Of a stretch of 64,000 bases of DNA, positions 1 through 64,000 are shown piece by piece. The notes beneath the pieces were generated by a model that was given only the letters and a program-made list of their open reading frames with translations, had not been told where the DNA came from and ran no database searches. The DNA comes from Rhodopseudomonas pseudopalustris (GTDB lineage Bacteria; Pseudomonadota; Alphaproteobacteria; Rhizobiales; Xanthobacteraceae), in assembly GCF_900110435.1 (NCBI RefSeq), contig NZ_FODT01000006.1, positions 248,001 to 312,000 of the forward strand, written 5' to 3'. The position numbers and the translations under genes were made by a program. Within the stretch, counting starts at the first letter, position 1; each line of letters begins with the position of its first letter.

Positions 1-71
1 TGGAGACGCTGGAGCGGATGTTGAAGGCCGACGGCGCGATTCCATCGGCGGCGCCCGCCCGCGGCCATTGA
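1..71 (+). CDS. C-terminal end of an unidentified protein (partial)
   Basis: An open frame runs in from the left edge and stops with TGA at 69-71. Only about 22 residues are visible (they end in SAAPARGH), too few to assign a family. It reads in the same direction as the next two genes and ends 71 bases before the DUF6460 start, so it may belong to the same transcription unit. It could also be a chance open frame. Confidence 0.4.
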   Translation, partial: ETLERMLKADGAIPSAAPARGH

Positions 72-142
72 CGCGCGCGAACCGGTTTCCCATTTGCGTT
101 CCACCGATTATCATGCGGCCTGACCGCGCAAGGACACCAGCG

Positions 143-445
143 ATGCGAAACGACCCACGGGACCTTCCCGCCACCGACGACAGCCTGACCCGCTTCCTCG
201 GCGGCTCGCCGCTCGCGGTGTTTTTTCGGCTGGCGCTGATGTCGATCCTGGTCGGCGTCGTGCTTGCGGCGATCGGTCTCGATCCGTGGAATATCCTGGT
301 CAGCATCCGGCTGCTGTTCCAGCGGATCTGGGATTTGGGCTTCGACGCCATCAGCGGCGTGTGGCGCTACTTCCTGCTCGGCGCGGTGATCGTGATCCCG
401 ATCTGGCTGCTGACGCGGCTGTTCGGTACGCCGCGCGGGCGCTAG
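143..445 (+). CDS. Small membrane protein, DUF6460-like
   Basis: A 100-residue protein with two hydrophobic segments, about residues 28-45 and 72-90, joined by a polar linker containing LLFQRIWDLGFD. This layout matches the short inner-membrane proteins grouped as DUF6460 in Rhizobiales. No function is known. I chose ATG 143 because AAGGAC lies 8 bases upstream and the in-frame sequence before it does not look coding. Another in-frame ATG lies at 113. The gene ends 13 bases before the MATE exporter, so the two are probably co-transcribed. Confidence 0.7.
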   Translation: MRNDPRDLPATDDSLTRFLGGSPLAVFFRLALMSILVGVVLAAIGLDPWNILVSIRLLFQRIWDLGFDAISGVWRYFLLGAVIVIPIWLLTRLFGTPRGR

Positions 446-458
446 CGTCGGCGAGCAA

Positions 459-1814
459 GTGAAGCCGGAGGCCGCGCAGGCCGGAGTTTTGCCGCCCGCC
501 GCCGTAACCTCTCGACAGGTCTTCGCCATCGCCGGCCCGGCGATGGTCGCCAATTTGACGACGCCGCTGCTCGGCATCGTCGCCACCACCGCGATCGGAC
601 GGCTCGGCGACGCCACGATGCTCGGCGGCGTGGCGATGATGTCGGTGATTTTCGACTGCCTGTTCTGGCTGTTCGGCTTCCTGCGGATGAGCACGCTGGC
701 CTTCACCGCCCAGTCGATCGGCGCCGGCGACACGCGCGAGGTGCCGGCACATCTGCTTCGCGGATTAATCATCGCGATCGCGGTCGGCGTGGTGCTGATC
801 GCGTTGCAGGGCCCGCTGGCCGCCGCGCTGATCGGCGCGATGGGCGGCAGCGACGGCGTCAGCGCCGCGGCCAGGACCTACTTCACGATCCGGATCTGGT
901 CGGCGCCGCTGGTGCTGGCGAATTTCGCAGTGCTCGGCTGGCTGGTCGGACAGGCGCGCGCGACGCTCGCGCTCTCGGTGCAGGTCGCGATCAACCTGGT
1001 CAATATCGCAGCGACCATCGCGCTGGTGCTGTGGTTCGACTTCGGCATCGCCGGCGCGGCGGTGGCGGCGGTGATCGCGGAGGGCTCGGGTCTGCTGATC
1101 GGGCTTGTGATCGCCGCGTGGCTCGGCCGCGGCATTCCGCGCACGTCGCGGGCGATGCTGTTCGATCCGAGCCGCCTGAAGCGGATGTTCGCGGTCAACC
1201 GCGACATCATGCTGCGCACCGCGGCGCTGATCGCGGTGTTCCTGTTTTTCACGGCGCAAGGTGCCCGTGGCGGAGATGTGGTGCTTGCCACCAACTCCGT
1301 GCTCAACAATTTCCTGATGGTCAGCGCGTTCTTTCTCGACGGCCTCGCCAACGCCGCCGAGCAGCTCTGCGGCAGGACGCTCGGCGCACGCGACCGCGAC
1401 GGATTCGTTTCCGCGACGCGGCTGGTGATCCTGTGGGGCTTCGCCTTTGCGCTGGCGGTGAGCGCGACCTACGCGTTCACCGGCCCGCTCTTGATCGATG
1501 TGATGACGTCGAGCGCCGAGCTACGCCGCGCCGCCCGCGACTATCTGTGGCTGGTGGCGCTCGCGCCGATCCTCGGCGTGTTTGCCTTCGCCTATGACGG
1601 GGTGTACATCGGCGCCACCTGGGCGCGCGAGATGCGCAATCTGATGCTGCTGTCGCTGCTCCTGTTCCTTCTCGCCTGGCTGGCGCTGCGCCCACTCGGC
1701 AACACCGGACTGTGGATCGCCCTGCTGTCGCACTATATCTGGCGCGGCGGGCTGCAGGCGCTACGCTATCCGGCGATGCTGCGCGCCTCGTTTCCACCCG
1801 CCGCGGTCGGCTGA
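459..1814 (+). CDS. MATE family efflux transporter
   Basis: A 451-residue polytopic membrane protein of normal length for the MATE/DinF family. These proteins use a Na+ or H+ gradient to export cationic drugs or metabolites. The N-terminal repeat contains AGPAMVANLTTPLLGIV and a following short helix, the usual MATE opening, and about 12 hydrophobic segments follow. The start is GTG at 459, 13 bases after the DUF6460 stop, which suggests translational coupling. The substrate cannot be told from sequence. No regulator is adjacent. Confidence 0.85.
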   Translation: MKPEAAQAGVLPPAAVTSRQVFAIAGPAMVANLTTPLLGIVATTAIGRLGDATMLGGVAMMSVIFDCLFWLFGFLRMSTLAFTAQSIGAGDTREVPAHLLRGLIIAIAVGVVLIALQGPLAAALIGAMGGSDGVSAAARTYFTIRIWSAPLVLANFAVLGWLVGQARATLALSVQVAINLVNIAATIALVLWFDFGIAGAAVAAVIAEGSGLLIGLVIAAWLGRGIPRTSRAMLFDPSRLKRMFAVNRDIMLRTAALIAVFLFFTAQGARGGDVVLATNSVLNNFLMVSAFFLDGLANAAEQLCGRTLGARDRDGFVSATRLVILWGFAFALAVSATYAFTGPLLIDVMTSSAELRRAARDYLWLVALAPILGVFAFAYDGVYIGATWAREMRNLMLLSLLLFLLAWLALRPLGNTGLWIALLSHYIWRGGLQALRYPAMLRASFPPAAVG

Positions 1815-1947
1815 GTTTTTCTAAAGCTTGCAGCACCAGCTTAGCTCGATCTTCACGACAGAATGAGCTCTGGTCACAACAGCTCTTCGCAAACTCCTTG
1901 CGCTCAAAATACCATCTCCCCGATGTCGACCGCAAAGGAGAGATGGA

Positions 1948-2652
1948 ATGTGCGATGACTGCTCCAAAGGCGAGCTATCTCGTCGAACGCTGGTTCAAGC
2001 TGGTTTCGGCTTGTTCGCCGCCGCCGCGCTTCCATCGGCTGTCCATGCGCAGGCGGCAAGCCCAGGCGACACGCCGGACGCAGCGCTCGACAAGCTGATG
2101 CAGGGCAATGCGCGCTATGTCGGCAATCAACTGCGCGAGCGTGATTTCTCCGCCGGCCGGGTCGCACGTTCGCAGGGACAGTCGCCGTTCGCGGCGATCC
2201 TCGGCTGCGCTGACTCACGGATTGCGCCCGAGCTGGCGTTCGACCAGGGTCCGGGCAATTTGTTCGTCGTCCGCGTCGCCGGCAATTTCGTCACGCAAGA
2301 CGGGCTTGCCAGCCTCGAATACGGCGCCGCGGTGCTCGGCACCAAGGTGATCATGGTGCTCGGTCACAGCAATTGCGGCGCGGTCAATGCCACCATCGGC
2401 GCGCTGCAGAAGGGCAACGACCTACCCGGACACATCGGCGATCTGGTGCGTGCGATGAAGCCGGGGATCGAGCCTTCGCTCAAGCAGACCGGCGACAACC
2501 TGCCGCAGCGGGCGGTGATCGCGAATGTGCGCAGCAATGTGCAGCAGTTGCTGGAATCGAAGCCGATCCTCTCTGGACTGGTGTCCAGCGGCAAGCTGAA
2601 GGTGGTCGGCGGCGTCTACGATCTCGCGAGTGGCAAGATCGATCTGGTGTAG
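1948..2652 (+). CDS. Exported beta-class carbonic anhydrase
   Basis: A 234-residue protein that should interconvert CO2 and bicarbonate with a zinc centre. The beta-class ligands are present: Cys87 and Asp89-Arg91 in the CADSR motif, then His140 and Cys143 in HSNCGA. The N-terminus has SRRTLVQAGF followed by a hydrophobic stretch ending AVHAQA near residue 35, a clear twin-arginine signal, so it is exported folded to the periplasm. An AAAGGAG ribosome site lies 7 bases before ATG 1948. A second, unrelated, Tat-exported carbonic anhydrase lies 3.6 kb downstream. The region from 1815 to 1947 shows no gene. Confidence 0.9.
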   Translation: MCDDCSKGELSRRTLVQAGFGLFAAAALPSAVHAQAASPGDTPDAALDKLMQGNARYVGNQLRERDFSAGRVARSQGQSPFAAILGCADSRIAPELAFDQGPGNLFVVRVAGNFVTQDGLASLEYGAAVLGTKVIMVLGHSNCGAVNATIGALQKGNDLPGHIGDLVRAMKPGIEPSLKQTGDNLPQRAVIANVRSNVQQLLESKPILSGLVSSGKLKVVGGVYDLASGKIDLV

Positions 2653-2853
2653 GATCGCGCGCAACCGGAGGCGCAAACGTCCGCGTGCGCCCCTGCGGCG
2701 CGGCCTGCCCTGCCGGGCCGGCCGCATCGCCCATCCGCAGCTGGCCTTTGCCCGCGCTCGCGGCGTGCAATCCGGCGATGGTTGGGCTTTCGTTCCGCGC
2801 CCCCCCGGCGTAGAGCTGCCTTGGCCCGGCAATTGCCGGTCGAGGGATCAGCA

Positions 2854-3588
2854 ATGCAACTTCGATTTGTCGGCTGTGGCGATGCGTTCGGCTCCGGCGG
2901 CCGGCTCAACACCTGTTTTCATGTGTCGGGCGAAAGCGCCAACTTCCTGATCGACTGCGGCGCGACCACGCTGCCGGCGCTGAAGCGCTACGGCATTTCG
3001 CGCGACGCGCTCGATCTGATCCTGATCACCCATTTCCACGGCGACCATTTCGGCGGCCTGCCGTTTCTGCTGCTCGACGCCCAGTTCGCCAAGCGCAAAC
3101 GGCCGCTGGTGATCGCCGGACCGCCCGGCATCGACATCCGGCTGACACGGCTGATGGAAGCGCTGTTCGAGCATTCGTCGGCGACCAAGCCGACCTTCGA
3201 TCTGCAAGTCGTGGCGCTCGAACCCGCCGTGCCGCAGACATTCGGCGCCGTGACGGTGACGCCGTTTCCGGTGGTACACGGCGATTCCGGCGGGCCGTTC
3301 TTCGCCTACCGGATCGAGGCCGAGGGCCGCACGCTGGCCTATAGCGGCGACACGCAATGGACCGACACGCTGGTCAGTGCGGCGCACGACGCCGATGTCT
3401 TCATCGCCGAGGCTTACACCTATGAGCGCACGGTGAAGAACCATCTCAGCCTGAAGACGCTCGAGACCCATCTGCCCGAGATCAACCCGAAGCGGCTGAT
3501 CCTCACCCATATGGGCGACGACGTACTGCACAAGCTCGATTCCGTGCCGCACATGGGCGCGAGTGACGGACTGATCGTCGAGTTGTAG
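2854..3588 (+). CDS. Metallo-beta-lactamase fold hydrolase (RNase Z-like)
   Basis: A 244-residue protein with the dinuclear metal motif HFHGDHFGG (HxHxDH) near residue 58, then SGDTQW near 165 and LTHMGDD near the end, which supply the remaining ligands. Together these define the metallo-beta-lactamase fold, closest in layout to the RNase Z / cyclic-nucleotide phosphodiesterase group. The substrate is unknown. I placed the start at ATG 2854 because GAGGG lies just upstream and the family normally begins with a short strand like MQLRFVGCGDA. A longer frame back to 2782 looks non-coding. Confidence 0.8.
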   Translation: MQLRFVGCGDAFGSGGRLNTCFHVSGESANFLIDCGATTLPALKRYGISRDALDLILITHFHGDHFGGLPFLLLDAQFAKRKRPLVIAGPPGIDIRLTRLMEALFEHSSATKPTFDLQVVALEPAVPQTFGAVTVTPFPVVHGDSGGPFFAYRIEAEGRTLAYSGDTQWTDTLVSAAHDADVFIAEAYTYERTVKNHLSLKTLETHLPEINPKRLILTHMGDDVLHKLDSVPHMGASDGLIVEL

Positions 3589-3620
3589 TTGCACGACGCG
3601 CCATCCTTCCGGCGAAAGGC

Positions 3621-3724
3621 ACGTCCTTCCGGGCGCGAGCGTCAGCGCGCGAACCCGAAATCCAGAGGTGAAGAACTCTTCGAGATTCCGGCCTGCGCGC
3701 TGACGCGCGCAGGCCCGGAATGAC
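3621..3724. repeat. Dispersed ~100-bp palindromic repeat (family A, copy 1)
   Basis: Two GC-rich arms in inverted orientation, containing CGCGCGAACCC-GAAATCCAG on the left and GATTCCGGCC...CCCGGAATGAC on the right, around a short AT-richer loop. The same architecture occurs at 13448-13545. It lies between the convergent hydrolase and pyrD genes, so a folded transcript could end both. It encodes no protein. Confidence 0.75.
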
Positions 3725-3791
3725 TTGCTCGAGGGTTCACAATGCGCGCGGCTCGCACCCCGGAACAACGAACGTCAAGGCAGACGACGCC

Positions 3792-4886
3792 TCACACCGG
3801 CCACTCTTCGGCGGTGATGGTCGGCGCGTCGGCGCCGACGATTTCGGCCAGCGAATCCCGGCCGGTGCGTAGCAGCGTCGAGGCGAGATCGGTCTTGATG
3901 CTCTCGACGAGGCCGAGCCCCTTGTAGATCAGCGCCGAGTAAAGCTGCACGAGGCTGGCGCCGGCGCGGATCTTGGTCAGCGCGGCGCCGCCGGAGTCGA
4001 TGCCGCCGACCCCGATCAGCGGGAATGCGCCCTCGGCGCGGACATAGGTCTCCGCCACCATCCTCGTCGACAGCCGGAACAGCGGCCGGCCGCTGAGGCC
4101 GCCCTGCTCGTTCATCCGCGTTCGCTCGCGCAGCAGCGGCGAGCGCGACAGCGTGGTGTTGGCGACGATCATGCCGTCGACCTTTCGCGAACGGGCGATG
4201 TGCACGACGTCGTCGAGTTCGCCGAGCGTAAGATCGGGCGCGATCTTCAGTAGAACCGGAGTATCTCCGGCGCTGGGGCGTACACGCTCGCGGGCTTCGA
4301 TCACCCGCGCCAGCAGATCGTCGAGCGCCGCCGCCTGCTGCAGATTGCGCAAGCCCGGCGTGTTCGGCGACGAGACGTTGACGGTGAAGTAGCTCGCCAC
4401 CGGGGCGAAGGTCTCGATCAGCGCGACGTAGTCGGCGACGCGATCCGAGCTGTCCTTGTTGGCGCCGACATTGACGCCGAGGATACCGCCTTGCTGCGCC
4501 CGCGCCGCAAGCCGCCGCAGCACCGCTTCGCTGCCGTCATTGTTGAAGCCCATCCGGTTGATGACGGCCTCGTCGCGCTCCAGCCGGAACAGTCGCGGCC
4601 GCGGATTGCCGGCCTGCGGTTTCGGCGTCACGGTGCCGATTTCGACGAAGCCGAAGCCGAGCCGCATCAGCGCATCCGGCGCCTCGGCGTTCTTGTCGAA
4701 GCCGGCCGCGATGCCGACCGGGTTGGGAAAATTCAGCCCGAAAGCGCGCACCGCGAGCTTGGGATCGTCCGGGCGCGGCTTCACCTGCGGCAGCAGCCGC
4801 AATCCCTGGATCGCGAGCCGGTGCGCGTCCTCGGCGTCGAACAGGCGCAGCAGCGGCAGCGAGAAGGCGTCGAAGGCGCGAATCAC
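3792..4886 (-). CDS. pyrD: Dihydroorotate dehydrogenase (quinone), class 2
   Basis: A 364-residue flavoenzyme that oxidises dihydroorotate to orotate in pyrimidine synthesis and passes electrons to membrane quinone. The N-terminal amphipathic helix (FDAFSLPLLRLFDAEDAHR) for membrane and quinone docking marks class 2. FMN-site segments include GIAAGFDKNAEA, GFVEIGTVTPKPQ, and NVSSPNTPGLRNLQ, which carries the catalytic serine; GVGGIDSG lies near the C-terminus. The start is GTG at 4886, overlapping the DUF952 stop by 4 bases (GTGA), so the two genes are translationally coupled. Confidence 0.95.
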   Translation of the reverse strand: MIRAFDAFSLPLLRLFDAEDAHRLAIQGLRLLPQVKPRPDDPKLAVRAFGLNFPNPVGIAAGFDKNAEAPDALMRLGFGFVEIGTVTPKPQAGNPRPRLFRLERDEAVINRMGFNNDGSEAVLRRLAARAQQGGILGVNVGANKDSSDRVADYVALIETFAPVASYFTVNVSSPNTPGLRNLQQAAALDDLLARVIEARERVRPSAGDTPVLLKIAPDLTLGELDDVVHIARSRKVDGMIVANTTLSRSPLLRERTRMNEQGGLSGRPLFRLSTRMVAETYVRAEGAFPLIGVGGIDSGGAALTKIRAGASLVQLYSALIYKGLGLVESIKTDLASTLLRTGRDSLAEIVGADAPTITAEEWPV

Positions 4887-5227
4887 GGCGCAAACTCCGG
4901 AACGGAGTGGCTGCCGTCGGCGCCGGTCGCAATCTCGCGCACGCCGGTGACGACGCCGAGGGCGAGTTCGCCGTAGAGATGCGGAAACAGCTCGTCGCCG
5001 CGCGACGCCTCCCAGCGCAGCGCAGGACCGAGCTTTTCGGCATCGACCGCGATCAGCAGCAGGCCGGTCTTGCCGGCGTAATGCCTGGCGAGCGTCCCCG
5101 CCAATTGCTCGGCGGTGGAGAAATGGATGAAGCCGTCGCGGCTGTCATCGGCGCTGCCGCGGTAGACGCCGGCCAGCTCGGCCTCGCGCCACGCCGGAGC
5201 GTCACAGATCTTGTAAATCGTGCGCAA
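4883..5227 (-). CDS. DUF952 family protein
   Basis: A 114-residue cytosolic protein with the DUF952 pattern: IYKICD at the start, then DGFIHFSTAEQL near residue 32 and LFPHLYGELALG near residue 80. The biochemical function is not established. The frame opens with TTG, and the conserved family N-terminus falls exactly there, so I accept that start although the ribosome site is weak. It overlaps pyrD by 4 bases and is the first gene of this two-gene unit. Confidence 0.8.
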   Translation of the reverse strand: MRTIYKICDAPAWREAELAGVYRGSADDSRDGFIHFSTAEQLAGTLARHYAGKTGLLLIAVDAEKLGPALRWEASRGDELFPHLYGELALGVVTGVREIATGADGSHSVPEFAP

Positions 5228-5560
5228 AGGCCCGGATTCCCGTTGCGGCTGGTTGTTGGGGCGGATTGGTCATGCAACCCGCAGACCGCCGGGCAACCGA
5301 AATAACATCCGCGGAACAATACTTTGCGCACGTCCTGATCGCTGAACCGGGCCCCCTGGAGCGGACCGGTGCGCGTTCGGTTGCCTGGAAATCGTCCGGG
5401 CTTGGCATCGACCGTATCGGCGGCCTCGGTGCACTGCAAGCGCAACGTTTTTTGTCGCAGGACGGGATTGCGGAACGCCGCGCATTGAGGTAATAATTCC
5501 TAGTTGTCAAGTGATCTTCTGCCGCCCGGCCGTTCCGGGCTTCGCCATGGGATAGCCGCG
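5228..5560. other. Intergenic region between DUF952 and the repressor gene
   Basis: About 330 bases with no convincing gene. An AT-rich tract around 5485-5512 (GAGGTAATAATTCC) just before the repressor gene is the likeliest promoter area. The divergent promoter for DUF952-pyrD should also lie here. No palindromic operator is obvious. Confidence 0.4.
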
Positions 5561-6193
5561 ATGCACATGCTGACCCACGACCAGATCTGGACGGCGCTCG
5601 ACCGGTTGGCCGAACGAGCCGGCCTGTCCGCGTCAGGACTGGCCAAACGATCGGGCCTCGACCCCACCACCTTCAACAAGTCGAAGCGGATCACCAATGA
5701 CGGCCGCGAACGCTGGCCTTCGACCGAGTCGGTCGCCAAGGCGCTCGCGGCCACCAACACCGCGATCGACACCTTCGTCCAACTGATCACCGACCGGCCG
5801 CGGGTGGTGCAGTCGGTCCCGCTGCTTGGTCTCGCTCAGGCGGGCGCAGGCGGCTTCTTCGACGATGGCGGTTTTCCGGCCGGCAAAGGCTGGGAGGAAG
5901 TCGGCCTGCCTTCGGTCAACGACGAACACGCTTATGCGCTGGAAATCTCCGGCGATTCGATGAAACCCGCTTATCGTGACGGCGACATCATCGTGGTGTC
6001 GCCCGGCACTGCGATCCGGCGCGGCGACCGGGTCGTGGTGAAGACCACCGGCGGCGAGGTCATGGTGAAGGAGTTGAAGCGCCGCACCACCAAGATCGTC
6101 GAACTGGCGTCGCTCAATCCCAGCCATGCGGACAGGACGCTGGCGCCGGCCGATGTCGAGTGGATCGCGCGCATCGTCTGGGCCAGTCAATAG
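5561..6193 (+). CDS. HTH-S24 family transcriptional repressor (LexA/CI-like)
   Basis: A 210-residue protein with an N-terminal helix-turn-helix (about residues 8-60; ASGLAKRSGLDPTTFNKSK) and a C-terminal S24 peptidase-type domain. The S24 domain has ISGDSMKPAYRDGD with the candidate nucleophile Ser, and VMVKEL with the candidate general-base Lys; an Ala-Gly pair (AQAGAG) lies in the linker where such proteins self-cleave. It resembles CI-type repressors that inactivate themselves, but no prophage genes are nearby, so its targets are chromosomal and unknown. The start at ATG 5561 matches the family N-terminus; a second ATG lies two codons further on. Confidence 0.8.
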   Translation: MHMLTHDQIWTALDRLAERAGLSASGLAKRSGLDPTTFNKSKRITNDGRERWPSTESVAKALAATNTAIDTFVQLITDRPRVVQSVPLLGLAQAGAGGFFDDGGFPAGKGWEEVGLPSVNDEHAYALEISGDSMKPAYRDGDIIVVSPGTAIRRGDRVVVKTTGGEVMVKELKRRTTKIVELASLNPSHADRTLAPADVEWIARIVWASQ

Positions 6194-6279
6194 CCGCTCT
6201 CGCGAGTCAGCTATTCGTCGAACTTCACAAAGTTCCCGGTTGGGTCATAGTCGACCGACTTAATTCGGGAGACTCTGCG

Positions 6280-7038
6280 ATGGACCGCCGCGCTATCCTG
6301 AAGGCCTTTGCAGGCCTGGCTCTGTGCCCGCTTTGCGCCACCGCCGGCGTCGCCGCGGAAGGCGCGCATCATTGGGGATATGAAGGCGAAAGCGGCCCGG
6401 CGAAGTGGGGCGAGCTCGATTCCGCCAACCAGATCTGCACGATCGGGGTGCAGCAGTCGCCGATCGATATCGGCGCGACCGTCAGCGCCAATTTGTATCC
6501 GATCGAGATAAACTGGGCCGGAAAGGCCGACACCATCGTCAATAACGGCCACACCATCCAGCTCAACGTCGCGGAAGGCAGCACGCTGAAGCTCGGCGGC
6601 GTCACCTTCAAGCTGGTGCAGTTCCACTTCCACCGTCCGAGCGAACATTTGATCGACGGCAAGAATTTCCCGATGGAGGTGCATTTCGTCCATCGCGCGG
6701 AATCCGGAACGCTGGGCGTGCTCGGCGTGCTGATGCAGGCCGGCAAGGCGAATGCAACCTTCGGCAAGATCGTCGCGACGATGCCGCAGCGCGAGGGCCC
6801 GGCGGTCAAGGCCGACCCGGCGATCGATCCGAACGCGCTGCTGCCGGAGAAGCGCTCGTACTATCGCTACGAAGGCTCGCTGACGACGCCACCTTGTTCG
6901 GAAGTGGTCGACTGGATGGTGCTGGCTAGTCCGATCACCGTCGCCGACGAGGACATCGCCGGTTTCGCCAAGCTGTATCCGATGAACGCGCGGCCGCCGC
7001 AAAAGGACAACCGCCGCTTCGTGCTGCAGTCGAACTGA
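6280..7038 (+). CDS. Exported alpha-class carbonic anhydrase
   Basis: A 252-residue enzyme that hydrates CO2. The three zinc histidines of the alpha class are His116 and His118 in QFHFHRPSEH and His135 in MEVHFVH; SPIDIG near residue 60 and TTPPCSE near residue 208 are further family signatures. It begins MDRRAILKAFAG followed by a hydrophobic run and AGVAAE, a twin-arginine signal, so it acts in the periplasm. GGGAG lies upstream of ATG 6280. It is unrelated in fold to the beta-class enzyme at 1948. Confidence 0.92.
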   Translation: MDRRAILKAFAGLALCPLCATAGVAAEGAHHWGYEGESGPAKWGELDSANQICTIGVQQSPIDIGATVSANLYPIEINWAGKADTIVNNGHTIQLNVAEGSTLKLGGVTFKLVQFHFHRPSEHLIDGKNFPMEVHFVHRAESGTLGVLGVLMQAGKANATFGKIVATMPQREGPAVKADPAIDPNALLPEKRSYYRYEGSLTTPPCSEVVDWMVLASPITVADEDIAGFAKLYPMNARPPQKDNRRFVLQSN

Positions 7039-7175
7039 TCCCAACGGCAAGAACGAAAGACTCGTCATGACGCCGCGTGTCGCGGTCATGGCGCTACGCC
7101 AAGTCAAAGACGTGAATGGCCGGGACGAGTCCGGCGAAGTACGCGTGACGTGGTTGGTATCAACGGCCCGCGGGA

Positions 7176-8057
7176 TCAGCCGCCGGAGGCGGGCGTCGCG
7201 TCGGCGGTGACCGGCGCCAGCTTCACGTCATCGACCAGCGACGAGGTCAGCGACGGCACCTGCGCGCCGTTGGTCGCACGCGTCACCGCGAGCCGGGCCT
7301 TGGTGAAGGCGGCCTCGGCGCTGGCGAGGCGCGACGAGATCGAGCCGAGCAATGCGCCGACCAGCACGCTGTTCTGGCCTTCGCCGTCCTCGGCGACCTT
7401 GCCGGGCGTCGTTGACGACAGCACCAGCGCATTGGCGGGCGCGTTGATCGGCGCGAGGCCATGCGAATAGGAGCGGAAGCGGCGCTCATAGGGATTGCGA
7501 CGCGAGGCGTCGATGATCGCGAGCTTGGCGTGCACGCCGCGCTCCCTCATCTCGCCGAGCACGGATTCGATGCTGACGCCGCTGCGGCGGACGTCGGCCT
7601 CGTTCCAGATGTTGGCGTCGACCGGGATCATGTAGCTCTCGCGGCCGGACTGAATGCCGTAGCCGCCGAAGAACAGCACAACGGTGGAATCCTTGGTGAC
7701 CCGGGCCTTCATCCGCTCGACGGCCTGCAGCATGTCGTCGCGACGGGCGTCCTCGATCATGTCAACGTCGAAGCCCTCACGGCGCAATGCACCACTCAGC
7801 GCGCGAGCGTCGTTGATCGGCTGGATCAGCGGCTCGGACGCGTCCGGATAACGGCCGTTGCCGATCACCAGAGCGAATCGCGACGCCGTCGGGCCATTGC
7901 CTTCGATCCGCGCGGCGTCTTTGGCGGGGTCCACATCGCCGACGCGCTTGTTCAGCGCGGCATGGGCGCCAATCGCCAGCGACACGACGCCGATCAGAGC
8001 GGCGATGGTCGTCATCGAACGGCGCGACAGGCCGGGTGCGCGAAACGTCATCGTCAA
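7176..8057 (-). CDS. Caspase-like (C14) protein lacking the catalytic His/Cys pair
   Basis: A 293-residue protein with a signal anchor (residues 16-34) and a caspase/metacaspase p20-like domain (about 60-230): FALVIGNGRY opens the domain, followed by NDARALSGALRREGFDV. In active members the two catalytic blocks read GHG and DACR. Here they are GGYGIQ, with Tyr133 replacing His, and IIDASRRNP, with Ser185 replacing Cys. The fold is preserved but cysteine peptidase activity is not expected. It is probably periplasmic or membrane-anchored. It reads away from the cyclase-like gene, and its role is unknown. Confidence 0.78.
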   Translation of the reverse strand: MTMTFRAPGLSRRSMTTIAALIGVVSLAIGAHAALNKRVGDVDPAKDAARIEGNGPTASRFALVIGNGRYPDASEPLIQPINDARALSGALRREGFDVDMIEDARRDDMLQAVERMKARVTKDSTVVLFFGGYGIQSGRESYMIPVDANIWNEADVRRSGVSIESVLGEMRERGVHAKLAIIDASRRNPYERRFRSYSHGLAPINAPANALVLSSTTPGKVAEDGEGQNSVLVGALLGSISSRLASAEAAFTKARLAVTRATNGAQVPSLTSSLVDDVKLAPVTADATPASGG

Positions 8058-8476
8058 TCGCTCCTTGTCCGCGCGACATCGATCGCGCCGGAGACATTCG
8101 TCTGTGAAGGATTAACCAATCCAGTGCGGTTGAATTAAGCTCAATTTGCGGCACCGCACCATAAGAAAGGTTTAACCGTTTCAACCCTTTCGGGAAAGCC
8201 AGCAGATCCACGACCGTATAGCTCGGAGCTAGCCCGCTGCCTAGACTGGGGTTTTGCTTGGAACCGATCACACTTCTTCAGTCATTATTACGCTGCGTGA
8301 CCCAACCGCACGAAAGACATCTTCGGAAACCATCCTCCGGTCACGGCGGCTAGGCTTGCGCAAAGAATTCGCAGCGAGCAACGCGCCTTGGCGCGATCGC
8401 TGGGGGCGATTTGTCAATCCGGCCTGTCCGTGCGACTTCTCAAGGACTTGACGGTTCGGAGCTGCGGGAACAGACC
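8058..8476. other. Divergent intergenic region
   Basis: About 420 bases between two divergent genes, less GC-rich than its surroundings around 8105-8185. It must hold promoters for the caspase-like gene and for the cyclase-like gene. I see no RNA gene and no recognised operator; the short frames here are not convincing. Confidence 0.4.
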
Positions 8477-10216
8477 ATGAATATTTTGCATATGGCCGGC
8501 GCGGCGTTTCGCGCGCTGACCGCCCGCAAACAGGCGCCGTCGCTCTACGATCTGTGCGACCCGGTGTTTCTCGGCCGCAAGCGCGGCAATCCGCACATCG
8601 CCAAATTCTACAAGACCGCGCTCGGCAATCCGGCGCTACGGCCACTGCTGCGCAAGGCTGGACTGTCCGAGCTGGAGCAGCCAGTGCGGTTCCGCGCCGT
8701 TCGCGACGCGCTGATCGCCGCGCGCGACGATACCGATCCGGATTGGGCCGCGATCGGCCGGCCGGTCGCCGAACTGCTCGATTCCGTCAAGCTGCAGCAT
8801 CCGCGCCCGCGCCCGTGGGTCGCGCCGGCCCAAATGCCGAGGCTCTCCGACATCGACAGCGCCATCCGCGCCGCGAGCGAAAACCTGCTGCAGTCGTGGG
8901 AGCGCAACGGATTCATCCCGACCTACGCCGCCTTCAACCTGATCGGCGATCCCGATTTCGGCGGCCGGGAACTGCTGGCGGCTCTCACCGGGCTGAATGC
9001 GCGTAGCTACAAGAATTCGACATTGTTGTTCAATCTGGCGCGGGTGTTCATCGCCCGGTCGCCCGTCGCGGGTCTGATCAATCCGCCGTGGCGGGGCATT
9101 GCCGAGCCGATGTGGGCGCCGGTGCAGATCCGGCATCGCTCGGCCTATTACGACGCCTTCTACATCGAGGCGTTGCTGAGCTTCATCGACACCGGGCTCG
9201 GCACGCCAGAAGACGTCCGGACTGCGCGGCGCATCATCGCCGATATGGTCGAATTCTGCATCCAGATCAGCCGCGAGCATGTCCGTTCGGCGGATGGCGA
9301 AGGCTTCGACGTCATCACCGCGCTGGCGCCGCCGCCGCATCCGCGATTCAGCCGATTCTTCACGAAGATCAAACAGAAGCTCGGTTTCGGCGTCTACGTC
9401 CCCGACTGCGACACCACCGCTTGCGCGATCTCGGCGGCGACTCAGGCCAATTCCACCGACCCGATCCTCGACCAGCCGCTGATCGATTTTTACGCCGGCT
9501 ATCAGGTCCGCGCGGGGGCCAACGAACCGCTGGTCACCGTGCCACTCAACGACGCCATCGACTACGACGGCGGCATCGTCACCTGGATCGACAGCCTCGC
9601 CGGCGAACGGCCTTTCGGCAACGACCTCGATCCGACGCTCAATCTCGACGTGCTCGAGGTCAGCTTCCGCAATTGCGCGCGCTGGAAGATCGTCGAGACG
9701 CCGTCGCGCCTGGAAACGGTGCGGCGAATCGTCGAATTCCACCGACGCCTGGTCGCGAGCGGAGCCTTCGCCGACCCGAAATCGCACGTCTACTATCTGC
9801 CCGAGCTGTATTGCGCCTATTTCGGCCGCTGCTACGTCGCGTTCCGTGCGCTCGACGAGGCGACGAAACGCGCAATCGATCCGGACCGCACATTCGAATT
9901 CATCCGCGAGCGCGTCCTGGCCTACGTCCAGGACGAGTTGGTGGCGAAAGAAATGAATGTGTTCGACGCCGCGCTGGCGCTGATTGCACTCGGCCATCTC
10001 GGCGGCGAACTCGCACATTTCACGCCGGCGCTGCATTGCATTCTCAATCACCTCGGCGAAGGCGGCCGCCGCGGTCCGTTCAAGGCCTATGAGTGGAATA
10101 AGATGAAGACTCCGACCCGCATCCTGGTCGGCGGGCCGGAAGTCACCTCGGCCTTCGTGCTGATGGGGCTGGCGCTGGCGCGAAAGGCGATTTTGCAGCG
10201 CCCGCACAATGGATAA
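8477..10216 (+). CDS. Uncharacterised protein with terpene-cyclase-like DxDTTA motif
   Basis: A 579-residue soluble protein that I do not recognise as a named family. Near residue 310 it has VPDCDTTACAIS, which matches the catalytic DxDDTA block of squalene-hopene and class II terpene cyclases, where an Asp protonates the substrate. About 60 residues later, GNDLDPTLNLDVLEVSFRN resembles the repeat that follows that block in cyclases. The rest is helical and Trp/Tyr-rich, as expected for an alpha-barrel. No signal peptide or membrane span is visible. I placed the start at ATG 8477. No prenyltransferase or other isoprenoid gene is nearby. Cyclase activity is an inference only. Confidence 0.6.
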   Translation: MNILHMAGAAFRALTARKQAPSLYDLCDPVFLGRKRGNPHIAKFYKTALGNPALRPLLRKAGLSELEQPVRFRAVRDALIAARDDTDPDWAAIGRPVAELLDSVKLQHPRPRPWVAPAQMPRLSDIDSAIRAASENLLQSWERNGFIPTYAAFNLIGDPDFGGRELLAALTGLNARSYKNSTLLFNLARVFIARSPVAGLINPPWRGIAEPMWAPVQIRHRSAYYDAFYIEALLSFIDTGLGTPEDVRTARRIIADMVEFCIQISREHVRSADGEGFDVITALAPPPHPRFSRFFTKIKQKLGFGVYVPDCDTTACAISAATQANSTDPILDQPLIDFYAGYQVRAGANEPLVTVPLNDAIDYDGGIVTWIDSLAGERPFGNDLDPTLNLDVLEVSFRNCARWKIVETPSRLETVRRIVEFHRRLVASGAFADPKSHVYYLPELYCAYFGRCYVAFRALDEATKRAIDPDRTFEFIRERVLAYVQDELVAKEMNVFDAALALIALGHLGGELAHFTPALHCILNHLGEGGRRGPFKAYEWNKMKTPTRILVGGPEVTSAFVLMGLALARKAILQRPHNG

Positions 10217-10375
10217 AGCATCCCGGCCGGCGTCTCGCGCGAAGTTGAAGCGCGGCGGCGCGCGTCGCGCTGGTCCAGCCGCCAAATCATCATCACAATC
10301 GGCGGATCTTGCTGCAACGGGCCCGGTGTGCTCGCGTACCGCTTCCGCGGGGCTCCCGACCGAAATGGCCAACGC

Positions 10376-11104
10376 ATGTTGAAGACGTTCCTGCTTCCGC
10401 TTTCGCTTGTTGTGCTGCTCCCGGTGACGGCGCAGGCCACAGAAATCACCGGCGTGCCGAAAATTCGCGACGGCGATCATCTCACGATCGGCAGCGCCCG
10501 CATCCGGCTCGCGGGCATCGACGCGCCCTCGATCGATCAGCTGTGCCTCAATCCGAAGGGCGAACGCTGGACCTGCGGCATCGCCGCGCGCGACGCGCTG
10601 GTGGCTCACGTCGCCGGCAAGAGCTGGACCTGCCGGGTGATGCGTACCGAGAAGAACGCTCTCTCGGTCGCAAAATGCGAGGTCGACGGCGAAGACATCC
10701 AGCAATGGATGGTGAAAAGCGGCTGGGCGCTGTCCTATGTTCGCTTCGCGCACACCTACGACGCCGACGAGAAGGCGGCGCGCACCGCTCGCGCCGGGCT
10801 GTGGCAGGGCGCATTCATCGCGCCGTGGGACTGGCGCGTGCGCAACAACAAGACCACGGTGCTCGGTGCCACCCGACCGCCGAAGAATGCGCGCAATATT
10901 CTGCTGGCCTCGGCCTCCGGCCCGGTGGCGCCGTCGCCCGACTGCACCATCAAGGGCAACGTCAACACCTCGGGCGAATGCATCTATCACAAGCCCACCA
11001 GCCGCTGGTATGCGAAGATCCAGATGAAGATCAGCAAAGGCACGCGCTGGTTCTGCTCGGTCGAGGACGCCGAAGCCGCCGGCTGCCGCGAGACGCGACG
11101 CTAG
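10376..11104 (+). CDS. Secreted nuclease-fold (SNase/TNase) protein with altered active site
   Basis: A 242-residue protein with a signal peptide (residues 1-22), a staphylococcal-nuclease-like domain (about 26-150) and a C-terminal segment with CTIKGNVN, GECIYH and RWFCSVEDAEAAGC, resembling the short C-terminal module often fused to such nucleases. The calcium-side acids (Asp32/Asp34, Asp49) and the first catalytic Arg (Arg44) are kept. The catalytic Glu position is Ser52 (IDAPS) and the second catalytic Arg position is Leu96, so nuclease activity is doubtful. I used ATG 10376 because the signal peptide begins there. It lies 20 bases before the next gene. Confidence 0.75.
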   Translation: MLKTFLLPLSLVVLLPVTAQATEITGVPKIRDGDHLTIGSARIRLAGIDAPSIDQLCLNPKGERWTCGIAARDALVAHVAGKSWTCRVMRTEKNALSVAKCEVDGEDIQQWMVKSGWALSYVRFAHTYDADEKAARTARAGLWQGAFIAPWDWRVRNNKTTVLGATRPPKNARNILLASASGPVAPSPDCTIKGNVNTSGECIYHKPTSRWYAKIQMKISKGTRWFCSVEDAEAAGCRETRR

Positions 11105-11123
11105 AGCATAAGGGCGCGGCGAT

Positions 11124-11972
11124 ATGAACGACGCCACCGGCGAACATCACCGCAAACGGCGGCGCCATCCCCGGCTGCGACGCGCGGGGCTGATCACCGC
11201 GCTGTTCGTGACCGTCTACGCGCTGGCCGCCTATCTGGCCTTGCCGCTGTTCTGGACCCACTACGAACATCAACGCGGGCTGGCCGATATGCCGATGGCG
11301 ACGCGGACTGCGCAGGGCATTCCCGGCGACCCGATCAATGTCGGACTGATCGGCAACCAGAAAGACGTGGTCTGCGCCATGCTCGCGGCGAACTGGACGC
11401 CCGCCGACCCGCTGACGCTGAGCTCATCGATCGAAATCGCCGGCAGCGTTCTGCTCGACCGGGCGTATCATCACGCACCGGTGTCGAACTTGTACTATCT
11501 CGGCCGTCGTGAGGATCTCGCTTTCGAGAAGCCGGATGGCCGCAGCGCCGACCGACGTCATCATGTCCGGCTGTGGAAGGTGCTCGACAGCGGCGATGAG
11601 GGCCGCCCGGTCTGGCTCGGCGACGCCACCTTCGATCGCGGCGTCGGCGTCAGCAAATACACCGGCGCGGTGACGCATCACATCGATCCCGACATCGACG
11701 CCGAGCGCGGCCTGCTTGCTTCCGATCTCGAAGCCGCGGCGATGGTCGATGCGAAATACCAAGTCACCGGCATCGGCCCGACGATCGCCGGACACAACGG
11801 CGAAGGCGACCGCTACTACACCGACGGCGAAGTCTGGATCCTGCGGCTGGTCGAGGGCTGCAAGAAGCGCAGCAGCCCTGCCGCCGTTCTGCCGAGCCCG
11901 CTCGCGACCGAGATCAAGGACCGGATTTTCCGCACCGTCACCGACGCCGTCGCCGGTCCGCCCGCGCCTTGA
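11124..11972 (+). CDS. LssY C-terminal domain protein
   Basis: A 282-residue protein with a basic N-terminus, one transmembrane segment (residues 22-44) and a C-terminal domain like the one at the end of Legionella LssY: WTPADPLTLSSSIEIAG, NLYYLGRREDLAFEKP and HHVRLWK. The domain's function is not established; LssY itself is a membrane protein near a type I secretion locus. It follows the nuclease-fold gene by 20 bases and is probably co-transcribed with it. The start is ATG 11124. Confidence 0.75.
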   Translation: MNDATGEHHRKRRRHPRLRRAGLITALFVTVYALAAYLALPLFWTHYEHQRGLADMPMATRTAQGIPGDPINVGLIGNQKDVVCAMLAANWTPADPLTLSSSIEIAGSVLLDRAYHHAPVSNLYYLGRREDLAFEKPDGRSADRRHHVRLWKVLDSGDEGRPVWLGDATFDRGVGVSKYTGAVTHHIDPDIDAERGLLASDLEAAAMVDAKYQVTGIGPTIAGHNGEGDRYYTDGEVWILRLVEGCKKRSSPAAVLPSPLATEIKDRIFRTVTDAVAGPPAP

Positions 11973-12036
11973 ATTCAGCGGCGGGAGCCTGCATGGTCAT
12001 CGCGCGCCCGCCGCTCGAAGACAAGGAATCAGAAAA

Positions 12037-13224
12037 ATGGCCGTCAGCGCCGGACGTGAATTCCTGGCGATTCCCGGACCCACCACGATGCCCGACGAGG
12101 TGCTGCAGGCGATGCATCGCCCTGCGCTCGACATCTACTCGCAGGCGATGGTGGAGCTCAGCGAAAGCCTGCTGCGCGACCTCAGCCGGTTGTTCGCGAC
12201 CAGGGGCAAGTCCTACATCTACATCGCCAACGGCCACGGCGCCTGGGAGGCGGTGATCAGCAACGTTCTGTCGCGCGGCGACAAGGTGCTGGTGCTGGAG
12301 AGCGGCCGCTTCGCGCTGGGCTGGGGCGCCGCTGCGCAGGCGATGGGCTGCGAAGTCGAGGTGCTGAAAGGCGGCTGGCGCCACGCCGTGCGTGCCTCCG
12401 AGGTTGAAGAGCGGCTGCGCCGCGACAAGGAGCACAGCATCAAGGCGATCGTGGTGGTGCAGGTCGACACCGCGTCGAGCGCCTACAACGATCTCGAAGC
12501 GATCGGCCGCGCGATCGAGGCCGCGGGGCATCCCGCACTGTTCATGGTCGACGCGGTCGCCTCGCTCGGCTGCATGCCTTTCGAGATGGACGCGTGGGGC
12601 ATCGACGTCGCGATGTCCGGCTCGCAGAAGGGCCTGATGTCGCCGCCGGGCCTCGGCTTCGTGGCGGTCGGAGACCGCGCCCGCGCCGCGCATCAGAGCG
12701 CCGGCCTGCGCACGCCCTACTGGGACTGGACCCAGCGCGACGGGCCCGAGCACTATCAGAAATACGCCGGCACCGCGCCGGTGCATCTGCTGTTCGCGCT
12801 GCGCAAGGCGCTCGACATGCTGTTCGCGGAAGGGCTGGACAATGCCTTCACGCGGCACCGGCTGCTCGCCGAGGCGGTGCGCCGCGCCGTCGCGGTGTGG
12901 TCCGAGGGCCGGGTCTTCAGCTTCAACATCGAGGATGCGCGCGAGCGCGCCGACACGGTGACCACGGTGCGCGCCGCCGATGGCCACGACCTGCTGGCGC
13001 TGCATCGCTATTGCAAGGACAAATGCGGCCTGGTGATCGGCGTCGGCATCGGCGAACTGCAGGACCGCGCCTTCCGTATCGCCCATATGGGCCACATCAA
13101 CGCGCCGATGATCCTCGGCACGCTCGGCGTCATCGAGATGGCGATGGCCGCGCTGAACATCCCGCACAGCAAAGGCGGCGTCGGCGCCGCGATCGACTAT
13201 CTGGCAGAGAGCGTGCCGGCGTAG
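12037..13224 (+). CDS. Class V aminotransferase, serine/alanine-glyoxylate type
   Basis: A 395-residue PLP enzyme. The fold type I / class V hallmarks are GPTTMPDEVLQAM at the start, VDAVASLG with the cofactor Asp in the middle, and SGSQKGLMSPPG with the Schiff-base Lys. It is closest to serine-glyoxylate and alanine-glyoxylate aminotransferases, which make glycine from glyoxylate, but specificity within this group cannot be read by eye. AAGGAATC lies upstream of ATG 12037. No serine-cycle or photorespiratory genes are adjacent, so the pathway is uncertain. Confidence 0.85.
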   Translation: MAVSAGREFLAIPGPTTMPDEVLQAMHRPALDIYSQAMVELSESLLRDLSRLFATRGKSYIYIANGHGAWEAVISNVLSRGDKVLVLESGRFALGWGAAAQAMGCEVEVLKGGWRHAVRASEVEERLRRDKEHSIKAIVVVQVDTASSAYNDLEAIGRAIEAAGHPALFMVDAVASLGCMPFEMDAWGIDVAMSGSQKGLMSPPGLGFVAVGDRARAAHQSAGLRTPYWDWTQRDGPEHYQKYAGTAPVHLLFALRKALDMLFAEGLDNAFTRHRLLAEAVRRAVAVWSEGRVFSFNIEDARERADTVTTVRAADGHDLLALHRYCKDKCGLVIGVGIGELQDRAFRIAHMGHINAPMILGTLGVIEMAMAALNIPHSKGGVGAAIDYLAESVPA

Positions 13225-13310
13225 CTGGTGAGGACACAGTCTGCGTAGCTACGAGCGCTCGGTGCTTTGGGCCGAGGCGCTTGAAGCTGTAGGCGGGGGC
13301 GCTGGTTCAA

Positions 13311-13426
13311 CCCCTCCCCCTTGCGGGGAGGGTCGGCCGAGCGAAGCGGAGGCCGGGGTGGGGGTGCCGCGAGCACAGTGCCTGGGGACCCCCACCCCCG
13401 ACCCCTCCCCGCAAGGGGGAGAGGAG
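13311..13426. repeat. Palindromic GC-rich repeat (family B, copy 1)
   Basis: The left arm CCCCTCCCCCTTGCGGGGAG is answered by CTCCCCGCAAGGGGGAGAG on the right, with a second inner inverted pair (GGCCGGGGTGGGGGT / ACCCCCACCCCCGACC). The same architecture occurs at 55144-55287. It lies just upstream of repeat A copy 2. Nothing coding is visible between 13225 and 13556. Confidence 0.75.
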
Positions 13427-13447
13427 CTTGGGCGCCTCGACTAACAA

Positions 13448-13545
13448 GTCATTCCGGGGCGCGCAGCAAAGCTGCGCGAACCCGGAATCCAGAAATTGTA
13501 GCCAAGAGAGATTCCGGGTTCGCGCTACGCGCGCCCCGGAATGAC
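13448..13545. repeat. Dispersed ~100-bp palindromic repeat (family A, copy 2)
   Basis: It begins GTCATTCCGGGGCGCGC and ends GCGCGCCCCGGAATGAC, with inner arms GAACCCGGAATCC and GATTCCGGGTTC around a loop containing AAATTGTAGCC. It is closely related to 3621-3724. It lies between convergent genes (aminotransferase and the ABC binding protein), so it could work as a two-way transcription end. Confidence 0.8.
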
Positions 13546-13556
13546 GACGATGGTTA

Positions 13557-14708
13557 CTATTGCTTCAACCGGAACGCGCCGTCGCGGATTTCGATCAGGA
13601 CGGCGGATCGTTCGTCGTAGCCATTGTGGTTGTCGGGCGTCATGTTCGACAGGCCGTTGTTGAGCGCGAGATCCTTCGACTTCTCGATCTGGTCGCGGAT
13701 CGCAGCACGGAATTCCGGCGTGCCGGGCTTGGCGACCTTGAGCGCTGCCGGGATCGCGTTCTCGACCAGCGTCACCGAGTCCCACAGATGCACGCCGAAG
13801 ATGGTCGGCGACGCGCCGCCATTGGCGGCCTTGTAGGCGTCGACGAAGCGCGCCTTGACCTTGCGGAACGGGCTGTCGGCCGGCATGTCCTCGGCGCCGC
13901 TGAAAGCCTCGCCGGCGAAGATCGCGCCTTCGACGTCCTTGCCGCCGAGCTTGATGAACTCTTCAGTGGCGACGCCGTGGGTCTGATAGATCGGTCCCTT
14001 GAAGCCGCGCTCGCGCAACGCCTTCTGGGGCAGCACCGCCGGCGTGCCGGCGGCCGCGATGAACACAGCGTCGGGCTTGGTCGCGATGATCTTCAGCACC
14101 TGACCGGTGACGCTGGCGTCGCTGCGGGCATAGACCTCATGGGTGGTGAGTTCGAAGCCGAGTTTCGGCGCGGCGGCGGCCAGCACCTTGTAGTAGCCCT
14201 CGCCGTAAGCGTCCGAGAAACCGATATAGCCGACCTTCTTGGCGCCGGTCTTGGCGATGTACTTGCCGATCGCCTCCGCCATGATGTCGTCGTTCGGCAC
14301 CACCTTGTAGACCCATTTGCGGCGGTCATCCATCGGCGCGACCAGGATCGCGGCGGCCGCCATCGTCATCAGCGGCGTCTTGGCTTCGGCGGCGATGTCG
14401 ATCAGCGGCAGGCTGACCGGGGTCAGCGACGAGCCGATCAGCACATCGACCTTTTCCTCCGAGAGCAGCTTGCGGGCGTTCTGCGCGGCCTTGGTCGGAT
14501 CGGATTCGTCGTCAAGCGCGAAGTAGGTGACCTTCTCGCCGCCGATTTCCTTGGGTAGCGCCGCCACCGTCTTCGACTGCGGCTGGCCGAGCGCGGCGCC
14601 GGGGCCGGACGCGCTCATGGTGATACCGATCTTGATTTCCGCTTGCGCCGCGGTGACGCCCGCCAGCATCGTCGCCAGCGCGACGATCAGTGTCTTGGTC
14701 TGTTGCAT
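13557..14708 (-). CDS. ABC transporter periplasmic substrate-binding protein, branched-chain amino acid type
   Basis: A 383-residue type I periplasmic binding protein of the LivK/amide-binding group. The signal peptide covers residues 1-22 (ends AAQAE), followed by IKIGITMSASGPGAALGQP, the typical mature start. Later segments VDVLIGSSLTPVSLPL and KTGAKKVGYIGFSDAYGEGY form the two lobes. GGAGGA lies upstream of ATG 14708. It is the last gene of the liv-type operon. The substrate could be a branched-chain amino acid, an aromatic acid or another small carboxylate. Confidence 0.88.
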   Translation of the reverse strand: MQQTKTLIVALATMLAGVTAAQAEIKIGITMSASGPGAALGQPQSKTVAALPKEIGGEKVTYFALDDESDPTKAAQNARKLLSEEKVDVLIGSSLTPVSLPLIDIAAEAKTPLMTMAAAAILVAPMDDRRKWVYKVVPNDDIMAEAIGKYIAKTGAKKVGYIGFSDAYGEGYYKVLAAAAPKLGFELTTHEVYARSDASVTGQVLKIIATKPDAVFIAAAGTPAVLPQKALRERGFKGPIYQTHGVATEEFIKLGGKDVEGAIFAGEAFSGAEDMPADSPFRKVKARFVDAYKAANGGASPTIFGVHLWDSVTLVENAIPAALKVAKPGTPEFRAAIRDQIEKSKDLALNNGLSNMTPDNHNGYDERSAVLIEIRDGAFRLKQ

Positions 14709-14722
14709 CGACGTCCTCCTCC

Positions 14723-14752
14723 GTTTGTTGTCGTCAGGTTTGTTGTCGTTAG
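14723..14752. repeat. 15-bp tandem duplication at the livF stop
   Basis: Two adjacent copies of GTTTGTTGTCGTCAG / GTTTGTTGTCGTTAG differing at one position. The second copy covers the stop codon of the preceding ATPase gene, and the first lies in the short gap before the binding-protein gene. It is probably a replication-slippage duplication without a known role. Confidence 0.7.
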
Positions 14753-15474
14753 TAATCGTGACCGCCGAGGCCGAGATAGCTTTCGACCAGTCTCGGATCC
14801 TGGGCGATATCCGCCGGAGAGCCCTGCTTGGTGATCGCGCCGAGCTCCATGACATAGGCATAGTCCGCGACTTCCAGCGCCGCGCGGGCATTCTGCTCGA
14901 CCAGCAGGATCGACACGCCGGTTTTGCGCAAATCAGTCAGGATGTGAAACACATCGCGCACGATCCGCGGCGCAAGCCCGAGGCTCGGCTCGTCGAGCAT
15001 CAGCAAGGTCGGTCGCGCCATCAGCGCCCGCCCCATCGCCAGCATCTGCCGCTCGCCGCCGCTCAGCGTGCCGGCGAGCTGCTCGCGCCGCTCCTTCAGC
15101 CGCGGCAGCCGCGCGTAGATCTCCTCGATGGTCTGGTTGCGTTCGGCGCGTGTCCTGCGGAAACCGCCGAGCAGCAGATTGTCCTCGACCGCCATGTCGG
15201 CGAACAGCTCGCGCCGCTCCGGCACCAGGCAGAGCCCGGCCTTGACCCGCGACTCCAGCATGACGCCGCTGACGTCACGGCCGCGGAAGTCGATCCGTCC
15301 GCGCGCCTTCAACAGGCCCATGATGGCGTTGAGCAGCGTGGTCTTGCCGGCGCCGTTGGCGCCGATCACGGTGACCAGCGCGCCTTCGTCGACCTTGATC
15401 GAGACGTCGTGCACCACCTCTGCGCGGCCATAGGCCACGCTGACATTCCGGACATCGAGGAGGCCCGCGGTCAC
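14749..15474 (-). CDS. livF: ABC transporter ATP-binding protein, LivF type
   Basis: A 241-residue nucleotide-binding subunit with Walker A GANGAGKTT near residue 36, signature LSGGERQ near 138 and Walker B LLMLDEPSLGLAP near 157. The ending VESYLGLGG is characteristic of LivF. It powers uptake with the LivG domain of the fused neighbour. The start GTG 15474 overlaps the fused gene's stop by 4 bases (GTGA), and the operon order fits. Confidence 0.92.
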   Translation of the reverse strand: MTAGLLDVRNVSVAYGRAEVVHDVSIKVDEGALVTVIGANGAGKTTLLNAIMGLLKARGRIDFRGRDVSGVMLESRVKAGLCLVPERRELFADMAVEDNLLLGGFRRTRAERNQTIEEIYARLPRLKERREQLAGTLSGGERQMLAMGRALMARPTLLMLDEPSLGLAPRIVRDVFHILTDLRKTGVSILLVEQNARAALEVADYAYVMELGAITKQGSPADIAQDPRLVESYLGLGGHDY

Positions 15475-17243
15475 GACACGCCTCCGAGATAGGCCTCGAG
15501 CACCGCCGGATCCTGGCGGATCGCGGCCGGAATGCCTTCGGCAATCTTGGTGCCGAAGTCGAGTACCACCAGCCGATCGGCGAGGCTCATGACGAAATCC
15601 ATGTCGTGCTCGACCAGCAGAACGCTGATGCCTTCGGCCCTGACTTCGCGCAACAGCCTGGCCAGCGCCTTCTTCTCGCCAACGCGCAGGCCGGCGGCCG
15701 GTTCGTCGAGCAGCAGCAGCACCGGCTCGAGGCAAAGCGCGCGCGCGACCTCGACCAGACGAAGCTGGCCGAGCGCCAGCGTGCCGGCCGGCTCATGAGC
15801 GAGATCCGCGAGGCCCACTCGCGCGAGCGCCCGCATCGCACTGTCGAGCAGCAGCGCCTCCTCGGCTCGGTCAAGCCGGAAGATCGCGCGCAGCGCGCCG
15901 GCCTGTCCGCGCAGATTGGCGCCGAGCGCGACGTTCTCGATGACGCTCATGTCGGCGACGATTTCGACGTGCTGGAAGGTGCGGCCCAATCCGAGCAACG
16001 CCGCGCGCCGCGGCGTCTGCGCCTCGAGTGGATGGCCTTCGAACTCGATCTGGCCGGACGTCAGCGGCAGCACGCCGGTGATCAGGTTGAACGTCGTGCT
16101 CTTGCCGGCGCCGTTCGGTCCGATCAGGTCGATGATGCGGCCGCTGTCGACCTCGAAGGACACATCGTTGACCGCGACCAGACCGCCGAAGGTCTTGCGC
16201 GCCTGATCGGCCTGCAGCAGCGGCGTGCCGGGCGGCGGCAGCGCGCGCACCGGGAGGCGGTCGCCGTCCGGAGGTGGCGGCAGCTTCGGCGCAGGCGGCG
16301 GCCCGAACAGGATCGGCCACAGCCCGCCCGGCGCGGTCTGCAGGAGAAGCACCAGCACCGCGCCGAACGCGATGATCTCAAAATTGCCGGTGTGACCGAG
16401 CAGCTTGGGCAGCCAGTCCTGCAACTGATCGCGCAGAAAGGTGATGCCCGCGGCGCCGAGAATTGCGCCGTAGACCCGGCCGGCGCCGCCGAGCACGGCC
16501 ATCAGCAGATATTCGGTGCCGGCGGTGATGCCAAACGGCCCCGGCGACACCGAGCGCTGGAAATGCGCGTAGAGCCAGCCGGCGAGGCCCGCCAGCATCG
16601 CCGCATAGACGAACACCAACAATTTGGCGCCGGCGGTGTTGACGCCGAACGCCTCGGCGGCGCGGGTGCTGCGGCGGAGCGCCCGCACCGCGCGGCCGAC
16701 CCGGCCGCTCAGCAGATTCTGGGTCGCGATCACCGCCAGCACCACCGCGATCCAGACCACCACGAAGTAGTCGCGCGGCTGGATCAGCGCGTAGCCGCCG
16801 ATCTGCAGCGCCGGAATCCCCGGTAGGCCGTCATGAGCCCCGAGCCAGCTCATATTGCCGAACAGATAGAAGAACGCGATGCCCCAGGCGATGGTGCCGA
16901 GCGGCAGATAATGGCCTGATAGCCGCACCGTGATCGCGCCGACCAGCAGCGCCGCCACCATGGTGACGGCGATCGCCGCCGGCAGCGTCAGCCATGGCGA
17001 GACGCCGTAATACACCGTCAGCACGCCGGTGGTGTAGGCGCCGAAGCCGACGAACGCAGCCTGGCCGAACGAGGTCATGCCGCCGACCCCGGTGAGCAGC
17101 ACCAGACCGATCGCGACCAGGCTGGAAATGCCGATATAGTTGAACAGCGTGATCCAGTAGTCCGGCATCAGCCCGGTAAACGGAAGAATCAGGATCGCAG
17201 CGGCTGAGGCCGCGCGGATCAGCCGGGGCGCGTGCCGCTTCAT
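15471..17243 (-). CDS. Fused ABC permease-ATPase, LivM-LivG
   Basis: A 590-residue fusion. Residues 1-320 are a LivM-type permease with about 8-10 membrane spans ([19 protein letters not shown] is the family loop). A Pro-rich linker (about 322-350) follows, then a LivG-type ATPase with Walker [10 protein letters not shown] near 385, [24 protein letters not shown] and Walker [12 protein letters not shown]. The signature loop reads [10 protein letters not shown] where most LivG proteins have LSYGQ. Both partners overlap by 4 bases: livH (17240-17243) and livF (15471-15474). Fused LivMG proteins are known in Rhizobiales. Confidence 0.9.
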
Positions 17244-18277
17244 TCCGCTTCCTCGGCATGCGGCGCGACCAGCGAGCGCCAGGCCAGCACCGGAATGATC
17301 AGGGTGAACACCAGCACTTCCTTGAAGTTACTGGCCCAGAACGAAAACAGCGCCTCGGCGAAGCCGACGGTGAGCGCTGCCAGCACGGTCAGCGGATAGC
17401 TCACCAGCCCGCCGAGAATGGCGGCGACGAATGCTTTCAGCCCGATCAGGAAGCCGGAATCGTAGGCCACCGTCATCAGCGGCCCGACCAGCGCGCCGGA
17501 CACCGCGCCGATCAGCGCGGCGAGCGCGAATGCGATCTGGCCCGCGGCCGAAATCGGGATGCCGACCAGCCGCGCGCCGGTGCGGTTCGAAGAACAAGCC
17601 CGCAACGCCTTGCCGAGCAAGGTGCGTCCGAAGAACAGCGCGAACAGCAACAGCAGCACGGCGGTGACGATGAGCACCGCGACGCTCTGCCCGGTGATCA
17701 GAAGCTCGCCGAGCGAAAATGATTGCGACGATAACGGCGTGGTGCCGGTGCCTTCTGGGCCGAAGAACAGAAGGCCCAGCCCCATCAGCGAAAAGTGTAC
17801 GCCGAACGACGCCATCAGCAGCACCAGCACGCTGGAATGCGCGATCGGTTCAAACGCGATGCGATACAGCATCGGCCCCATCGGGGTGATCAGCGCCACC
17901 GCGAGCAGGATGCTGCCGACCTGCCCGATCTTCATCGGGGCGATCCATCGCGTCAGCAGCAGCAGCGCGATCGGCAGCGCCAGATCGAACAGCGCGATCC
18001 GTGCCACGCGGCGCAGCGTCAGGTCGCGGAAATGGCGGATCAGTTCGGACAATGCGGCGAGGCCGCCAAGCGCCAGCAGCAGCCACGGCGTCGCCGGCGC
18101 GACGCCGTTCTCCAGCGCGGCGATCGTCAGCGCGGTGAACGCGACGAATTCGCCCTGGGGCACCAGGATGACGCGCGTGACCGCGAACACCAGCACCAAC
18201 GCAATGGCAACCAACGCATAGACCGCACCGTTGATGATGCCGTCCTGCAATAGAAACAGGAATATCGTGGTGTCCAC
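17240..18277 (-). CDS. livH: ABC transporter permease, LivH type
   Basis: A 345-residue inner-membrane permease. It opens [24 protein letters not shown] and continues [12 protein letters not shown], the LivH signature. A central stretch (about 60-125) is longer than in the shortest homologues. It should pair with the LivM half of the fused subunit. The start is GTG at 18277. The probable promoter of the whole operon lies in 18278-18477, where I see no gene. Confidence 0.9.
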
Positions 18278-18477
18278 GCGTCCTCCCCCGATGCGACCCG
18301 GGCGCTTGAACGGCCCGGTTTTCGCTACGGCTGGTAAAATTAACCAACCGCTCGTTTAATTCAAGGGGGTTCTGACGTGAATGCGGGCAAATCGACTGCG
18401 GACGGCGACGTGCGGCCGCGCGATCCCCCGACGCGCGACGCCGAAGCCTAGCCCACCGAATGAAAGCGAAGCATCCC

Positions 18478-19890
18478 CTACGATGGGACCAAAGTCGCCC
18501 GTCGCATCCACCGCAGCAAAATAGCGCTGCCGGCGACCGAGCCGGCGATCAATGCCAGAGCGACCAGCAGCGCGAAGCGGCCGGAGGAGGCTTCCGCCAG
18601 CGCGAAGTAGATCGATCCGATCGCGGCGATGCCGGCTGCGCTGGAGATCTGGGTGGTGGTTCCGTAGAGGCCGGCCCCGGAGCCGGCGCTGGTCGCCTGC
18701 ACCGTCGACAGCACCGCGCCGGACAGCGGCGCCATCACCAGCCCCTGACCGTAACCGACCACGATCAGCGCCAGCGCCAGCATGAACGGCGTCGGCGCTG
18801 CGATGAGGGCGACTGTCAGCGCGACGAGCGCGAGGCCGGCGATCTGCAGCAGGCAGCCTTCGATCAGCACCAGCGTGCCGCGCCGCCGGGCACGCGCGCC
18901 GGAGTGCCGCGACGCGATCACGAAAGCCAGAGCCAGCGGCAGGAATACCAGCCCGGCCGGCAACGGCGGAATCTTCAGCACCATCTGCATGTACAGCGTC
19001 ACCACCAGATAGAACGACTGGTTGGCGAAGAAGAAAAGGAACACTGCGCCGAGCCCGCGCATGAAGGCCGGATCGGCGAGCAGGCCGAGATCGATCAACG
19101 GCATGCCGCCGCGCGCGGCGAGCGCCCGCTCGTAGCGCAGGAACAACAGCACGATGGCGACGCCTCCGGCGATCACCAGCCAGATCCACCCCGCCCAGTC
19201 GACCTCGCGGCCGAACAGCAGCGGGCCGATCACGCACAGCAATCCGGTGAACAGAATCACCGCGCCCGGCAGATCGAGCCGCGTAGCGGGACGACGCGGC
19301 GCCTGCGGAACCACCCACGCCGCGGCGGCGAGAATGACCAGCCCGACCGGGATATTGACGAAGAAGATCGATCGCCAGCCGTAGCCGCCGAGATCGAGCG
19401 TCACCAACAGGCCGCCGAGCGCGAAGCCGGCCGCGCCGGCGAGGCCGAGGACGATCCCGTAGATCGCGAAAGCTTTGGCGCGGTCGGCGTCGGGAAACAG
19501 GACGTGCAGCGTCGCCAGCACCTGCGGCACCATCAGCGCCGCGGTAGCGCCCTGCGCCAGCCGCGCCAGGATCAGCTCGGGGCCGGATTGCGCCAGCCCG
19601 CACCACAGCGAGGTCAGCGTGAAACCGAACACGCCGGCGAGAAACACCGTCTTGGTCCCGTAGATATCGCCGAGCCGGCCGCCGGTGACGATCAACGTCG
19701 CATAGCCGATCAGATAGATCGCGATCACCGCCTCGATCTGCGACGACGACGCATTCAGTTCGGTCGAGATCGTCGGGATCGCGACGTTGACGATGAAGGA
19801 GTCCACCCCGAACATGAACTGCGCGGCGACGACGATCGCCAGCACCCGCCAACGGCGCGAGGAATCGGCGGCGGCAAGGGTCTGATGCAT
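18478..19890 (-). CDS. MFS drug-resistance type exporter (DHA2/EmrB-QacA family)
   Basis: A 470-residue transporter with about 14 membrane segments, as in the DHA2 family. Motif A is GGRLGDIYGTKT near residue 76, and motif C-like glycine-rich sequence GIVLGLAGAAGFALGG lies in TM5. Members expel drugs or dyes by proton antiport, but the substrate here is unknown. I chose ATG 19890, which has AGGAT upstream; a TTG-initiated form would be six residues longer. No TetR or MarR regulator is adjacent. Confidence 0.85.
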   Translation of the reverse strand: MHQTLAAADSSRRWRVLAIVVAAQFMFGVDSFIVNVAIPTISTELNASSSQIEAVIAIYLIGYATLIVTGGRLGDIYGTKTVFLAGVFGFTLTSLWCGLAQSGPELILARLAQGATAALMVPQVLATLHVLFPDADRAKAFAIYGIVLGLAGAAGFALGGLLVTLDLGGYGWRSIFFVNIPVGLVILAAAAWVVPQAPRRPATRLDLPGAVILFTGLLCVIGPLLFGREVDWAGWIWLVIAGGVAIVLLFLRYERALAARGGMPLIDLGLLADPAFMRGLGAVFLFFFANQSFYLVVTLYMQMVLKIPPLPAGLVFLPLALAFVIASRHSGARARRRGTLVLIEGCLLQIAGLALVALTVALIAAPTPFMLALALIVVGYGQGLVMAPLSGAVLSTVQATSAGSGAGLYGTTTQISSAAGIAAIGSIYFALAEASSGRFALLVALALIAGSVAGSAILLRWMRRATLVPS

Positions 19891-20300
19891 GGCGACGATC
19901 CTGGGCAATCGGCTGCGGTGTCGGGAACGTTGCAGCCCGTCGTCATCGGGTCGATTACCTGGCTGGTAACCATTATGAATCGTCGGATCACGCCGGCGCG
20001 CCGAATGCGGACCGGAACCGATCCGGAAAACAATTCAAAACAAATCTTGCGAGCCGGCTACGCGACCGACCCAAGCATCAATGGTTGAGAGTTTGCGGAA
20101 CGGGCCGCAGCCCTGTCAACGCGAAATCCGCGCGCCTGGGCGACGCGCGTCAGAACAATCGAGAAGGTCCCGGCTCGACAGCCACATCAGGACCGGGACC
20201 TTCTGCCTTCTGTTCTGGAATGCCGGAGCAGATCAGCGACAACCGGCTCATATTGTCTTTGTCCGATTCCTGGACTGGCGCTCAGGGCCGACCTCGATCC
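19891..20300. other. Intergenic region between exporter and htpX
   Basis: About 410 bases on the upstream side of the exporter and the downstream side of htpX. A perfect 12-bp hairpin sits at 20162-20204 (see the separate entry). Apart from that, I see no gene. An AT-rich patch at 20030-20050 may belong to the exporter promoter. Confidence 0.4.
20162..20204 (-). terminator. Hairpin downstream of htpX, possible terminator
   Basis: AGAAGGTCCCGG pairs perfectly with CCGGGACCTTCT across a 19-base loop. It lies about 100 bases after the htpX stop. There is no run of T after either arm, so a factor-dependent stop, an RNA-stability element or an sRNA end are all possible. Confidence 0.35.
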
Positions 20301-21248
20301 TCAACCCCAGGGCCCCCGCGCGCGCGGCTGACCACTCCACGGACTACGCGGAGCGCCGCGCGGCGACGGGCCGGCGGGCCGACCGATGCTCGCGCCACCG
20401 CCTCCGATCTCGCCGGTGAGGCGCTGCAGCGCAGCGATCCGGTTCTGCGTCGAGGGATGGGTCGCGAACAGATTGTCCATCCCCTGCCCCGACAGCGGGT
20501 TGATGATGAACATATGCGCGGTCGCCGGCGCGCGTTCGGCGTCGACGTTCGGCACCTGATGCGCGGCGGCATCGATCCGGCCGAGCGCCGAGGCGAGCCA
20601 CATCGGCTGGCCGCAGATCCGCGCGCCCATCTCGTCGGCGGCGTATTCGCGGGTCCGGCTGATCGCCATCTGCACCAGCATGGCGCCGAGCGGCGCGAGG
20701 ATCATCAGCGCCAGCGAACCGATCAGGCCGGGGCCGTTGTTGTTCTCGCGGTTGCCGCCGAAGAACATGCCGAACTGCGCCACCATCGAGATCGCACCGG
20801 CGATCGTCGCGGTGATGGTCATCAGCAGCGTGTCGTGGTTCTTCACATGCGCCAGCTCGTGCGCGATCACGCCTGCGAGTTCTTCGCGGCTGAGCTGCTG
20901 CATCAGGCCGGTGGTGACGGCGACGGCGGCATTCTCCGGATTGCGGCCGGTGGCGAAAGCGTTCGGCTGCGGGTTGTCCATGATGAACACGCGCGGCATC
21001 GGCAGGCCGGCGCGGCCGGCGAGTTCGGCGACCATCCGCACCAGATCAGGCGCACTGCGCGCGTCGACCTCCTGCGCGCCGTACATCGACAGCACCATCC
21101 GGTCGGAATTCCAGTAGGTGAAGACGTTCATCGCCGCGGCGACGACCAGCGCGATCAACGCGCCACTGGCGCCGCCGATCAGATAACCGATGCCCATGAA
21201 CAGCGCGGTCAAGCCGGCGAGCAACATCGCGGTTTTGAAGTAACTCAT
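20301..21248 (-). CDS. htpX: Zinc metalloprotease HtpX
   Basis: A 315-residue inner-membrane protease of the M48 family that degrades misfolded membrane proteins. Two N-terminal membrane segments are followed by [10 protein letters not shown] (HExxH zinc motif) near residue 130, two further hydrophobic stretches, and [11 protein letters not shown], which supplies the third ligand Glu. The final 35 residues are a Gly/Pro/Arg-rich tail beyond the usual end. The start ATG 21248 (MSYFKTAML) is the standard HtpX start and has AGGAGGA upstream. Only 46 bases separate it from the first possible start of the divergent cyclase gene. Confidence 0.95.
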
Positions 21249-21384
21249 GGTCCTCCTCCTGCCCCCGCACGAAACGGGATAACACAATCGTGAAATGGGT
21301 AACTCCCGGGCCTCGAACAAGATCGTTCCGTGCGGCAGCGCGTCGCGGCTTGCCGCCGCCGCAATCGCAGGCCAGATTGTCGCG

Positions 21385-22692
21385 GTGACCGACCCCTCCG
21401 CCCCACCCGAATCCGTCCGGGCCTACCCGCCCGGAGTGACCATTGTTCAACGCAGCCAGCGCGGCGCGTCCTGCGCGCCAGCGAGCGGGACGCTCGACGA
21501 CGTTGAACGCTGGCTTCTGCTGGAAGCTGCAGCCGAAAGCGAGTTGCTGCTGACCTTCGAAACCTTCCTGTGGCGGATCAACGCCGCCGGTCTGCCGGTG
21601 CATCGCGCCACGTTGCATATCGGCACGCTGCATCCGCAGCTGCTCGGCTTCGCCTGGAACTGGCGCGCCTCCGACGGGCTGTGCGACGAGGTTCAGGTGC
21701 AGCAATCGACGGTCGAGACCGACGCGTTCAAGCTCAACCCGCTGGCGCAAATCTTCACGACAGGCGCGGCGTTGCGGCGCAATCCGCAAGGCGCGGAGGC
21801 GCAGGCGGAATTCCCGATCATGCGGGACCTCGCAGCCGGCGGTTATACCGAGTATCTGGCGATACCGATGGGCAGCGCGGGCTTCCGCCATGTGATGACG
21901 CTGGCGACGGCACGTCCCGGCGGCTTCAGCGACGATCATATTGCGCAGATCGAGCGGCTGCTGGTGCTGTTCGCGTTGCATGTCGAGCGCCACATCGCGC
22001 TGCGAATCGCGACCAACGCGCTCGGCGCCTATCTCGGCCCGGTCGCAGCCGCCAAGGTGCTGAGCGGCGACATCAAGCGCGGCGGCGGCGAGCCGATCCG
22101 CGCGATCATCTGGGTCTCGGACCTGCGCGGCTTCACCGACCTGTCCGACCGGCTCAGCGGCGCCGACATGGTCGCGCTGCTGAACGCTTACTTCGAGATC
22201 TTTGCCGACAGCGTGCTGGCGCAGGGCGGCGAAGTGCTGAAATTCATCGGCGACGGCCTGCTCGCGGTTTTTCCGCTCGGCGCCGACGGCTGCACCGCCG
22301 GCAACGCCGCGCTCGCGGCCGCCGAAACGGCGCAAGCCGGCCTCGCCCGACTGAACGCCGAGCCGCCGGGGCGACTGGCCGAGGTCGAAGGCTGGCGTCC
22401 GCTCCGCGCTGGCATTGCAGTGCACGAGGGCGAAGTGTTCTTCGGCAATATCGGCGCGCCGGATCGGCTCGACTTCACGGTGATTGGGCCAGCGGTCAAT
22501 GAGGCCAGCCGCGTCGAGGCGCTGCAAAAAACTATCGGCCGCAACATCCTGATCACCGCGGCGGCGGCCAACCATATCAGTGTACCGCTAGAAACGCTCG
22601 GCGACTATCCGCTGCGCGGCGTCGCTGCGCCGATGACGATTCTGAGCCCACGCGGAACCTCGGCGTTTCGGTCACAAACAGCCGCATCATAA
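21385..22692 (+). CDS. Class III adenylate/guanylate cyclase
   Basis: A 435-residue soluble protein whose C-terminal cyclase domain (about 240-420) should form cAMP or cGMP. The metal-binding Asp residues are in [13 protein letters not shown] and in [24 protein letters not shown] is the transition-state region. The N-terminal 230 residues form an input domain of unknown ligand. The start is uncertain: GTG 21385 looks best because residues encoded from ATG 21295 onward do not look coding, but the longer form would be 465 residues. Substrate choice between ATP and GTP cannot be assigned confidently. Confidence 0.83.
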
Positions 22693-22812
22693 CTGAACGA
22701 CGTCCCAGTTAGGCCTTGCCAAGCCGAGCAATCGCCACCTATTTTCAACTACAACGAGCCTGCGAACGGAGGCCAACCTCCGCACGGCCGTTCCATTGCC
22801 GAGGGAGGCCCC

Positions 22813-24192
22813 ATGTCGATCCAGGTCGCGGACTCATCGCTCGTCGCAACGCCGATCGCGCCGCCGCGCAGCGCGCTCGCCCACATCCCCGGCGACGAAG
22901 GCTGGCCGATCATCGGCCGCACGCTCGAAGTGCTCGCCGATCCGAAGGGCCAGGTCCAGATGATGGGGCGGACCTATGGTCCGGTCTATCGCAGCCGGGT
23001 GCTCGGCGAAACCAGCATCACGCTGCTGGGCCCCGAGGCCAACGAGCTGGTGCTGTTCGACAATACCAAGCTGTTCTCCTCGACCCATGGCTGGGGATCG
23101 ATCCTCGGACTGCTGTTTCCCCGCGGACTGATGATGCTCGATTTCGAGGAACACCGGCTGCACCGGCGCGCGCTATCGGTGGCCTTCAAGGCCGGGCCGA
23201 TGCAATCCTATCTTGCCGAACTCAACAGCGGAATCGCGCGGCGGGTGGCGCAATGGCGGGCGCAGCCCGGCGAGATGCTGTGCTATCCGGAAATGAAGCG
23301 GCTCACGCTCGACCTCGCCGCGACCTCGTTTCTCGGCACCGCGATCGGCGCCGAGACCGCGGAGATCAACGCCGCCTTCGTCGACATGGTCGCAGCCTCG
23401 GTCGCGCCGATCCGCAAGCCCTGGCCGGGCACCGCAATGGCGCGGGGCGTCAAAGGCCGCAAGCGGATCGTCGCTTATTTCTCCGAGCAGATCCCGATCC
23501 GCCGCGCCAAGGGCGGCGACGATCTGTTCTCGCAGCTCTGCCGCGCCACCCATGAGGACGGCGCATTGCTGTCGACGCAAGACATCATCGACCACATGAG
23601 TTTCCTGATGATGGCCGCGCACGACACGCTGACATCGTCGCTGACCTCGTTCGTCGCCGCGCTCGCGGCCGACCCGGAATGGCAGCAGCGGCTGCGCGCG
23701 GAGATTGCGGCGCTGGGCCTCAAGCCCGGCGAGCCGATATCGTTCGAGCAGCTCGACGCGCTGCCGCTGACCGAGATGGCGTTCAAGGAAGCAATGCGGC
23801 TGCGACCGCCGGTGCCGTCGCTGCCGCGCCGCGCCACCCGCGAGTTCAGCTTCCGGGGCTTCGCAATTCCCGCCGGCACCATGATCGCGATCAATCCGCT
23901 GCACACCCACCACATGCCGGAAATCTGGCCCGAGCCGGACCGGTTCGATCCGTTGCGCTTCACCGACGAGGCCCAGCGCGGCCGCCACCGCTTCGCCTGG
24001 ATTCCCTATGGCGGCGGTGCGCATATGTGCCTCGGGCTGAACTTCGCCTATATGCAGGCGAAGTGCTTCGCGGTGCATCTGTTGCAGAACCTCAACCTCG
24101 GCCTGCCGGCGAACTACCAGTCGTCGTGGCAGATGTGGCCGATCCCGAAGCCGAAGGACGGGCTGCGGGTGAACGTCACACCGCTACACTGA
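22813..24192 (+). CDS. Cytochrome P450
   Basis: A 459-residue soluble P450. The haem loop FAWIPYGGGAHMCLG gives the thiolate Cys406; the K-helix ExxR is EAMR (326-329); the I-helix contains MMAAHDTLTSS for oxygen activation. There is no membrane anchor. It resembles the CYP51/CYP120-like bacterial branch that hydroxylates lipophilic substrates, but the substrate is unknown and no ferredoxin or reductase gene is adjacent. The start is ATG 22813 (GGGAGG upstream at about 22802). Confidence 0.9.
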   Translation: MSIQVADSSLVATPIAPPRSALAHIPGDEGWPIIGRTLEVLADPKGQVQMMGRTYGPVYRSRVLGETSITLLGPEANELVLFDNTKLFSSTHGWGSILGLLFPRGLMMLDFEEHRLHRRALSVAFKAGPMQSYLAELNSGIARRVAQWRAQPGEMLCYPEMKRLTLDLAATSFLGTAIGAETAEINAAFVDMVAASVAPIRKPWPGTAMARGVKGRKRIVAYFSEQIPIRRAKGGDDLFSQLCRATHEDGALLSTQDIIDHMSFLMMAAHDTLTSSLTSFVAALAADPEWQQRLRAEIAALGLKPGEPISFEQLDALPLTEMAFKEAMRLRPPVPSLPRRATREFSFRGFAIPAGTMIAINPLHTHHMPEIWPEPDRFDPLRFTDEAQRGRHRFAWIPYGGGAHMCLGLNFAYMQAKCFAVHLLQNLNLGLPANYQSSWQMWPIPKPKDGLRVNVTPLH

Positions 24193-24217
24193 CTTGGTCG
24201 TAAAAACACGCGAGGCA

Positions 24218-25060
24218 TCAGCCTTCGCCATGGTCGAACGCCTTACGTAGCGCGACGTAGCCCTGCTGCTGCTGCGTCCAGTTGCGGCCGCCGGTAATGC
24301 CGCCGTCGATCACGAGGTCGTGCCCGTTGATGAAGCCGGACTCGTCGCTGGCGAGGAATACCGCGGCCTGAGCGATGTCCTCCGGCAACCCCGCCCGCTG
24401 GATCGGCTGCGCGGTCTTGTAAATCTCGCGCATCGTCGCCGAGGTTTTTTCTGCGGCATCGACGGTAAGGCCGAGCGCCTTGCCGAAGATCCCGGTCGCG
24501 ATCGCGCCGGGCGATATGCTGTTGACGCGGACGCCGGACTCTCCGAGCTCCATCGCGACGCAGCGGGTGAGGTGGATCACCGCGGCCTTGGCGGCGCCGT
24601 ACACCACCGACGACGAGAACCCTGCGAGCCGGCCGGCGATGCTGCCGTTGTTAATGATCGAGCCGGAGCCCTGCTTCTTCATATGCGGCGCGGCATGCTT
24701 CATCCCGAGCATGACGCTGCGGACCAGCGTGGCCATCGCAGCGTCGAACCGCTCGACCTCGAGTCCCTCGATGCCACCGGTCTGGGCCGGCCCGCCGGCA
24801 TTGTTGAACAGGCAGTCGATCCGGCCAAACGAGTCGATCGCCTGCCCGATCAGAGCCTTGATCTGATCTTCCTGGGTGACGTCGGTCTGTCTGAAGACGC
24901 AGGAGGATCCAAGCTTCTCGGCGAGGGCTTCACCCTCCGGCGCGCGGCGCCCGGCGATGACGATGCTGGCGCCCTCGGCGACGAACACTTCGGCCGTCCG
25001 CAAACCGATGCCGCTGGTCGCACCGGTAATCACCGCAACCTTGCCATTCAGCCGTCCCAT
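24218..25060 (-). CDS. SDR family oxidoreductase
   Basis: A 280-residue classical short-chain dehydrogenase. The cofactor motif TGATSGIG lies near residue 12, NNAG near 87, the catalytic Ser near 140, and YGAAK with the catalytic Tyr/Lys near 154. An Arg in AGRRAP after the second strand suggests NADP preference. GGGAGA lies upstream of ATG 25060. It converges on the P450 with only 25 bases between their stops, and both may act on lipophilic alcohols, but there is no direct evidence for a shared pathway. Confidence 0.88.
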   Translation of the reverse strand: MGRLNGKVAVITGATSGIGLRTAEVFVAEGASIVIAGRRAPEGEALAEKLGSSCVFRQTDVTQEDQIKALIGQAIDSFGRIDCLFNNAGGPAQTGGIEGLEVERFDAAMATLVRSVMLGMKHAAPHMKKQGSGSIINNGSIAGRLAGFSSSVVYGAAKAAVIHLTRCVAMELGESGVRVNSISPGAIATGIFGKALGLTVDAAEKTSATMREIYKTAQPIQRAGLPEDIAQAAVFLASDESGFINGHDLVIDGGITGGRNWTQQQQGYVALRKAFDHGEG

Positions 25061-25238
25061 CACGTCGTCTCCCTGGTTGCGGCGCAGCTCTTCCGGCTGC
25101 ACTCAGCCTGCTCATTGATCGTCTGTTAATGACAAATCGCAGCGCTTCAATTCAATTCGATTGCGACACAGGTTTGCCGCATGTTTTCCGGCTGTCACTT
25201 AACCAATATTACAGCCAAGCTTGACATGCTCTGCCGCG

Positions 25239-27071
25239 ATGTCCAGCGCAGCAAAATCCTATCCAGCAAAGATGACGGCAGAATTGGCGGCTGACGGAGC
25301 CGCTATTGCCGCGCCGCAAGATCGTTTGCCGGAAGATAACAACGCGATCGATCTTCAACTGCTGGAGGAAATCATCCGCGCCCTCCCCGCAGCGGTGACG
25401 GTGCTGGATGACCGCGGCGACTTCCTGATCGTTAACGATGCCGCCGCATCCCGCCTCAATGTACCGCCATCCGGCCATGCGGCGAGCGTGGTGTCCTTGA
25501 ATCCGGCGATCGAACAGCGCCGCGCCGAAGCCGTGGCGTTGCTCGCAACCGGCCGTCCGGCGACCAAGGAGGAACGTGCTGGCCACGGTGCAACCGTCCG
25601 CACTTTCCTGACCGCGCACCGTCCGGTCGAGATCGGCAGCCGCCGATTGCTGCTGTCGAGCTCGCTCGACATCAGCGAACAGAAGGCGATCGAGAACGAG
25701 TTGTTCCGCCGCGCTTACTTCGACGACCTGACCGGGCTGCCGAACCGGAGCGTGATCGAACGCCGGGCGGACGCGCTGCTGCAGGCCGGGGGGCCGCCGA
25801 ACCGTTTCGCGCTGGCATTCCTCGACGTCGACAATTTCAAGCACATCAACGATTACTACGGCCACGCCGTTGGCGACGCGCTGCTGGTCGGCATCGCCAA
25901 ACGGCTCGGGCTCGAGCTGCGCGAGACCGACATGCTGTCGCGCATCAGCGGCGACGAGTTCCTGCTGCTGCTCAACCCGATCGAGAGCCAAAGCGAAGTC
26001 GCCGACTACATCGACTTTCTGTTACGGCGACTGAAGGCGCCGTTCTATATCGACGGCTCGGAAGTATTCGCCTCCGCGTCGACCGGCGTCAGCCTGTATC
26101 CTGAACACGGCCGCAGCTTCGACGCGCTGCGTCAGAATGCCGACACAGCGATGTACCGGGTCAAGAGCGCAACCAAGGGCGCCGCGGCGATGTTCGATAC
26201 CGCCATGGAGCGCGAGGCGCTTGAGCGAATGTCGATCGAGCAATCGCTGCGCCAGGCGATCCTGGACAAGCGGTTCTGCTGTGCGTTCCAGCCGAAGGTC
26301 GATATCCGCACCCGCGAGATCAAGGGCATCGAGGCATTGGTGCGGCTACGCGACGACAACGGGGTGATCCAGGCGCCGGGCACCTTCGTCGAACTGGCCG
26401 TCGAGCTCGGGCTGATCGATGAACTCACCCATCTGGTGCTCGCGGAGATCATGAAGTCGATCGATCTGATCAACGAAACCTTCGGCGCCGGCGCCAGCAT
26501 CAGTATCAACGTCGCGGCCAAACAGGCCGGCAACTACAATTTCATGCAGTCTTTCGCAACGGCGCTGGCCGCGACCGAGTGCCCGTCGCGCTTCATCGTC
26601 GAGGTGACGGAGGACGCCTTCGTCGCCAAGAATCACTTCCAAAGCGAGATCCTGCCGTTGCTGCGCCAAGTCGGCGTCGGGATTTCGATCGACGATTTCG
26701 GCATCGGCTACTCGTCCTTGTCGGCGCTGGCGGACATCACCGCCGACGAAATCAAGATCGACCGCTCTTTCATCACCGACATTCACAAGCGCCCGCGCAG
26801 CCAGAGCATTCTCAAGGCCATCGAATCCCTGAGCGAAGCGCTGGGTATGACGATGATCGCCGAAGGACTGGAGACGTTCGAGGAATTGGCCTATCTGCAG
26901 GCAGCGACCAAGATCCGCTACGCGCAGGGCTATTACTTCTCGAAGCCGGTCTTCCTCGACGATCTGAAGCCGTCGGCGCCGGAGTTCAGCAGTGGCAGGC
27001 CGCCCCCCTATGGCCGCCGGATCGAAGCGCCGCGACCGGTGTTTTCGCGATCGAGCGGCGGTCGCCGTTAG
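25239..27071 (+). CDS. PAS-GGDEF-EAL protein, c-di-GMP turnover
   Basis: A 610-residue cytosolic protein. A PAS-like domain (about 45-155) precedes a GGDEF domain whose signature reads RISGDEF, with Ser in the first Gly position, so cyclase activity may be weak or absent. The EAL domain has IEALVRLR, SIDDFGIGYSSL and AEGLET, all the residues expected for an active c-di-GMP phosphodiesterase. The start is uncertain: ATG 25239 is used, with a further in-frame ATG at 25272. The divergent SDR begins 178 bases away. Confidence 0.85.
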   Translation: MSSAAKSYPAKMTAELAADGAAIAAPQDRLPEDNNAIDLQLLEEIIRALPAAVTVLDDRGDFLIVNDAAASRLNVPPSGHAASVVSLNPAIEQRRAEAVALLATGRPATKEERAGHGATVRTFLTAHRPVEIGSRRLLLSSSLDISEQKAIENELFRRAYFDDLTGLPNRSVIERRADALLQAGGPPNRFALAFLDVDNFKHINDYYGHAVGDALLVGIAKRLGLELRETDMLSRISGDEFLLLLNPIESQSEVADYIDFLLRRLKAPFYIDGSEVFASASTGVSLYPEHGRSFDALRQNADTAMYRVKSATKGAAAMFDTAMEREALERMSIEQSLRQAILDKRFCCAFQPKVDIRTREIKGIEALVRLRDDNGVIQAPGTFVELAVELGLIDELTHLVLAEIMKSIDLINETFGAGASISINVAAKQAGNYNFMQSFATALAATECPSRFIVEVTEDAFVAKNHFQSEILPLLRQVGVGISIDDFGIGYSSLSALADITADEIKIDRSFITDIHKRPRSQSILKAIESLSEALGMTMIAEGLETFEELAYLQAATKIRYAQGYYFSKPVFLDDLKPSAPEFSSGRPPPYGRRIEAPRPVFSRSSGGRR

Positions 27072-27267
27072 TCCGCTGCGCAGAGCTGCCTGCATCGGAC
27101 GCGGGGCTGGCGCGCGTACCGCGTACCGCCCGCAAGGCACTGATCACACTCACTTTCTTCGACAACAGTCGCCGGCTTTTCCGAGCTACGTGGCTTGATC
27201 TACCGCAATGTGACCCGACGGTTGATCGGCGATGGTCGCGCTACTCCCGGACAATCTGGAGGGCGCC

Positions 27268-27705
27268 ATGCCTGCCCACACGCATCCCTATCCCTTCGTC
27301 GAACGATTGATCGAGACCTTCGCTGACTGGCTCAAGCACAGGCGCGAGATCAAAGAGATGTGCCAGTTCGACGCCGCCGAATTCGGCCGCATCGCCCACG
27401 ATCTCGGCGTCACCTCGGCCGATCTGGACGAGCTGGTCCGCCAGGGTCCGCACAAGGTCGAAGAGTTGCCGCAGCTTCTGAAGGCGCTCGGCATCGACGA
27501 AAACGCGATTGCACGGACCCAGCCGTTGGTGATGCGCGATCTCGAACGTGTCTGCGCGCTGTGCCGTCACAAGTCGGAGTGCGATCACGACATCGCCGAC
27601 GGCTCCCTCGTGGAGCACTACCAGGCCTATTGCGCCAACAAGGTGACGCTCGACGCGCTCGGGGAAGAACAGCACATTACCGCGCCGTCGACTGCGCGAC
27701 ACTGA
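27268..27705 (+). CDS. DUF6455 family protein with a four-Cys cluster
   Basis: A 145-residue soluble protein. Its C-terminal half has CALCRHKSEC and later YCANK, four cysteines (CxxC-x5-C-x18-C) that could bind a metal or iron-sulfur cluster. The layout fits DUF6455, whose function is unknown. CTGGAGGG lies just upstream of ATG 27268. The next gene, a cytochrome c, starts 8 bases after the stop, so they form an operon, which hints at a redox role. Confidence 0.75.
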   Translation: MPAHTHPYPFVERLIETFADWLKHRREIKEMCQFDAAEFGRIAHDLGVTSADLDELVRQGPHKVEELPQLLKALGIDENAIARTQPLVMRDLERVCALCRHKSECDHDIADGSLVEHYQAYCANKVTLDALGEEQHITAPSTARH

Positions 27706-27713
27706 CGTCGGTG

Positions 27714-28058
27714 ATGGCGCTCGGCCCGATCCGCCTGCTGACAACCGCCTGTCTGATCGTCGCGGCGCTGCTGGTGATCCGGCCGCACCGCGCCGGGGGC
27801 ACGGCATTGCCGGAAGCGGTAACGGCCGGCCAAAGGCTGGCGGCGCAGTGGTGCAACGAGTGCCACGCAGTCGAGCGCGGCGACGCCGCGAGCGGCAAGG
27901 GGCCGGCGTTCACGCGCATCGCCAACATGCCCTCGACCACCGAATTGTCGCTCAAAGTGTTCCTGCGCTCGAACCACACCAACATGCCGAACTTCATCAT
28001 CGCGCCCGGCGATGCCGACGATATCGTGCACTACATCCTCAGCCTCAAGCGGGACTGA
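27714..28058 (+). CDS. Small c-type cytochrome
   Basis: A 114-residue protein with an N-terminal signal or anchor segment (about residues 6-23), one haem-binding CNECH near residue 47 and a methionine ligand candidate in TNMPNF near residue 93. It is a monohaem class I cytochrome facing the periplasm. The start is ATG 27714; GTG 27711 is also possible. It follows the DUF6455 gene by 8 bases. Its electron partner is not identifiable here. Confidence 0.8.
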   Translation: MALGPIRLLTTACLIVAALLVIRPHRAGGTALPEAVTAGQRLAAQWCNECHAVERGDAASGKGPAFTRIANMPSTTELSLKVFLRSNHTNMPNFIIAPGDADDIVHYILSLKRD

Positions 28059-28133
28059 TGGGCTTGGCACCGACTTTCCGAAGCCTGCCACGCATCGCGC
28101 CGCTCTGCGGTGTGACCGCCTGAAGGCCGCGCC

Positions 28134-29399
28134 ATGGATTTCGAGCTCAGCGACAGGGTCGTGCGACTGCGGGCGCAGCTCAACGACTTCATGCGGTTTC
28201 ACGTCGAGCCGGCGAATGTCGCTTGGCATCGCGAGACCGCAGCCGGTGGTTACCCGCTCGCGCTGATCGAGCGGCTCAAATCGCGCGCATTCTCCGAAGA
28301 TCTCTGGAACCTGTTTCTGCCGAGCCTGCGCGACAAGGATCCCGGGCAGCGCCTGACTAATCTGGAATATGCGCCGCTCGCCGAGATCATGGGCCGGGTG
28401 CACTGGTCGCCGGAAGTGTTCAATTGTAGCGCGCCCGACACCGGCAATATGGAGCTGCTGCAGCTCGCCGCGACCCCGGATCAGCGCCGGCAGTGGCTGG
28501 AGCCGCTGCTGATCGGCGAGATCCGGTCCTGCTTTGCGATGAGCGAGCCCGACGCGGCCTCGTCCGATGCGCGCAACATCCGCACCACCATCGCCCGCGA
28601 TGGCGACAGCTACGTCGTCAACGGCCGGAAATGGTTCATCACCGGCGCCGCGCATCCGAACTGCAGACTTGCGATCGTGATGGGCGTCACCGGCGAGCAC
28701 CTCGATCCCAACTCGACCGAGCGGCATTCGATGCTGCTGGTGCCGATGGATACGCCGGGTCTGAGCATCGTCCGCAACATTCCGGTGATGCATTATCACT
28801 CGCCCGAGGGCCATTGCGAAGTGCTGTTTCGAAACGTCCGCGTTCCCGTCACGAACCTGCTCGGCGAGGAGGGCAAAGGCTTCAAACTGGCGCAAGATCG
28901 GCTCGGACCCGGGCGGGTGCATCACTGTATGCGCACCATCGGCCAGTGCGAGGTCGCGCTCGAGCTGATGTGCGAGCGCGCGCTGGAGCGTAAGGCGTTC
29001 GGCAAGCATCTCGCTGACTACGCCAACATCCAGGACTGGATCGCGGAATCCCGGCTAGAGATCGATCAGGCGCGACTTCTGGTGTTGAGGGCGGCACACC
29101 GCATGGACCGCGAAGGCAATGCGGCCGCCCGCGTCGACGTCTCTGCGATCAAGCTTGTCGCGGCAAGGCTGCAGACCCGGATTGTCGACCGCGCGATGCA
29201 AGTGTTCGGCGCGATGGGACTGACGCCGGATACGCCGTTATCCTATTTGTGGACCTGGGGTCGCGCGATGCGCTTTCTCGATGGTCCGGACGAGGTGCAT
29301 CTGCGCGTCGTCGCGCGGGCCGAACTGGCGACCGCGCGCGCACAAGCCGGTCGCAACGCCTGCCACTTCATACCTCCTGAGCCGTTGATCGGCGGGTAA
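28134..29399 (+). CDS. Acyl-CoA dehydrogenase family protein
   Basis: A 421-residue FAD enzyme that should introduce a double bond into an acyl-CoA. Recognisable blocks are CFAMSEPDAASSDARN for FAD binding, WFITGAAHP, and the C-terminal RFLDGPDEVHLRVVAR. The overall arrangement resembles the ACAD10/11-like branch. No electron-transferring flavoprotein or other beta-oxidation gene is adjacent, so chain-length preference cannot be assigned. The start is ATG 28134. Confidence 0.88.
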   Translation: MDFELSDRVVRLRAQLNDFMRFHVEPANVAWHRETAAGGYPLALIERLKSRAFSEDLWNLFLPSLRDKDPGQRLTNLEYAPLAEIMGRVHWSPEVFNCSAPDTGNMELLQLAATPDQRRQWLEPLLIGEIRSCFAMSEPDAASSDARNIRTTIARDGDSYVVNGRKWFITGAAHPNCRLAIVMGVTGEHLDPNSTERHSMLLVPMDTPGLSIVRNIPVMHYHSPEGHCEVLFRNVRVPVTNLLGEEGKGFKLAQDRLGPGRVHHCMRTIGQCEVALELMCERALERKAFGKHLADYANIQDWIAESRLEIDQARLLVLRAAHRMDREGNAAARVDVSAIKLVAARLQTRIVDRAMQVFGAMGLTPDTPLSYLWTWGRAMRFLDGPDEVHLRVVARAELATARAQAGRNACHFIPPEPLIGG

Positions 29400-29597
29400 T
29401 CACGCGCGTCGCGGCTTCTCGATGACGGTCACGATCCAGCGCGGCTTGTCTCCGGTGGTGTCTTCCTTGACCGCGCGAACAACGCCAGTAATGGAAGAAC
29501 CGCCCACCGTCAGCGTCGCCGCGCGACCGCTGAACTGCGCAATACGCGACCGCCTGGCTTCCTTCACATTCGTCGTTTCAAGCGTTTGCATCATCAT
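29400..29597 (-). CDS. Small hypothetical protein
   Basis: A 65-residue basic protein starting MMMQTLETTNVKEARRSRI and ending VIEKPRRA. The central segment GRAATLTVGGSSITGVVRAVKED looks like a compact beta-barrel such as an SH3-like fold. I know no function. I chose ATG 29597 because GGAG lies 9 bases upstream; a start at 29612 adds five residues. It converges on the acyl-CoA dehydrogenase with adjacent stops. Confidence 0.6.
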   Translation of the reverse strand: MMMQTLETTNVKEARRSRIAQFSGRAATLTVGGSSITGVVRAVKEDTTGDKPRWIVTVIEKPRRA

Positions 29598-29612
29598 AGC
29601 GCCGATCTCCAT

Positions 29613-30057
29613 CTCGGCGACTATCCCGGGATCGTCGTTACACAGAGATTAAATTGAGGGCTCGTACGAATACCGATGCGCCTGCATCCACCTGCTGCGG
29701 AGGGCGCGATGCTTCGACAAGCACGCGCGGTCGCAACGTTCGATCGCGGAGGTCGTGGCGGCGGGACCGTGGTGAAAATCGTGCTGCGTCGGCGAATGAC
29801 TTTCGTCCAATGGCCGATGTCAGCAATTCCCCTGACTGGCGGCTGTTTCCCATTTGTCCTATCGGGATAGAGTCGGCCCTTGCGCGGGCCGGTTCGCTAC
29901 GCGTGCGAGATCGTGGACGCAGTCGTGGATGACGACCTCCGCAATGGCGATTTCCGCAGTGGCGTGCGCGTGCTTTGCCGTCCTTTCCCTCCACCCGCGG
30001 CAACGCGGTGGACGAACCTGAAAAGGCACCTCGATCCGGGGTGGACATAGGTACAAT
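29613..30057. other. Intergenic region
   Basis: About 445 bases in which several short frames exist on both strands, none with a recognisable protein, good ribosome site or consistent composition. It should contain the promoter of the small minus-strand gene. I see no RNA gene here. Confidence 0.35.
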
Positions 30058-30459
30058 ATGCAAATCTGGCTCGCTGCATTCGCGGTCGCTTTGGTAGTCG
30101 TGATCGGCTACGCGGGCGCCCCCCCGGGGGCTGTTGTCGCCCTGCTCGCCTTCGTGATCGCCCTGTTCCTGTTGTGGGCGCGCGAACTTGGTTTCAAGGG
30201 CGCCTGGGAGAAGTTTGGGCTCCAATCCCTGTCGCCGCCGCTCTGGAAGCAGGAGAACATCGACCGGTTCAAGGCGCTGTTCGTCGACGAGCAGAAGCTG
30301 GTGAAGGCGTGCACCGTCTCCGTGGCACTGATCGCGCTATCGATGCTGCTGCCGCGCAACCTTGTCATCTTCGTCTTCCTGGCGGCGGTCGCGCTCGGCG
30401 TGTTCGAGGTGTATCGCACCACGAGTTCGGCAGCTCGGCCCGGCACCCGAATCAACTGA
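30058..30459 (+). CDS. Hypothetical inner-membrane protein
   Basis: A 133-residue protein with two hydrophobic blocks: residues 3-40 (two closely spaced helices) and 80-113. A short hydrophilic stretch between them (WEKFGLQSLSPPLWKQENIDRF) would lie on one side of the membrane. I do not recognise a family. The start is ATG 30058 with a weak ribosome site. It is followed by a clear hairpin terminator at 30501-30530. Confidence 0.6.
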   Translation: MQIWLAAFAVALVVVIGYAGAPPGAVVALLAFVIALFLLWARELGFKGAWEKFGLQSLSPPLWKQENIDRFKALFVDEQKLVKACTVSVALIALSMLLPRNLVIFVFLAAVALGVFEVYRTTSSAARPGTRIN

Positions 30460-30500
30460 GCCTCGCGCGGTCGGATCGCGCCTCCCAAGGATAGGATTCG

Positions 30501-30530
30501 AGAGCCGGCGGCGTTGGCCGTCGGCTCTTT
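30501..30530 (+). terminator. Rho-independent terminator
   Basis: AGAGCCGGCGGC pairs with GCCGTCGGCTCT (one G-U pair) around a GTTG loop, ending in TTT. It lies about 40 bases after the stop of the preceding membrane-protein gene. Confidence 0.65.
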
Positions 30531-30667
30531 GGCATTTGCGCAACACCGTGTGCGGAATCACCAGCCGCAAGACACCCTGCGGAGGACCCCCTCGGGGCCG
30601 GCTGTTGAAGATTTAATTACCGTAATTGCTAACTTGGTCTCCATCACTGATTGTTACACGTATCAGG

Positions 30668-33385
30668 ATGAGGATAGGCCTGCAGATTGGTACCGGGGAC
30701 GCCGACGATTCGCTCGGAACCCAAAAGCGCTTGACTATCGGTAACATGCTACACCACCGCCCGGTGGTGTTGCTGATGGGATGCGGGTTGCTGCTGATTA
30801 CGGCAATCGCGGTGGTGACCGCCGTGATGGTCGGCGATTTCCGCAGCAAGGCACTCAAGAACAGCGAGCGGGAACTGGCCAATACGGCAGTCTTGCTCGC
30901 ACACCATTATGATCGGGAACTCGAGGATTTCCTCGCGATCCAGGCCGACATCGTGACGATGGTCCGGCAGGCCCAATTCGTCTCCGCCGACACCTTCAGC
31001 GGCCAGATGGCGACGCTCGAAACCCACGAATTGCTCCGCTCCAAAGCGCAGACCGGGCCGGAGTCTTCGAAGCTCGCGATCTTCAGCGATCGGGGAATGC
31101 TGATCAACAGCTCGGGGGCCTGGCCGGTTTCCGAACTCTCGATCGCCGACCGCGCCTACTTTCGGGCTCACAAAGCCGGCACTGCGCCACGGACAACCGT
31201 CGAACTGGTCCGGAATACGCTCGACGGCGGCTGGCTGATCGTGATGGCGCAGCGTCTCACCAATGCGAATGGCGACTTTCTCGGTATCGTCAGCAGATCG
31301 CTGACGCCAGCGCATATCGAGCAATTCCTGGCGTCGGTGTCGCTCGGCGGAGATTCCGCGATCTCGATCCATCATCGCGACGGCTTTCTGATGGCACGCC
31401 ATCCCCACGCCGAAGAGATCATCGGCCGCAATCTTCGGTCCGGGCCGGCCGAAGAGCTGAAGATGTTCGATGCCAACGTCAATGTACAACTCACGAGCCC
31501 AGTCGACGGACGCGACCGGCTGGTGTCGACCTACGCCCTCAAAAATCTGCCCATTGTGGTTTTTTCCGCCACCACGACGGACGAAGCTCTGGCCGCATGG
31601 CGCAAGCAGACCCGGCTGCTGATCTCCGCCGCGACGATTTCGGCGCTTGTCGTATCTGTCATCCTTTTGCTGATCATTCGAGAAATCGGCAAACAGCACC
31701 ACGCAACGGAGGCACGGCTGGCACTGGACAAGCAGCGGCTGAACACTGCGATCAACAACATGTCGCAGGGACTGCTGTTGTTCGACGCCCACGCACGCCT
31801 GGTCGTATGCAATCAGCGCTATATCCAGATGTACGGGTTGTCTCCGGAGGTCGTGAAGCCGGGCTGCAGCTATCGTGACATCATCGCTCACCGGCAGGCG
31901 CTGGGATCGTTCAAGGGCAATGTCGATGAGTATTGCAGCCGCAGCATCCAGTCCGTCATCGTGGAAAAGACCACGGCAATCCACGGTTTGAACGAACGTT
32001 CGGTCCAAATTTCCAGCCTGCCGGTTCCAGGCGGCGGCTGGGTCTCGACCCACGAGGACATCACCGAGCGGCTTCGCGATGGCGAGAAGATCGCGTATCT
32101 CGCACACTACGACAGCTTGACTGATCTGCCCAACCGCAGCCTGTTCCGGCAGCGGCTGGAGCGAAAGCTGGAGGGCGCCCAGCGCGGCGCCTCTTTCGCT
32201 CTGCTCTATATCGACATCGATGAGTTCAAGAGCATCAATGACACGCTCGGCCATCCGGTCGGCGACGAATTGTTGAAGCAGGTGGCGGTGCGGCTGCAAG
32301 CCTGTGTCGGCGAGGACGAATTTGTTGCCCGACTGGGCGGCGACGAATTCGCCATCGTCACCAACGGGGCCGGCGACAGCGACCAGGCGACCGAGATGGC
32401 CGAACGCATCCTCCAGGCGATCCGCACGCCCTATCAATGCCTCGGCCATCGTCTGTCGACTGACGCTTCGATCGGTATCGCGATTGCGCCCAGGGATGGG
32501 GACGACATCGACCAACTCGTCAAGAATGCCGACCTCGCAATGTACGGCGCCAAGGCCCACGGCCGGCGCACCTTCCGTTTCTTCCAGCCAGAGATGGATG
32601 CGGTCGCGCGCGCGCGCCGTCAGCTCGAATTCGACCTGCGCAGCGCGATCGCCGATGACGCTTTCGAGATCCACTACCAGCCGGTCGTCGACCTGCGCAG
32701 CAACAAGATCACCGGTTGCGAAGCCTTGCTGCGCTGGCGACATCCGACCCGCGGCATGATCTCGCCGGGTGAATTCATCCCGATCGCCGAGGACACCGGC
32801 CTGATCAACGAGATCGGCGGCTGGACATTGGCGGCCGCCTGCGCCGAGGCGGTGCAATGGACCGACGACATCACCCTCGCGGTGAACATCTCGCCGGTGC
32901 AGTTCCGGCAGCCGACCCTCGCGCTTCTGGTCGCCTCGGTGCTGGGATCGACCGGACTACCGGCGCGACGACTCGAGCTCGAGGTCACCGAAGCGGTGCT
33001 GATCCACGACGACGACGCTGCACTGACGACGCTGAACCAGCTTCGTGCGCTCGGGGTGCGGATCTCGCTCGATGATTTCGGCACGGGCTATTCGTCGCTG
33101 AGCTATCTGCAGCGCTTCCCGTTCGACAAGATCAAGATCGACCGCGCCTTCGTCGACAGCATCGACAATGCGGACGGCTCGACTGCGATCATCGAGGCCG
33201 TGGTCAATATCGCGGCGTCGCGCCACATGACGACCACGGCGGAAGGCGTCGAGACTGTCCGGCAACGTGACATCCTGCGCGCGCTCGGCTGCACCCAGAT
33301 GCAGGGCTACCTGTTCAGCCCGGCAACGCCCGCGCCGAAATTCCGCGCGTTGCTGACCAAGCACCGCAATACGGAAGCCGCTTGA
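30668..33385 (+). CDS. Membrane sensor GGDEF-EAL protein, c-di-GMP turnover
   Basis: A protein of about 905 residues. A membrane helix (VLLMGCGLLLITAIAVVTA) leads into a roughly 260-residue periplasmic sensor of dCACHE type, a second helix (ISALVVSVILLLIIREIG), a PAS domain, then GGDEF and EAL domains. The cyclase signature is RLGGDEF and the phosphodiesterase signature is CEALLRW with DDFGTGYSSLSYL, so both activities appear intact. It should convert an outside signal into a c-di-GMP change. The start is uncertain: ATG 30668 or 30746 (MLHHRP). The downstream repeat at 33405 probably ends the transcript. Confidence 0.88.
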   Translation: MRIGLQIGTGDADDSLGTQKRLTIGNMLHHRPVVLLMGCGLLLITAIAVVTAVMVGDFRSKALKNSERELANTAVLLAHHYDRELEDFLAIQADIVTMVRQAQFVSADTFSGQMATLETHELLRSKAQTGPESSKLAIFSDRGMLINSSGAWPVSELSIADRAYFRAHKAGTAPRTTVELVRNTLDGGWLIVMAQRLTNANGDFLGIVSRSLTPAHIEQFLASVSLGGDSAISIHHRDGFLMARHPHAEEIIGRNLRSGPAEELKMFDANVNVQLTSPVDGRDRLVSTYALKNLPIVVFSATTTDEALAAWRKQTRLLISAATISALVVSVILLLIIREIGKQHHATEARLALDKQRLNTAINNMSQGLLLFDAHARLVVCNQRYIQMYGLSPEVVKPGCSYRDIIAHRQALGSFKGNVDEYCSRSIQSVIVEKTTAIHGLNERSVQISSLPVPGGGWVSTHEDITERLRDGEKIAYLAHYDSLTDLPNRSLFRQRLERKLEGAQRGASFALLYIDIDEFKSINDTLGHPVGDELLKQVAVRLQACVGEDEFVARLGGDEFAIVTNGAGDSDQATEMAERILQAIRTPYQCLGHRLSTDASIGIAIAPRDGDDIDQLVKNADLAMYGAKAHGRRTFRFFQPEMDAVARARRQLEFDLRSAIADDAFEIHYQPVVDLRSNKITGCEALLRWRHPTRGMISPGEFIPIAEDTGLINEIGGWTLAAACAEAVQWTDDITLAVNISPVQFRQPTLALLVASVLGSTGLPARRLELEVTEAVLIHDDDAALTTLNQLRALGVRISLDDFGTGYSSLSYLQRFPFDKIKIDRAFVDSIDNADGSTAIIEAVVNIAASRHMTTTAEGVETVRQRDILRALGCTQMQGYLFSPATPAPKFRALLTKHRNTEAA

Positions 33386-33404
33386 GCGGCCGCGCATCCT
33401 TATA

Positions 33405-33593
33405 GCGTTCTCGAGCGAAGTGGATGCCGGTTCGCGTGAAGAAAACGCGTCAGAACATCGAGTTAGAGCTTCGGTTCTGATTTAATCAGAACCGAAGCTC
33501 TACGCGCATTCGACCCCATCTGATCGAAACGACGCTTTCGATTTGAATGTGACGCGTTGTCTTAACGCGAACCTGACTCCGCTTCGCTCGAAA
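33405..33593. repeat. Inverted dispersed repeat with central 16-bp hairpin (family C, copy 1)
   Basis: Two inverted copies of a unit containing CGAGCGAAG and GGTTCGCGT(G/T)AAGA(A/C)AACGCGTCA flank a perfect hairpin: a 16-base arm (33465-33480, starting AGAGCTTCGG) pairs with 33486-33501 across a TTTAA loop. One unit plus the hairpin recurs at 60939-61037. The hairpin is symmetrical, so it could stop transcription from either side. Confidence 0.8.
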
Positions 33594-33701
33594 CGCGTCG
33601 GCCCTGGATTGTCGCGCTCCGGTATCGTGTGTTTGATGAGAGTCCGCAGCGCATCCGCGCCGGCGTGATCGAAACCAACACAGCGAAAGCGAAGCCCCGC
33701 C

Positions 33702-35294
33702 ATGGCCGACCAGTTCAGCAACCTGCAGCAGATCCGCAAGCCCGCGATCGTCTCCACGGGCGGCATTGTCGCCGCGCAGTCGCGCCAGGCGGCGGAGATC
33801 GGCGCGGCGGTGCTGGCGGCAGGCGGCGACTGCATCGACGCGGTGATTGCGACGACGTTTGCGCTCGGCGTGCTGGAGCCGTGGATGAGCGGACTCGGCG
33901 GCGGCGGCGCGATGGTGCTGTATCGGGCGCGCGAGAACAAATACGAAGTCATCGACTACGGCATGTGCGCGCCCGGCAGCTTGCGCCCCGAGGATTATCC
34001 GCTGACCGGCGCCGGCGCGGCCTCTGACCTGTTTCCATGGCCGCGGGTGAAGGACGACCGCAATCTGCACGGACCGGGATCGGTCGCGGTGCCGGGCGTG
34101 GTCGCCGGCATGGAGGAAGCGCATCGCCGCCACGCGAAATTGCCGTGGCAGGAATTGCTCGCGCCGAGCATCGCGCTCGCTCGTGAAGGTCTCGCCGTGG
34201 ATTGGTGGACGACGCTGATGATCGGCAGCGTCGCCGTCGACTTACGCCGCTACGCAGCGAGCACCGCCGCCTATCTGATCGACGGCCTGCCGCCGCAGAC
34301 GCCATGGGGCATCAAGTCGAGCGTCCGGCTTTCGCAGGATCGGCTGATGGCGACGATGGCGCAGCTCGCTGCCCAAGGCCCGCGCGATTTCTACGAGGGC
34401 GAGCTGGCGCGCAGCATCGCCGCCGACATGAACGACAATGGCGGTTCATTGACTGTCGAGGATCTCGCCTCGTTCCGCGCGCGGCTGCGCGAACCGCTGC
34501 GGATTCCATATCGTGGCGGCGCGGTGTATGCGACGCCCGAACTCACCGCGGGGCCGACGCTGGCGCATACGCTGCGCGTGCTGCAGCAGAACTTGCACGC
34601 GAGCGGCGGCGCTCCGGATGCGGAGGCCTACGCGGCCTATGCGCTGGCGCTTCAATCGGCCTACGCCGAACGGCTGCGTGACATGGGCGACGCCGACGGC
34701 CGCCGCGCGCTCGGCGCCGAGCATCTGGCGCCGGCCTGCACAACGCATTTCTCGGTCGTCGATCGCGACGGCAATATGGCGGCGGTGACGCAGACGCTGC
34801 TGTCGACCTTCGGCTCGAAATTCGTACTGCCGCAGACCGGCATCATGATGAACAACGGCATCATGTGGTTCGATCCCGAACCGGGCCGACCGAACTCGCT
34901 GGCGCCCGGCAAGCGCTGCCTGACCAACTACACGCCGGTGCTGGCGCAGGCGGCCGACGGCCGCAGGCTGGCGCTCGGCGCGTCGGGCGGGCGTCGCATC
35001 CTGCCGGCGGTGGCGCAGATCCTGTCGTTCGTGATGGACTACGGCATGGATCTGAACGCGGCGATCCATCAGCCGCGGATCGACGCCAGCGAAGGCGCGA
35101 TCGTGATCGGCGACGTCCGCCTTCCCGACGCCACGCGCGCAACGCTGGCGCAGCGCTTCGACTACGAGGAAGCGCGGGTGCAGAGCTTCCCGATGAAATT
35201 CGCCTGCCCGAGCGTGGTGCTGCGGGAAGGCGTCAGCAACAGCGGCGCGACCGAAATCGCGCAGCCATGGGGCGATGCGGTATCCGAAGCCTGA
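33702..35294 (+). CDS. Gamma-glutamyltransferase family protein, cytosolic type
   Basis: A 530-residue Ntn-hydrolase of the GGT family with no signal peptide, unlike the paralogue at 56329. AIVSTGGIVAAQSRQAAEIGAAVL opens the large chain, and the conserved glycine-rich substrate loop is SGLGGGG near residue 63. The autoprocessing and nucleophile Thr lies in CTTHFSVVDRDGN near residue 348, and GASGGRRIL lies near the end. Cytosolic members include acylases and hydrolases acting on gamma-glutamyl or related amides; specificity is unknown. The start is ATG 33702. Confidence 0.85.
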   Translation: MADQFSNLQQIRKPAIVSTGGIVAAQSRQAAEIGAAVLAAGGDCIDAVIATTFALGVLEPWMSGLGGGGAMVLYRARENKYEVIDYGMCAPGSLRPEDYPLTGAGAASDLFPWPRVKDDRNLHGPGSVAVPGVVAGMEEAHRRHAKLPWQELLAPSIALAREGLAVDWWTTLMIGSVAVDLRRYAASTAAYLIDGLPPQTPWGIKSSVRLSQDRLMATMAQLAAQGPRDFYEGELARSIAADMNDNGGSLTVEDLASFRARLREPLRIPYRGGAVYATPELTAGPTLAHTLRVLQQNLHASGGAPDAEAYAAYALALQSAYAERLRDMGDADGRRALGAEHLAPACTTHFSVVDRDGNMAAVTQTLLSTFGSKFVLPQTGIMMNNGIMWFDPEPGRPNSLAPGKRCLTNYTPVLAQAADGRRLALGASGGRRILPAVAQILSFVMDYGMDLNAAIHQPRIDASEGAIVIGDVRLPDATRATLAQRFDYEEARVQSFPMKFACPSVVLREGVSNSGATEIAQPWGDAVSEA

Positions 35295-35506
35295 GTTCGA
35301 TCGCATCGCCGCATGCAACTTTTAGTACTTCTCGTGGAGCGACGTATACGCCCTCGGGAGATCACCGGGGCGTGTGCGGCAAACATGAAGATCGATGAAA
35401 TACGCCCCTCCAACTTGGAGCCGATTGCATCGCGGACGTTTCACACCCTGCTGCTACATACACGCGCAATCGGCTCGATGCCGGGCACCGCGAGTCAGCA
35501 GCCGAA

Positions 35507-35692
35507 ATGTCCGACCTGTTCAACCAGCGCCTGCCTGATTGCCCCGCCTGTACGGGCACGATGTTGCAGATCGGCAACCTGCCGAAGTTGCAGCAACGAC
35601 GGCGCATTCTGGTATTTCGCTGCGAGCGTTGCGACTATGTCCTGACTCACGAAGAATGCAACGAGAGGCTCTCGCGGGACGCGGAATCATAG
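35507..35692 (+). CDS. Small zinc-ribbon protein
   Basis: A 61-residue protein with two Cys pairs, CPAC near residue 12 and CERC near residue 39, the layout of a single zinc ribbon. The sequence between is basic (KLQQRRRIL). Similar short proteins are common in Bradyrhizobium relatives, with no known function. Its last 46 bases overlap the 3' end of the oppositely directed gene at 35647, so the two transcripts would be antisense there. Confidence 0.65.
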   Translation: MSDLFNQRLPDCPACTGTMLQIGNLPKLQQRRRILVFRCERCDYVLTHEECNERLSRDAES

Positions 35693-36030
35693 GATTCGGA
35701 ATCGTAGGATTCAGCGAGCCAGGGTCCGTGGGGCTCGGCAAGCCAAGGCCCGTGCACCTCTTCGAGGTGGAACGCCGCCTCTTCCTCGGTCGCCGCCTCT
35801 TCCTCGACCCTGGACTGCGAAGCCGGCCTTTGCGCGGAGAGTGGTTCGTCTGCGGGCAGGATAGCGGACAGCGCCGTCATTTTCCCGGGCTTGAATGCGG
35901 TCAGTTCGTCGAGTTGCGCAATATCGTGCTCGCGACCCTCCGGATCCGCGATCAGGACCTTCCAGCCTTCGCTCTCCCAGACCCGCGCCTTGGCGAGCGC
36001 GATCAGCGAACTGTTGCGCACGCTCTGCAT
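35647..36030 (-). CDS. Hypothetical protein with repetitive acidic tail
   Basis: A 127-residue protein. The N-terminal 45 residues (SLIALAKARVWESEGWKVLI and ADPEGREHDIAQLDEL) look folded and may be a short RNA- or protein-binding unit. The rest is low-complexity and acidic, ending in two copies of HGPWLAE and two of SYDSxS that mirror tandem DNA repeats. The start is ATG 36030 with a purine-rich GATGAAAAG upstream. The 3' end overlaps the zinc-ribbon gene. Confidence 0.6.
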   Translation of the reverse strand: MQSVRNSSLIALAKARVWESEGWKVLIADPEGREHDIAQLDELTAFKPGKMTALSAILPADEPLSAQRPASQSRVEEEAATEEEAAFHLEEVHGPWLAEPHGPWLAESYDSESYDSASRESLSLHSS

Positions 36031-36390
36031 CTTTTCATCCTTTCGGACGGCCGTGACAGTGTAAGGCAAGCTACAGTTCCTTCGTCGGCATCTCGGCGCA
36101 GACTGGCCGACGGCTTTGACGGCAATTCGCCGCGACGATGGCGAATTTGCGTCTCACAAACGTGTCGCGCGCACGCGTCTGCGATGGGCGCATCGCAGCC
36201 ATTCGCGAGGCAAAGGAAAATACGGCGAGGTGTGATCATCTCGCTGTCTTGCCGTCCCGTCGCGGCTTTTGCCACGGCGATTGCAAAGAGCCAAGGAAGG
36301 CCCAATTTCACCGCAACAGTGTCGACGGTTCCACAACGACTCAGCGACACTCCCGCGATATCCGCCCTCCGACACGAAAGACGTCCACGC
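36031..36390. other. Divergent intergenic region
   Basis: About 360 bases between the repetitive-tail gene and yccF. I see no recognisable gene or RNA. Promoters for both neighbours should lie here. Confidence 0.35.
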
Positions 36391-36795
36391 ATGTCACCGG
36401 TTTCATTGCTTCTGAACATTTTCTGGATTGCGCTGGGCGGCTTCTGGATGGCGGCGGGCTGGGCGATCGCAGCGGTCATCATGGCGATTACGATCATCGG
36501 CCTGCCATGGGCGCGCGCCGCCTTCAGCATCGCCGCCTACACGCTGTTTCCGTTCGGCCAGATGGCCGTGCCGCGCGAAACCGTCACAGGGCGCGAGGAC
36601 GTCGGCACCGGTCCGCTCGGCGTCCTCGGTAACTTCATCTGGCTGATCGTCGCCGGCTGGTGGCTCGCGCTCGGACACCTCGTCACCGCGGTTCTACTCG
36701 CCGTAACGATCATCGGCATCCCGTTCGCGTGGGCGCATGTGAAGCTCGCCGGCATTGCGCTGTGGCCGATCGGCAAGGTCATCGTTCCGGCGTGA
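36391..36795 (+). CDS. yccF: YccF-domain inner-membrane protein
   Basis: A 134-residue protein with two similar halves, each a hydrophobic helix pair followed by a conserved block: [24 protein letters not shown] and [22 protein letters not shown]. This internal duplication is the YccF hallmark. Function is unknown. The start ATG 36391 ([17 protein letters not shown]) matches the family start. Confidence 0.88.
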
Positions 36796-37006
36796 AGAGC
36801 CGAGACGGCGAAGCACGCCATCCAGGACTGCAGCCGAGCCACCCCAACCGCACCGCACGCGGCAAGCCGGCGGGGCCTCCACATCCCTCAACGCTCGATC
36901 GATTCGAACCTGCGACCACGGCCTGAGGGCATTGTTCGTGGAAAAGCGGCGGCTTTCCCCGCGCCCGTTGCCGATCCCCGCCTGATCGGCTACAGAAGCG
37001 TGCGAA

Positions 37007-37083
37007 GCACCCGTAGCTCAGCTGGATAGAGCGTTGCCCTCCGAAGGCAAAGGTCACACGTTCGAATCGTGTCGGGTGCGCCA
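37007..37083 (+). tRNA. tRNA-Arg (anticodon CCG)
   Basis: A 77-base cloverleaf. The acceptor arm GCACCCG pairs with CGGGTGC, the anticodon loop CTCCGAA has CCG at 37041-37043 (reads CGG), the T-loop contains GTTCGAATC, and CCA is encoded in the DNA. Both stems flanking the anticodon (TTGCC/GGCAA) are perfect. Confidence 0.95.
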
Positions 37084-37263
37084 TTTCAGTACAGAACTAT
37101 GAACACCGAAAACCGCCGATTTCCTGCTTGAAGCGGCGACCAGCGTGCGCAGCAGTTCGCTTTTCAACCCCATGGTGCGAAGTTCCTGGGCGTCAACCTC
37201 GACGCGCTGGGCCAGCGCGCGCAGATAATCCCTGCGGTAGTGCTGGTGACCTTGGCCAGCCAT
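37084..37263 (-). pseudogene. Probable C-terminal remnant of a site-specific recombinase at tRNA-Arg
   Basis: A minus-strand frame runs into the tRNA 3' end and stops inside it. The visible part contains YLRALAQRVEVDAQELR and SELLRTLVAASS, which resembles the C-terminal region of large serine recombinases from Rhizobiales integrative elements. No catalytic or DNA-binding domain remains. This is best read as the scar of a lost element that used the tRNA as its attachment site; it could also be chance similarity. Confidence 0.45.
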
Positions 37264-37339
37264 GACGCCGCGACGAACCGCCCGCGAATGCCGGCGAGGG
37301 CGATACGCCAGTCGTGAACGCGTCAGTCGTGAAATGTCC

Positions 37340-38791
37340 TTAGCGCGGGATCGCGATTTTACAGATCACCCCGGTGGGGCGAAACTCCAGCGTGGCGCCG
37401 CCGCTGCCGAGACTGCGCGAGATCAGCGCCTGGCCGAAGCCGGACGACTCCGGCGGCGTCACCAGCGGGCCATCGTGCTCCTGCCATTCGATCATCAGCG
37501 CGCCGTCGTCCGACCGGCCGACTTGCCGCACGGCGATCTTGCCTCCGGGCACCGAGAGCGCGCCGTATTTCACCGCGTTGGTGGTCAGTTCGTGAAACAC
37601 CAGCCCGAGCGACACCGCGGTCTTGGCGTCGACGGTGATGTCGAGTCCCTCGGTGACGATCCGGCCGCTCGACAGCGACGCGAATGGTGCAAGCTCGGCG
37701 CCGAGCACGTCCTTGATCTGTAGATTTTGCCACGATGAGTTCGACAACAACGTGTGGGTCGCGGCCAGCGCCTGGATCCGGCCTGAGAAGGATCTCTGAA
37801 AATCCTCGATGGTGCGCTCGTGCGCGGCGGTGCGCGCGCAGATCGCCATCACCATCGCCAGGGTATTCTTGACGCGGTGGTCGAGTTCGCCCATCAGCAG
37901 CGCCTGGTGGCGCTCGGCGGCCTTGCGCTGCGACAGGTTGATCAGCGTGACGACGCAGCCCTGGGTGCGTTCGCCGGATACGACCAGCGGCGCGGCGCTG
38001 ATCAGCACGTCGGTGACGGAGGCCGACGGCGTGCGCACCGCAGCCTCCAGACCTTGAACCGGCATCCCGGACGCCGCCATCGTGACGATGTCGCTGCCGC
38101 TCATCAGCCCGGAGGCCTCGGTGAAGGTCAGCTCGATCGCGTCAGAGAACAACAGCCCGACCGGCGACTCGGCGCAGATCCGGGTCGCGGCGCCATTGAG
38201 ATGCGTGACCCTGCCGGCGCGGTCGCAGACGATCACCGCCTCGTTGGCGGAAGCGAGGATCGCCCGCGCCAGACGTTCGGATTCTCTGGCGGCCGCGGCT
38301 TGCTCGCGCTCGCTGATATCGGTGAAGGTGATCGCGGCGCCGTGGACGACTCCGAATTCCAGCGGCGTCCCCGCGAGCAGGATGCTGCGTTCGACGTTGC
38401 CCGCGCGCAAATGGATTTCACCCGACTGCCGCTCGCTCATCGCCTGCGTCAGCAACCGCCGGAATTTGGCCTGGTTGACGGCATCGAGCAGTCCGACCAG
38501 CGCGGTCCCGGTCAGCGAGCCGGGCGGCTGATCGAGCAGCGCGCATAGCGCATGATTGGCGTAGAGGAGTTGGCCCTCGCCGTCGAACGCCGCGGCGCCG
38601 ACGTCCATCGCTTCCATAAATGTGCGGTACGACTGGCCGCCACCTTCGAGTGTGAAGACCTGCTCGGCGCCGCCGCCCTTGACCACCAGCGCGTCGATTT
38701 CGCCTTCCCGGATCGCACGCAGCGTATCTTCCGCTTCCTCCAGCCTGGCTTCGAGTTCTTCCCTGCTCAGCGCCGCGACCGCCGAGCCCAT
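37340..38791 (-). CDS. PAS-containing HWE-family sensor histidine kinase
   Basis: A 483-residue cytosolic kinase. A short coiled coil (ELEARLEEAEDTLRAIR) leads into two PAS domains (about 50-165 and 175-290), then an HWE/HisKA_2-type dimerisation and phosphorylation box ELDHRVKNTL near residue 302 with the phospho-accepting His, and an ATPase domain with FHELTTNAVKYGAL. It is the third gene of kaiC-kaiB-kinase, ending the KaiB gap at 2 bases, so it probably carries the output of the Kai module. No response regulator is adjacent. Confidence 0.88.
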   Translation of the reverse strand: MGSAVAALSREELEARLEEAEDTLRAIREGEIDALVVKGGGAEQVFTLEGGGQSYRTFMEAMDVGAAAFDGEGQLLYANHALCALLDQPPGSLTGTALVGLLDAVNQAKFRRLLTQAMSERQSGEIHLRAGNVERSILLAGTPLEFGVVHGAAITFTDISEREQAAAARESERLARAILASANEAVIVCDRAGRVTHLNGAATRICAESPVGLLFSDAIELTFTEASGLMSGSDIVTMAASGMPVQGLEAAVRTPSASVTDVLISAAPLVVSGERTQGCVVTLINLSQRKAAERHQALLMGELDHRVKNTLAMVMAICARTAAHERTIEDFQRSFSGRIQALAATHTLLSNSSWQNLQIKDVLGAELAPFASLSSGRIVTEGLDITVDAKTAVSLGLVFHELTTNAVKYGALSVPGGKIAVRQVGRSDDGALMIEWQEHDGPLVTPPESSGFGQALISRSLGSGGATLEFRPTGVICKIAIPR

Positions 38792-38793
38792 CG

Positions 38794-39072
38794 TCAGGAT
38801 CCCTCGACCGAAAGATGCACCAGCACCTTCGGCGTGTCGGACAGATCGCCGATGATCTTGCGAATCGGGACCGGCAGTTCCTTCACCAGCGTCGGGATCG
38901 CAACGATCCCGTGCTCGCGCGCGAGCTGCGGCGATTTCTTTAAGTCGACCACCTCGACCTTGTACTTGCCGGCGAGATGCTCGGCGCAGATCTTTTCCAG
39001 GTTCCGAATCGCTGCGAGCGATTTCGGCGTTTCGCCGGCGACGTAGAGAACGAGCTTGATCGGGTCGGCCAT
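38794..39072 (-). CDS. kaiB: Circadian-clock-type protein KaiB
   Basis: A 92-residue thioredoxin-like protein of normal KaiB length, starting IKLVLYVAGETPKSLAAI and containing VVDLKKSPQLAREHGIVAIPTLVK. In cyanobacteria KaiB binds phosphorylated KaiC and changes fold. Here it lies between kaiC (9-base gap) and the kinase (2-base gap), so all three are one operon. AGGAA overlapping the kaiC stop is the ribosome site. Confidence 0.95.
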   Translation of the reverse strand: MADPIKLVLYVAGETPKSLAAIRNLEKICAEHLAGKYKVEVVDLKKSPQLAREHGIVAIPTLVKELPVPIRKIIGDLSDTPKVLVHLSVEGS

Positions 39073-39081
39073 ATCAGATTC

Positions 39082-40770
39082 CTACTTCGTGCGCGGAGCG
39101 TGATCGATGCCCCTGCTCCGCGCCAATGTGTCCGAGTCGATTGCGGTCTGCCTGACGTGTCTGTCCTCGATCTCCGCCAACCGCCGCAGCTCGGACTCGT
39201 CGGCATCGATCTCGGCTTGCAAAGCCTCGATCTGCGCCAGAGCGCGGGAGCGACGCTGGGCGATCTCGCCCTGAACGCGCGCCACCTCGGCCTGGCGCTC
39301 GATCTCCGCGCGATGCGCCCGCGCCTCCGCGCTGCGCCGCGCCGAGCCGGTCAACGCGCCGCCCTCTCCGAGATAAGGCTCGAGCAAATGGATGCCGTTG
39401 TCGGACATCACGAATTCGCGGACCTGATTTGAATGCGAAATGCCGCGCGCCTTCAGCAGATAAAGCTCGCGATTGAACTCGCCGTGGGCTTCGCGATTCA
39501 ACAGCAAGATCCAGGCATCCATCAGCGACGACAGCCCGGCGTCGGTCTGAGTTTCCTGGCCGTGGGCGAGATGGGTGAACACGCCGGTGATGCCGTTCGA
39601 TTTCAGGTAATCGACGATCCGCAGCAACATCGCCTGCACTTCGCCGATCTGGCCGGTTCCGAGGAACGCCGAGATCGGGTCAAGCACGACGACATCGGGC
39701 TTGAACCGCGTGACCTCGCGCAGGATCACGGCTAAATGCATTTCCAGGCTGTAGAAGGTCGGCCGCGCCGCGATGTAGCGCAATTGACCGCTCGCAAGCC
39801 ATGGCCCGAGATCGGTGCCGACCGATTTCATGTTCCGCGCGGTCTGGGCCTCGGACTCCTCGAAGGACATATACAGCGCCTTCTCGCCACGGCGGCAGGC
39901 GGCGTCGGCCATCATGCAGGAGAGCGAGCTCTTGCCGGATCCGGCCACGCCGCTGACGAGGACGCTGTTGCCGCGATAGAAGCCGCCGCCGGTCAGCATC
40001 CGGTCGAGGTCCCTGACGCCGGTCGAGATCCGCTCCTCGAATACCTGGTGCGTAAGCCCGAGCGACGACACCGGCAGCACACTGAAGCCGTCTTCGTCGA
40101 TCAGGAACGGATACTCGTTGGTGCCGTGCGCGGTGCCGCGATATTTGACGATACGCAACCGCCGCGTCGAAATCTGTTGGTCGACGCGGTGGTCGAGCAG
40201 AATCACGCAGTCGGAGACGTATTCCTCCAGCCCCTGGCGGGTCAATGTGCCGTCGCCGCGTTCGCCGGTGATAACGGCGGTCAGCCCCTTCTGCTTCAGC
40301 CAGTCGAACAGCCGGCGGATTTCGGCGCGTAGCACGGCGGGATTGGAAAACGCCGAGAACAGGCTCTCTATCGTATCGAGCACGATCCGCTTGGCGCCGA
40401 TCTGGTCGACGGCGTATTCGAGCCGGAGGAACAGCGCCTCGAGATCGTAGTCGCCGACCTCGGCGATCTCGCTCGGATCGAGCGCGATGTGCTCGATGAA
40501 AACTCTCGATTGATCGATCAACTCCTGGAGATCGAAGCCGAGCGACTGCACGTTGTCGACGATGTCGACCGGACGCTCCTCGAAGGTGACGAACACGCCC
40601 GGCTCGCCATACAGCCGTGCGCCGTTGATGAGGAAGGTGGACGCGAACAGGGTCTTGCCGCAGCCAGCCGATCCGCACACCAGGCTGGGACGCCCCGACG
40701 GCAATCCGCCGAGCGTCAGTTCGTCGAAACCTTCAATGCCGGTAAGGGATTTCGCGATGCCTTCGGTCAT
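39082..40770 (-). CDS. kaiC: Circadian-clock-type ATPase KaiC
   Basis: A 562-residue double RecA-domain ATPase. CI has Walker A GSAGCGKT (33-40) and catalytic Glu64-Glu65; CII has GVAGSGKS (276-283) and Glu306-Glu307. The positions of the cyanobacterial Ser/Thr autophosphorylation pair are Ser416-Ser417 (GLSSLMD). After CII comes an extra C-terminal segment of about 70 residues, rich in Ala/Glu/Arg and likely coiled coil, absent in cyanobacterial KaiC. No kaiA is present. A KaiC-KaiB timing system has been described in Rhodopseudomonas palustris. The start is ATG 40770. Confidence 0.95.
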   Translation of the reverse strand: MTEGIAKSLTGIEGFDELTLGGLPSGRPSLVCGSAGCGKTLFASTFLINGARLYGEPGVFVTFEERPVDIVDNVQSLGFDLQELIDQSRVFIEHIALDPSEIAEVGDYDLEALFLRLEYAVDQIGAKRIVLDTIESLFSAFSNPAVLRAEIRRLFDWLKQKGLTAVITGERGDGTLTRQGLEEYVSDCVILLDHRVDQQISTRRLRIVKYRGTAHGTNEYPFLIDEDGFSVLPVSSLGLTHQVFEERISTGVRDLDRMLTGGGFYRGNSVLVSGVAGSGKSSLSCMMADAACRRGEKALYMSFEESEAQTARNMKSVGTDLGPWLASGQLRYIAARPTFYSLEMHLAVILREVTRFKPDVVVLDPISAFLGTGQIGEVQAMLLRIVDYLKSNGITGVFTHLAHGQETQTDAGLSSLMDAWILLLNREAHGEFNRELYLLKARGISHSNQVREFVMSDNGIHLLEPYLGEGGALTGSARRSAEARAHRAEIERQAEVARVQGEIAQRRSRALAQIEALQAEIDADESELRRLAEIEDRHVRQTAIDSDTLARSRGIDHAPRTK

Positions 40771-41163
40771 ATCAATCCATTTCTCTTCCAGTTTTGTAAG
40801 TGAACCGGAACAGACTGCCTAGGGGCCAGCCGCGAAAATGGTTCGATCGATGGCGGGAACAAGCAGCGACGTGTTGCGTTGTGCAGCGCATATTCTCGAC
40901 ATTTTTTAGTCGACTTGACGCTCTGTTGTGATTGAAGCTGTCGTCAGTTGGGCGGCACCCAAGCCTGACCTCAAGCACGGCGCTCACCCGAAAACCGGCA
41001 TCCACTATTCGGGTACTCTGATATGCAACATGTTAGCGGCCGAACTTCGGCCGAATTGTCGTGGCGAGTTCGCAACTTCCCACGAACGACCTGCATCCGC
41101 CGGCGGCAATGCGCCTCGGTTGCGCTGGGTCGCCAAACCCACCGATGCCTGATCGGCTGACGA
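40771..41163. other. Intergenic region upstream of kaiC
   Basis: About 390 bases without a convincing gene. It should contain the kaiC-kaiB-kinase promoter on the minus strand. A GGAAC-N16-CGTT match (40856-40880), like the general-stress sigma EcfG promoter, points the other way with no clear target gene. Confidence 0.4.
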
Positions 41164-41673
41164 TCAAGCGGCGCTCAGCGGCGGCACCGGCAGCGCGGTC
41201 ACCGATTTAATTTTCTCCATCGCAAAGCGCGAGGTGACGTTCTTCAGCGCCACCGTGCTGATCAGCCGCTTATAGAAGATATCGTAGGCGCGCATATCGG
41301 CGACGACGACGCGCAGCATGTAGTCGACGTCACCGGCCATCCGATAGAATTCGATCACTTCCGGCAGCGCGCTAACGGCGTCGGCGAAGGTCTTCAGCCA
41401 GGCCTCGGAATGGTCGCCGCTCTCGATCGAAACGAACACCGACAGGCCGAGCCCGATCTTGTCCTGATCGACCAACGCCACCCGCCGCGTGATCACGCCA
41501 TCGGCCTCGAGCCGCTGAATTCGCTTCCAGCATGGCGTCGACGACAAGCCAACGCGGTCGCCTATTTCGGCCACGGAGAGCGAGGCATCCTGTTGGAGAA
41601 CCGTCAGAATTTTGCGGTCAATCGCATCGAGGCGGCGATGGTTCTCGGCGATGGGAGTCTCGATATCGGTCAT
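41164..41673 (-). CDS. Lrp/AsnC family transcriptional regulator
   Basis: A protein of about 169 residues. An N-terminal winged helix-turn-helix (LDAIDRKILTVLQQDASLSVAEIGDRVGLSSTPCW region, residues 15-50) and a C-terminal RAM ligand-binding domain (FVSIESGDH... and AGDVDYMLRVVV) define the family. These proteins respond to amino acids. I chose ATG 41673, which overlaps one copy of a direct repeat (see 41671-41727); a start at 41703 would add 10 residues. It is transcribed in the same direction as the upstream small genes and fix operon, and the target is not evident. Confidence 0.9.
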   Translation of the reverse strand: MTDIETPIAENHRRLDAIDRKILTVLQQDASLSVAEIGDRVGLSSTPCWKRIQRLEADGVITRRVALVDQDKIGLGLSVFVSIESGDHSEAWLKTFADAVSALPEVIEFYRMAGDVDYMLRVVVADMRAYDIFYKRLISTVALKNVTSRFAMEKIKSVTALPVPPLSAA

Positions 41674-41727
41674 AGTAGAACATTCTTCCAAATGAAGCGT
41701 CAATCTCCATCATAGTTGGAACATTTT
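41671..41727. promoter_or_regulatory. Direct repeat upstream of the Lrp gene, possible operator
   Basis: CATAGTAGAACATTC at 41671 and CATAGTTGGAACATTT at 41711 repeat with a 40-base spacing, about four helical turns. Each contains GAACATT. Lrp-family proteins commonly bind their own promoters at phased sites, so autoregulation is plausible. Confidence 0.4.
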
Positions 41728-41792
41728 TTCACGCAAGTCGGTTTCGACCAGATCGGCGGCCGCGTCCTGCTTCGACCAAAGCGGGTGCGCCG

Positions 41793-42017
41793 TCAGGCCG
41801 CGCCCAGCTTGAGGCTTCGGCCGCCCGGTAGGCTCTCGATCAGACGCAGCACCGCCTTTTGGGCGTCGCCTGGCGAGCGAAATCCCCGCCCCTCCAGTCC
41901 GGTGAAATCGTCGGTGGCTGCGTGGAAGCGAAAGCCGCGGCCGTCGCGGACGACGATGCCGGCGGCGCGCGAATTCACTTCGATGATGAAGGCTTTGGAC
42001 GCGGGAGGCTGGGACAT
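41793..42017 (-). CDS. Small hypothetical protein
   Basis: A 74-residue soluble protein beginning MSQPPASKAFIIEVNSRAAGIVVRD-type strands, then FRFHAATDDFTGLEGRGF and a helix ending IESLPGG. It reads as a compact alpha/beta unit common in Rhizobiales, with no known function. It lies between the fix operon and the Lrp gene in the same direction. The start is ATG 42017. Confidence 0.65.
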   Translation of the reverse strand: MSQPPASKAFIIEVNSRAAGIVVRDGRGFRFHAATDDFTGLEGRGFRSPGDAQKAVLRLIESLPGGRSLKLGAA

Positions 42018-42142
42018 GGCGGCTCGTTGATTCGAGGTAGGCGATTCGCGTGCGACGCTACGCCGGCCTGATAGCCGCGGACTGTATCAGCAGAATGAAA
42101 TCGGCTCGGCGCTTTGCCGGCGCGACGCTTCGCCGGCGCGCG

Positions 42143-42349
42143 TCAGCAACAGGACATCGGCGGGAACATCGGCTGCAGCTTACGCAAAGCCCGATAGAAC
42201 CGCGCGAACAGCCGGCGCGGCAGCGGCAGCGATTGCAGCCATCGCTCCTCGACGTCGTCGTCCGGCGCGGTCTCGGCACGCTGCTCCGCTGACGCGGCCG
42301 GACCGATCAGGGCGTCGATCGGGTGATCGTCGTAGGTGAGCATCGCCAT
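42143..42349 (-). CDS. Small hypothetical protein downstream of fixS
   Basis: A 68-residue protein with an acidic middle (AETAPDDDVEERW) and a basic helix (PLPRRLFARFYRALRKL), ending PPMSCC with a terminal Cys pair. No family is recognised. It follows fixS by 15 bases, so it may be the last gene of the fix operon. Its expression is unproven. Confidence 0.5.
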   Translation of the reverse strand: MAMLTYDDHPIDALIGPAASAEQRAETAPDDDVEERWLQSLPLPRRLFARFYRALRKLQPMFPPMSCC

Positions 42350-42364
42350 AATCGTCTCGCTCTC

Positions 42365-42541
42365 TCAGACCCGATCCTTGGCGGGCGGCGGCCGCGGCGG
42401 CTGATCGTCGTCGGAAATGGCGCGCCACGCGGCGCCGTCGAGATCATCGTACTGGCCGCTCTTCAGCGACCACAGAAACGCGGCCAGCCCGACCAGCCCG
42501 AGCGTCAACGCCAGCGGCACCAGAATCACCATCACTTCCAT
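42365..42541 (-). CDS. fixS: cbb3 oxidase maturation protein CcoS/FixS
   Basis: A 58-residue protein with one membrane helix (VILVPLALTLGLVGLAAFLW) followed by SLKSGQYDDLDGAAWR, the CcoS signature, and a Pro-rich end. CcoS is needed for inserting cofactors into the cbb3 oxidase. It overlaps the fixI stop by 10 bases. Confidence 0.92.
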   Translation of the reverse strand: MEVMVILVPLALTLGLVGLAAFLWSLKSGQYDDLDGAAWRAISDDDQPPRPPPAKDRV

Positions 42542-44727
42542 GACGCACCTCCCAGGCGGACCCGACGGGCGCGCATCGCATTCAGCATCACCAGGATCGA
42601 CGAGCCCGACATCGCCAGCGCGGCGATCAGCGGCGTTGCGAGGCCGGCGATCGCGATCGGCACCGCGAGAATGTTGTAGCCGATCGCCAGCCCCAGATTC
42701 TCCCGCATCACCGCCATCGCCTTGCGCGAGTAATCGACCGCTGCCAACACCGGCGCCAGTTCCTTGCCGAGGAACACCAGATCGGCGGTCGCCTGGCTGA
42801 GATGCGAAGCGCTGATCGGCGACATCGACACATGCGCGGCGGCGAGCGACGGCGCGTCGTTCATGCCGTCGCCGACCATCATCACCACGCGGCCCTGGCG
42901 CTTCAGCGCCTCGATATGGGCGATCTTCTCGGCCGGCGTGACGCCGGCGCGCCATGCGCTGACGCCGAGTGCGTCGGCTGCGTGCCGCACCGCCGGCTCG
43001 CGATCGCCGGACAGCAATTCGACGCTGATGCCGCGGTTCGTCAGCGCGTCGATCGTCCTCGCGGCGTCGGGCCGCAGCAACTGCCGGACAGCGAACACCG
43101 TGCGCTGATCGCCGCGGCTGAACGCGACGACCGAGACTTCCGGATCTTCACTCAGGATGGCGTTGGCCTGGAAATCTGCGCCGCAAAACGCCGGACTACC
43201 CAGTCGCAACTCCTCGCCTTCGAACATGGCGCGCACGCCGCGACCGGGTTCCTCGGTCACGCCGGGGATCGGCGACCTCGCCTGGGCCGCACGCGCCACC
43301 GCGGCTGCGACCGGATGATGACTGGCGAGCGCCAGTCGTCCGGCAAGCTGAAACACCTCGTCGGGGACGCTCGCGGCGTTGACGACGTCGAGTTCGGGCA
43401 ATGTCAGGGTGCCGGTCTTGTCGAACACGATGGTGTCGACGGCGGCGGCGCGCTCGATCGCGTCGCCGGCGTTGAGCAGCACGCCGGCGCGGAACATCGC
43501 CCCGGACGCCACGGTTTGCACCGCCGGAATCGCGAGCCCGAGCGCGCAGGGGCAGGTGATGATCAGCACGGCGATGCCGATGACGATGGCGTCGTGCCAG
43601 CTCGCGCCGGCCAGCACCCAGCCGATCACGGTGAGCAGCGCGGTGGCGTGCACCACCGGCGCATAATACTGCGAGGCGCGGTCGGCGAGCTGAACGTAGC
43701 GCGAACGCGCCTGCAGTGCGTGGTCGAGCAGCCGCGTGATCTCCGACAGCAGCGTGCCTTCGGCCGCCGCCGCGACGCGAACCCGCAGCGTGCCGGAGAT
43801 GTTCAGCGTGCCGGCATAGACTTGGGTGCCGCGCTCGGCCTTTACATACAGCGTCTCGCCGGTGATCAGGCTCTGGTCGATCTCGGAGCGGCCCTCGACG
43901 ACGCTGCCGTCGACGGCGCAACGCTCGCCCGGACGCAACAACACGATGTCGCCGGTTCGCACCGCGGCGATCGGCACTTCGCTGATTTCGTCCGGACCGA
44001 CGAACTTGGTCGCGGTCTCGGCCTTCAGCGCGGCGAGATTACCGGCCACCGCGCGGGTCCGCTGGCGCATCTTCTGGTCGAGGAAGCGCCCCGCCAGAAG
44101 GAATGTGATCAGCATGATGGCCGCGTCGAAATAGGTGTGCTCGGCGTGATGGATAGTCTCGACCAGCGACATCCCGAGCGCCAGCACCACGCCGATCGAG
44201 ATCGGCACGTCCATGTTGACGCTGCGCGCTTTCAGCGCGCGCCATGCGGACTGGAAGAACGGCTGGCCCGCATAAGCTGCGCAGGGCAGCACGACCAGCG
44301 CCGACAGCCAGTGGAAGAAATCACGCGCTTCCGGGCTGAGATCGCCGCCGACCCACACCGGCACCGACAGCATCATCACGTTCATCATCGCGAAGGCGGC
44401 GACGCCGAGGCAGCGCAGCAGGAATTTCGACCGCTCGGCCTCTTCGACTTCGGCGCGGACGGGCTCGTAAGGATAGGCCTTGTAGCCGAGCTCAGCGAGC
44501 CGATCGATGAACAGCGCCGGCTCCAGCGCGCCCTTCTTCCACTCCACCGCGAGGCGGCGGTCGGTGAGGTTGACGCGCGCCAGCGTCACGTCGGGAATGG
44601 CGGACAGGCCGCGCTCGATCTTCGCCATGCAGCCGGCGCAGCTCACGCCTTCGACCGCGAGATCGAGATGCGCGATCTGCTGATCGACTTCCTTGACGTA
44701 GTGAGAGAAATCCCGCGTCAGCAACAT
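42532..44727 (-). CDS. fixI: Copper-transporting P-type ATPase CcoI/FixI
   Basis: A 731-residue P1B-type ATPase that delivers copper for the cbb3 oxidase. An N-terminal heavy-metal domain has VSCAGC (Cys30, Cys33); the membrane region has the CPC motif within ITCPCALGLAIP. The phosphorylation site is DKTGTLT, the hinge is VGDGMNDAPSL, and the histidine-proline site is SHHPVA. Length and order match FixI. It follows fixH by 34 bases and overlaps fixS. The start is ATG 44727. Confidence 0.95.
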   Translation of the reverse strand: MLLTRDFSHYVKEVDQQIAHLDLAVEGVSCAGCMAKIERGLSAIPDVTLARVNLTDRRLAVEWKKGALEPALFIDRLAELGYKAYPYEPVRAEVEEAERSKFLLRCLGVAAFAMMNVMMLSVPVWVGGDLSPEARDFFHWLSALVVLPCAAYAGQPFFQSAWRALKARSVNMDVPISIGVVLALGMSLVETIHHAEHTYFDAAIMLITFLLAGRFLDQKMRQRTRAVAGNLAALKAETATKFVGPDEISEVPIAAVRTGDIVLLRPGERCAVDGSVVEGRSEIDQSLITGETLYVKAERGTQVYAGTLNISGTLRVRVAAAAEGTLLSEITRLLDHALQARSRYVQLADRASQYYAPVVHATALLTVIGWVLAGASWHDAIVIGIAVLIITCPCALGLAIPAVQTVASGAMFRAGVLLNAGDAIERAAAVDTIVFDKTGTLTLPELDVVNAASVPDEVFQLAGRLALASHHPVAAAVARAAQARSPIPGVTEEPGRGVRAMFEGEELRLGSPAFCGADFQANAILSEDPEVSVVAFSRGDQRTVFAVRQLLRPDAARTIDALTNRGISVELLSGDREPAVRHAADALGVSAWRAGVTPAEKIAHIEALKRQGRVVMMVGDGMNDAPSLAAAHVSMSPISASHLSQATADLVFLGKELAPVLAAVDYSRKAMAVMRENLGLAIGYNILAVPIAIAGLATPLIAALAMSGSSILVMLNAMRARRVRLGGASWK

Positions 44728-44761
44728 GCAGCGACCTTTTGATCCCCGCCCCGATGACTGA

Positions 44762-45262
44762 TCAGTTCAGCTCCAGGCGATTTTTCGACAGGAACATGCG
44801 AATGCCGTCCTGATCGCCTTCGAGGACCAGCTCCCAGCGGCCAGGCAGCACGCCGCTCGCATCTCCACGATAGACGCCGGCGCCGACCTCCGCGAGCACG
44901 ATCTCGCGATCAAAGCGCTTGTCGGACGGACGCTCGAGCCGGCCGAAGAATTTCAGCCCGGCCAGCGGTAGCCCGGCCTTGTCGCGGGCCTCGACCCGCA
45001 GCGCGGCCTGCCCGTCCGGCTTCCGTTCAACGTGTGCGTCGACCCTCCAGCCGCGCTTGTCCTGATCGCGCGCTGCGGCGATCTCGCTCTCATAAGCGAG
45101 ACTCGCCGCGTAGGCGCTGTCGACCTCGGTGCCGGGCAGCGTCTTGATCGCCAGCGTCATCATCAACGCGTTGACGCCGAACACCACGCCGAAGAACGTC
45201 ACCAGCATGGCGAGCACGACCTTGCCGGTCAATTGTCGCGGCTTTGAGATCGATGGGCTCAT
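44762..45262 (-). CDS. fixH: FixH family protein
   Basis: A 166-residue protein with one N-terminal membrane helix (GKVVLAMLVTFFGVVFGVNALMM region) and a periplasmic beta-rich domain containing GWRVDA, RVEARD and LPGRWELVLEGD. FixH is required for cbb3 oxidase assembly and works with FixI. It lies 20 bases from fixG. The start is ATG 45262. Confidence 0.93.
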   Translation of the reverse strand: MSPSISKPRQLTGKVVLAMLVTFFGVVFGVNALMMTLAIKTLPGTEVDSAYAASLAYESEIAAARDQDKRGWRVDAHVERKPDGQAALRVEARDKAGLPLAGLKFFGRLERPSDKRFDREIVLAEVGAGVYRGDASGVLPGRWELVLEGDQDGIRMFLSKNRLELN

Positions 45263-45282
45263 GGAACGGCTCCGGTTGCAGG

Positions 45283-46740
45283 TCAGGGCGTGACGAAGAC
45301 GTCCTTGGCGGTGGCGACCTCGCCGAGGCCGATGTCGGTGACGTGGAAGGTCACCGGCGTGGACTTGGCGAGCTCTTGATTGGAGTTGGAGTCCACCAGC
45401 ACGCGCAGCTCGGTGGTGGTGTCGCGGGCGAGGATGATCATCGGCCGGTCGGGCGTGATCGAGTCGGTGCCGACGACGTGGATCACCGCATTCGGCGGGC
45501 CGACGACGTCGACCGCGACGACGCGGTCGAAGCCGCGCTTGTTGAGGAAGCGGACGGTGTAGCCGTTGCGGATCGAGCCGTCGCTGAGCCGCACCGCGAC
45601 CGGGTTGCGATCGTGCAGCACGTTGAGGTCGAGCAGGCTGCGGTTCAGCAGGGTATACAGCATGATGGCGCCGATCGAGGCGATCAGCCCCGAATACACC
45701 ACAGTTCGGGCGCGCAGCGGCTTGAAGACCTCGGGCTTGCCCTCCATCCGGCGATGGATGTTGATGTCGTTATCATAGCCGATCAGACGGGTCGGCCGGC
45801 CGATCTTGGTCATGACGTTGTCGCAGGCGTCGATGCACAGCCCGCACTGGATGCAGTCGAGCTGCGGCCCGTTGCGAATGTCGATGCCGGTCGGGCACAC
45901 CGCGACGCACTGGTTGCAGTCGACGCAATCGCCGACCTGCTCGCCCAACGCGCGCGCTTGCGCGGCCTTCTTCAGCGACATGCGGGTTTCGCCGCGATCG
46001 TATTTATAGGTGACGTTGAGCGCCCATTCGTCGGTCAGCGCCGCCTGGATCCGCGGCCATGGGCACATGTAGACGCAGACCTGCTCGCGCATGAAGCCGG
46101 CGAGCGTATAGGTGGTGAAGGTGAGGATACCGATCCAGATATAGGCGACCATCGGCGCCTGGAAGGTGACCAGCTCCTTGATCAGTGTCGGCGCGTCGGC
46201 GAAATACAGCACCCAGGCGCCGCCGGTCCACCACGCGATCATCAACCAGATCGAATGCTTCAGCACCAGCTCGGCGCCGCGCTGCAGCGACCAGCCCTCC
46301 TCCGCCTTGCGAATCCGCTCGCGGCGGTCGCCCTCGATCAGCCGTTCGACCGCGAAGAACAGGTCGGTCCACACCGTCTGCGGACAGAGATAGCCGCACC
46401 ACACCCGGCCGCCGAGGGAGTTCATCAAGAACAGGGTGATCGCCGCGACGATCAGCAGCCCGGTGAAGTAATAGATTTCCTGCGGCCACAACTCGATGAA
46501 GAAAAAATAGAACCGGTTGTTGGCGAGGTCGATCAGCACCGCCTGGTCGGGAGCGCCGAGACCACGGTTCCAGCGCACGAAGGGCAGGAAGTAGTAGATC
46601 CCGAGGCAGACGACCATCAGGATCCACTTGATCCGGCGGAACGATCCCGAGACGCTTTGGGGATAGATCTTCTTACCGGCAGCGTAAAGCGGGCCGTCAT
46701 CGTCCGGCAGCAGATCGGACTCGCGCAAAGGCTTATTCAT
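45283..46740 (-). CDS. fixG: Ferredoxin-like membrane redox protein CcoG/FixG
   Basis: A 485-residue inner-membrane protein with about five membrane helices and two [4Fe-4S] ferredoxin motifs: CVDCNQCVAVCP and CIQCGLCIDACD. Further Cys pairs in GYLCPQ and YMCPWP are typical. CcoG has been shown in related bacteria to reduce copper for the cbb3 oxidase. I placed the start at ATG 46740 because family members begin MNKPLRES; a longer GTG frame from 46821 exists. It follows fixP by about 105 bases. Confidence 0.93.
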   Translation of the reverse strand: MNKPLRESDLLPDDDGPLYAAGKKIYPQSVSGSFRRIKWILMVVCLGIYYFLPFVRWNRGLGAPDQAVLIDLANNRFYFFFIELWPQEIYYFTGLLIVAAITLFLMNSLGGRVWCGYLCPQTVWTDLFFAVERLIEGDRRERIRKAEEGWSLQRGAELVLKHSIWLMIAWWTGGAWVLYFADAPTLIKELVTFQAPMVAYIWIGILTFTTYTLAGFMREQVCVYMCPWPRIQAALTDEWALNVTYKYDRGETRMSLKKAAQARALGEQVGDCVDCNQCVAVCPTGIDIRNGPQLDCIQCGLCIDACDNVMTKIGRPTRLIGYDNDINIHRRMEGKPEVFKPLRARTVVYSGLIASIGAIMLYTLLNRSLLDLNVLHDRNPVAVRLSDGSIRNGYTVRFLNKRGFDRVVAVDVVGPPNAVIHVVGTDSITPDRPMIILARDTTTELRVLVDSNSNQELAKSTPVTFHVTDIGLGEVATAKDVFVTP

Positions 46741-46844
46741 TTCGGGGTTCTTCTTTGATTCTTGGTCGAGCTTCAGCTCAATCTCCTGCGGATCGTCCGG
46801 CCCCGGCGTGCCCCCCAACACGCCGAGTCCGCCAGCGGGGGCGG

Positions 46845-47726
46845 TTATTTGCCGCCGCCGAGCGAGTGCACGTACACCGTCATCGCCTTGATGGTCGCGG
46901 GATCGAGACGCCCCGCCCAGGCCGGCATCACGCCGCCACGGCCGTTGGTCAAGGTATCGATCATGGTAGCCTCATCCGAGCCGTAGAGCCAGATCTTGTC
47001 GGTCAGGTTGGGCGAGCCGAGTTCCGGATTGCCCTTCGCCTCGTCGCCGTGACACGACGAGCAAGTCTCTGCGAAAACCTGCTTGCCGGCGGCGAGATCG
47101 CTGCCGGGCCGTGTCGAAAGACCCGACAGCGACCGGACGTAGTTGACGACGGTGACGATCTGCTCCGCGGTCAGGAGGCCGTCCTTGCCGAATGCCGGCA
47201 TGTTGCCCTGGTGGGCATCGTCGTGACCCGAGCGAGCGCCGTACTTGATGGTCTGCTCGATCTGCTCGAGCGACCCGCCCCACAGCCAATCGTCGTCGTT
47301 GAGGTTCGGGAAGCCCTTCGAGCCGGCGGCGCCGGAACCGTGGCACGGGGCGCAGTTGTCGCCGAACACCACCTTGCCCTTGGCGCGAGCCAGCGCCAGC
47401 AACCCCGGGTCCTTCTCGATATCGGCGAGCGGCGCGGTGGCGAGCACGGCCATCTTTCCGCCGCGCACCGCGTCGAGCTTGGCGAGTTCGACCGCGAGTT
47501 CGGCGCGCGAGGAGTAGCCGAACAGACCCTTGGTGTAACCGTCGACCAGCGGCCAGGCCGGGTACACGACGAAGTAGCCGAGCGCCCAGACGATGGTCGC
47601 GTAGAAGGTCCAGATCCACCACCGCGGCAGCGGCGTGTTCAGTTCCTTGATGCCGTCCCATTCATGGCCGGTGGTGGCGGTGCCGGTGACCTTGTCGATC
47701 TCGGCGTGATGTGAGTGGTCAGCCAT
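46845..47726 (-). CDS. fixP: cbb3 oxidase dihaem subunit CcoP/FixP
   Basis: A 293-residue dihaem cytochrome c. One N-terminal membrane helix (WWIWTFYATIVWALGYFVVY) is followed by two haem domains with CAPCH (125-129) and CSSCH (222-226). It passes electrons from cytochromes to FixO and the catalytic subunit. Normal length for the family. The start is ATG 47726, 7 bases after the fixQ stop. Confidence 0.96.
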   Translation of the reverse strand: MADHSHHAEIDKVTGTATTGHEWDGIKELNTPLPRWWIWTFYATIVWALGYFVVYPAWPLVDGYTKGLFGYSSRAELAVELAKLDAVRGGKMAVLATAPLADIEKDPGLLALARAKGKVVFGDNCAPCHGSGAAGSKGFPNLNDDDWLWGGSLEQIEQTIKYGARSGHDDAHQGNMPAFGKDGLLTAEQIVTVVNYVRSLSGLSTRPGSDLAAGKQVFAETCSSCHGDEAKGNPELGSPNLTDKIWLYGSDEATMIDTLTNGRGGVMPAWAGRLDPATIKAMTVYVHSLGGGK

Positions 47727-47733
47727 GATGGTA

Positions 47734-47898
47734 TCAATCCTCTCGCAACGGCATGCGGGCGGCGTCGTCGAAAGCCATCTTGTTTTTCGGCCACAACGCG
47801 TAGGCCACGATGGCGAAGAAGATCACCATGAACAGCGGCGTCCACCACATTGTGACGAAGCTGGATACGTAGTTTTCGACTGAGAGGATCGCCTTCAT
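47734..47898 (-). CDS. fixQ: cbb3 oxidase small subunit CcoQ/FixQ
   Basis: A 54-residue single-helix membrane protein: residues 1-12 precede a helix (MWWTPLFMVIFFAIVAYALW), then PKNKMAFDDAARMP and a charged end. This is the usual FixQ, which stabilises the oxidase core with FixP. It lies between fixO (9-base gap) and fixP (7-base gap) on the minus strand. Confidence 0.92.
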   Translation of the reverse strand: MKAILSVENYVSSFVTMWWTPLFMVIFFAIVAYALWPKNKMAFDDAARMPLRED

Positions 47899-47907
47899 GT
47901 CACGGCC

Positions 47908-48642
47908 TCAGCGCAGGTTGGCTTTTTCGTTGTACAGTTTGAAGTCGACGAGCGTGCCGAGCAGCTGCAGATAGGCGACCAGCGCGTCCATTTCGGTCGG
48001 GTCGCCGTCCTGAGCGTCGAAATTGCGGACCACGGCCTTCGGGTAGCGCTTCGACAGGTCCGCGGCGGCGGGGCTGTCAGGATCGATCTGAGCCTTCACG
48101 TCGACGATCGCCTTGGAGATATCCTCGTCGGTGTAGGGCACGCCGAGCATCTTGTTGGCGCGGAGGTGATCCGGCAGGCTCTCGGCGTCGACCTTGGCCT
48201 CGGCGAGGAAGGCGTAGCCCGGCATCACCGACTGCGGCACGATCGACCGCGGGTTCTTCAGATGCGCGACGTGCCAATCGTCCGAATACTTGCCGCCGAC
48301 CCGCGCGAGATCCGGACCGGTGCGCTTGGAGCCCCACTGGAACGGATGGTCGTACATGCTTTCGGCGGCGAGCGAGTAGTGACCGTAGCGCTCGGTTTCG
48401 TCGCGCAGCGGGCGGATCATCTGCGAGTGACAGAGGTAGCATCCCTCGCGGATGTAGACGTTGCGTCCGGCCAGCTCGAGCGGCGTATAGGGACGAATCC
48501 CGTCCACCTTCTCGATGGTGCTTTTCAGATAGAACAGCGGCGTGATTTCGACCAGGCCGCCGACCGAGATGACCAGCAGGATGCCGACGATCAGGACGAG
48601 TGAGTTCGTCTCGAAGATCTTGTGACGATTCCAAAAAGACAT
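47908..48642 (-). CDS. fixO: cbb3 oxidase monohaem subunit CcoO/FixO
   Basis: A 244-residue protein with one N-terminal membrane helix ([20 protein letters not shown]) and a single haem motif CYLCH (68-72), followed by [15 protein letters not shown], the FixO signature. It transfers electrons to FixN. It lies 11 bases from fixN. The start is ATG 48642. Confidence 0.96.
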
Positions 48643-48653
48643 CTGTCGGTTCC

Positions 48654-50300
48654 TTACTCGGCGGCCTGCAGGGCGACGCGCGGCTGGGCCTCAGACGATT
48701 CGCCGACGCGAACCGTCATCCAAAGATTGTAGGCCATGATCAGCGCGCCGATCAGGAACAGGCCTCCGCCGGCAGCGCGGATGGCGTAGAAGGGATGCAT
48801 CGCCTCGACGGTCTCGATGAACGAGTATTCGAGGAAGCCGAGCGAGGTGTAGGCGCGCCACATCAGGCCCTGCAGGATACCCGACACCCACATCGCCGAG
48901 ATGTAGAGCACGATGCCGAGCGTCGCGATCCAGAAGTGCCAATTGACGAGGCGGAGGCTGTAGAGCTCCTTGCGGCCCCAGACCCACGGCACCAGGCAGT
49001 ACAGCGCGCCGAACGAGACGAAGCCGACCCAGCCGAGCGCACCGGAGTGAACGTGGCCGATGGTCCAGTCGGTGTAGTGGCTGAGCGAGTTGACGGCCTT
49101 GATCGCCATCATCGGGCCTTCGAAGGTCGACATGCCGTAGAACGCGACCGACACCACCATCATGCGGAGCACCGGGTCGGTGCGCAGCTTGTCCCAGGCC
49201 CCCGACAGCGTCATCAGGCCGTTGATCATGCCGCCCCACGAGGGCATCCACAGAATGATCGAGAAGGTCATGCCGAGCGTCTGCGTCCAGTCGGGCAGCG
49301 CCGTGTAGTGCAGATGGTGCGGGCCGGCCCATATATACAGGAAGATCAGCGCCCAGAAATGGATGATCGACAGCCGATAGGAATAGACCGGCCGCTCCGC
49401 CCGCTTCGGGATGAAGTAGTACATGATCGCGAGGAAGCCGGCGGTGAGGAAGAAGCCGACCGCGTTGTGGCCGTACCACCACTGGAACATCGCGTCCTGC
49501 ACGCCGGCCCAGGCGATATAGGACTTCGAGCCGAGCAGGCTGACCGGAAGGGTCGGGTTGTTGCCGAGATGCAGCACCGCGATGGTGATGATGAAGGCGA
49601 GGTAGAACCAGTTCGCCACGTAGATGTGCGGCTCTTTGCGCTTCATCAGGGTCGCGACGAACACCAGCAGATAGGTGACCCAGACGATGGTCAGCCACAA
49701 ATCGGCGTACCATTCCGGCTCGGCGTATTCCTTCGACTGCGTGACGCCCAGCAGATATCCGGTGCCGGCGATGACGATGAAGAAGTTGTAGCCGATCGCG
49801 ATGAACCACGGAGCGAGGTCGCCCGCGAGCCGAGCCCGCGTCGTCCGCTGTACCACGTAGAACGAGGTCGCGAGCAGCACGTTGCCGCCGAAGGCGAACA
49901 CCACCGCGGAGGTGTGCAGCGGTCGCAGCCGGCCGAAATTGACCCATTGGGCGACGTTCAGCCCGGGATAGGCGAGCTCGAGCGCGATGTAGAGGCCGAC
50001 CGTGAAGCCGGCGATGCCCCAGAACATCGCCATGAACGACAGGAATTTGATCGGGCCGAGATTGTAGTTCGGCACGCCGTTGATTTCCTGCGGCGGCTGG
50101 CCGGTGCGGCGGCTGTAGCGCGTGATGATCGCGAACACCGCCCAGGCGCTGAACGCGGCGCCGAGCGCGGCATGGAATGCAAACGGGGCGTCTTTCGCGA
50201 AGATCGAGGCGTAGACGCACAGCACCGTGGTCAGCGTGAACACGATCGTCAGACCACCTTCGCCGAAGGTGATCCGTTTCGGTGTGAGAGCTTGATTCAT
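48654..50300 (-). CDS. fixN: cbb3 oxidase catalytic subunit CcoN/FixN
   Basis: A 548-residue haem-copper oxidase core with about 12 membrane helices. Histidine-rich signatures for haem b, haem b3 and CuB include [29 protein letters not shown] and [13 protein letters not shown]. It reduces O2 at very low oxygen and pumps protons. It opens the fixNOQP-GHIS operon, and a perfect FixK/FNR box lies 63 bases upstream. The start is ATG 50300. Confidence 0.97.
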
Positions 50301-50710
50301 CTGATCAATCTTTTCTCGGCGGGGCGGTTGTCGGCAGCAAACGCGGAATCCGAAATAGCCATTTGATCGAAATCAAATTGCATAATTTTGCGGCATAGCT
50401 GGTCCGTTGCGGCGGTTGTCTTTGAAACGCGTCGAATGTGCAAGAAGCAAAAGTGTCCAAGCGGAACGGCCTCGGACGAGTACGAGGCATTTTCAAAACC
50501 AATCGGGAAAGTTGCTAGACGAAAGGATGAGGCTGCATTATCCAGTCGCGATTCAGTCGCACTCGCCGGCGGTAATGCAGGGCGGACAACTCCGTCGATG
50601 CGACGCATCCGCATGTGAGCGACAGCCCCCGAATCCTCGATCGATTCGTGCGACGGATGACGAGGCGAATCAGCGGTGATGCGGAGCGACTCAGCGGAGG
50701 CCGAACAGCC
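50301..50710. other. Intergenic region upstream of the fix operon
   Basis: About 410 bases. The half near fixN is AT-richer and holds the FixK/FNR box at 50363-50376 and the expected promoter. The remainder shows no gene I can support. Confidence 0.5.
50363..50376 (-). promoter_or_regulatory. FixK/FNR box upstream of fixN
   Basis: TTGATCGAAATCAA matches the TTGAT-N4-ATCAA consensus of FixK2/FNR-type regulators in every defined position. Its centre lies about 70 bases before the fixN start codon, consistent with a class II activator site and a transcript start near 50328. This makes low-oxygen induction of the whole operon likely. Confidence 0.9.
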
Positions 50711-51631
50711 TCAGCCGAGTTGGCGCTCGTAGGCCTTGAGGTGGATGTAGATCACCCGGAGCCGCGCGACCGGACGCTTGGCGGCGTCGCCGCGCGCGAT
50801 CAGATCGCCGATGATGTGATCGGCCTCGATCTTCGCCCCGGCCAGGATGTCGCGAAACATCGAGGCGGTGAGTTTGGAGCCTTCGGCCATCAGCATGCCG
50901 CGGGTCCGCTCCAGGAACGCCTCGCGCGGCGGATAGCCGGCTTCGGCAGCGACCGCGGAGATTTCGTCGACCACCCCGAGCATGAAATCGGCGCCGCCGG
51001 GCGCAGCCAGGATGTCGCCGACCGGCGCGCGCATCAGACTGGTGGAGCCGGCAAGCGCGGCGAGAAACACCCACTTCTCCCACATTTCCTGCATGATCTC
51101 GGCGGTCGGCTTGACCTCGAAACCGGCGCCGCCGAGCGTCCGCGCGATCGCACCGACCCGCTCGGACACGCTGCCGTCGCGCTCGCCAAAAGTGATCGCA
51201 TTGATCGGCGCGAGCTGCACGACATGGCGCTGCGCATTCAGCATCGCCGCGATCACGCACTGTCCGCCGAGCACCTGCTCGCGACCAAATGTCGCGTCGA
51301 GCACATCGAGATGCCTCAGGCCGTTGAGCAGCGGCAGCACCGCGGTCTGCGGTCCGACGCCGGCGGCGAGCGATGCGATCGCATCGTCGAGGTCGAACGC
51401 CTTGCAGCTCAGCAGCACGAGGTCGAAATCCGGCTTCAGCCCGGCGGCCTGCACGGTCGGCGGATTCGGGATCGTGAGGTCGCCGTGCGGGCTTTTGATC
51501 ACGAGCCCGTCGCGCGCGAGTTCTTCGGCGCGCCTCGGCCGCACCAGGAAGGTGACGTCACGCCCGACCTGCAGCAGCCGGCCGCCGAAATAGCCGCCGA
51601 TCGCGCCGGCGCCGACCACGAGAACCCGCAT
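50711..51631 (-). CDS. Ketopantoate reductase family protein (PanE/ApbA)
   Basis: A 306-residue NADP-dependent reductase with a Rossmann start VLVVGAGAIGGYFGGRL, then LLSCKAFDLDDAI with the substrate Lys region, and MWEKWVFLAAL, typical of PanE-family helical domains. The true enzyme makes pantoate for coenzyme A, but this family contains many members of unknown specificity, and no pan genes are adjacent. The start is ATG 51631. Confidence 0.85.
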   Translation of the reverse strand: MRVLVVGAGAIGGYFGGRLLQVGRDVTFLVRPRRAEELARDGLVIKSPHGDLTIPNPPTVQAAGLKPDFDLVLLSCKAFDLDDAIASLAAGVGPQTAVLPLLNGLRHLDVLDATFGREQVLGGQCVIAAMLNAQRHVVQLAPINAITFGERDGSVSERVGAIARTLGGAGFEVKPTAEIMQEMWEKWVFLAALAGSTSLMRAPVGDILAAPGGADFMLGVVDEISAVAAEAGYPPREAFLERTRGMLMAEGSKLTASMFRDILAGAKIEADHIIGDLIARGDAAKRPVARLRVIYIHLKAYERQLG

Positions 51632-51694
51632 TGCACAGCCCCCCTGAATTTGCGGAGTTTTATCGCGTCCAGCGCGCCGTGGCGAGCGTGTCGG

Positions 51695-52432
51695 CTACCA
51701 TTTCTCGCCGAACGGGCGGATCTCCATCTCGAAGGTCCAGGCGCTTCTCGGCTGCTGATAGAGCTGCCAATAGGCTCCGGCGACCGAGGCCGGCGGCATC
51801 AGGAGGTCGGGATTATCCAGCGCCTCCTTTCCCCAGAGCTGCTCGCGGCGCTGCCGCACCCAGGCGGTGTCGACGCCGGAATCGATGATCAGATGCGCGA
51901 CATGGATGTTGCTCGGCATCAGTTCGCGCGCCATCGACTGCGCCACCGCGCGCAGCCCGAATTTGGCGCTGGCGAAGGCCGCAAAACCGGAGCCGCCGCG
52001 CAGGCTGGCGGTGGCGCCGGTGAAGAAGATGTTGCCTTGCTTGCGCGGCAGCATCAGCCGCGCCGATTCGCGGCCGGCGAGAAAGCCCGCCCAGCACGCC
52101 ATTTCCCAGACCTTGCGAAACACCCGGTCGGTGGTCTCCAGAATCGGGAAATTGACGTTGGCGCCGACGTTGAAGATCGTCACCTCCAGCGGCGCATGGG
52201 CGTCGGCATCGTTGAGGAAGGCAGCGACTTCATCTTCCTTGCGGGCGTCGAGCGTGCGCGCGACGATGCGACCGCCCGCGGCCTCGATCTCCTTCACCAA
52301 TGGCTCGAGCTTGGCGCCGTCGCGCCGGCCTGCGAACACAATGAAGCCTTCTGCGGCGAATTTCCTGGCGATCTCCGCGCCGATGTAATCGCCGGCGCCG
52401 ATTACTGCGACGGTTGCGTTGCGTGGCTGCAC
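51695..52432 (-). CDS. SDR-fold protein with Phe in place of the catalytic Tyr
   Basis: A 245-residue Rossmann protein. The cofactor loop reads VIGAGDYIG, not the usual TGxxxGIG, and the YxxxK motif reads FASAK near residue 155, so the catalytic Tyr is Phe. AGRRDGAKL after strand 2 suggests NADP. Several SDR-like families share this change. Whether it is a reductase is uncertain. Transcribed in the same direction as the PanE-like gene, 63 bases upstream. Confidence 0.75.
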   Translation of the reverse strand: MQPRNATVAVIGAGDYIGAEIARKFAAEGFIVFAGRRDGAKLEPLVKEIEAAGGRIVARTLDARKEDEVAAFLNDADAHAPLEVTIFNVGANVNFPILETTDRVFRKVWEMACWAGFLAGRESARLMLPRKQGNIFFTGATASLRGGSGFAAFASAKFGLRAVAQSMARELMPSNIHVAHLIIDSGVDTAWVRQRREQLWGKEALDNPDLLMPPASVAGAYWQLYQQPRSAWTFEMEIRPFGEKW

Positions 52433-52574
52433 GTTCGCTTCCCTTTCATCTCGACGGTCTGAGCACCCTGATCCCGTGAGGCGCGCTGTCCGTGCGTCGT
52501 GACGGATGAGGCAGCGGACTCATGGCGCGAGGCGGCTTCGACAAGCCTCTCTCCATGAGCATCAGGAGTCGCCG

Positions 52575-53177
52575 CTAAGCGTACATCTCCTCGACCTCTC
52601 TGAGCTGTTCCTTGCCGAAGAAAATCTCCTTGCCGACGAAGAACGTCGGCGAGCCGAACGCGCCGCGAGCGACCGCGTCTTCGGTGTTGGCGATCAGCTT
52701 CGCCTTCACCTCCGGCTGCTGCGCACGGGCGAACAGCTTCGCGGCGTCGAGTCCCGACGACGACAGCGCCTGCGCCGCGACCTCTGGATCGTCCATCTTC
52801 TTCGGCTCGACCCACATGTGATGGAACGCCGCCTCGACATATGTTTCGAACACGCCTTCGAGCTGCGCCGCGACCGCGGTCCGCATCAGATTCAGCGTGT
52901 TCACCGGGAAGTTCGGATTCCACACATAAGGCTCGACCTTGAAACGCCGGAGGAAGCGTTCCGTCTCCAGCGCGTAGAATTCGCGTTTGTTCTTCACGCC
53001 GGCCAGCGTTTCGGCCGGCGACTTGTTGTTGGTCGCCTTGAAGATGCCGCCGAGCAGCACCGGCACATATTCGAACTTCACGCCGATGCGCTGCTCGATC
53101 GCCGGGATCGCCTTGTGGCTGAGAAACGCATTGGGGCTGCCGAAATCGAACAGGAACTGCGGGGCAGGCTTCGTCAT
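52575..53177 (-). CDS. DsbA-fold isomerase, 2-hydroxychromene-2-carboxylate isomerase type
   Basis: A 200-residue thioredoxin-like protein with an inserted helical domain. The start FLFDFGSPNAFLSHKAIPAI has Ser in place of the DsbA Cys, as in HCCA isomerases and kappa-class GSTs, and GAFGSPTFFVGKEIFFG lies near the C-terminus. Members isomerise chromene carboxylates in aromatic degradation using glutathione. No naphthalene-type degradation genes are nearby, so the natural substrate is unknown. GGGAGAG lies upstream of ATG 53177. Confidence 0.85.
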   Translation of the reverse strand: MTKPAPQFLFDFGSPNAFLSHKAIPAIEQRIGVKFEYVPVLLGGIFKATNNKSPAETLAGVKNKREFYALETERFLRRFKVEPYVWNPNFPVNTLNLMRTAVAAQLEGVFETYVEAAFHHMWVEPKKMDDPEVAAQALSSSGLDAAKLFARAQQPEVKAKLIANTEDAVARGAFGSPTFFVGKEIFFGKEQLREVEEMYA

Positions 53178-53260
53178 GGTCTCTCCCGGTCGTGGCGCTG
53201 CGGCACGCCTTATATGATTGGCATCATGCCATCGCAGCCTAGCGGTTCGGCGGCGGGCAA

Positions 53261-53872
53261 TCAACCGGGTGGCGACGGCAGCGCCGCTTGCGCGAGACGG
53301 CGCGCGTGGTCACGAATGTCGGCTGGCCAGGACGCCGTGCAGCGCGTGAACTTCTCGGCGTCGCCGGCGAACAGCGCGCGCGCCGCCTCCTCATAGTCCG
53401 GCCGGTCGCCGGCCGTTACCGTCATGAAACGGTGGGCGGCGTCCTGCGCGGCGCGAATGCGGTCCTTGTCCACCGACGCGCGGCGCGCCTCGTCGACCAG
53501 CCGGCGCAACGCCACCGATGCGCCGCCGCGCTGCTGCGCCAGCCACTCCCAATGCCGAGGCAGCAGCGTCACCTCGCGCGCCACCACGCCGAGCTTGGGC
53601 CGGCCGGGGCCGCGCGAGCGCGGCTCGGCGGTCTCCTCGACCATCGTCTCCCCGCTTGGCTGTTCGGCAGGCAACCGGGCCAGCACCTCGTCGAGAGAGC
53701 CGCGGAGGTCGAACTCGATCCGCGCAGTCGTCGCGGCGTCGAACACCAGGAAGGCATGCTCGCCGCAATCGAACAGAGGTTTCACCGCCGCTGCGACGGT
53801 GCGGAGATCGCCTTCGGCGAGTTTGCGGTCGCTGTGAAACACGACGAAGCGCGGGTTGGGTGAGGCTGTCAT
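53261..53872 (-). CDS. DUF2239 family protein
   Basis: A 203-residue soluble protein. RFVVFHSDRKLAEGDLRTVA near the start and PGRPKLGVVAREVTLLPRHWEWLAQQRGG in the middle are family features; the central part resembles a DNA-binding segment with GRPKLG. The C-terminal helical part ends in a Pro-Gly tail. Function is not established. It is divergent from the GIY-YIG gene with an 18-bp perfect palindrome between them. The start is ATG 53872. Confidence 0.8.
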   Translation of the reverse strand: MTASPNPRFVVFHSDRKLAEGDLRTVAAAVKPLFDCGEHAFLVFDAATTARIEFDLRGSLDEVLARLPAEQPSGETMVEETAEPRSRGPGRPKLGVVAREVTLLPRHWEWLAQQRGGASVALRRLVDEARRASVDKDRIRAAQDAAHRFMTVTAGDRPDYEEAARALFAGDAEKFTRCTASWPADIRDHARRLAQAALPSPPG

Positions 53873-53907
53873 GGTGAGTTTGGTCCCGATGAATCGCCAA
53901 GCAACCT

Positions 53908-53925
53908 ATTTTACCCGGGTAAAAT
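53908..53925. promoter_or_regulatory. Perfect 18-bp palindrome in a divergent promoter, likely operator
   Basis: ATTTTACCCGGGTAAAAT is a perfect palindrome in the 114-base gap between the divergent DUF2239 and GIY-YIG genes, 36 and 62 bases from their starts. Its size and symmetry fit a homodimeric repressor. No regulator gene adjoins it, unless the DUF2239 protein itself binds here. Confidence 0.6.
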
Positions 53926-53986
53926 TGACAAGTCTTTGCATGCCTGCTATTTCCCGCGCATTCCACCCCACAATCAGGGACCGGTC

Positions 53987-54322
53987 ATGAACAAGGACGA
54001 CCGCAAGGCGGCGATCACAGCCTACAAGGATCGCAAGCCGAAAGCCGCGATCTATGCGATCCGCTGCACGGCGGCGGACGCGCTGTGGGTCGGACCGACG
54101 CTCAATCCGGACAGTGTGCAGAACAGGATCTGGTTCACGCTGCGGTTCGGCAACCACCCTAACCGCGACCTGCAGCAGGCGTGGACCGCTCACGGCGCGG
54201 ACGCCTTCGCGATCGAGACGCTCGAACTGTTCGAACCGGATGCCGATCGCTATCTGCGCGACAACCAGCTCAAGGACCGCGCCGCGCATTGGCGGAGCAA
54301 GCTCGACGCCAGGCCGGTCTGA
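53987..54322 (+). CDS. GIY-YIG-like protein with degenerate motif
   Basis: A 111-residue protein. AAIYAIRC and ALWVGPTLN fall where GIY and YIG normally occur, so both triplets are altered (AIY and WVG). FTLRFGNHPNRDLQQAW and the Glu in ETLELFEPD fit the rest of the fold. Nuclease activity is therefore unclear. It is divergent from DUF2239. I used ATG 53987, which begins a typical charged N-terminus. Confidence 0.7.
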   Translation: MNKDDRKAAITAYKDRKPKAAIYAIRCTAADALWVGPTLNPDSVQNRIWFTLRFGNHPNRDLQQAWTAHGADAFAIETLELFEPDADRYLRDNQLKDRAAHWRSKLDARPV

Positions 54323-54410
54323 GAGGTGATCCGCACGGACCGGATTCGCGGTCCGCATCGGTTGATTTCGCGGTATGAGTGCCGTTGCCGACGCCCCCAA
54401 CGAGGTTCGC

Positions 54411-55079
54411 ATGCTCACCGTCCACCATCTCAACAACTCACGTTCGCAGCGCGTATTGTGGCTCCTCGAGGAGCTCGGCGTGCCTTACGAGCTGAAGCGC
54501 TATCAGCGCCAGCCCGACATGATGGCGCCCAAGGAACTGCGCGCCGTGCATCCGCTCGGCAAGTCTCCGGTGATCACCGACGACGGCAACACCATCGCCG
54601 AGTCGGGCGCGATCATCGAGTATGTCATCGACCACTATGGCGAGGGCCGGCTGATCCCGCCGCCGAAGACCCCGGAACGGCTGCGCTACACCTACTGGCT
54701 GCACTATGCCGAGGGCTCGGCGATGCCGCCGCTGCTCCTGAAGCTCCTGTTCACGATGATGCCGCAACAGGCGCCTGCGCTGGTGCGGCCGCTGGTGAAG
54801 CTGATCGCGGGAGGCGTGCTGACCGGCTTCGTCGATCCGCAACTCAAGCAGCACATGGCGTTCTGGGAGAGCGAGCTTGCGAAAACTGATTACTTCGCGG
54901 GCGACGCCTTCACCGCCGCCGACGTCCAGATGAGTTTCCCGCTCGAAGCCGCAGCGTCGCGCGGCGGACTCGACCAGAACTATCCGAAGGCGCTGGCCTG
55001 GCTCGCCCGCATCCACGCCCGCCCGGCCTATCAGCGCGCGCTGGAGAAGGGCGGACCTTACGAGATCGGGAAAGCGTAA
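54411..55079 (+). CDS. Glutathione S-transferase
   Basis: A 222-residue two-domain GST. The N-terminal thioredoxin fold has LNNSRSQRVLWLLEELGVPYEL, with the Ser/Tyr-region residue that activates glutathione, and NTIAESGAIIEYV, the glutathione-binding ES motif. The helical C-terminal domain contains FTAADVQMSFPLE. Specificity is unknown. I chose ATG 54411 (GAGG 5 bases upstream); an ATG at 54375 adds 12 residues. Confidence 0.88.
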   Translation: MLTVHHLNNSRSQRVLWLLEELGVPYELKRYQRQPDMMAPKELRAVHPLGKSPVITDDGNTIAESGAIIEYVIDHYGEGRLIPPPKTPERLRYTYWLHYAEGSAMPPLLLKLLFTMMPQQAPALVRPLVKLIAGGVLTGFVDPQLKQHMAFWESELAKTDYFAGDAFTAADVQMSFPLEAAASRGGLDQNYPKALAWLARIHARPAYQRALEKGGPYEIGKA

Positions 55080-55143
55080 GTAATAGACTCTCTTGAGTCG
55101 GACAGTCTCGCCTCAAGCAATGATCGCATACGCCGAGCACCGC

Positions 55144-55287
55144 CTCCTCCCTCTCCCGCTTGCGGGGGAGGGTCGGGGTGGGGGAGCACCAAGCACTGCG
55201 CCTGCCAACGCTCCCCTGAACTACACCGAGAGGTGATCGCCCGCGTCGCCCTCACCCCAGCCCTCTCCCGCAAGCGGGAGAGGGAGT
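55144..55287. repeat. Palindromic GC-rich repeat (family B, copy 2)
   Basis: CCCTCTCCCGCTTGCGGG on the left answers CCCGCAAGCGGGAGAGGG on the right. The inner part has GGTCGGGGTGGGGGAGC, and a partial complement (CCCTCACCCC) lies before the right arm. Same architecture as 13311-13426. It separates the convergent GST and SDR genes. The region 55080-55328 has no gene. Confidence 0.7.
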
Positions 55288-55328
55288 TCGCCATGCCTGG
55301 AGCAGGCAGCGCAATTCAAACTGAAACG

Positions 55329-56210
55329 CTACCCCTTCGCCCCCGGCAGCGACGCGACACTCACGCCGGGCGGCGGGACATCGTCGTCTGGGACGAAAAA
55401 ATCCGACATCAACTGCACCGATGGGTCGATCCGGTAGTGCTCGAAATCGGTAACGCCCGACTCGAACAGCACCTTGTCGTCGATGCAGAACTGGCCGGTG
55501 AAATCGCGCGACGACTTGGTCAGGATCGCATGGGCGGCGTCGCCCATGATCTCGGGCGTCCGGCTCGCGCGGATCATCGCGTCACCGCCGAGCAGATTGC
55601 CGACCGCAGCGGTGGCGATGGTGGTGCGCGGCCACAGCGCGTTGACGGCGACGCCGGCGTGTTTCAATTCGCCGGATAGACCCAGCACCACCATGCTCAT
55701 GTTGAACTTCGCCATGGTGTAGGCGGTCGAGGCCGCGAACCATTTTTGCTTCATGTCGAGCGGCGGCGACAGCATCAGGATGTGCGGGTTCTGCGCCTTC
55801 TTCAGATGCGGGATGCTATATTTCGACACCATGAAGGTGCCGCGGGCATTGATGCCCATCATCAGGTCGAACCGCTTCATGTCGGTCGCCTGCGAATTGG
55901 TCAGGCTGATCGCGCTGGCGTTGTTGACGCAGACGTCGATGCCGCCGAACTCCGCGACCGTCTTGTCGATCGCGTCGATCACCTGCGCCTCGTCGCGGAT
56001 ATCGCAGACCAGCGGCAGCGCCTGCCCGCCGGCGGCGCGGATCTCGTCGGCCGCGGTGTAGATCGTGCCTTTCAGCTTCGGATGCGGTTCGGTGGTCTTG
56101 GCCGCGATCGCGACATTGGCGCCGTCGCGTGCAGCGCGCAGCGCGATCGCCAGCCCGATGCCGCGGCTCGCCCCGGTGATGAACAGCGTCTTGCCTTTGA
56201 GTGATGACAT
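55329..56210 (-). CDS. SDR family oxidoreductase
   Basis: A 293-residue short-chain dehydrogenase with TGASRGIG near residue 11, NNASAI near 97, and AYTMAK with catalytic Tyr/Lys near 173. The C-terminus is longer than the minimal fold (VLFESGVTDFEHYR) and resembles the N-terminal part of HSDL2-like proteins. The start is ATG 56210 with GAGGGGAG upstream. Substrate unknown. Confidence 0.87.
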   Translation of the reverse strand: MSSLKGKTLFITGASRGIGLAIALRAARDGANVAIAAKTTEPHPKLKGTIYTAADEIRAAGGQALPLVCDIRDEAQVIDAIDKTVAEFGGIDVCVNNASAISLTNSQATDMKRFDLMMGINARGTFMVSKYSIPHLKKAQNPHILMLSPPLDMKQKWFAASTAYTMAKFNMSMVVLGLSGELKHAGVAVNALWPRTTIATAAVGNLLGGDAMIRASRTPEIMGDAAHAILTKSSRDFTGQFCIDDKVLFESGVTDFEHYRIDPSVQLMSDFFVPDDDVPPPGVSVASLPGAKG

Positions 56211-56328
56211 GGTTTCTCCCCTCCTCGCGCCAGTCGACGCTTGTCCTCTTGTAGCGCGTGATCTGGTCGGATCGAAGCCGTTCAAAATGTCGAGCCGGGT
56301 CAGGCCCGGCAACGACACCCCACCAGGA

Positions 56329-58077
56329 TCAATGCCCCGCCGCGGTCGCGCCGCGGGTGCGGGGGTCCGGAGCGCCGTGGAAGCCTCCCGCGTCGATCAT
56401 GATGCTGTTCGCCGAGGTCTGGCCGAGCGGCGTGGCGATGCGATGGCCCAAGGCTCGCAGGGCGTCGAGCGTGGCAACGGGGAAACCCTGCTCGACGCGG
56501 ACTTCGTCCGGCAGCCATTGATGATGCAGCCGCGGCCCGGCCACGGCGGCTGCGACATTCATGCGATAGTCGAGCACGTTGACGATCACCTGCAGCGTCG
56601 CCGAGATGATCCGGCTGCCGCCGGGCGAGCCGGTGACCAGCACCGGGCGGCCGTCTTTCAGCACGATGGTCGGCGACATCGACGATAGCGGCCGCTTGCC
56701 GGGCGCCGGCAGATTGGCGCCGAAGCCGACGAGACCATAGGCGTTTGACGCGCCGGGCGCGGCGGTGAAGTCGTCGAGTTCGTTGTTGAGCAGAACGCCG
56801 GTGCCGTCGGCGACCAGGCCGAGGCCGTAGGAGAAATTCAGCGTCGTGGTGTTGCTGACGGCGTTGCCTTGATCATCGGCGACCGAATAATGCGTGGTGT
56901 TTTCGCCTTCTTTCGGCTGCGGCAATGCCTGCACGGCGGGCGTCGCGCGGGCGGGATCGATGCTTGCGCGCAGCTGCGCTGCATAGTTCTTCGACAGCAG
57001 CGTCGACAATGGCGCGTCGACGTAGGCCGGATCGCCGAGATAACGCGCGCGGTCGGCATAAGCGCGCTTCATCGCCTCCACCAGCAGATGCAGCGACGGC
57101 GCGCTCCCCTGCCCGACTTCATGCAGAGGAAAGCCCTCGAGGATGTTCAGCGTCTCGATCAGCACAACGCCGCCCGACGACGGCTGCGGCATCGCCACGA
57201 TGTCGTAGCCGCGATAGGTGCCTCGCACCGGCGTGCGGACGATCGCCTGGTAGTTGGCGAGATCGTCGCCGCTGATGATGCCGCCGGCATCCCTGATGCC
57301 GCGCACCAGCCTGTCGGCGACCTCACCACGATAGAAACCGTCCGGACCACGCGCGGCGATCGCCTGCAGCGTCGCGGCGAGATCGGGCTGGACGAGGCGA
57401 TCGCCCTCGCGCAACGGCGAGCCGTCGGCGCGGGCGAATATCTTCTGCGTCGACGGCCAGCGCGCCAGCCGGCTGTGCCAGCCCGGCAGCGTGTCGGCGA
57501 TGTCGTCGGCGACGACAAAGCCGTCACGCGCGAGTTCGATCGCGGGCTGCAGGATCTCGGCGAGCGAGAATTTGCCGGAGCCGTATTTGTCGAGCGCCAG
57601 TGCGAGTCCCGCAACGCTGCCGGGCACGCCGATGCCGAGCGCGGAATCCCGAGACTTCGACGGGTCCGGCTTGCCGTCGGTGAGAAACATTTCGCGTGTC
57701 GCGGCCGCGGGGGCGGTCTCGCGATAGTCGATCGCGACGTCTTCGTTCTTCGCGGCGGAGTGGATCACCATGAAGCCGCCGCCGCCGATATTGCCGGCAC
57801 GCGGATAGGTCACCGCCATCGCAAAGCCGGTCGCGACCGCAGCGTCGATTGCGTTGCCGCCGCGGGCGAGAAATTTCGCGCCGATTTCCGCGGACAGCCG
57901 CTCCTGCGCCACCACCATGCCGTGCCTGGCGACGACGGCCGGCATAGCGCTCGGCGCACGCGCCCCGCCGCCGCGCATGTCCTGCGCCGGCGCGACAAGT
58001 TGTGTCACCAGTAGCGCGACGATCGCGACCAGCGCTGTCACAGCCTTGCGATGAAGCATCGTCATCGTGCGCATCAT
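56329..58077 (-). CDS. ggt: Gamma-glutamyltransferase, exported
   Basis: A protein of about 582 residues. A signal peptide (MLHRKAVTALVAIVALLVTQ region) sends it to the periplasm. Conserved features are GGGGF(M), NTTTLNFSYG, GENTTHYSVADDQGN with the self-cleavage Thr, and GSPGGSRII. It should hydrolyse glutathione or transfer its glutamyl group. The start is uncertain: ATG 58077 gives a short N-region, while GTG 58113 (AGGATT upstream) adds 12 residues. The other family member at 33702 lacks a signal. Confidence 0.88.
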   Translation of the reverse strand: MMRTMTMLHRKAVTALVAIVALLVTQLVAPAQDMRGGGARAPSAMPAVVARHGMVVAQERLSAEIGAKFLARGGNAIDAAVATGFAMAVTYPRAGNIGGGGFMVIHSAAKNEDVAIDYRETAPAAATREMFLTDGKPDPSKSRDSALGIGVPGSVAGLALALDKYGSGKFSLAEILQPAIELARDGFVVADDIADTLPGWHSRLARWPSTQKIFARADGSPLREGDRLVQPDLAATLQAIAARGPDGFYRGEVADRLVRGIRDAGGIISGDDLANYQAIVRTPVRGTYRGYDIVAMPQPSSGGVVLIETLNILEGFPLHEVGQGSAPSLHLLVEAMKRAYADRARYLGDPAYVDAPLSTLLSKNYAAQLRASIDPARATPAVQALPQPKEGENTTHYSVADDQGNAVSNTTTLNFSYGLGLVADGTGVLLNNELDDFTAAPGASNAYGLVGFGANLPAPGKRPLSSMSPTIVLKDGRPVLVTGSPGGSRIISATLQVIVNVLDYRMNVAAAVAGPRLHHQWLPDEVRVEQGFPVATLDALRALGHRIATPLGQTSANSIMIDAGGFHGAPDPRTRGATAAGH

Positions 58078-58176
58078 CGGTTCCGGCGGTGTAAGTGTTT
58101 TGCTGTCCTGCACGTCAGAATCCTATAGTGGTTTCGGCGCGGCCCGCCAAACGCCGGCCGCCCCAAGGAAGACAAG

Positions 58177-59574
58177 ATGGCGTCATCGATCGTCCCTCAC
58201 CTCTCGCGGGACCGTGTGCCGAGAACCTATCCGTCGCGGGCGGCGGTCACCGGCTGGATCTTCTTCGACTGGGCGGCGCAGCCTTATTTCACGCTGATCA
58301 CTACCTTTATTTTCGCACCCTATTTCGCCACCTATGTGGCGCCCGATCCGGCCACCGGACAATCGCTGTGGGGTTTCGCCACCGCGGCGAGCGGCATGGT
58401 GATCGCGCTGGCTTCGCCGGTGCTGGGCGCGGTCGCCGATGCCAGCGGCCGACGCAAGCCGTGGATCGCCGTGTTCGGCGCGATGCTGGTGATCGGATCG
58501 ACGCTGATGTGGTTCGGCAGGCCGGGCGATGCCGGCGTGATCCTGCCGCTGTTGATTGCCTATGCGATCGCGACCATCGGAGTCGAATTCGCCACCGTGT
58601 TCAACAATGCGATGATGCCGAATCTGGTGCCGCCCGAGAAGATTGGAAAACTGTCCGGCACCGGCTGGGCCACCGGCTATATCGGCGGAATTCTCTCGCT
58701 CGTTCTGGTGCTCGGCTTCCTCGCCGCCAATCCGCAGACCGGCAAGACACTGCTCGGCGTCACTCCGCTGTTCGGGCTCGACCCGGCGAGCCATCAGGGC
58801 GACCGCATCACCGGCCCGCTCACCGGGCTGTGGTTCATCGTGTTCGTGCTGCCGATGTTTCTGCTGACGCCGGATTTTCCCGCAAAGCGCTCGTTGCGCG
58901 CCGCTGTGGGTACGGGCCTGAACGAATTGCGCGAGACGCTGCGCGACCTGCCGCGGCGGCGCTCGCTCGCCGCCTTCCTGCTCGCCAACATGATCTACAC
59001 CGACGGGCTGGTGTCGCTGTTCGCGTTCGGCGGCATCTACGCCACCGGCACCTTCGGCTGGGGCACGATCCAGATCGGCAGCTTCGGCGTGATCCTGGCG
59101 ATCGCCGCGGCGTTCGGCGCGTTCATCGGCGGGCGACTCGACGACGCGCTCGGCTCCAAGCGGGTGATCGCCGGATCGATCGTGCTGCTGCTGATCTCGA
59201 TCATCGGCATCCTGCTGATCGATCCGTCGCACATTCTCTTCATGGACGTGACGCCGCCGCAGCCCGGCGCCGCACTGTTCGCGGCGCCTGCGGAGCGCGC
59301 CTATCTGCTGCTCGGCTGCCTGATCGGCATCGCCGGCGGCCCGCTACAGGCGGCGTCGCGCACCCTGCTGATCCGGATCGCACCGCGCGACCGCATCGCG
59401 CAATATTTCGGGCTGTTCGCGCTGACCGGCAAGGTGACGTCGTTCATCGGTCCGCTGCTGATCGCCAGCATCACCGCGATCACCGCCAGCCAGAAAGCCG
59501 GCATGGCGGTGCTGGTGCTGTTCTTCGCCGCGGGGCTGGCGCTTTTGACGCAGGTGCGCCGCTCGGAGGACTGA
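58177..59574 (+). CDS. MFS transporter, Atg22/UMF1-like
   Basis: A 465-residue membrane protein with about 12 helices. WIFFDWAAQPYFTLITTFIFAPYFA in TM1 and GVEFATVFNNAMMPNLVPPEKIGKLSG in the TM4-5 loop are signatures of the Atg22/BtlA-like MFS group. The substrate is unknown. The stop TGA at 59572-59574 overlaps an ATG with GGAGG upstream that opens a longer version of the aroG leader frame. Confidence 0.85.
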   Translation: MASSIVPHLSRDRVPRTYPSRAAVTGWIFFDWAAQPYFTLITTFIFAPYFATYVAPDPATGQSLWGFATAASGMVIALASPVLGAVADASGRRKPWIAVFGAMLVIGSTLMWFGRPGDAGVILPLLIAYAIATIGVEFATVFNNAMMPNLVPPEKIGKLSGTGWATGYIGGILSLVLVLGFLAANPQTGKTLLGVTPLFGLDPASHQGDRITGPLTGLWFIVFVLPMFLLTPDFPAKRSLRAAVGTGLNELRETLRDLPRRRSLAAFLLANMIYTDGLVSLFAFGGIYATGTFGWGTIQIGSFGVILAIAAAFGAFIGGRLDDALGSKRVIAGSIVLLLISIIGILLIDPSHILFMDVTPPQPGAALFAAPAERAYLLLGCLIGIAGGPLQAASRTLLIRIAPRDRIAQYFGLFALTGKVTSFIGPLLIASITAITASQKAGMAVLVLFFAAGLALLTQVRRSED

Positions 59575-59586
59575 TGAACCACCGCG

Positions 59587-59615
59587 TGGACAAACACGCC
59601 GGCTTGGTCTATACG
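59587..59615 (+). promoter_or_regulatory. Sigma-70-type promoter of the DAHP synthase leader
   Basis: The -35 element TGGACA (59587-59592) and the -10 element TATACG (59610-59615) are 17 bases apart. The expected +1 is at 59621-59623, which is the A of the leader AUG, so the transcript would be leaderless. Rhizobial trp attenuator transcripts are known to begin at the leader AUG, which supports this reading. Confidence 0.6.
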
Positions 59616-59621
59616 ACCAGC

Positions 59622-59699
59622 ATGATCCACCTGACCGCCTCGTTCTGGTATTACTATTTTAACAGCTCGCTGGCGGCGGGAGGATTTCGCTCGATCTGA
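59622..59699 (+). CDS. Aromatic amino acid leader peptide of the DAHP synthase gene
   Basis: A 25-codon frame whose codons 8-13 read Phe-Trp-Tyr-Tyr-Tyr-Phe (59643-59660), six aromatic codons in a row. It ends 23 bases before a terminator hairpin and 87 bases before the enzyme gene. It fits a classic ribosome-stalling leader sensing aromatic amino acid supply. An in-frame upstream ATG (59574) with a strong ribosome site would give a 41-residue form from the upstream gene's transcript. Confidence 0.8.
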   Translation: MIHLTASFWYYYFNSSLAAGGFRSI

Positions 59700-59731
59700 A
59701 GATTGCAGCATCAAATCCGAACAGCCGCCAG
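59670..59731 (+). promoter_or_regulatory. Antiterminator pairing of the aromatic attenuator
   Basis: CTGGCGGC at 59670-59677 is perfectly complementary to GCCGCCAG at 59724-59731, the left arm of the terminator. A ribosome stalled on the aromatic codons would leave the first segment free and allow this pairing; a ribosome reaching the leader stop would cover it. Confidence 0.75.
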
Positions 59732-59746
59732 ACCTGGCGGCTTTTT
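59723..59746 (+). terminator. Attenuator terminator hairpin
   Basis: AGCCGCCA pairs with TGGCGGCT around a GACC loop and runs into TTTTT, a textbook intrinsic terminator. It sits between the leader peptide and the DAHP synthase start, and its left arm is shared with the antiterminator. Confidence 0.85.
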
Positions 59747-59786
59747 CGTTGAAGCCGGCGGGTCTCCTGATCAGGAGCTAACTGCC

Positions 59787-60881
59787 GTGTTGACCACCAC
59801 CGACGACCTTCGCCTCAAGCAACTCACCGAACTCAGTACGCCCGACGAGGTGATACGCGAGATCCCGCGCACGCTTGCCGCGACGCGCACCGTTGCTGCG
59901 GCGCGCAGCGCCATTCATGACATCCTCACCGGCGCCGACGACCGGCTGCTCGTGGTGGTCGGCCCCTGTTCGATTCACGATCCGGCCGCGGCCATGGACT
60001 ATGCCAGCCGTCTGGCGGCGCTGCGCGAGACCTTCGCCGACCGGCTCGTGATCGTGATGCGGGTGTATTTCGAGAAGCCGCGCACCACCGTGGGCTGGAA
60101 AGGGCTGATCAATGACCCCGACCTCGACGGCAGCTTCCGGATCGACAAGGGGCTGCGGCTCGCGCGGCAGGTGCTTGCGACCGTGACCAATCTCGGCCTG
60201 CCCACCGCGACCGAATTCCTCGACCTGATCACGCCGCAATACATTGCGGATCTCGTCGCCTGGGGCGCGATCGGCGCCCGCACCACCGAGAGCCAGATTC
60301 ACCGCGAACTGGCGTCGGGCCTGTCGTGCCCGATCGGCTTCAAGAACGGCACCGACGGCAACGTCCGGATCGCGGCGGAGGCCGTGAAGTCGGCTACGCA
60401 GCCGCATCATTTCATGGCGGTGACGAAGGGTGGCCGCAACGCCATCGCGGCCACCACCGGTAACAGCGACTGCCACGTCATCCTGCGCGGCGGCGTCGCG
60501 CCGAACTTTGACGCCGCAAGCGTCGAAGCGGCCGCCGCGGTGCTCGCCAAGGTCGGCATCGCGCCGCGTTTGATGATCGATGCCAGCCACGCCAACAGCA
60601 GCAAGCAGCCGGAGAACCAACCGAAAGTCGCGGCCGATGTCGCGCGTCAGGTGGCGGCGGGCGATGCCCGCATCATCGGCATGATGATCGAGAGCAACCT
60701 CGTTGCCGGCCGGCAGGAGGTGGTGCCGGGCAAGCCGCTGACTTACGGCCAGAGCATCACCGACGGCTGCATCGACTGGGCGACGACCGAAAGCGTGCTG
60801 CATGATCTCGCCGCCGCCGTGGAAGGCCGGCGCGCCGCTAGGCAGCCGGCGCGGCTGCAGCACAAGGGTGCCGCGGCCTGA
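59787..60881 (+). CDS. aroG: 3-deoxy-7-phosphoheptulonate synthase, class I (DAHP synthase)
   Basis: A 364-residue enzyme joining phosphoenolpyruvate and erythrose 4-phosphate, the first step of aromatic amino acid synthesis. VVGPCSIHDP near residue 65 is the PEP and metal region, RVYFEKPRTTVGWKGLINDPDLDG is split by residues typical of AroF/G/H proteins, GARTTESQIHRELASGLS and IDASHANS follow. The start is GTG 59787 with AGGAG 9 bases upstream. The paralogue type (Phe, Tyr or Trp sensitive) is not assigned. It is preceded by an aromatic attenuator. Confidence 0.93.
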   Translation: MLTTTDDLRLKQLTELSTPDEVIREIPRTLAATRTVAAARSAIHDILTGADDRLLVVVGPCSIHDPAAAMDYASRLAALRETFADRLVIVMRVYFEKPRTTVGWKGLINDPDLDGSFRIDKGLRLARQVLATVTNLGLPTATEFLDLITPQYIADLVAWGAIGARTTESQIHRELASGLSCPIGFKNGTDGNVRIAAEAVKSATQPHHFMAVTKGGRNAIAATTGNSDCHVILRGGVAPNFDAASVEAAAAVLAKVGIAPRLMIDASHANSSKQPENQPKVAADVARQVAAGDARIIGMMIESNLVAGRQEVVPGKPLTYGQSITDGCIDWATTESVLHDLAAAVEGRRAARQPARLQHKGAAA

Positions 60882-60885
60882 AACC

Positions 60886-60934
60886 AGCCGGCAGCGGGAT
60901 GGCGATCATGCGCTGTCCCGCTGCGGCTTTGTTG
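60886..60934 (+). terminator. Intrinsic terminator of the DAHP synthase gene
   Basis: AGCCGGCAGCGGGA pairs with TCCCGCTGCGGCT, with one bulged G, and runs into TTTGTTGTT. It begins 5 bases after the stop codon. Confidence 0.8.
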
Positions 60935-60938
60935 TTAG

Positions 60939-61037
60939 AGCGTTTTCGAGCGAAGTTGATCCCGGTTCGCGTGAAGAAAACGCGTCAGAACAAAAAGTTA
61001 GAGCTTCGGTTCTGATTCAATCAGAACCGGAAAAGCT
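60939..61037. repeat. Dispersed repeat with hairpin (family C, copy 2)
   Basis: It carries CGAGCGAAG and GGTTCGCGTGAAGAAAACGC, then a hairpin whose arms CGGTTCTGA and TCAGAACCG enclose TTCAA, with outer arms TAGAGCTT / AGCTCTA overlapping the purH stop. It closely matches half of the element at 33405-33593. Lying between convergent genes, it can serve as the purH terminator. Confidence 0.8.
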
Positions 61038-62630
61038 CTAGTGCCGGAAATGCCGGGTGCCGGTGAACACCATCGCGATGCCGGCATCGTCCGCGGCCTT
61101 GATCACTTCGTCGTCGCGGACCGAGCCGCCGGGCTGGATCACCGCGGTGGCGCCGGCCTCGATACAGGCGAGCATCCCGTCGGCGAACGGGAAGAACGCG
61201 TCGGAGGCCACCACCGAGCCCTTGGTCATCGGCGCGGCGAGCTTCAACTCGGTAGCGGCATCCTGCGCCTTGCGGGCGGCGATGCGGGCGGAATCGACGC
61301 GGCTCATCTGGCCGGCGCCGATGCCGACGGTGGCGAGGTCCTTGGCGTAGATGATGGTGTTCGACTTGACGTGCTTGCCGACGCGGAAGGCAAATTTCAG
61401 ATCGCGCAGCTCCGCCTCGGTCGGCTGCCGCTTGGTAACGACCTTCAGCGCCATGTCGTCGACCACGGCGTTGTCGCGCGACTGCACCAAGAGGCCGCCG
61501 GCGACGGTCTTGTAGGTGAGGCCGATGGCGCGCGGATCGGGCAGCGCGCCCGCCAGCAGCAGCCGCAAATTCTTCTTCGCAGCGACGATCGCAATCGCCT
61601 CTTCGCTGGCGTCCGGCGCGATGATCACTTCGGTGAAGATCTCGGTAATAGCGCGCGCCGCTTCGGCATCGAGCGTGCGGTTGAGCGCGACGATGCCGCC
61701 GAAGGCGGAGGTCGAATCGCAGGCCAGCGCCTTGCGATAGGCCTCAAACAGGCTCGCCCCTTCGGCGACGCCGCACGGATTGGCGTGCTTGACGATGACG
61801 CAGGCCGCGGTGCGCCCGGCGTCGAATTCGCCGACGCATTCATAGGCGGCATCGGTGTCGTTGATGTTGTTGTAGGACAGCTCCTTGCCCTGCACCTGGC
61901 GCGCGGTGGCGACGCCCGGGCGCTTCTCCGGCGTCGCATAGAACGCCGCGCTCTGGTGCGGATTCTCGCCGTAGCGCAGGCTCTGGATCAGCCGGCCACC
62001 GATCGCGCGGAAATCCGGCGCGTCGGTCTCGAGCTGCAGCGCGAACCAGTTCGAGATCGCGGCGTCATAGGCCGCGGTGCGGGCATAGGCCTTGGCGGCG
62101 AGGCGCTTGCGCAGATCGAGCGAGGTCGCGCCGGCATTGGCGGCGAGTTCGTCGAGCACCGCAGAATAATCGGACGCCTCGACCACCACCGCGACGTCGT
62201 CGTGATTTTTCGCCGCCGCGCGGATCATCGCCGGACCGCCGATATCGATGTTCTCGATGCAATCCTCGTAGGACGCGCCTTTGTCGACGGTCGCCTCGAA
62301 TGGATAGAGATTGACCACCAGCAGATCGATCTGCGCGATGCCGTGCGCGGCCATCGCCTGCTTGTGCTCGGCATTGCCGCGAATCGCCAGCAGGCCGCCA
62401 TGCACCTTCGGATGCAGCGTCTTGACCCGGCCGTCCATCATCTCGGGAAAGCCGGTCAGCTCGGAGACGTCCTTGACCGCAAGCCCCGCCGCCGCGATCG
62501 CCTTGGCGGTGCCGCCGGTCGAGACCAGTTCGACGCCGTGGCCGGACAGCGCGCGGGCAAAGTCGATCAGCCCGGACTTATCGGAAACGGACAACAGAGC
62601 GCGGGTCACGCGGCGCGGATGATGGGTCAT
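61038..62630 (-). CDS. purH: Bifunctional AICAR formyltransferase / IMP cyclohydrolase
   Basis: A 530-residue enzyme for the last two steps of purine synthesis. The N-terminal MGS-like IMP cyclohydrolase domain has [24 protein letters not shown] and [19 protein letters not shown]. The C-terminal formyltransferase has [23 protein letters not shown] with the catalytic Lys-His, [10 protein letters not shown], and ends FTGTRHFRH. Normal length. I used ATG 62630 (AGGACG upstream). The stop codon lies inside the outer arm of the repeat hairpin. Confidence 0.97.
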
Positions 62631-62730
62631 TGGGGACGTCCTGTGGTGGAAGAACGCCCGCCTAGCATGGTTTTCCGCACGATGAAACCGGCCAATCGGC
62701 GGGGTCGGGTCCCGCCCGCCCGAACAGGCG

Positions 62731-64000
62731 TTACAGCGGCAATTCCGGCTCGCGGCGGGCATTGCGGCGCGCATTGGTCGCCTGCGGCGAGGCGTTGGAG
62801 CGGATGAAGCTCCAGCGGATGTTCGGCGCCTCGATCGAATTCTGACGGATCACGATCTGGGTCGTGCGCCGCGGGCCCTCATTGCCGGCGAGGAACACGC
62901 TGTCTTCGAGATCGACCTTGTCGTCCAGTGCCTCGAACGTCCAGACCTCGCGGTTGGGCAGCACCAGCATCACCCCGTGGGCGTCGACGAGCCGGGTCGC
63001 CTTGATCGACGGATGCAAATGAAACCGCACCGCATAGTCGGCCTGCGCCGCGCGGTGGCGCCCGCCCTGCGCAGGCGACACCGTATCCTCGCCGTCGACC
63101 CGGCTGCCGTCATGCTTCACCATAATGACCCGCTGATGCAGGACGCCCAGTTTTCCGCGGTAGCCATCATGCGACATGGTCAGCAGCACGCCGCCCGCAA
63201 CCGCCTCGCGGCGGTTGTCGATCAGCGTCGGGCCGCTGACGATCGGCGCGCCCTGCAGCAGCCGCTTCATCGCCGAGCGCTCGATGAACTGGCAGGACGA
63301 GGTGTCGTGGCAGGCGACCGTGGAATGCGCCACGGTGCTGCGCGCGAAAGCCCGCCAGCTCTCGCGATTGGTGCCGGGCATTCCGCAATTGGTCACGATC
63401 CGGCACTGTCCGGATGACAATTCGAACGACAGGCAGCCGGCATGGGCGTCCTGGCTGACATTCGGCGGCGGCGGCAGGCCGGCGTCGACGATCACCAGCG
63501 TGGATCCGGCGTCGATCCGCTGGTAGCCGGAATGCGGCATACTCGGCATCGGCGTGCCGTGGCTGTCGTCATAGGCGAGCAGCGTCGCCAGCAGATCCGA
63601 CGGCGTGCCGCTCATGCCGTTGAACAAAGCGATGCTGCCGTCGCCATGGCGGAAGAACCGCAGCATCGGCATCATCCGGTCGATGGCATTGAGCAGCGCC
63701 GGCGGCGGGGCGATGTTGCGGGCGGCGAAAGTCTGCCGCAGCGGCAGCAGATCGATCAGCAATTCGATCAGCGCGCCGGGATTGCGCGACACATGCCCGC
63801 CATCGGGCAGCACCTGGCTCTGCAATTCCTCCGACAGCCGCTTGGTCGCGCCGCGGATGTTGCGCGCCTGATTGGCGAGGCAGAGCGCCGCATAGCACAG
63901 CGCGATCATCACCTGCAGCCGCGGCACGCCATCCGGCACGTCGAGCAGCGCATAGCGCAGCGCGCGAATCTCGCGGGTCAGGCCGCGCAGATAACGGCGA
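62731..64000 (-). CDS. Heparinase II/III family protein (5' end beyond the window)
   Basis: At least 423 residues are visible; the frame stays open to the right edge, so the N-terminus is missing. The visible part has a helical domain ([37 protein letters not shown]) and then a beta-rich region ([47 protein letters not shown]) typical of bacterial heparinase II/III-like polysaccharide lyases. Substrate unknown. It is transcribed toward purH, 100 bases away. Confidence 0.85.

Follow-up and report, generated by a model that had tools for sequence, protein, structure and literature searches.

What controls aroG, the DAHP synthase gene that follows an MFS-type transporter gene (58177–59574) in this part of the Rhodopseudomonas pseudopalustris genome? 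The gap between the transporter gene and aroG (59787–60881) constitutes the aroG leader region, and the first-pass annotation of the window (the whole stretch of 64,000 nucleotides analysed here) had assigned to it a leader-peptide attenuator for DAHP synthase. Our analysis bears this assignment out, with an aromatic ORF followed by a terminator in 73 of 95 loci and two mutually exclusive pairings that covary, and we consider it highly probable (about 0.9) that aroG is controlled by a ribosome-mediated transcription attenuator. Inspection of the sequence located every element that had been described between 59587 and 59787—the promoter, the 25-codon leader, the aromatic run, the complementary 8-mer, the terminator, the T-run and aroG. 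The features of the region, with the type of evidence in brackets, are as follows.

59587–59592, + strand: −35 hexamer TGGACA (sequence; position conserved in relatives).
59610–59615, + strand: −10 hexamer TATACG, with a 17-nt spacer from the −35 hexamer and six bases to the leader ATG (sequence, conservation).
59622–59699, + strand: leader ORF MIHLTASFWYYYFNSSLAAGGFRSI, 25 codons to the TGA at 59697–59699, with a predicted leaderless start (sequence, ORF, relatives).
59624–59686, + strand: possible 1:2 hairpin, in which the leader start would pair with segment 2 (folding prediction only, without covariation support).
59643–59660, + strand: control codons TTC TGG TAT TAC TAT TTT, encoding Phe-Trp-Tyr-Tyr-Tyr-Phe as codons 8–13 (sequence, chance test, positional conservation).
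59670–59677, + strand: segment 2 core CUGGCGGC, the left arm of the antiterminator, which copies the right arm of the terminator (sequence, covariation).
59682–59687, + strand: second arm of segment 2, GGAUUU (sequence, folding).
59689–59709, + strand: inner hairpin of the antiterminator, surrounding the leader stop codon (folding).
59713–59718, + strand: AAAUCC of segment 3, the partner of the second arm (sequence).
59723–59746, + strand: intrinsic terminator (3:4), AGCCGCCA-GACC-UGGCGGCU plus U-run (terminator prediction, covariation).
59724–59731, + strand: segment 3 core GCCGCCAG, whose alternative partners are segment 2 and segment 4 (sequence, covariation).
59773–59777, + strand: probable aroG ribosome-binding site AGGAG, nine bases 5' of the GTG at 59787 (sequence).
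59787–60881, + strand: aroG, encoding a type I DAHP synthase of 364 aa, the predicted target of regulation (ORF, profile match).

Within this layout, CTGGCGGC (59670–59677) is the perfect complement of GCCGCCAG (59724–59731), and the terminator stem (59723–59742) comprises eight pairs and a loop of four, followed by TTTTT. The antiterminator also has a second arm that the earlier description had not mentioned, formed by GGATTT (59682–59687) with AAATCC (59713–59718). Among 5000 dinucleotide shuffles of 59575–59786, only one produced six consecutive aromatic codons behind an ATG, and no other run of this length or longer exists in any of the six frames of the window. In profile searches, the upstream gene product gave weak transporter-family matches, and the aroG product scored 522.7 bits against TIGR00034 (cut-off 173.2); with the AroG equivalog model, the same product reached 530.4 bits, below the cut-off of 568, so the isozyme name is to be taken loosely.

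To place the leader in a comparative context, 95 type I aroG loci were assembled: 15 from 149 same-family genomes—every family genome with a type I aroG match, the other 134 having none—and the best 80 of 589 from a species-level collection. A locus qualified when it held an ATG-started ORF with at least four F/W/Y residues in eight codons and a terminator starting 55–135 nt downstream of the ATG, the leader ATG being hand-picked for L010, L012, L022 and L040. This rule selected 73 of the 95 loci, including all 15 from the same family, and the qualifying leaders occur in Alpha-, Beta- and Gammaproteobacteria, taking the classes of the named records to be those that the record names imply. Examples are the leaders of Mesorhizobium (MIHLTATYWYFSSSLAAGGLRSI), Bradyrhizobium (MITVATSYFWYFSYDSSLAAGGSRSI), Xanthomonas (MNASCRSFYFWYYGFPMPLAEEGSRSP) and Burkholderia (MSAKFYFYFFWYLRPLADREG). 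The 22 loci outside the rule include Erwinia, Enterovibrio, Photobacterium, Methylotenera, Thauera and several MAGs; among these 22, no terminator was found in L071, L079, L086 and L094 despite an aromatic ORF, and the contig of L058 begins too close to the gene. In a Rhodopila MAG (L044), a GTG-started aromatic ORF (VILVRSFSGRFYRPYHEWRRRGARVI) and a terminator lie upstream of aroG, an arrangement excluded by the ATG rule that looks like a degenerate or alternative-start leader. The leaders of L121 and L123, two genomes belonging to one family, appear eroded or rearranged, MNAARTLSARFYPRSIAGGIRGA of L121 retaining two aromatic residues, one F and one Y; they represent a possible changing or decaying device.

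Transcription had been proposed to start on the leader AUG itself, and the predicted +1 is the A of the ATG at 59622. A promoter scan of 59300–60000 called none, because the TGGACA/TATACG pair, with 9 of 12 consensus matches, does not end in the T demanded by the scan; the case for this promoter is consequently one of conservation. At the same distance from the leader ATG, a TTGACA/TATAAT-like pair with at least 8 of 12 matches is present in 30 of 31 alphaproteobacterial loci, in 5 of 9 Xanthomonadales and in 2 of 32 other loci—with TGnTA in all nine Xanthomonadales—while 13 of 2000 random upstream positions, drawn as a control from the alphaproteobacterial and Xanthomonadales loci, reach the same score. 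When the best −10 was sought over 30 bases, 40 of the 72 loci scored had it 6–8 nt 5' of the leader ATG: by hand count, 28 of 31 in Alphaproteobacteria, 9 of 9 in Xanthomonadales and 3 of 32 in the others, the last figure being about the chance level over 31 positions. In many leaders of Burkholderiales, a stretch resembling a −10 element or TATAAA lies farther upstream. The proposed promoter position is thus conserved in Alphaproteobacteria and, since the placement is kept there and in Xanthomonadales and is nearly absent elsewhere, the leaderless start looks like a lineage trait. From this pattern we infer a transcript starting at the AUG at 59622. In B. japonicum, 320 mapped starts fall within 10 nt of a start codon (PMC4842269), and aroG is not mentioned in the main text of that article on these starts.

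The leader peptide could instead be made mainly from an upstream in-frame ATG at 59574, as a product of 41 aa on readthrough from the MFS-transporter gene, with the leaderless promoter in a minor role. This ATG overlaps the stop codon of the transporter gene and is preceded by GGAGG (59565–59569); yet no upstream in-frame start is listed in three of five same-genus relatives (L003–L005), and the other two have only GTG or TTG. Within the fetched flanks, moreover, homologues of the transporter were found at six of the 95 loci only (L001–L006), and the promoter by the leader ATG persists in other Alphaproteobacteria. We therefore regard translation chiefly from 59574 as unlikely.

The association of the leader with aroG extends well beyond this genomic setting. 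In the fetched flanks, homologues of purH, like those of the transporter, were found at L001–L006 alone, which indicates that leader and gene stay joined across different neighbourhoods. (Between aroG and purH, at 61008–61028, lies a perfect palindrome, GGTTCTGATTCAATCAGAACC, which is a dispersed repeat with seven exact genome copies; the reversed control had none.) Genome scans were run with R1, a covariance model of the leader. At 46 bits or more, a cut chosen post hoc, R1 matched 14 of 385 sampled alphaproteobacterial genomes, at least two of which had supplied R1 sequences, and the same 14 genomes hold the strong aroG protein matches of the sample; one extra weak match was obtained in G356 (E 6.8e-4, 31% over 80 residues). 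aroG lies inside the fetched leader flank in 13 of the 14, and in the remaining genome, G335, leader and aroG occupy the ends of two contigs. At E ≤ 0.01, R1 matched 110 of the 385 genomes; most listed matches under 40 bits cover just the terminator end of the model, and the two highest-scoring matches under the cut, L124 (39.8 bits) and L125 (37.4 bits), have no aroG in the fetched flank. A phylum-wide sample gave the leader in 48 of 398 genomes at E ≤ 1e-6 (at least seven of the 48 had contributed to R1), and a comparison of the listings by eye places each of the 48 leaders immediately 5' of an aroG match and on its strand. Type I aroG itself is present in 225 of the 398 at E ≤ 1e-50, so that 48 of 225 genomes with the gene have the leader by R1—a proportion on which the loss of weak matches through strict R1 filters bears. 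Two aroG-linked matches in this phylum sample score 40.7 and 43.2 bits, below the 46-bit cut chosen for the alphaproteobacterial sample. In its own genome, the aroG leader is the single strong R1 match (99 bits; next 22.1). This genome also encodes a type II DAHP synthase (PF01474; L096), and no ORF of 8–45 codons with at least three aromatic residues is listed in the 500 bases upstream of that gene; on this ground, the type I and type II isozymes are probably regulated differently.

The composition of the leader ORF matches the suggestion that one device carries codons for several aromatic amino acids: F, Y and W all occur in the densest ten residues of 53 of the 73 leaders, W being absent there from 19 (12 of them Oxalobacteraceae by name) and Y from one. 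Four successive aromatic codons have T as their first base in at least 90% of the 73 rows, with variable second and third bases, which suggests that the aromatic class is conserved more than the exact residue. Position relative to segment 2 is equally structured, with aromatic codons at codon distances 6, 7, 8 and 9 upstream in 72, 73, 69 and 65 of the 73 loci, at distance 5 in 25, at distance 4 in 48, at distance 3 in four and at distances 1–2 in none. In 44 of 73 loci, the final aromatic codon starts 12 nt upstream of segment 2. A ribosome reaches about 12–15 nt beyond the A site, and this spacing would be about that at which the leading edge, with the last aromatic codon in the A site, just frees segment 2.

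Segment 2 lies in the second half of the peptide. It is read in a common frame in 63 of 73 loci and in other frames in eight and two, and these ten loci retain its RNA sequence despite the different frame; L025, L026 and L029 (Devosia and a Hyphomicrobiales MAG), for instance, read GSRWQP over segment 2, with the caveat that some frame shifts in single MAGs could be assembly errors. Such changes are what would be predicted of an RNA arm preceded by control codons, as opposed to a conserved peptide. They also bear on the possibility that the leader serves chiefly as a source of a trans-acting sRNA or peptide, in the manner of rhizobial rnTrpL/peTrpL, with attenuation secondary. In keeping with that idea, termination would yield a predicted RNA of ~125 nt that begins on its own AUG, as rnTrpL is described as doing (PMC7298713); however, strong leader matches adjoin aroG in the scanned samples (separate contig ends in G335), the frame changes argue against a conserved function of the second half of the peptide, and the N-terminal residues of the leader differ between orders. 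A primarily trans-acting role is accordingly, in our estimate, very unlikely, and cis-acting attenuation remains the preferred explanation.

The RNA structures that attenuation calls for were evaluated by folding and covariation. The leader RNA (59623–59755) has a folding energy of −52.5 kcal/mol, compared with the −37.25 (sd 3.64) obtained with shuffles (z −4.19), and the antiterminator fold of 59670–59731 has −30.5 kcal/mol versus −14.4 for the terminator stem. In the covariation alignment (A2; 73 sequences, 71 distinct rows, the relatedness of which inflates pairing and covariation scores), 98.6% of cells pair in the terminator and 88.5% in the antiterminator core, with both-side changes in three of eight and five of eight pairs, respectively; none of 500 shuffles matched the observed pairing or covariation score of either structure, and the five both-side pairs of the antiterminator were equalled by 1 of 500 (71 rows). 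Pairing in the slid controls did not exceed 63% and 52% of cells, and 34 of 71 rows fail to pair at columns 67 and 132, the final pair of the antiterminator. The arms differ little among the 22 closest Alphaproteobacteria, and there the antiterminator shows no more both-side changes than shuffles do (101 of 500); once the inner hairpin is added, the pairing and covariation scores of these 22 beat 500 of 500 shuffles, and their both-side pairs were reached by 41 of 500. In two Oxalobacteraceae (L032 and L034), the three arms shift jointly to AGG/CCT/AGG. The conservation of paired arms with compensatory changes, anticipated for the two hairpins, is therefore observed for the terminator and the antiterminator—two of the pairings. 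The third, the 1:2 hairpin, which in this class of attenuator restores termination when translation is absent, obtained no covariation support in the 73-locus alignment; it beats shuffles at p ≤ 0.05 in 22 of 73 loci, related sequences being counted singly, with p 0.58 in the window, and may exist in some Bradyrhizobium and Burkholderia relatives.

That the hairpin is the ordinary terminator of the upstream gene—the end of which is just 12 bases upstream of the −35 box—and the aromatic run a coincidence was rejected as contradicted by the comparative data, given the 1 in 5000 chance of the run, the same arrangement at 73 of 95 loci, the presence of the transporter upstream of six of them only and the compensatory changes in two exclusive pairings. 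The locus combines a control-codon ORF, an intrinsic terminator and an exclusive antiterminator with evolutionary support, that is, the anatomy of the attenuator class.

In the attenuation model drawn from these parts, transcription would begin at the leader AUG, and the first ribosome would translate behind RNA polymerase. With charged tRNA-Phe, tRNA-Trp and tRNA-Tyr plentiful, this ribosome would pass over segment 2 to the stop codon, leaving segment 3 free for segment 4 and bringing about termination at the U-run near 59746. Were any aromatic tRNA scarce, the ribosome would halt on codons 8–13 and leave segment 2 open; segment 2 would then capture segment 3 before segment 4 is made, and the polymerase would read into aroG. 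Phe, Tyr and Trp all descend from DAHP, and the mixed codon run would, for that reason, act as an OR gate on the entry enzyme of the pathway.

With a ribosome mask placed within the run or at its end, to represent stalling, the leader of the window folded into 2:3; with the mask at the stop codon, it folded into 3:4. Across the loci, equilibrium folding of the stalled state favours the antiterminator in just 17 of 73 (12 of 73 when the ribosome is placed on the final aromatic codon), which means that the model depends on segment 3 being captured kinetically. This energy test discriminates poorly across loci, and its counts include L048, whose long ORF left no sequence for the stop state. The 2:3 pairing does form before segment 4 exists in 72 of 73 loci, a weak test of such capture because shuffled versions of segment 2 also form it (915 of 1460). 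A pooled threshold test was of little use owing to a very wide null (observed mean 20.9; null mean 10.8, sd 6.5), with 59 of 73 scores under the null mean + 2 sd. The commonest leader stop lies 27 nt past the start of segment 2 (36 of 73 loci), where a ribosome may already be just past the core of segment 2—a point that counts against the model.

How does the aroG leader relate to systems already described? At the gathering score, Rfam produced no leader match in the window or in 15 relatives, the one match in the window being a tRNA. The best permissive match to the leader, RNAI, reached 29.8 of 47 bits, mainly over the terminator, and membership of Phe_leader (RF01859) was rejected at 23.3 bits against a gathering score of 55. 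The likeness to the latter lies in the aromatic control codons, the attenuator fold and this weak similarity; the Phe leader of enterics (pheA and pheST type) has Phe codons and serves other genes. Branched-chain leaders of the ilvGMEDA type likewise unite the control codons of several related amino acids in one leader, and differ from the aroG leader in their amino acids, genes and sequence.

The first-pass annotation had modelled the device on the rhizobial trpE(G) attenuator (trpL; rnTrpL/peTrpL) of Sinorhizobium meliloti and Bradyrhizobium, whose transcript is described as starting on the leader AUG (PMC7298713). The consecutive control codons and the terminator with antiterminator are common to both, going by the account in PMC7298713, and an AUG start is predicted for aroG. 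As a classification, nevertheless, the comparison is not supported: rhizobial trpL has Trp codons and controls trpE(G), whereas the gene here encodes a type I DAHP synthase, the codons are a mixture of F, W and Y, the sequence is different and the leader occurs outside Alphaproteobacteria as well. What emerges is a family of aroG itself, also found in Xanthomonadales and, with a different promoter position, in Burkholderiales. The same genome separately carries a Trp leader, MRTSSYQTQIRLWWRTS, upstream of trpE(G) (L097), preceded by TTGACT, 17 bases, a poor −10-like TGCTCT and six bases to the ATG; its end, LWWRTS, is identical to that given for B. japonicum peTrpL (PMC7298713).

Attenuation ahead of DAHP synthase genes has precedents. 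It has been proposed for E. coli aroF (PMC8632094), and the same article describes uORFC-13-1 ahead of Acholeplasma aroF, in which one or more Phe codons of the uORF and a terminator precede the DAHP synthase gene; this element is represented by 24 sequences, from Acholeplasma and environmental samples only, and is unlike the E. coli leader. The description of uORFC-13-1 there mentions no Tyr/Trp run, which the aroG leader has. Merino's database also predicts attenuators upstream of Vibrio aroA-I-alpha-Y > tyrA, among others (PMC1173090); these predictions too place an attenuator before a type I DAHP synthase gene, but include tyrA-associated operons among the rows listed. By the ATG rule, the Vibrionaceae loci of Enterovibrio (L090) and Photobacterium (L095) show no aromatic leader. 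Two uORF candidates with F and Y codons have been reported at shikimate genes (PMC6429828). No proteobacterial aroG leader of the present kind was among the open-licence PMC matches listed, and Vitreschak et al. 2004 or Merino's database may list one. The aroG leader looks like a well-conserved, apparently uncatalogued example of a long-known attenuator switch.

Since it would work like classic attenuators, and both multi-amino-acid leaders and attenuation of DAHP synthase are already known or proposed, we file it with the known attenuators; what is valuable in it is its breadth and its natural variants. A wider reading of all the data, which we hold tentatively and judge somewhat doubtful as a whole, would see an uncatalogued RNA family that travels with type I aroG through Alpha-, Beta- and Gammaproteobacteria, switches between leaderless and leadered forms and between frames of segment 2, and releases, where leaderless, a terminated RNA of ~125 nt that may act as a free small mRNA or sRNA. 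As part of that tentative reading, the family would sense the aromatic class, any aromatic codon being sufficient, and starvation for Phe, Tyr or Trp would open the first gene of the pathway. The natural variants—Trp-less runs in Oxalobacteraceae, frame changes in segment 2, leaderless and leadered forms—let one probe what attenuation needs, namely which codons count, what distance to the antiterminator is required and how leaderless starts perform, and the aroG leader could become both an RNA family entry and a part for aromatic biosensors. The synthesis of all aromatic amino acids is entered through DAHP synthase, whose enteric form is known for feedback inhibition and for TyrR/TrpR repression. 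If the conserved attenuator proves true, many Proteobacteria with type I aroG would, with a single element, gate this pathway by the supply of any of three charged tRNAs.
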